From Lampris incognitus (Eukaryota; Chordata; Actinopteri; Lampriformes; Lampridae): a DNA stretch of 64,000 nt. Location of the stretch: positions 11,653,420 to 11,717,419 of the forward strand of contig NC_079219.1 of assembly GCF_029633865.1 (NCBI RefSeq), in the 5' to 3' direction. Shown here one piece after another: positions 1 to 64,000 of this stretch (within the stretch, counting starts at the first letter, position 1; the number at the start of each line of letters is the position of its first letter). Both the position numbers and the translations under genes were made by a program. The notes under the pieces were generated by a model. That model saw only the letters and a program-made list of their open reading frames with translations. It made no database searches and was not told where the DNA came from.

Positions 1-30676
<30,676 letters not shown>

Positions 30677-30900
30677 TCTCTCTGTCCGGCTGTACGTCAG
30701 ACCAGTTAGCTCTAGTTAAAAACAAACGAACAATGTTTAACGATTTAACAATCTAACACTGTCATCAAGTGTATTAATTCTTGTAGATTCCTCTCTTCTC
30801 TGCGTGAAATTAAAGATTTGAGCTTAATACCGAATTAGTCTTTCGCGTCAAACCTGGACAGCGCGAAGCTAGTCTTGCGTGGAGAGGTTTCCGAGCCAGG

Positions 30901-30990
30901 TTTGAAATGTCCCGCCGGCTTCTGATTGGCCACATTAACAGCCCTCGCCGAGCTCTCATTGGCTGTATGCACAGCAGCTACTCTTATTGG
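30901..30990 (-). promoter_or_regulatory. Probable iqgap3 promoter: three CCAAT boxes plus CDE/CHR-like element
   Basis: Read on the minus strand, CCAAT boxes lie at 30990-30986, 30962-30958 and 30929-30925, spaced 28 and 33 bp. They are followed 19 bp later by a GGCGGGA/TTCAAA pair ending at 30901. TTCAAA fits the LIN54 CHR consensus TTYRAA, and GGCGGGA upstream of it resembles the CDE/E2F half. This NF-Y plus CHR layout is typical of G2/M-expressed genes (established knowledge). The assignment to iqgap3 is inferred from position, 225 to 315 bases upstream of its ATG. Confidence 0.6.
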
Positions 30991-31232
30991 GCGGCAGATT
31001 TGCATTATGGCTCCTGCTGTTTATTTTTCGGGGTGGCCCAACTGAAAGCGTATTTTTCTCAATGACCCTTTTCCTCAGAGGCAACTTTATCCGATCTCCA
31101 CTCTAAAAAAAATAATATTAATTTTAAAAAAAATCGCGTTTGGAGACGTCTTATCCCATTGAGTCTGTTTTATGAATCGGAAGTGCTTGCAGAAATAGTT
31201 TTTGTAGTTTTGATTTAGGGAGGACGTTTGAT

Positions 31233-31246
31233 GTTGCCTTGGCAAC
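31233..31246. promoter_or_regulatory. Perfect palindromic RFX X-box
   Basis: GTTGCC, a TT spacer and GGCAAC form a perfect inverted repeat that matches the RFX-factor X-box consensus. It lies about 560 bp upstream of the iqgap3 start codon and could serve either divergent gene. X-boxes are common in promoters of ciliary genes. Function here is inferred from sequence alone. Confidence 0.5.
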
Positions 31247-31534
31247 GACGCCAACGCGTTAGCCGCACTTTGCTTGGTCCACGATCCACTTTCCTGCGAG
31301 GACGCTACGGTTACGCTGTACACATACGTGTACACACGCAGTCTCTCTCTCACGCACACACACACAGAATAAAAACGAGCATTCACTTTGAAAACAAATC
31401 GAAGTTTTACTAAATTTGTTTTGTTTCAAAAGACATTACCACGATCGCAGTTACCATCTACAGGTAGGGGATGTAGCGTGATGCAGATTGACATGAGGAC
31501 AGCCAATACACCGCGGACACCTCAACTAAATAAA
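31247..31534 (+). other. Candidate 5' exon of a plus-strand transcript (possibly ttc24)
   Basis: Two consensus donors follow the X-box: CAG|GTAGGG after 31463 and AAA|GTGAGT after 31534. Between them an ATG at 31481 opens 18 codons (MQIDMRTANTPRTPQLNK) up to the second donor. The obvious downstream acceptor is at 37462, just before the ttc24 first coding exon. Joined there from the second donor, the 31481 frame would not match the ttc24 frame, so this would be a noncoding leader or an upstream ORF unless another exon intervenes. Exon status is speculative. Confidence 0.25.
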
Positions 31535-31681
31535 GTGAGTGAAAATATCCCTACTACCATAGTTCAGGTAGTCCATATGTTGGTATTAACCCCACCTAAC
31601 GTCATATAGGTCGATCATATGTTTAAAATAACTACCATTCTACTGTAAACTACTAATAAGACACGTTAGTCCCTAGCTAAC

Positions 31682-32667
31682 GGTATTGTATGAGGAAGTC
31701 AGGAGTTGCAGAGAAGTATGTAGGAGTGGTGCAGGATACGTATGAGGGAAGTGTGACAGTGGTGAGGTGTGCGGTTGGAATGACAGATGGGTTCAAGGTG
31801 GAGGTGGGATTACATCATGGATCGGCTCTGAGCCCTTTCTTGTTTGCAATGGTGATGGACAGGTTGACGGACAAGATCAGGCAGGAGTCTCCATGGACGA
31901 TGATGTTCGCGGATGACATTGTGATCTGTAGTGAGAGTAGGGTGAAGGTTGAGGAGAGCCTGGAGAGGTGGAGGTATGCACTTGAGAGAAGAGGAATGAA
32001 AGTCAGTAGGAGCAAGACGGAATACCTATGCATGAATGACAGTGGAATGGTGAGGATGCAAGGAGTGGAGTTGACGAAGGCATTTGAGTTTAAATACTTG
32101 GGGTCAACCGTCCAAAGTAACGGGGAGTGCAGAGGAGAGTGCAGGCAGGGTGGAGTGGATGGAGAAGTGTGTCAGGAGTGATTTGCGACAGAAGGGTACC
32201 AGCAAGAGTTAACGGGAAAGTTTACAAGATGGTTTTGAGACGACCAGCTATGTTATATGGTTTGGAGACAGTGGCACTGACGAAAAGACAGGAGGCGCAG
32301 CTGGAGGTGGCAGAGTTGAAGATGCTAAGATTTTCACTGGGAGTAACGAAGAAGGACAGGATTAGGAACGATTATATTAGAGGGACCGCTCAGGTTGGAC
32401 GGTTTGGAGACAAAGCAAGAGAGGCAAGATTGAGATGGCTTGGACATGTGTGGAGGAGAGATGCTGAGTATATTGGGAGAAGGATGCTGAATATGGAGCT
32501 GCCAGGGAAGAGGAGAAGAGGAAGGCCAAAGAGGAGGTTTATGGATGTGGTGAGGGAGGACATGCAGGTGGCTGGTGTTACAGAGGAAGATGCAGAAGAC
32601 AGGAAGAACTGGAAACGGATGATCCGCTGTGGCGACCCCTAACGGGAGCAGCCGAAAGTAGTAGTAG
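31682..32667 (+). mobile_element. 5'-truncated RTE-type LINE copy with target-site duplication
   Basis: The sequence encodes the reverse-transcriptase core including FADDIVI, in frame from 31690 to 32181. After a frameshift (overlapping frame 32127-32642) the RT C-terminal region follows. The 3' end is the GTGGCGACCCCTAACGGGAG type followed by AGT repeats. A 15-bp target-site duplication with one mismatch flanks it (31667-31681 and 32668-32682). The copy is dead: it lacks the endonuclease half and the frame is broken. It lies upstream of ttc24. Confidence 0.85.
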
Positions 32668-32684
32668 TAGTCCCTAGCGAACAG

Positions 32685-33260
32685 GTCTGGCCCTTTAGCC
32701 GAGCGGTTAGTGATGTCGCCTTGTGGTGCAGTTCACCTCGTATCGAATCCCGCACCGGGCAAGAAAGTAACCGGTTACACTACCATTAAGCCTATTTAGG
32801 AGTAGTGCATGAATCACTATTTAGCTAGGTCAGTTACCGGTTATGAGTCAGACATAGATCATCAGTATCAAATATGATATGTTATCGGTCTAAGCATCGG
32901 CTTGGTGTCGATGCAGTTGCCCACTGGGGACTGGGGTTCGCGCCCCGGTCTCGTCAGATCCGACTATGGCCGGACTCGGTGAAGCAGCAATCATTGGCAA
33001 CGCTGTCTTCGGGAGGGGGGCGGAGTCGGCTTGTGTTCGTCATGTGAATGCGTCTCTGTGTGTGTCGGAAAAACAGTGGTTCGGCTTGGATTCGCCTTGT
33101 CACGAAAGTGGGGAGGCGCTTTCCTTCGAGACTGCCGGCCGGAGAGATGCAGTTGGCGAACGCATGCAATACGAGGGTGGGTGTTTGAATTAAAATAGGG
33201 ATCAATTGGCCACTAAATTGGGAGAAAAAAGGGAAAAATCAGAAATAAATGTATAAAAAA
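32685..33260 (+). mobile_element. tRNA-derived SINE-like sequence(s)
   Basis: A tRNA-like head with a GAGCGGTTAG A-box-like stretch and TCGAATCCC B-box-like stretch starts near 32690. A second B-box-like GGGTTCGCGCCCC follows at about 32933. The tail near 33201-33240, with ATTGGCCACTAAATTGGGAG and an A-rich end, resembles the tail of the CATCCGGGTAGCG SINE family elsewhere in this window. Boundaries were not resolved; this may be two elements. Confidence 0.5.
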
Positions 33261-33299
33261 AATAAAAAAATAAAAATAAAAAAAAAATATGATATGTTA

Positions 33300-34226
33300 T
33301 GGCCACATCCTCACCCACGTGTATTTTATCAACAGTTTTGTCAGAAAGCAGAGATGGTTAAACATTTTGGAAAGGACAGGAGAGTCAACCACTCATTTAC
33401 ATGGAATCTGAACAGGTCAGCCACAAAGACAGCCCGCTACTCTGTGCTTCTTCCAACATTTGGATAACAAGTAAATGTAACTACCCTGTGTAACGAGTAA
33501 CGCCTATGCTTTTAGAAAGTATTGGATACATTAAATCCGTGGTAACTTTAGCAAATAACAAGAACCCCTGGACATAGGGAACACCGAGTGGATAAACTAC
33601 AGGATGTTACGTATCAATCTGAGTGTACTGAAATTAACACTTGTCTAGTCTTGTCTGCCTCTTTTCTTTTCTTTTTTCATTTTCCCAAAGCCTCTTTCAT
33701 ACCAGAATCCTGGTATTTTAGATATAGTTGGTGAGCAGCCTTTTCACACCGCCGAGTCAATTCCAACTTTTTCCCTGAGAGCCTCCATTCACACACTCTT
33801 TATTTCTTATTTTCATTTGTGACATTTATATTTACTCATTTAGCATACGCTTTCATCTAGAGTTACAGAAGAGTCTGCAGTTAGCAAATAAACTTGAATG
33901 TTACCAATTGGAATCATAGAGCACGTCATAGTAATCATATCATAGTAGTACTATTTGTACATAGTAGTACATAGTAATTATATAATAGTAGTACTAGTTG
34001 TACATAGTAATCATATCATAGCCAAGAGTGCATATCAAGTTGACTGTACTTTGTGTAGGTGTGCCCCAGTGCATCAATAGGCTTTGAATGTGGTAATATA
34101 AGTCAAAATACAAAGATTTACAGTGACTCAAGTCAGAAAACAAGCAAATTAAGCTATCAAATGTAAGTAGAAAAGGGGCTTTTATTGGGATTGTTGGATT
34201 TACGGTAACACAACAATTCATGCCAG
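33300..34226. other. Intergenic, no gene seen
   Basis: AT-rich sequence between the SINE-like block and the next SINE. It includes a short internal repetition of a 'catagtagtac'-type phrase around 33940-34020. I see no open coding region or clear promoter. Confidence 0.5.
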
Positions 34227-34238
34227 GGGCTATAGTAT

Positions 34239-34457
34239 GGCACAGTGGTTAGCGTGGTCGGCTCACAGCAAGAAGGTCCTGGGTTCGAGCCCCGGGGTAG
34301 TCTAACCTTGGGGGTCGTCCTGGGTCATCCTGTGTGTAGAGTTTGTATGTTCTCCCCGTGTCTGTGTGGGTTTCCTCCTGGGGCTCCGGTTTCCTCCCAC
34401 AGTCCAAAGACATGTAGGTCAGGTGAATCGGCCATGCTAAATTGTCCCTAGGTATGA

Positions 34458-34497
<40 letters not shown>

Positions 34498-34636
34498 ATA
34501 TGTCGGCTCTGTGTGATGGCCTGGCAGCCTGTCCAGGGTGTCTCTCCACCTGCCGCCCAATGACTGCTGGGATAGGCTCCAGCATCCCCGCGACTCTGAG
34601 AGGAGGATAAGCGGTTCAGATAATGGATGGGTGGAT
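34239..34636 (+). mobile_element. DANA/mermaid-like tRNA-derived SINE
   Basis: Head with GTGGTTAGCGTGG and the B-box GGTTCGAGCC, the conserved body (TGTGTAGAGTTTGTATGTTC, CACAGTCCAAAGACATGTAG), an internal GT microsatellite and the GATAAGCGGTTCAGATAATGG tail. A 12-bp duplication flanks it (gggctatagtat at 34227 and gggctacagtat at 34637). The head is slightly shortened. Confidence 0.8.
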
Positions 34637-34648
34637 GGGCTACAGTAT

Positions 34649-35759
34649 AGAAACAAACATCTATGTGTTACAGAGAGTTACAGTTTTAACAGTTTGTGTT
34701 CTTAAAGGAAGTGATGTTTTCAATATAAAACCTTATATCACTCACAAAGAGAGTAAAAAGAGGTTTGCACATCATGAATTTAGACTGTGGAAAAAGTATT
34801 TAGCCAATAGAACAATGAGATTAATCATATAAAATACATTTGCTTCCTTTCATCTATAATCTGTAAATTCGAGAATTATGAGTACATATGGGACCTGTTT
34901 TGCAGAATCCGTCGGTATACTCCCAGTACCACCATAAATATCAATATCCTTTCAGTTTGGAGGTTACAAAAGGTACAAGTCTAGTTACTATCAGTTATAA
35001 ATCTTCTCATAGACTGTGAATTAGGATAAACACCATGTGTGGAATTTTCACTGGAATTTCATCAGGACTGTCAGTACAAAATAACAGGAATATAAAACCG
35101 CAAAATTAGATGATTTGAAATAAAAATCCAAACTGAGTTTGGATTTTTCAGACGTCATTTGAGCCAGTGGACTTTAAACGTGTTTTTAAGAGCTGAAAAA
35201 CTGAGCAAATTCAGACCACATTTTCACACAAAGTCATTACAGATCTTAACATAATGTGTCCTGTTCTTCCATAAGAAATCAAACAGCATCTGATCATCAA
35301 CATGTAAGTTAACAGTGTAAGTAATTTTGACAGGCTTCCAGCCCAGGGAGAAAGAGTTTTTCCTGCTAATGGGGAATTTCTGAACAGCCAATATTTTAAA
35401 CCTCTTCCTCATTTTCTCTCTTATAGGAGTAAAATTGTCTGCATATCTGCTTTTGTCATATGTGGATATGATAACACACAGGTAAGTTACTTTACCGTTC
35501 ACAGGAACATTGCAGATAACTGCTGTTGTACATCGCTTGATTGATAATAATTCACTTTTATTAGTCTTTAGATAAAATTTAGAAGCTTAAAAAAATCTTT
35601 TATTGACCTCAATAGCTAAAAAAATCTGAGTTGAATATTGCATAAACAAGGTGGCGACATCATCCAGTTGACTTAAATGTACGCACACACACATATATAT
35701 ACATATATACACATATATATATATATACATATATACACATATATATATATATATATATA
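34649..35759. other. Intergenic; possible degraded LINE piece and AT microsatellite
   Basis: No gene seen. The minus strand from 35502 to 35224 is open for 92 codons and contains LFDFLWKNRTHYVK, which resembles the tail of L1-type reverse transcriptases; the rest does not match well, so this is weak. 35690-35759 is an (AT)/(ACATAT) simple repeat into which the neighbouring Tc1 element inserted. Confidence 0.35.
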
Positions 35760-36138
35760 CACTACCGTTCAAAAGTTTGGGATCACCCAAACAATTTCGT
35801 GTTTTCCATGAAAAGTCACACTTATTCACCACCATATGTTGTGAAATGAATAGAAAATAGAGTCAAGACATTGACAAGGTTAGAAATAATGATTTGTATT
35901 TGAAATAAGATTTTTTTTACATCAAACTTTGCTTTCGTCAAAGAATCCTCCATTTGCAGCAATTACAGCATTGCAGACCTTTGGCATTCTAGCTGTTAAT
36001 TTGTTGAGGTAATCTGGAGAAATTGCACCCCACGCTTCCAGAAGCAGCTCCCACAAGTTGGATTGGTTGGATGGGCACTTCTTTGAGCAGATTGAGTTTC
36101 TGGAGCATCACATTTGTGGGGTCAATTAAACGCTCAAA

Positions 36139-36426
36139 ATGGCCAGAAAAAGAGAACTGTCATCTGAAACTCGACAGTCTATTCTTGTTCTTAGAAATGA
36201 AGGCTATTCCATGCGAGAAATTGCTAAGAAATTGAAGATTTCCTACACCGGTGTGTACTACTCCCTTCAGAGGACAGCACAAACAGGCTCTAACCAGAGT
36301 AGAAAAAGAAGTGGGAGGCCGCGTTGCACAACTGAGCAAGAAGATAAGTACATTAGAGTCTCTAGTTTGAGAAACAGACGCCTCACAGGTCCCCAACTGG
36401 CATCTTCATTAAATAGTACCTGTTAG
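36139..36426 (+). pseudogene. Tc1 transposase N-terminal fragment (left arm plus loop)
   Basis: 95 codons starting MARKRELSSETRQSILVL: the paired-type helix-turn-helix of Tc1 transposases (EGYSMREIAKKLKISYTGVY), then a GRP motif (RSGRPRCTT) and the start of the second HTH. It ends at a stop where the inverted copy begins. The catalytic DDE domain is absent. Confidence 0.85.
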
Positions 36427-36577
36427 AGCCTGTTTGTGCTGTCCTCTGAAGGGAGTAGTACACACCGGTGTAGGAAATCTTCAATTTCTTAGCAATTTCT
36501 CGCATGGAATAGCCTTCATTTCTAAGAACAAGAATAGACTGTCGAGTTTCAGATGAAAGTTCTCTTTTTCTGGCCAT
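36383..36577 (-). pseudogene. Tc1 transposase N-terminal fragment (right arm, inverted copy)
   Basis: The same first 52 residues as the plus-strand fragment, then divergent read-through into the loop. The two fragments are convergent. Transcription through either would yield a long hairpin RNA. Confidence 0.85.
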
Positions 36578-36956
36578 TTTGAGCGTTTAATTGACCCCAC
36601 AAATGTGATGCTCCAGAAACTCAATCTGCTCAAAGAAGTGCCCATCCAACCAATCCAACTTGTGGGAGCTGCTTCTGGAAGCGTGGGGTGCAATTTCTCC
36701 AGATTACCTCAACAAATTAACAGCTAGAATGCCAAAGGTCTGCAATGCTGTAATTGCTGCAAATGGAGGATTCTTTGACGAAAGCAAAGTTTGATGTAAA
36801 AAAAATCTTATTTCAAATAAAAATCATTATTTCTAACCTTGTCAATGTCTTGACTCTATTTTCTATTCATTTCACAACATATGGTGGTGAATAAGTGTGA
36901 CTTTTCATGGAAAACACGAAATTGTTTGGGTGATCCCAAACTTTTGAACGGTAGTG

Positions 36957-37462
36957 TATATATATTATTTTTTTAGTACACAGCCATATTTACCTCAGTC
37001 GCTACACTATAGTACATATGCCATTTTTCATTTTTTACTTTTTTCTTTTTCTCGTTGCTACTTTTATTGCTAACCCCTGTGAATACTGTGTACACTTGTT
37101 AAATTTTTATTTTTGTTGGACTGTTAAATGTTAAATATTAAAATGCGACTTTGGTCATTTCAGGTGGAAAAAGATCCTGGCCTTTAAATACTGTTAAATT
37201 TTTGATTATAGATTTTAGTTTAACTTTATATTGGTACGTTGTATTTTTTTGTCTTTTTTTTTTTTTTAGATTAGCCTGATGCCTAAGCCTTTCATTGCCA
37301 ACAATGTCTGCCAACATTGGATTTGACAAATAAACTTGAAACCTAAATTGATGTCTCTCTATGATAGTAATTTCGAAGCAGAACCTGCATTAAAGGAGAG
37401 TGACAAAAGTTGGCCCGGCTAGTAACAACAGCTTTCTCTTCTCCCCTCTCACTCTTTTCTAG
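36957..37462. other. Sequence upstream of the ttc24 first coding exon
   Basis: AT-rich, no open coding region. It ends in a pyrimidine tract and CTTTTCTAG at 37454-37462, a good 3' splice site. This suggests the first ttc24 coding exon has a spliced leader rather than a promoter directly upstream. Confidence 0.45.
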
Positions 37463-37469
37463 CTCATTC

Positions 37470-37496
37470 ATGTCTCTTGCCCACTGGAGAGCCTGA
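37470..37496 (+). promoter_or_regulatory. Short upstream ORF before the ttc24 start
   Basis: ATG at 37470 opens eight codons and stops at 37494-37496, one base before the ttc24 ATG. If the leader includes this stretch, it would place a termination-reinitiation step directly on the main start. Whether it is in the mature 5'UTR depends on the acceptor at 37462. Confidence 0.4.
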
Positions 37497-37497
37497 C

Positions 37498-38910
37498 ATG
37501 GCATTTGACAAGGGGAGCAGGGGCTGGAAGAGTATGGCACAGGGGGTGAAGAGGAGGTCCAGGGAGTCAGAGCCTACTGAACTTCAAACGTCCGTAGAAG
37601 AGCTGACGGCGAGTGGCCACTTTTCCCTTCAGAGCGCCCGTTGGGAGGAAGCCCTGATCTGCCTTAAGAAAGCACTCAGAGCTGCTACTGAGGTGAAACC
37701 TGCTTCACTCTTAACTACAGACATGTCGCTGGTAGAAAGACACACTCTCATCTCTGAAATCCTCTTCAGTTATGATGGGCAGATGGACATGAGGAGGTGA
37801 GGACCTCCTTAGGAGAACAGTCGGGGTTGGGGGTTGCAGAAAAGGGCTGTAGCTCAGTGGTTGGAAAGACGGTTTGAGGTTTCTTTTTACACTCACTTTT
37901 CCTGCTCGTTGACAACAAATAGTCGATCTGGAGTTTAGTCACATGTAACCGATCTGGTATGTCGAAGCTACGGTGTTCTTTCATAAAAGCCTCCACACCG
38001 CAGCGCTGTGAGAGGTGGACTGCCTCTGGTTCTCTGTCAGAGAGCTGAGTTTTGCCCTTCACCATCACTGCTTTGATTTAAAACTATGTCAGCAGAGACC
38101 AATCTTCCCTCTTCGTGGGACCCAGACGCTTACACATCCCAGAATTCAGCTGCTCCTTAAACAGTCTTGGCGGTCAAAGAAGCCACGAGGTGAACTAACC
38201 CGCTGTCACTCTTCCCTCTGATCCCTTCATCCTCAGTTGCAGGACCGCAGGGTGCGGCGGGCTTGTTCCTTCAACCTGGGAGCAGCTTACATAGAGATGG
38301 GCAGACCCGAGAAGGGACTGGACTTTCTGAAGCAAGCCCGGCTCTGGGAAAGAGGGGAGCGGGTGGCAGACCTCCAGTTCAACCTGGCTGTGGCTCACCA
38401 GGCGCTGGGGCGGAATGCAGATGCGGCTGGATACTTCCTCCAGGCTGCCCAGCTCTACCGCTCCCAGGGAGACGGGGACAGTGAGGGAGACACCTGTGTG
38501 AAGATGGCCCAGTGCTACATCCAACTCCGGGTCAGAACTATGGTCGAAGCAAAGCTAATCTATAGTACAGACACTACTAATCTAGTAGCATCACTGGTGC
38601 GGCACATACAGTACTGACACACGGCGTACAGACTAACCTAGTACCTCAGTACATACTGACACTCGTGGTACACAGACAACAGGACCTCTAACTGACTAAA
38701 CTAGTTTATTCTTCTAGAAACAATGTTCTACGCTGTGGCATACGTAAATCTTCCGAGCAAGCTTGAGGGAGTTTAAAGTTGATTTGTAGTGTGACTATCT
38801 CAGGTCACGCTGGGATTTTTAATAAGCTGATGGAATTCCAGGGACTCTGAGAGAGAATTTGCTGAGTGTGTGTTTCGAAAACAGCAGTAAAAAATGAATC
38901 AGCTTTCATT

Positions 38911-38953
<43 letters not shown>

Positions 38954-40011
38954 TCTGCAGGACACGGAAGGCCTGGACATGTGTGTAATAGAAAAACAGG
39001 TGCTGTGTTGGAACATTTCTGACAAGCCAGAAGCTGTTCCACCAGTCATTTTACGATGATAAATATTACTGTAGTAAGATTTATATCAAGGTACTAAGTC
39101 CATAGGAAGTGATGACAGGGTATCCCAGAATGCTCCTCTTCTCTGCCTGTTTGTTTAAAGTCTGATGTTTACATTTATATCTATGTGTGTGTTTAGGACT
39201 GGGGTCAGGCGGTAAGGAGTTTTCTGAGAGGTGGAGAGAGCTACAAGATCGCCGGCAGGTCAGACGCTGCTGCCATCGCCCACAAAGAAGCAGCAAGTTG
39301 CATGATCCAGTCAGAGCAGTTCAGCGTGGACGACATAATCAGCGTGCTCGCAGAATGTCAGGTGCTGAGTGACAGCATCACAGACAAACACACTTTGGGT
39401 GGGTCCATATCCTCATCCAGCAGAACTCCGTCTCTCCTTCCATTCCTCTCTCTACTTCTCTTTCTGCACCTGTCTGCCCCCCCCTTCCTGTTTGATGCTT
39501 TGCTCTCTCGGTCTCTCCAGGTAGACACACAGTTAGTTCTAGTTCTCTATCTGTTGTGAGGAGGGATGGGCTTAACATGGCAACAAGGTGGGTGAATATT
39601 TGGTTTGCTGCCTGTGTTGAGGGCAGTGGACTCATCAGCAGAGTAAAATCCAATGGATCAGAATAAAATAGAATAAATAAAGGTGGATCTATCATGAACT
39701 ACCATGGCTGCAGCACAGAATTGACCTCCTCATGATGGTTGGTGAGCTGGTCTAAGTTCCTGTCTGTCTCCAGGTGAGCTTTACCTGTCCCTGGGTCTGT
39801 GTTACTCCCAGCTGAGATACTTCCAGGAAGCAGTGGGCTGCTACCAGCTGGGCTTAAGCCAGAAAGACTCCCCACCTGCCCACCGGGCTGCCCTGCTACA
39901 GAACCTGGGAGCTGCTTTGAATTCACTGGGTCGGTACCATCAGGCGCTGGACTACCACAGACAGGCTGCTGGTCTGCACGGTGAGACACCTGATTCACAC
40001 ACACTCATACC

Positions 40012-40049
<38 letters not shown>

Positions 40050-40488
40050 CATTTTTACCTAAACACACACACAATGACATATACACACTTTCATACAAAG
40101 ACATGCATAAACACACACTAACATACACACACACATATTTAAACTTACATAAATGCACTCACAGTCTTGTGTTTGTCTCATAGTGAAGTACTTGCGGGCA
40201 TTATGTCACCTGACAGTGTTAAATAGTTAAATTCTTTGTCAAATCAAACCAACATATAAGATGAATATATACACATACATGGGCGGCACGGTGGCGCAGT
40301 GGTTAGCACGGTCGCCTCACAGCAAGTAGGTCCTGGGTTTGAGCCCCGGGGTAGTCCAGCCCTGGGGGTCGTTCTGGGTCATCCTCTGTGTGGAGTTTGC
40401 ATGTTCTCCCCGTGTCTATGTGGGTTTCCACAGTCCAAAGACATGTAAGTCAGGTGAATCGGCCATACTAGATTGTCCCTAGGTATGA

Positions 40489-40566
<78 letters not shown>

Positions 40567-43500
40567 CCTGTGATGGCCTGGCAGCCTGTCCAGGGTGTCT
40601 CCCCACCTGCTGTCCAGTGACTGCTGGGATAGGCTCCAGCATCCCCGTGACCCTGGGGGCAGGATAAGCGGTTTGGATAATGGCTGGATGGATGGATGGA
40701 TGGATGGCAAAAAAGCATTACATATAAATTTGGTCTGACAAATTTGCACAATTCTGATTTTCCTGACAGGTACTTATAGTGAAAATAAAAAAAAACAACT
40801 TTAAAATACAACATTATGGGCATGAACATTAGTAAGTAAATGCTTAGCTGAATGACACCCATGGTTTTGACCGACAGCATAACTCCTTATCTCTCCTCAT
40901 GACATGGAGCATGACCTGTCACTCCAGGTCAGGGAGACGTCGCCTTCCTTTCCAGTAGATGACCTTAGTCTCCGTTCTGTTCCCCACCCTTAAACTCTGT
41001 GTGTGTGTGTGTGTGTCTGTCTGTCTGTCTGTCTGTGTGTGTGTCTGTGTGTGTGTCTGTGTGTGTGTAGGGTCACTGCGTAACAGGGGATCTCAGGCCA
41101 GGTGTTTTAGTAACCTGGCATTAGCATGCAGGGAGCTGAAAAACAACCAAGAGGCAGCAGAGAACTTCTTGCATGCCCTGCAGGCTTTCAGAGACACAGG
41201 TACCTGTCTGTCTATCAGCACCTATCCATCTGCCTGTCTGTCTATCCATCTGTCTGACAATCCAGCTGTCCCTGTGTCTGTCTGTCTAATTTGCCTGTCT
41301 GTCCATTTGTTTGTCCGTCTGTCTGTCTGCCTTTGTGTCTGTCCATCCATCCGTCTCAAGGTTTGTCTCCATCACTCTGTTTATTAGTACGCCCGTCAAT
41401 GTCCATCTCATCCTTTATGCCCTCACTGTGAAGAGTGTTAATACGTACGTGTGGAGGGTTAAAGAGAGAGGGGGGGGGGCGAGAGCGAGACAGGAGGTTC
41501 TCTCTATCCTCTAATGTTCTGTTTTAGTCACAGCTGAACTTAATTATGGCTCTCCTGATATTCTCTCTCTCTCGCTCTCTCCCCCCTCTCTCTTGCTCAC
41601 ACACACACACACACATTCTTCTGTTCCTCTTCCTTTTGAACTCAGTGTTAATGAGTGCTGAGGACACAAGACTCATTACTCTTTAGATGAAATTAAAGTG
41701 AATAACACCAGCCAAGAATTTGGTCTTTTCTGCCAGTCACTGACCACCCTATTCTATTGTAAACATCCTATTCTATTCTCAGCAGCCTGTTCTAGTCCAT
41801 TCTACTGTAAACATAAGATGATGGAAACATGATCTATTGTAAAGGCCCCTTTCTTTTGTAAACATTCTCTTCATTCATAAATCTCGTGTTCTATTGTAAA
41901 CATCCTGTTCTATTCTCAATGTCATCATCGTCATCATCATCATCAGTTCCGTAACCTGATGCCTCAACAGGTTGAGTCATCATTGTGTTTTAGTGGGGGG
42001 GGGGGTACCTGGTAGTCCCTATCTCCTCCCCAGGTATGGATGGCCGTTGGTTCACAGAGGAACTTATCCACCCTTTGACAGGTTTTGTTTTTAGTCCTGC
42101 TGGGTGTCCGCAAACCCTCCTCACAACAACCCAAAGGTTGAAGTGGGGGTGCCGGTTTAGTCGCCAATGACCCGGCAGTTGCAGTTTAACGTCGTACCCA
42201 AGACCGTTCTCAATATACAGTTGTATTATAAACATCCTTTTCTATAGTAAACATCATCTTCCATCATAAACATTCTGTTCTACTGTAAAACTCCTGCTCT
42301 GTTTTAAATCTATTGTTCCACTGTAAACATTCTATCACATTCTAAACATCCGGTTCTATTCTAAACATCTAAATGACTGTAAATTAGTGACGATTGTAGA
42401 TTATTCTGCAAATGGTACCTGTCCTTTTGATGGCTCACTGTCTGTCTGTCTCTCTGTCTCTGCAGGAGATCACCCTGGTCAGCGTCAGGTGTGTGAAGCT
42501 TTAGGTGAGACCTACTTTACACTGAGAGAACTACATAAATCCATCCAGTACTATAAACAGGCCCTGGCTGCTCTCCCACCCTGCCAGGTAAGTTCTTCAC
42601 AACACCTCAACTCAGCACAAGTCCACTACTGTTCAGAAGCAAGAAGGAATGAGATGAGAATAGAGGGGATGGAGCGGACAGTTTTTGTAAAGCGGACATT
42701 CATATAAAGTGGATAGTCTTTATAAAACGGTCTTTAGAGAAAGATATTGTTGTAGAAGGGACAACTTCAGTCTTTACACTACTGCTGCTCTTTGGCTCCA
42801 CCTCATTGAAGATCTTTTCTTTTTAACAGTGAGGGGTCACAGCATTTGTCAAGGCATTGGTCTCATGTCTGTATGAGGAACAGTTGACTGCAGTAGTATA
42901 ACAGAATTGAGGAACAGATGGATTCTCTCTCTCTCTCTCTGTAGGACTGGTGTGTGTCAGTGCAGGAGCGTCTGGTAAACAAGCTGACGACAGCACTGCA
43001 GCAGCAGCTGTATCTGAGTCTGACCGGAGGACTGCAGGTCTGTAACAACACCCCAGCTGCAGTAAAACCAATAAGAATCCACCAGATAGTGGAAGGAAGC
43101 TCCAGGGTCCGGTTTACATCCCAAAACTGCACACTCTACCATGTGTGCTTTCAAAACTTCCACTATGCTAATGAAAACTCGCCGTCTGTACTGACAAGTC
43201 CACTCTGTGCAGGAGGTTTCGGGTTTCTTTGCCCACCCCTCATTTGCATATTAGACAGCGATTGGCTTTTGGATTTATGACATACCAAATCTAGCTCGTA
43301 CACTTGAATCTCAGATTTTAGGGAAGTGCACAGACAGTTGCTCCTCCGGTACAGGAATGTGGAAACACCGCTCTAGCGACAAACTCTGCACAGACGCAAG
43401 TCTGTGTAGTCAAGGTCAGACATTTTAGGGGACAAAAACATAAGAAAAACAGATTTTTGAGTGGAGGCGTACTTTAACAAGTAGACTCGTTATTTATTAC

Positions 43501-45808
43501 AAACCACTTTCGACCATATTGGGCGACCGGTTTAAAATTAGTTTGAAAAAGTGATTTGGCAAAATTCACAGACCCTGGGAAAAGAAAGGGAGGAAAAAAT
43601 TTGGTTCAGGGTCTTTTACCTTCATCTCTGTTCAGTGAATTAATCAGTGCTTAATCAATGAAGAAGTTGATTGCTTTATAGCACCAGCAGGAAGCCAGCT
43701 GTAAACATAGTTTAAATAATAAGACAATAAGGACATCCTGGTTCAAATCCCTGTGTTAACTCTGGCTTGGTCAGGCGTCCCTACAGACACAATTGGCCGT
43801 GTCTGCGGGTGGGAAGCCGGATGTGGGTATGTGTCCTGGTCGCTGCACTAGCGCCTCCTCTGGTCAGTCGGGGTGTCTGTTCGGGTGGAGGGGGGTGGGG
43901 AATAGCATGATCCTCCCACATGCTACGTCCCCTGACGAAACTCCTCACTACTACTACTACTTTCAGCTGCTCCCGTTAGGGGGCGCTACAGCGGATCATC
44001 CGTTTCCATTTCTTCCTGTCCTCTGCATCTTCCTCTGTAACACCAGCCACCTGCATGTCCTCCCTCACCACATCCATAAACCTCCTCTTTGGCCTTCCTC
44101 TTCTCCTCTTCCCTGGCAGCTCCATATTCAGCATCCTTCCCCCAATATACCCAGCATCTCTCCTCCACACATGTCCAAGCCGTCTCAATCTTGTCTCTCT
44201 TGCTTTGTCTCCAAACCGTCCAATCTGAGCGGTCCCTCTAATATACTCGTTCCTAATCTTGTCCTTCTTCGTTACTCCCAGTGAAAATCTTAGCATCTTC
44301 AACTCTGCCACCTCCAGCTCCGCCTCCTGTCTTTTCGTCAGTGCCACTGTCTCCAAACCATATAACATAGCTGGTCTCACAACCATCTTGTAAACTTTCC
44401 CTTTAACTCCTCACTGTCAGGCGAAAAGAAGGGGCGACTCCACAGAGGAGGCATGTGGTAGTCTGCAGCCCTCCCCAGATTGGCAGAGGGGGTGGAGCAG
44501 TGACCGGGGAGGCTCGGAAGAGTGGGGTAATTGGCCGGATACAATTGGGGAGAAAAAGGGGGGGAAATCCAATCAATAGATAGATAAATAAATAAACAAA
44601 CAAATAAATAACACAACATGCAGAGAAGATCTCACACACCAAGTTTTGTTTGAAGTGATCATCTTTAACTTATTCATATGGTGGAATGTCTGTTTCGTTG
44701 CTACCTATCGCGACTACGATTCAGTTTACTCTCAGTCCATGAAAGCCTTTGCTTTTGAAAGTGTCTGCATTTTTAAAAATGGTGTTGGTACAACACTTTC
44801 CGTGAAAACAATTTTTCAAGCTGCCCATATGAACCATGAAAAGGAACTGAGGCATTGCACTCCAGTCACTAGCAGCAGTCGGCCGACAAGAGAGGACTGT
44901 CACAACTTCCGGTTTGGGTTGCTGTCACAGGACCATGGGTCACGCCTCGATGCCAAGTATGGGGTCAGTCAGACGAAGCATCAATTAACTACAGATGTGT
45001 TTGTCAACTTGGCCCGCCCTACCCCAAAATCAACTGACACATGGCAGCCATACTGTGTACACAACTCTAACCATGTCTCTGTGTGTGTGTGTGTCTCACT
45101 GTTTTTTTCTCTCTTGTACTCTGTCTCTCTCTCTGAACAGAGAGGGAAAGGTCCACATGTCCCGCCACCTAGAATGACTGACAGGTAGGTCCCAGCCAAT
45201 CAGCACCACCGTGAGCATTTAACACCAGCGAGGTTCCCACGGTAATCAAGCTGCGTTTCCAACAGGCTAACAGACATCCCGGTTTCACGGACAGGGCGGC
45301 AACTCCTGGGCCAAGCCTCTGATTCCAGTCTTCCATCCTACTCTCAAAACAGCCCTGAAGTGACAGGTAAACACACAAATGGTGCTCTCTCAGTGTAGTT
45401 TTAGTGCTGGAGTGCCGCTCTCAGTAACAGTGTTTATCCCATGTTGCCACAGACAGTTGACTCAGTTCAGCTGGACACAGCGTTTAGTGGGAGAAACGTC
45501 TCATCACTCACCTCCTCAGTCTCAACTGACTGCAGGCACCCCCACCCTTATAAGCAACACAGTGGCATAACTGGTTGGTTGGGGCTGAGGTGGGGGGGAT
45601 ACCTGCGGTCAGCTGAGACTGAAGAGGTCACTTGGATGAGTGATGAGGCGTTTCTCCCACTAAACGCTGTGTCCAGATGAACTGATGCAACTTCCTGTGG
45701 TTTCCTGTATTATTGAGCACGCATCAAAAAAAGACATTTCCTGTTTGTGAGTGCAGGGCGGAGCCGTGTGGACACGAATAAGGAAGCAGATGATTGTGGG
45801 TAAGCTGT

Positions 45809-45862
<54 letters not shown>

Positions 45863-46711
45863 CAGTTTAAACATGCAGCCAGTTTTACTTTTCTTCCTAC
45901 AGCCCTAACCTTGTTCAATTTATGTGTGTGGGGTGAGCGGGTGGGGGTGGGGGGGGTCGACCTTTAACCACTAACACCTCCACCTCTCTTCTTCTTACCA
46001 GGAAAGTTTCTGATGGTCTTTCCCAGCAGCTGGAAGCGGATCATCAGAACCAGACTGCCTGGATCCATCCAGCAAACAGTAACGCTAGTCAGTCTTGTTC
46101 AGTCCAGTTCTTTATAAATCCCTTGATGGTCCCATCCTTCTGTCAGTGGGGCTGTTCCTCTGAGACTCTGTTGGAGCCGAACCCAAAAGAGGTCCAGCAA
46201 AGGTGGAACCGTTTAGACACGTAGGATGAAAGGAAGTTTGCTGTACCAGCTTGTTGTCGGTTGTTTAATCACTGAGGTAATCTTTAATAATAACGTGGGT
46301 GAAAAATACGTCTTCGCCGCCGGTTTGCCATTAAGCTAACAGGAAGCTACCTGCCCCGACACTAAAGGGAACAATGAGAATGTGATTGGGGGAACTAGAC
46401 CACACAAAATATTCTGCTTATCACAGAGGAAGTGGTTCTGAGCATAACACTGACGTTTGTTTTGTAGGTGAACGTCCACCTGAACCGCCACACCCCAACA
46501 GGTAATGTGCGTCTTGTCCAGTTCGCATCTATTAGCAGGGGCTAATCAGTATGGTAGCTGGCCTGCTCTGAGTCCTCATTGGTGCTTGTTTTGTTTCAGA
46601 GAGCCCTCACTGGCCCAGGACCCAGAGAACCAACCCACCGGACGGGCTGATGGCAGCCGGGCCACGCGTCACTTCAGAAAGTGGACGTCTCGTTTTTGTA
46701 CCGTCATGTGA
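37498..46711 (+). CDS. ttc24: Tetratricopeptide repeat protein 24 (TTC24)
   Basis: A TPR scaffold of unknown biochemical role; TPR helices usually bind peptide partners. Proposed exons: 37498-37692, 38237-38530, 39197-39398, 39774-39980, 41071-41199, 42466-42587, 42945-43037, 45141-45184, 45266-45366, 45757-45799, 46002-46078, 46468-46501 and 46600-46711. They join in frame to 550 residues (human protein about 582). Eight or nine TPR units fill residues about 34-390, for example FNLGAAYIEMGRPEKGLDFL, LQNLGAALNSLGRYHQALDY and ALGETYFTLRELHKSIQYY; spacing and wording follow mammalian TTC24 as I recall it. The tail (415-550) is polar and proline-rich and ends FCTVM, a possible class I PDZ ligand. 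The start ATG has G(-3)/G(+4). The first seven exons are secure, though exon 2 could start at 38243 instead. The five tail exons 45141-46501 rest on splice signals and frame only. Its position divergent from iqgap3 supports orthology. Confidence 0.83.
38531..39196 (+). other. ttc24 intron 2
   Basis: No gene. Contains a GT microsatellite at 38914-38951; otherwise apparently unique sequence. Confidence 0.6.
40280..40708 (+). mobile_element. DANA/mermaid-like SINE in ttc24 intron 4
   Basis: Head GGCGGCACGGTGGCGCAGTG, B-box GGTTTGAGCCC, internal (GT)n at 40490-40561, tail GGATAAGCGGTTTGGATAAT and (GGAT)n. A segment of the body is shortened near 40427. Confidence 0.85.
41000..41068. repeat. (TG)/(TCTG) simple repeat at the ttc24 exon 5 acceptor
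   Basis: The TG-rich tract runs into GTGTGTGTAG, the acceptor of the exon starting at 41071, so it replaces a normal polypyrimidine tract. Confidence 0.9.
41200..42465 (+). other. ttc24 intron 5
   Basis: No gene. A (CTGT)-rich stretch (41205-41350) and a block at about 41935-42200 that looks like a mid-repetitive fish sequence (GCCAATGACCCGGCAGTTGC). Confidence 0.45.
43739..44565 (+). mobile_element. tRNA-derived SINE (CATCCGGGTAGCG family), copy 4, split by a LINE insertion
   Basis: Starts at the B-box (GGTTCAAATCCC; head missing), runs to AACTCCTCACT at 43949, is interrupted, and resumes at 44405 through the ATTGGCCGGATACAATTGGG tail. In ttc24 intron 7. Confidence 0.85.
43950..44404 (-). 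mobile_element. 5'-truncated RTE-type LINE nested in a SINE
   Basis: Only the 3' part is present: minus-strand frame 44386-43976 encodes the RT C-terminal region (AELEVAELKMLRFSLGVTKK; RRLGHVWRRDAGYIGGRML). It ends with the CTAACGGGAGCAGC-type terminus and AGT repeats. Flanked by the 11-bp duplication AACTCCTCACT at 43939 and 44405. Its one long frame is intact, suggesting a fairly recent insertion. Confidence 0.92.
44566..45140 (+). other. Remainder of ttc24 intron 7
   Basis: A plus-strand frame stays open from 44646 into the exon at 45141, but it resembles no protein I recognise and contains simple-sequence residues near its end, so I treat it as intron. Confidence 0.5.
45455..45690. repeat. 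TTCATCTGGA-family palindromic repeat, copy 3
   Basis: Arms of about 95 bp in inverse orientation: GACTCAGTTCAGCTGGACAC / GTGTCCAGATGAACTGATG at the ends, AGTGGGAGAAACGTCTCATC / GATGAGGCGTTTCTCCCACT further in. In ttc24 intron 9. Confidence 0.8.
45810..45860. repeat. (AC)n microsatellite in ttc24 intron 10
   Basis: Starts about ten bases after the GTAAGC donor of the exon ending at 45799. Confidence 0.95.
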
Positions 46712-46804
46712 CTGCGGTACTTAGAGGTTCTAGGGACTGCTTCCACGTCAAGGCCTTTACTCCGGGATACCTACCGCCGACCCGCTCTGGAATAATCCAG
46801 TCAG

Positions 46805-46867
46805 AATAAAAGCCGTTCTGTTTTAAAGACTCTGGGAAGACCTCGGAACAGACCAGGAGGCAATAAA
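46805..46867 (+). other. ttc24 polyadenylation signals
   Basis: Two AATAAA hexamers at 46805-46810 and 46862-46867, 94 and 151 bases after the ttc24 stop codon. The expected 3'UTR is therefore short. Confidence 0.6.
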
Positions 46868-46869
46868 GA

Positions 46870-46952
46870 AGAACGTCCGTTACCTTTAATGTCAGCTGGT
46901 CTTTAAATCCACGCCGTAAACTGTATTCATTATTCTGTCATTTCTATCTGTT

Positions 46953-46983
<31 letters not shown>

Positions 46984-47905
46984 TCGCACATACACAAGCA
47001 CACACAGTATTTAGACACTACTAACACAGCTGGATTGAACAGCGAAGCTCTGACATTTCAACTTTTGCATTCTTCACTTGCTGAGTGGAACATGGCCAAA
47101 AGAAGTATGTATTGATCAGGAGTCAATCTTACGGAGTGAAGGACTCGATGTCACATGGTGATGAGTTGGTTTTACTGTCCAGACACAGACGACAGGTGTT
47201 TTGAGTGCCCATGGCTTCTGCTTTCTAAGGAATTAGTCATTCTGTGCTAATCTGATTTTCTAAAGGGCACATCATTAATCAAAACTAAAGCAGGGTCCCA
47301 TTAAACTCAACCTTCACCGTTAAATGCTGCTGGATAATTGTGTTGCCGGGACACACTCGTTACTGTCAAGTCAAGTCGTATAGCCCAAAATCTCAACATA
47401 GGGGCTTTCATCATCATTGGCGGTCACTTGGGGTTGAGTATGACCGTCCTCTCTCTGGGTCCTCAGGTGGGTGTAGAGGCCGATCCTGGAGCCGCATAAC
47501 GGGGGGGGGGTGCCTGTGTGTGACGGAGAACCAAGATGATTGGGAACCACCCTCTGTTGCAGCCTTCATCCACTTTTCACTGCCGTTGTGACCTGGAGAC
47601 ATCTTCCACCAGTTCTGCCATTGAGGTCTTTGTTGGATCGCGCTTCATCTGGAACCTCCCTCTTGACCGATCCACCTCTGGTGACCCTACCAGGAGCCAA
47701 GCTCCAGATGACATAGCTCTTGGGATCATTGGTACACGCAAGCTTCTCCACCACGACAAGGTGGTGATCCAGGAGAAGCCAAGTGGCTTTACATTCGCTA
47801 CAATATACAACAGTATACAACAATATACGACATAGCGGTATAGGACACCTTCTGTCCTTGGACCCTGAATCAGGAAAATGCCACAAGAAAAACATTATTG
47901 GGTAA
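46870..47905. other. Intergenic downstream of ttc24
   Basis: Contains a CA microsatellite (46954-46980) and, from about 47360 to 47835, moderately GC-rich sequence with several open but unconvincing frames. Its wording (CATCATTGGCGGTCACTTGG; AAGCTTCTCCACCACGACAA) looks like a mid-copy fish repeat. No exon structure seen. Confidence 0.35.
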
Positions 47906-47914
47906 ATCAAAGAA

Positions 47915-48085
47915 AGTTTAATCAGTTCATCTGGATACAATGTTTATTGACAGATAAAGATTGTATCCATTGTAACATTGCATATGTTTATTGACAGATA
48001 CGTTTCATCACTGCATCCAGATGAACTGATTCAGCTTTCTCTGGTTTTCTTACCTGGATTGTTGAGCATGCATCAAGACAGAAGA
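47915..48085. repeat. Dispersed palindromic repeat (TTCATCTGGA family), copy 4
   Basis: Begins with AATCAGTTCATCTGGATACA and ends with the inverted form TGCATCCAGATGAACTGATT, with two internal copies of GTTTATTGACAGATA. It is related to copies at 16257, 27967 and 45455. Confidence 0.6.
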
Positions 48086-48239
48086 GAGATCCGTCTTCCA
48101 GAATGGACAGACATGCAATAGCTATAAGTGTCAAATGCACAAAAATAACAGAATTATAATGTAAGATCGTAGGTTACACAGAGCGAGGTAACGTACAATA
48201 TATACAGTTGATGCGTAAAATAAAATGTGCTGGATAATA

Positions 48240-48715
48240 AAATTGTAAGGAGAGAGTGCACAGCAGATTTAGTGAACCAAGACGCCAGCCCAGACAGCAT
48301 CCGGATGTGGGCCACTTCAGGCAATGATGTGGCACTGATGGCCTTCTTCTGGCCCAGACAAAATGGATGTGAGCCTGAAGTGGCCCGCATGTATAATAGC
48401 AAATATGGGCCAAATATGCCAATTCAAATGTGGGCCTTTTTTGACAAAGATGCGGTGCTCTCGGCAACATGTAATCTGGATGTGACCCTGAAGTGGCCTG
48501 TGTGGTAAATGGTGAATATGGCCCAAATATCACAAAACAAATATGGGCCACTTTTGGCAAATATGTGGCACAAGCGGCATTGCTATGGCTTGGTTCTGGC
48601 CCAGATCTGGCAAGCAGGAGCGGACCGCCCAAGTGCATCATTCCACGTGGTATGCGGGCCAGATGAAGTGTCAATTTTGCTATCTGGGAGGGACCCCAAA
48701 GATGCAGTCAGACTG
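48240..48715. repeat. Internally repetitive GGGCCA-rich repeat
   Basis: Short degenerate phrases recur several times: ATGTGGGCCACTTCAGGCAA, TCTGGCCCAGACAAAATGG, GAGCCTGAAGTGGCCCGCAT, AAATATGGGCCAAATATGCC. No convincing coding potential. Probably a dispersed fish repeat; I cannot name the family. Confidence 0.5.
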
Positions 48716-49023
48716 TAAAGAAAACAGAAGTGAAAGCAGCGACTGGTTTCAAGTTTCTGTCACTTTGAGCTTGTATTGAAGACACACACACACACACACA
48801 CTGTCATTATAATGATCTCCCTCCGAGTCACATTCTTCAGGCGTAACCAGATCATCTGGGGAGAAACTTGTTTTTCCAGATAATGTCTTTTTAGGCGGCA
48901 ACTCTGCCCAAATGAAGACAAAGTCTCCTGGAAATTAAGCCCTTGTATGGAGGGTAGTGGTCGTGGTGGAGGTGGGCATACTGCTACCTAGACGGTAGAT
49001 CACTGAGGAGGAAGTAGCTGTAC

Positions 49024-49384
49024 TCCATCCATCCATCCATCCATCCATCTATCATCCAAACTGCTTATCCTGCTCTCAGGGTCGCTGGAGCCTATCCCAG
49101 CAGTCATTGGGCGGCAGGTGGGGAGACACCCTAGACAGACCACCCCCCTATTCACACCCAGGGACAATTCAGTACGGCCGATTCACCTGACCTACACGTC
49201 TTTGGACTGTGGGGGGAAACCGGAGCCCCCGGAGGAAACCCACGCAGACACGGGGAGAACGTGCAAACTCCACACAGAGGACCACCCGGGACGACCCCCA
49301 GGGTTGGACTACCCCGGGGCCCGAACCCAGGACCTTCTTGCTGTGAGGCGACCGCGCTAACCGCTGCGCCACCGTGCCGCCCCC
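49024..49384 (-). mobile_element. DANA/mermaid-like SINE, minus orientation
   Basis: Starts with the reversed (ATGG)n tail, continues through the inverse body (ACACGTCTTTGGACTGTGGG; AACGTGCAAACTCCACACAG) and ends at the reversed tRNA-like head (CGCTGCGCCACCGTGCCGCC). This is the least decayed head of the family here. Confidence 0.85.
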
Positions 49385-49589
49385 CACTGAAAACAATGGG
49401 GACTTTTATGTGTCGGTCCAGTATCACGGTGTGAACCGAGGCAGATGATCCTCTGCATGGAGACGCGAGACACGCGTTACAGACATAAATGTCCCGTGCT
49501 GGTAAAATAAGAGAGCAAGTGGCTGCGTGGGTACCACCTCTAGGAGCCATGGCTAGTGGAGGAAAACTACCCACCATCACTTTCGCGTC

Positions 49590-49963
49590 TTTTCCCTTCA
49601 TCGTTTCTTCTCTTCATCGTTTCTTCTGCGCCGCGCCGCTTTCTCCGGCCGGCACCTTGTGAGACACGTCATTTCCCAGATGTGGCTTCCCTGCAGCAGC
49701 AGCAGCGCCTCCGCGTTTCATAACGCACATCTATCTCGCCGCTAACACGCACACACGCGCGCACACACACGGGCGTGCGCACACGTACGCGCGCGCGCAG
49801 ATACCCACCCATCCAATCTCAGCGCCCCCCCCCCCTTCCTGGTGGTTTTGCTGCAGTCTTTGATGGGAGGTTTGATCGGAGCCGGTGGAAACGGAACCGA
49901 GAGCGGAATCAGTTTTGGAGCGTGTCGAGAGGAACCGTTCTCCACACAGCAGACCTCCACAAG
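49590..49963 (+). promoter_or_regulatory. CpG-rich stretch with possible noncoding first exon of gnrhr
   Basis: CpG-dense sequence (GCGCCGCGCCGC, TCTCCGGCCGGC) runs into a purine-rich segment ending CCACAAG|GTAAGA, a consensus donor after 49963. The first gnrhr coding exon is preceded by TTCACAG at 54534-54540, so a leader exon here spliced to 54541 would fit. An unrelated transcript is equally possible. Confidence 0.35.
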
Positions 49964-50500
49964 GTAAGATACACAGGTCAGCATCTCCTCCTCCTCCACC
50001 TCCTCCTCCACCTCACCATCTACCCGCCATCTCCTCCGACTCCATATCACCAGCTCATCTCGTCACTTGTCATTACCATTGTTATCATTATCATAAGTAT
50101 CTTTTTCTTCTACTATAAATAGAAATGGGGGGTTATAACGGCTCCCTGGTAACTGCAGAGGTTGACCGGGGTTCAAACTGCTGCCCTTGCAGTTTTCTAC
50201 ACAGTTTTCCAGGACCGGCAGCTCCGCGGTGGTTACAGCGAATTATTCAAAAAATACAATAACAATTCACCGGTGATTTCAGCTATTGGACAGCATTCAT
50301 GCTAAAACCCTGCAGAGGTTAGAGCATGTCACACACACTGACCACCCACCCGCGCTCAGATGTGTGTGCGCGTGCGCGCGCGCGAGCGAGCTACTGATGG
50401 GTGATTTGACGGGATGAGACAGCAGGAAGCTCGGGTCCGCTTCCGAGCCAACTTTCATTCAATTTTAAAACCCTTCCAGTCGAGCCGTGCGTCCGACCCG

Positions 50501-50508
50501 TGACGTCA
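50501..50508. promoter_or_regulatory. Consensus cAMP response element
   Basis: A perfect palindromic TGACGTCA inside GTGACGTCACG. It is about 4 kb upstream of the gnrhr start codon. CREB/ATF use is inferred. Confidence 0.45.
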
Positions 50509-51362
50509 CGTCTTTAAGCAGACCCGCTCGTGGAAGAGTTTTGCCCCTCTCTCATCGGGTCTGCCGGCTCCACTGACGTTTCTGATCCCGCCTTCAAATC
50601 CATTTGTTTCCCCCCTTCGGCTTTCTGAGCATACATAACACTTTGTTGCCTCCAGCTGCCTACCTCCGCGTACGTCCTTTCACATGTTGTGTGATTGTGG
50701 CGTTTCGGCTTTGCTCACTTCACGTCTCTGAAGTGCACTTGCTCAGTACTCTTGTTTTTTAAATACGGTGTATAGAAATAAACTTGACTTGACAGCTGAT
50801 CACGTGTATAGGTCACATTTGGGGTATGGAGGCAGCATTATTCCACAGCTATGTGGAAACTCGGGGGGGGAGGGGATGGGGGGCGCTGATCCAGCGAGTT
50901 GACTGTAAAGGGAGCGCGCCTGAGCCGCGTCAGTACACATGTGCTGGCGCAGGCCTACACATGGGAGCTACGTGGCTTCTTACCGCGAACCCAAACACAA
51001 TCGAGTCATCGCAACCACACAACACCAAATGTCCACATACTTGCTGCCCCCACATACTTGTTGCCCTGGACGGAGTGTGGACCAGCAAACCGTTTACCCG
51101 CAAATCCACACACCTTCGGATACACGGGGAAACGACCACAACGCCCGCACCGGATATGAGGCTCTCCAGGCGTTTGCACGAGGGAGGGAAATAGAGAAAG
51201 AAAAGAAAAAATGGGTGATTGTGGGGGTTTCCCCCCCCCTCTAGAATATGCCATAGCACACAAATGTCAACTTTGCTTGTGGTTAAAGGTGTGGGATCCT
51301 CATAAATATACATGAACCGAGGTGGTGCAGAGCTGAGATGCTGAATCTTGTTTAAATTAATC

Positions 51363-51364
<2 letters not shown>

Positions 51365-51444
<80 letters not shown>
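51365..51444. repeat. (GA)n microsatellite
   Basis: About 40 uninterrupted GA units, intergenic between ttc24 and gnrhr. Confidence 0.95.
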
Positions 51445-51451
<7 letters not shown>

Positions 51452-51687
51452 GAAGTGCGGCAGGTGTCTCTCGACCTGGTCTTTGCAACCTCAGAGAGGA
51501 GAAAATAGAAGTTCTCTCTTCTCTCAGAGCCACAGAAACAGCTGATACCTGGACATGAGGCCAGCTTCATCTTCATCTTCCTCTTCATCCTCACAACAAT
51601 CACGCCATCACTGAACTCCAAACTCTTCCTCCGCAGGAACCAGTATTTCAATTGCCAGTGACGATGTCAAGAATGCCCCACAACTCA

Positions 51688-51688
<1 letters not shown>

Positions 51689-51771
<83 letters not shown>
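51689..51771. repeat. (AC)n microsatellite
   Basis: About 41 uninterrupted AC units, intergenic, 250 bp from the GA tract. Confidence 0.95.
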
Positions 51772-51774
<3 letters not shown>

Positions 51775-52162
51775 TAGAAGTAGAAATGAAGCCTCACAGT
51801 GTGTGTACCTGGGGTTCCACACTCCATACTTCAGGCTGATGACCGCAGGCTTGTAATCAGGGTTTTACAATTTACAGGAAAGCCAAAGAGTGAAGAAGTT
51901 GTCAGGATTTTGGTTTTTTGGTTTTTGTGCTTGCGTCAGTGGTAAATATATATATGCAAGTGTCCATTTAGAGAAGATTTGTTTGAATTTGTAGTCCGGG
52001 TAGGCCTTTAGGTAGATCTGTGCATCAGGATTCAAATATCTATAATGCTGAACAACTCAAATGTCCAAACATAACCAGCTCACACATAAACCAAACATGA
52101 CACATGACAAGACTGTATCATGGTGCAACAGACAGACAGGGAGACAGACAGTCAGACATGGG

Positions 52163-52513
52163 GGAAGGCACGGTGGCCCGGTGGTTGCCGCTGTCGCCTC
52201 ACAGCAAGAAGGTCCTGGGTTCGAATTCCAGGGTAGTCCAACCTGGGGGGGGGGGGGTCATCCTCTGTGTGGTGTTTGCAGTGAGTTTTCTCCGGGTGCT
52301 CCGGTTTCCCCCACCATCGAAAAGACATGCATGTTAGGGGTTAATACTCCTGTCTGTGCCCCTCACCAAGGCAATGGCAAGACGAACTGGAGTCGGTCCC
52401 CGGGCGCTGCACGGAGGCTGTCCACTGCACCTCGCTACACAGCTAGCATGGGTTAAACGCAGAGCAGACTTTCCCTACGGGGATTAATATAGTATATGAA
52501 AAATTAAAAAAAG
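52163..52513 (+). mobile_element. SINE with DANA-like head and a different tail
   Basis: The head GGCACGGTGGCCCGGTGGTTG and B-box GGTTCGAATTCC match the DANA-like family. After the TCCGGTTTCC segment the sequence switches to a tail with CTCACCAAGGCAATGGCAAG, GGTCCCCGGGCGCTGCACGG and ACGGGGATTAATATAGTATA. This is a distinct subfamily or chimera. Confidence 0.7.
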
Positions 52514-54540
52514 GACAGACCTTCCTCTAGGCTATTCATATTGAGACATTCAGCGTCCTCCCATGTTGTGTCGGTGGACCCGCTTCTCCATTCAGCCTGA
52601 GATGAAATGATCCTCCACGCTGAATATTAAAGACGGAGAACAGAAACGCCGTCGAAAATCATCATGGGGCTCATTACCACAGATCTTTATTCATGACCCA
52701 CGCGCCAAAGACTCCTAAATTAGCCTTCTAATCCAGCATCAGACGGCTTTTTCAAACCGGCTATTGTCTTTGACATTTTTTTCATTTAGCACATGCTTAC
52801 AAGAGAGCCAGCACCCAGCAGATATATCGTTATGTCAGCCAACGGATGTCTAGAGCATTGCATAGTCTTCTTCTTCTTCTCTTCTGGCAGAGCTATACAC
52901 TCAGTGTTTGATAGTCATGGCAATAAAAGCAGTAATAATGACCTGGCTGTTCAGGAACCAGTTGACACTGGGACGTCTGGTTTTGTAAATGGCTACTACA
53001 TTTAACCTCCTCTGATGCCAAATGAATGGGAGTCACTGGTTCTCCTTTCCCCATTCATGTGGCAACAACAGAGGCTAAATTTAGCTGACGTTATCAGAGG
53101 ACCACGGCTTCCAGCTCCACCTGCCTCTTAGACTGCTGTCGCGCCAATCGGTTATCTCAGCTGTCTTTAAAAGGCCACAGGTTAAATATCTATCCACTAG
53201 TATCAATAATGAGCTCGACAGTGACCCTGTCTTACCAGTACTGTAATGAAACACCCTTAGACACACGAGGAAAGCTCTTCTCTGGTCCACATTTATCAAA
53301 CCCCAAACTCCAGGGACCCAGACCTGATTCAGGTCTGGCAGGTTTGGTGGTAGAACCGGTCTATGGCCATAATACTGGTATGTCTATAAGTGTGTTTACA
53401 TGGAAGTTAGAAGTTCAATTTTGATTGGATTAATGATTTCATTATCGCAACTGCCGTAAAAACCTTAATTGAACTACCTTAATCAAATTAAGGTCTAAGC
53501 ATAATGTGGTTAACAGAGCTAGGTTTTTCATCAATCATTTGATTCGCTGAGCTTTGTTAACACCGTAATCGCAGTTCTTTCTGAGAATTGGTTGTGCACA
53601 TTTACCAAGAAGTTCCTAGCATCTGACCCGGAAACAATACACAAAGGACAACATGACAAGAGGCAGTAAACAAAGATTAAAGATTAACTAAACCCATTAT
53701 CACTTGTATTAGCCACAGCTGAGTTTATCCTGCTATGCTTACATCACAGAGTACCAAGACCAGCCTGGCATGTTTTTAACCTTTGGGTGGTCTTTTAAGC
53801 TGTAGATGTCAGCAAACTCACTAGTTACCCTTTAGGAAAATGAAACTGCATGCTCATAACTGCAGTACATATATTTATCAATCAACATTTGGGCAAACTT
53901 AGCTGCCTTCGTCAGGATAAACTAAACTCTTTCAATACTGATCCCATTATCTAGCACCTCAAAAAATACAGGTGTGTGTTTTCTCCTCTTTTTGAGCGTC
54001 AGTAAACAGCCACATTTCTGGAGCCAAACTCAAACAACATTCATGCTCAATAAATTTAAGGAACTTACTATCCTACAATTTTGGACAGGCTAAAACACAG
54101 AAATTGAGACGTTTTTCGAAAAGTCTCGAACACAATGTTCCCCACAAAACATGTCTTCAAGTTGCATGGTTAAATTATCCAACAAGTCCTGTAAACTTGA
54201 ATCATTAAGATAATTGCATTAATTAAACACATGTAGACGCCTTAATTACACTATCACCTTAATTTGATTCTTCACCTTAATCAGACTGACTGCCTCTGAA
54301 CTTGGTGTCAGAGTAGTACAATATGAGGACTTGTGATTAAACTAGACCTCACTGTGCAAATTTCCAGACAACTTTACCAAAACGTATCAGATAAACCAGC
54401 ATGGTTCAATCAGGAGCACCGTCAGGGTCCAGTTCTCCTTCCCGTGAAGCTCAGCAGGTTCAGGAAGAGCTTCTGACATTGATCCGTGCAGTTGTCTATC
54501 AAAGGGTAGACATTCTGACCGGCTGTTGTCTCTCTTCACA
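52514..54540. other. Sequence upstream of the gnrhr coding exons
   Basis: No protein gene. 53705-53835 is a diverged copy of the stretch at 7488-7615. Loose inverted GTGTTTACATGG (53392) and ACATGTAGACGC (54230) could be ends of one decayed element. The final bases are a pyrimidine-rich 3' splice site. Confidence 0.45.
53705..53835. repeat. Element shared with 7488-7615, copy 2
   Basis: Shares ATCACAGAGTACCAAG, CAGCCTGGCATG, TTTTAACCTTTGGGTGGT and GTAGATGTCAGCAAA with the other copy at roughly four in five bases. Noncoding; family unknown. Confidence 0.6.
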
Positions 54541-54542
54541 GG

Positions 54543-60353
<5,811 letters not shown>

Positions 60354-63284
60354 GAGCCCCTTTACCAGCCAACTAGATATTCAGACCAGAACTGGACCTC
60401 TTGCTAAAGGGGCTTTTAGACTAGAACTTGACATACCAACCTCAAACCAGTACTTAGCACCATTAACTGGCTGCATCATCCCAGTCTGATGGACCAGCGA
60501 CACGTGATCAGATTGGTGGAGCAATAGATGGAGCTAAAGATTATAAGCTTCTCAGCACAACCAGATGTGACCAATCACATAAATATATTAATATGATCAA
60601 TCAATATATGTGAATCCTTAATATATCAGGCTGGTTATAATTATGCTAAAGTCTTTTTACCCTGCTTGTTCCAAAGTTAATGATGTCATTGTTGATGTCT
60701 GTGGGTGCGTTTACATGCATACCAATATGCCATACTTACTCTGATTACAGTAATTCTGCGATTATTGAAATGGTCATTTGAACACCTTTATCTGATTGAC
60801 AAAATCAGGGTAAAGTTACGATGTTACAATTTCCAAAGTGACGTACATCTGACAGTTAATACAACACAAGAAAGGATCTAGTCAGGAGACAACAATGCAA
60901 GTAAGTGCCAAAAAACCTAGGTTCAAGTCTGATAGGACATAGGTGTCAACAGGCAGTGCACAAAGGCAATGCATAGGGTACATGGAAACGATTTTTAATA
61001 AAAGATATATATTAATACCATCAGGTGTGGAGGTGTTCATGAAAGAGCTGGGTCTTTAGCTTCTTCTTAAAGATGGAGGGGGACTCAGCGGCTCGAATGG
61101 AGTAAGTCGTTCTACCACCGAGGAGTCTGGCTAGTGACTTAGAATCCTGTTGTGGCAGAAGTGCCAGGTGCCTTTCATTGGCATGTATTACAAACCTGAA
61201 TAAGACTGGATTTTTTATCCAGTTTTTTGTTCTTTTGATGCATGTGGAAATCTTACACTGAACTCTTTTGTTGCTTTTTTTAAGCTGGGTATGTCAGGGA
61301 GGAGTTACACATCTGGGAGAACAACAAATATAGCTGCCAGGGTGCCGAAGAAGTCAAGCTGATGCACAAGCTCACGACAGTTGTTATATTAAAATAAATG
61401 GCATTGTCAGCTGATTTTGTAATCGCATGAAAAATAAAACTGTGTAGATTAAGGTGGCGGAAAACCATTGCCCAGACTAAAGGATGGAGAGATGGAGGGA
61501 AATAATACATTGTTTCCGTGGAGCATATGGTGATTACACAAAGAATCGTGTAATCCCGGCTATTAGAGTAATCACATTACCAGTATCCATGTGTATGCAA
61601 TAATCAAAATATTGGCAAAAACTGATAACGCTTTGTAATCCCATTTTTTCTTTGCATGTAAACGTACTCCATGATGTTGTACAAGGGAAGAGAAATCACT
61701 GCGGTAGTTCTCTCTTCAGAAAGACACTTAACTGTCATCTCAGTGGAAATTAAAGAGGGGCTCAGGAAAATGGTGACATTCTGATCCCAGCTCAGAAGGT
61801 AACCACATCTGACTGCATCACTCCAGGTTCACTGTTGTCATTTTAACTGGTCTTTTACTGCCTCCCAAGAAGCCTGATGACAATGTGATTAGTAAATATG
61901 TTGATAAATCTATTAATATTCTGTTAATAATTATTTTGAATTGTATTGTCCTGAAGTGAAGCCTCTCTCAGCTGGATTCAGGCTGCTCATCCATGGCCCC
62001 CTGAGCTCTGACCTCTTGTTGACCGTTTGACCTCTCCTGTTAAGTGGAAACCTCATACCTTGTATCGAGGGGATCTCATGGAAATTGATGGAGTACTCTG
62101 AATTTTGCACTAATGAAGGAGATTTGATTTCAATGAATGTGAGGTGGTCAGTCTGAAAATAAGACTGTTTCCTCCTTGCTTTAAGTGTGAACCTGATGGA
62201 GGCGGCAGGGTCTTGGCTAGTTAATGGAGATGCTGGGCTGACAGTTATGGAAATATATGCTAAACAGAGTTACTGTATATGGATTGATGTTACCAGAGTA
62301 TTTGAACCTAGAATTGAATTATGCTTCTATACTCAGAAATATGCTTCTTTGTATTCAACACAGAGTTTTGTCTGCTGATTGAGTTGTTTTACTATTATCT
62401 ATTCTACCCTGTCAGTAATCAGAGATGAAAATAAATTTATTTATCCTACAATCAAATGGTATGTATGTACGTATGTGAGTAGTTTATGTATGTATGTATG
62501 TATTTATGTAGTATTGAGTGTTGTGTATGTAAGTATTGTTTGTTTGTATGTATGTATGTACTATGGGCGTTACATATAATATGCATAATATAATACAATA
62601 TCGTATGCATAATATGCATGTCAATTTCATGCACAACATACATTATTTAAAAAAATCCAGAAACACTTTGTTTGATTTCATCCACAAAATGGAGAGGCTG
62701 CATTTCAATTTGTTCAGGAACTTGAGTTTGTGACCAAATATGGACAAACGTGAAACTGCTATTTTGGTTCTGTGGACAAAATAAAGTTTTCATTTAAACT
62801 GAATTATGAATTTATGCAAATCCATTATCTTTAAATTATAGCAAGTTCATTCTGTTGCACAGAATCGGTTTTGTGAAACACATGATGAACATTTTGTGGG
62901 ATGAACATTTTTGTGCATCATAAAATCCACAACGTTACAATAGTTACATAATTTTATTGAAACATACACTTAAATTCATAAGCTAATGAAAATATAACAT
63001 TATTTTATCCACAGAATTAAAGGGAATTTCACTGATGGTTTTGTGCCTGTGCAAGCAGTACTGATCGGCAATGTAGTTGACTGAAGCAATAAAGTCCTTG
63101 TTGTGTACTGTACTGATGGAGAAATTGGTGTTGTCCTGCTCACAGACATCCCCCCTCCACCTTTGTTTAACACAACAATACTTTAATTACAGGAGGCTGA
63201 CAGAGGGAAAAGACAGGTCTGTAGTGTGACCAGAGAGAGAATGGATTTTTTTTAAATCTGGGCACAAAGTTCAATGAGGAGATT
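60354..63284. other. Sequence downstream of gnrhr
   Basis: No gene recognised. 60703-61672 is flanked by inverted GTGCGTTTACATGCA / TGCATGTAAACGTAC, suggesting a decayed DNA element. Inside it, 61030-61150 has the GAGCTGGGTCTTTAGCTTCT wording shared with 22045-22145. 62458-62580 is GTAT-rich simple sequence. Confidence 0.45.
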
Positions 63285-64000
63285 TTAAAGTGACCATATC
63301 ATACTTATTCCAGCTCTATATTTTTATTCTGGAGCTCCACTAGAGTAGTTTTGCATGATTCAGATTTTTTTAAAAAAATCATATTTAATCGTATATTGGC
63401 CCTTTATGCAATCCCTCAGTTCATCCTCTGTCTGAAACAAGCCATTTTAGCTTGTTTTAGCTGTCTCTTAAAGCCCCCCCCTACCTAAAAACCCACTGCT
63501 TTCTTCTGATTGGCCAACTTCCACAAGCCCGCCGAGGGGAAGCAGTCAGTGCTTTTAGCGCTGCCTCATCCTCAGGGGGAAGCAGAGCTCGATGTAACAC
63601 TAGTGCCGGAGGTTTCATAAGCAAACTATAAACCTACTAAGTAACATACTTTCTTGTTCTTGATTGGAAATGGCAACTTCTCAAGCCCATCTGTACATGT
63701 TTGAGGCCAAATACGATTCGGAATATGAGAGTGGACAACACAAACATCCGCAGCAACAAAGATTACAGCAGGACATGTGTACTAAATATTACGCTCATTT
63801 CCTGCGTTTTGTGTGACATAAGGGTGGATTTAGTCTTTCAATCACAAGTTGTAAATAAAAATGTTTCTATATATGCCCCCCTAATTATGAATATACTTTT
63901 ATTGGTCGGGGGTAGTTCCTTAGCCATAGACCTAAATGGCTATCAGAATGGACAAAGGCCTGTTGGCAAATGAGGGCCCTCTCCCACCAATCTGGGGGAG
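63285..64000. repeat. Probable dispersed DNA-element sequence
   Basis: Begins AAAGTGACCATATCATACTT and contains TATTCTGGAGCTCCACTAGA; I recognise this type of wording as a mid-repetitive fish sequence but cannot name it. No coding potential. It continues past the window. Confidence 0.35.

Follow-up and report, generated by a model that had tools for sequence, protein, structure and literature searches.

The birth of foldback and non-autonomous transposon families is often inferred when the parent has already gone. Tc4 of C. elegans, attributed to Yuan et al. in 1991, is reportedly a fold-back Tc element with long, near-perfect inverted repeats and a short unique middle, and we know of no series leading from a coding Tc4 element to a palindrome. 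Within the Tc1/mariner superfamily, the Intruder elements (DD38E/IT) are described in the available text as being 1.5–1.7 kb long, encoding 341–379 aa, and having invaded ray-finned fish recently, with copies that resemble one another (PMC7731502). Mu killer of maize contains two copies of one end together with an inverted piece of the transposase, and the accessible portion of the paper puts forward antisense transcripts and opposes the model first proposed, that of a read-through hairpin (PMC3440606). Miniature inverted-repeat elements (MITEs) are defined, in the available part of PMC4877112, as amplified elements that are generally under 600 bp and without coding potential.

The window (the whole stretch of 64,000 nucleotides that was analyzed, on contig C12 of the host assembly) contains a palindromic Tc1-type element, the features of which are collected in Table 1. 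The initial annotation had described a 1.2-kb near-perfect palindrome with two 535-bp arms, two mismatches, no indel and a 127-bp loop, and all of these figures were verified (2/535 mismatches and 0 indels in the window copy). The mismatches are G/T at 35896 and G/T at 36159, the latter being a synonymous CTG/CTT difference in the N-terminal ORF. Nine bases of the (TA)n tract in the flanks stretch the match of the arms to 544 bp, and past these only scattered matches were found between the 60-base flanks. The longest exact inverted repeat was 262 bp in the element versus 15–18 bp in 10 shuffles of the window, and a blastn search of the window with the element as query (E ≤ 1e-3) returned nothing besides the element itself and its own inverse. 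The arms make up 1070 of the 1197 bp, which gives the element the long inverted repeats and short middle of the foldback type.

Table 1. Features of the palindromic element and its neighborhood (window positions)
Feature	Position	Strand	Remarks
Complete palindromic (foldback) Tc1-type element	35760..36956		1197 bp; end-to-end in 28/30 fetched copies
Left arm	35760..36294	+	535 bp
Right arm	36422..36956	-	535 bp, inverted copy of left arm
Single-copy loop	36295..36421	+	127 bp
TA target dinucleotide, left	35758..35759		within (TA)n tract
TA target dinucleotide, right	36957..36958		seen in the sequence
27-bp terminal inverted repeat, also in canonical element	35760..35786		perfect in canonical copy L032
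Inverted canonical 3′ end: terminal repeat, 3′ untranslated part, transposase C-terminal coding	35760..36083	-	stop-codon side outward
Fusion A (inverted 3′ end / 5′ leader)	36081..36083		3-bp overlap CTT, microhomology
Canonical 5′ leader and transposase codons 1–94	36081..36420	+	runs unbroken through loop
Truncated transposase ORF	36139..36426	+	95 aa and stop; helix-turn-helix region only
Fold-back junction B	36421..36422		forward template to 36420, extra T at 36421, inverted copy from 36422
Right-arm N-terminal transposase ORF	36386..36577	-	64 aa
Right-arm canonical 3′ end	36633..36956	+	C-terminal coding, stop at 36792-36794
iqgap-like gene, CH and RasGAP domains	30096-30359 and 4115-4444	-	domain matches; name presumptive

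In a normal Tc1 element, the N- and C-terminal coding parts of the transposase lie on one strand. Because they lie on opposite strands in each arm of the palindrome, the arm is a head-to-head fusion, and both termini of the element are 3′ ends. The initial annotation had read the arm as a terminal repeat followed by N-terminal coding sequence; the N-terminal coding sequence is in the inner part, and the nature of the outer ∼324 bp, a 3′ end with C-terminal coding sequence, had been missed. In comparison with three canonical copies, the outer piece was 98.8–99.4% identical to the canonical 3′ end across 324 bp, while the piece with the 5′ leader was 99.7% identical over 340 bp and gave N-terminal HTH matches; arm positions 322–324 are covered by both pieces at fusion A. 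The layout of junction B was read by comparison with one of the intermediate copies described below (L039). The peptide of the inner arm matched HTH families, and in a separate search the PAI subdomain of Sleeping Beauty was the second match (E 0.036). For the outer C-terminal peptide, the best PDB match was the catalytic domain of Sleeping Beauty (positions 184–220/230), at a weak E of 0.21, and the 51-aa piece matched no family in Pfam. Its score against the Sleeping Beauty fragment was 66, the maximum of 5,000 shuffles was 44, and the next best among the 1,666 reading segments of the window, besides the two arms, scored 37. Both assignments were confirmed by the canonical copies fetched later. 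The 95-aa ORF was retained in 24 of 29 palindromes. The 94-aa N-terminal and 51-aa C-terminal peptides had no relatives in the non-vertebrate collections viral_contigs and genome_contigs, and the element DNA had no match among the phages or plasmids of the non-vertebrate collections. Short DNA and protein strings of the element gave no literature match. No palindromic Tc1 family in fish appeared in the available text of the literature matches listed, and Repbase or Dfam may contain such a consensus.

On one side, the window element is neighbored by a minus-strand gene encoding CH and RasGAP domains, and on the other by a plus-strand gene that gave TPR matches; the first-exon piece of the latter matched nothing in Pfam. 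The first ATG of the latter gene was presumptively taken at 37498, 542 bp downstream of the element; this fits the earlier placement upstream of ttc24, a gene name that is itself presumptive. Such a position near a promoter would be compatible with transcription of a hairpin. Other repeats in the window include a 254-bp imperfect palindrome (75%) at 45447-45700, with a partial second copy at 27986-28111, which is perhaps an older MITE. A dispersed repeat occurs on both strands (4912-5291, 25691-26084, 34238-34638, 40281-40696, 49036-49382 and 52153-52338); most of its copies are 350–430 bp long with (CA)n-like tracts, and pairs are about 69–90% alike. LINE-like fragments with endonuclease and reverse-transcriptase matches were found at 12136-14293, 31681-32671 and 43947-44409, and 32206-32671 is 96% alike to 43947-44409 in opposite orientation.

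The host assembly (1,481,484,146 bases, 1.48 Gb, in 537 contigs) was then searched with patterns, which miss diverged copies. The 29-mer across junction B, from the loop into the right arm, matched with at most one mismatch at 5,775 places and its reversed control at 0. A search with this junction had been proposed as the check on the initial annotation, and the recurrence of the same junction strongly supports an amplified foldback family. The exact 27-mer across fusion A matched at 11,058 places (control 0), which is near two per palindrome. Among the first 100 fusion-A places listed, 90 formed 45 head-to-head pairs and 10 were single; 42 of the 45 pairs were spaced by exactly 550 bp, as the palindrome predicts. 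If all 5,775 were full-length copies of 1197 bp, palindromes would occupy ∼0.47% of the genome (6.9 Mb).

The palindromes analyzed in detail were the first 30 junction places, all in the first part of contig C1 and hence not a random sample. Twenty-eight were end-to-end, including two (L007 and L018) of 1186 bp (∼11 bp short), and two disrupted copies (L011 and L029) were excluded from the alignment. The 28 copies and the window copy differ from their consensus by 1–7 bases (mean 3.4/1197, 0.29%), and the consensus arms differ at 1 of 535 positions. TA was present on both sides of the window copy and of 27 of the 28 other end-to-end palindromes, as in Tc1/mariner elements. Together with the junction count, the fetched copies establish a multicopy family of one structure, as is characteristic of the foldback type, and some variants recur in several copies, which suggests that existing palindromes gave rise to new ones. 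The flanks of the fetched palindromes were mostly unrelated, although a few share repeat-like stretches. Two copies (L017 and L028) have common flanks in opposite orientation (∼97%), from insertion into one repeat or from segmental duplication; because of this match, not every copy need be a separate insertion. Two shortened copies were also seen, both at fusion-A places outside the pairs. One (L081, 1-3001, with the element on the minus strand) is a 930-bp deleted palindrome in which positions 1–672 are joined to 938–1197, and the loss of much of one arm is possibly a next stage of shortening; the other (L082) is a truncated palindrome.

The two arms of a copy differed on average at 2.93 positions per 535 bp in the 29 palindromes, compared with 2.70 (left-left), 3.03 (right-right) and 3.26 (left-right) between palindromes, and general concerted evolution of the arms is thereby ruled out. 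At three of four variable sites, some copies carried the right-arm variant on both of their arms (5, 1 and 1 copies); the fourth site showed it on the right arm only (3 copies), and none of the four showed it on the left arm alone, which gives a hint of occasional arm-to-arm conversion. At element position 39 and its mirror, the left/right states of the 29 copies were T/C in 17, C/C in 5 and T/T in 7, and never C/T. These states suggest occasional conversion and no flipping of the loop, and T/T may be ancestral.

ORF-bearing relatives with the same ends as the palindrome occur in the same genome. At the place of junction B, a matched 29-mer in which the gene runs on was found at 3,082 places of the host assembly (control 0), and a 31-base pattern of the uninterrupted gene without mismatches at 2,910 (control 0). 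Near-perfect palindromes of more than 1 kb are generally held to be unstable, and it was unexpected that places with junction B outnumbered those where the gene runs through by a factor of 1.9. Fifty gene-bearing copies were examined, all on contig C1 and not a random sample, and TA was present on both sides in 45 of the 48 in which both ends were found. Canonical elements accounted for 46 of the 50, typically with 1618 bp, and 35 of the 46 retained a 347-aa transposase ORF. In one canonical copy (L032), the 27-bp terminal repeat was perfect, and the same 27 bp open the palindrome; its protein matched HTH_Tnp_Tc3_2 (E 8.9e-18) and DDE_3 (E 1.4e-11), so that the terminal repeat and the HTH and DDE domains are those of Tc1/mariner. 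With the catalytic residues assigned by motif, the D2-E spacing was 38 in 34 of the 36 scored 347-aa copies, the other two being without the D2 motif string.

The remaining four gene-bearing copies (L039, L060, L068 and L080) are intermediate in structure. They are 1585–1586 bp long, contain fusion A once, have two 3′ ends, and retain the 347-aa ORF in 4/4; each consists of palindrome positions 1–661 followed by the canonical remainder. A fifth intermediate with the 347-aa ORF (L083) was found when 3 of the 10 unpaired fusion-A places were fetched. From this contig C1 sample, the share of intermediates among gene-bearing copies can be put at around 8%, within wide error limits. The divergence from the respective consensus was 0.29% for canonical elements (44 copies with both ends found), 0.35% for intermediates (4) and 0.29% for palindromes (29), and the three classes look like one recent episode. 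Because all classes are about equally young, the divergence does not prove the order from intermediate to palindrome. At an assumed 2e-9 to 1e-8 substitutions per site per year, the age would be roughly 0.3–1.4 million years; it may be lower, given that 17 of the 99 substitutions among palindromes are CpG transitions.

In all likelihood, the window element belongs to a very young, high-copy, non-autonomous foldback family that arose from a canonical Tc1-like parent (DD38E, Intruder-like) by two wrong-end repair events and that would move in trans. Excision of a Tc1 element would leave a break, and both ends of the break would copy a sister or homologous element. In event A, the 3′ end would have served as template for both break ends, and these would have been joined at the 5′ leader; the result would be fusion A, with its 3-bp overlap, in an element that keeps the ORF, has terminal repeats of ∼324 bp and carries a 3′ end on either side. 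In event B, given repeats of this length, both ends would have copied inward from the new left end, over 661 and 535 bp, and been joined with an extra T; the 127-bp loop would then be the difference between 661 and 535 bp plus the T. Since the 27-bp terminal repeats and TA targeting are kept, the transposase of the parent could mobilize the palindrome in trans, and the palindrome would have been amplified as such to about 5,800 copies. A short overlap or filler at the joints fits end-joining after interrupted gap repair, and the available part of a review deals with the copying from a homologous element that follows excision (PMC3878927). The three structures were read from the copies themselves, and from them we infer the mechanism of birth. 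A foldback lineage that amplifies in trans had been one of the two suggestions of the initial annotation; the copy number, with 5,775 junctions and near-identical end-to-end copies, strongly supports the amplification, and movement in trans is the probable route. In the other suggestion, an inverted duplicate of a 5′ half had overwritten the 3′ half; this covers the second rearrangement only, since the 5′ half in question already starts with an inverted 3′ end, and the one-step origin of the initial annotation is rejected.

A two-step origin leads one to expect an intermediate with two 3′ ends and the whole gene, and 4 of the 50 sampled gene-bearing copies match it. The two wrong-end events were recorded before any copy was seen in the genome search, although the explicit ORF-bearing form of the intermediate was not in that record. 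An unlikely reading, though one with real weight, is that the intermediate is a recombinant rather than an ancestor, made up of the left half of a palindrome and the right portion of a canonical element, for instance after an excised palindrome was gap-repaired on a canonical template; a canonical element would then have given rise to the palindrome in a single but more complex event involving two switches. The composition of the intermediate allows both directions, and its rarity (4/50) would agree with a recombinant, but two template switches at once are needed for the birth of the palindrome, and the two-step origin was put down beforehand. The 347-aa ORF in 5/5 intermediates also speaks for an ancestor, yet the same ORF would be expected in a recombinant formed with a canonical element. 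Long palindromes are in general hard to sequence and assemble, and a false inverted duplication might be considered; however, the same breakpoint recurs thousands of times, the symmetry of the window copy stops at the element ends apart from the TA-tract bases, and copies carry differing substitutions, so that an assembly or sequencing artefact is very unlikely, close to negligible, given 28 further end-to-end copies. The chance that a single Tc1 copy was rearranged locally at the window locus is smaller again and practically nil, as the copy number refutes it: the same junction occurs at 5,775 places, and 28 of 30 fetched copies are end-to-end with mostly unrelated flanks. A canonical relative, a gene-bearing form with two 3′ ends and a palindrome with 535-bp arms coexist in one genome at ∼0.3% divergence with readable breakpoints, and the model of wrong-end copying during gap repair is therefore directly testable.

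Most likely, the palindrome is selfish and non-autonomous and parasitizes its parent. The excess of palindromes may need more than the two 3′ ends to explain it, because the intermediate shares this feature and yet is rare; the shorter length and the loss of the gene are candidate reasons. The RNA of the element is predicted to fold into one near-perfect hairpin (−1028 kcal/mol); self-silencing by such RNA, in line with the siRNA suggested in the initial annotation, would be possible. It is unexpected that a genome with the gene content of a fish holds thousands of templates for long, near-perfect double-stranded RNA against an apparently intact transposon. According to a further, distinctly doubtful model, the palindrome would both parasitize and switch off its parent: copies transcribed from neighboring promoters would yield 535-bp hairpins with N- and C-terminal coding sequence, and the burst would be self-limiting and leave one cohort in which parents, intermediates and palindromes are equally young. 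If this were true, thousands of dispersed silencing triggers would end the transposition of the whole family, and animals would have a self-limiting counterpart to the Mu killer of maize. In vertebrates, hairpin RNA may instead be edited by ADAR; RNA editing is abundant in zebrafish RNA according to the available passages of PMC8096273, in which transposons are not mentioned. Less probable still is repression of the parent by the putative 95-aa N-terminal transposase, expressed as a DNA-binding competitor without a catalytic domain. The ORF in 24/29 copies and its HTH matches would suit this role, but the canonical 5′ end, with any promoter there, is absent from the palindrome, and open ORFs are expected at such an age without selection.

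Among the known systems, Tc4, in its reported structure, resembles the palindrome in its long inverted repeats and superfamily, and a variant, Tc4v, is named in the available text. It is another family, with the target CTNAG and a TNA duplication according to that text, versus TA here. The D2-E spacing, element length and protein size of the canonical relative fit an Intruder-like element; its DD38E spacing, 1618 bp and 347 aa lie inside the ranges given in the accessible text of PMC7731502. The published Intruder elements described there are canonical, whereas the palindrome and the form with two 3′ ends are derivatives, and no words beginning with “MITE” occur in the main text as available (PMC7731502). 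The palindrome is amplified like a MITE, but its 1197 bp and retained coding pieces place it outside that class. The portion of the Mu killer paper available provides a precedent for silencing by such a structure; Mu killer, however, is a single locus of another superfamily that silences MuDR, without an amplified mobile family (PMC3440606). A Bari1 variant of Drosophila rhopaloa resembles the intermediate: it is of Tc1 type and putatively autonomous, and its two long terminal repeats are identical to each other. The Bari repeats are about 250 bp long in the text available and presumably non-coding, whereas the long repeat here includes 3′ transposase coding sequence (PMC4877112). Foldback, Galileo and Tetris share with the palindrome long inverted repeats and amplified families that are often non-autonomous; in the accessible text of the sources, PMC4079207 among them, these elements are mostly assigned to Mutator, and Galileo is assigned to the P superfamily and has internally repetitive repeats. 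For Tetris, no autonomous copy was reported, whereas here both the canonical parent and the intermediate are present in the genome.
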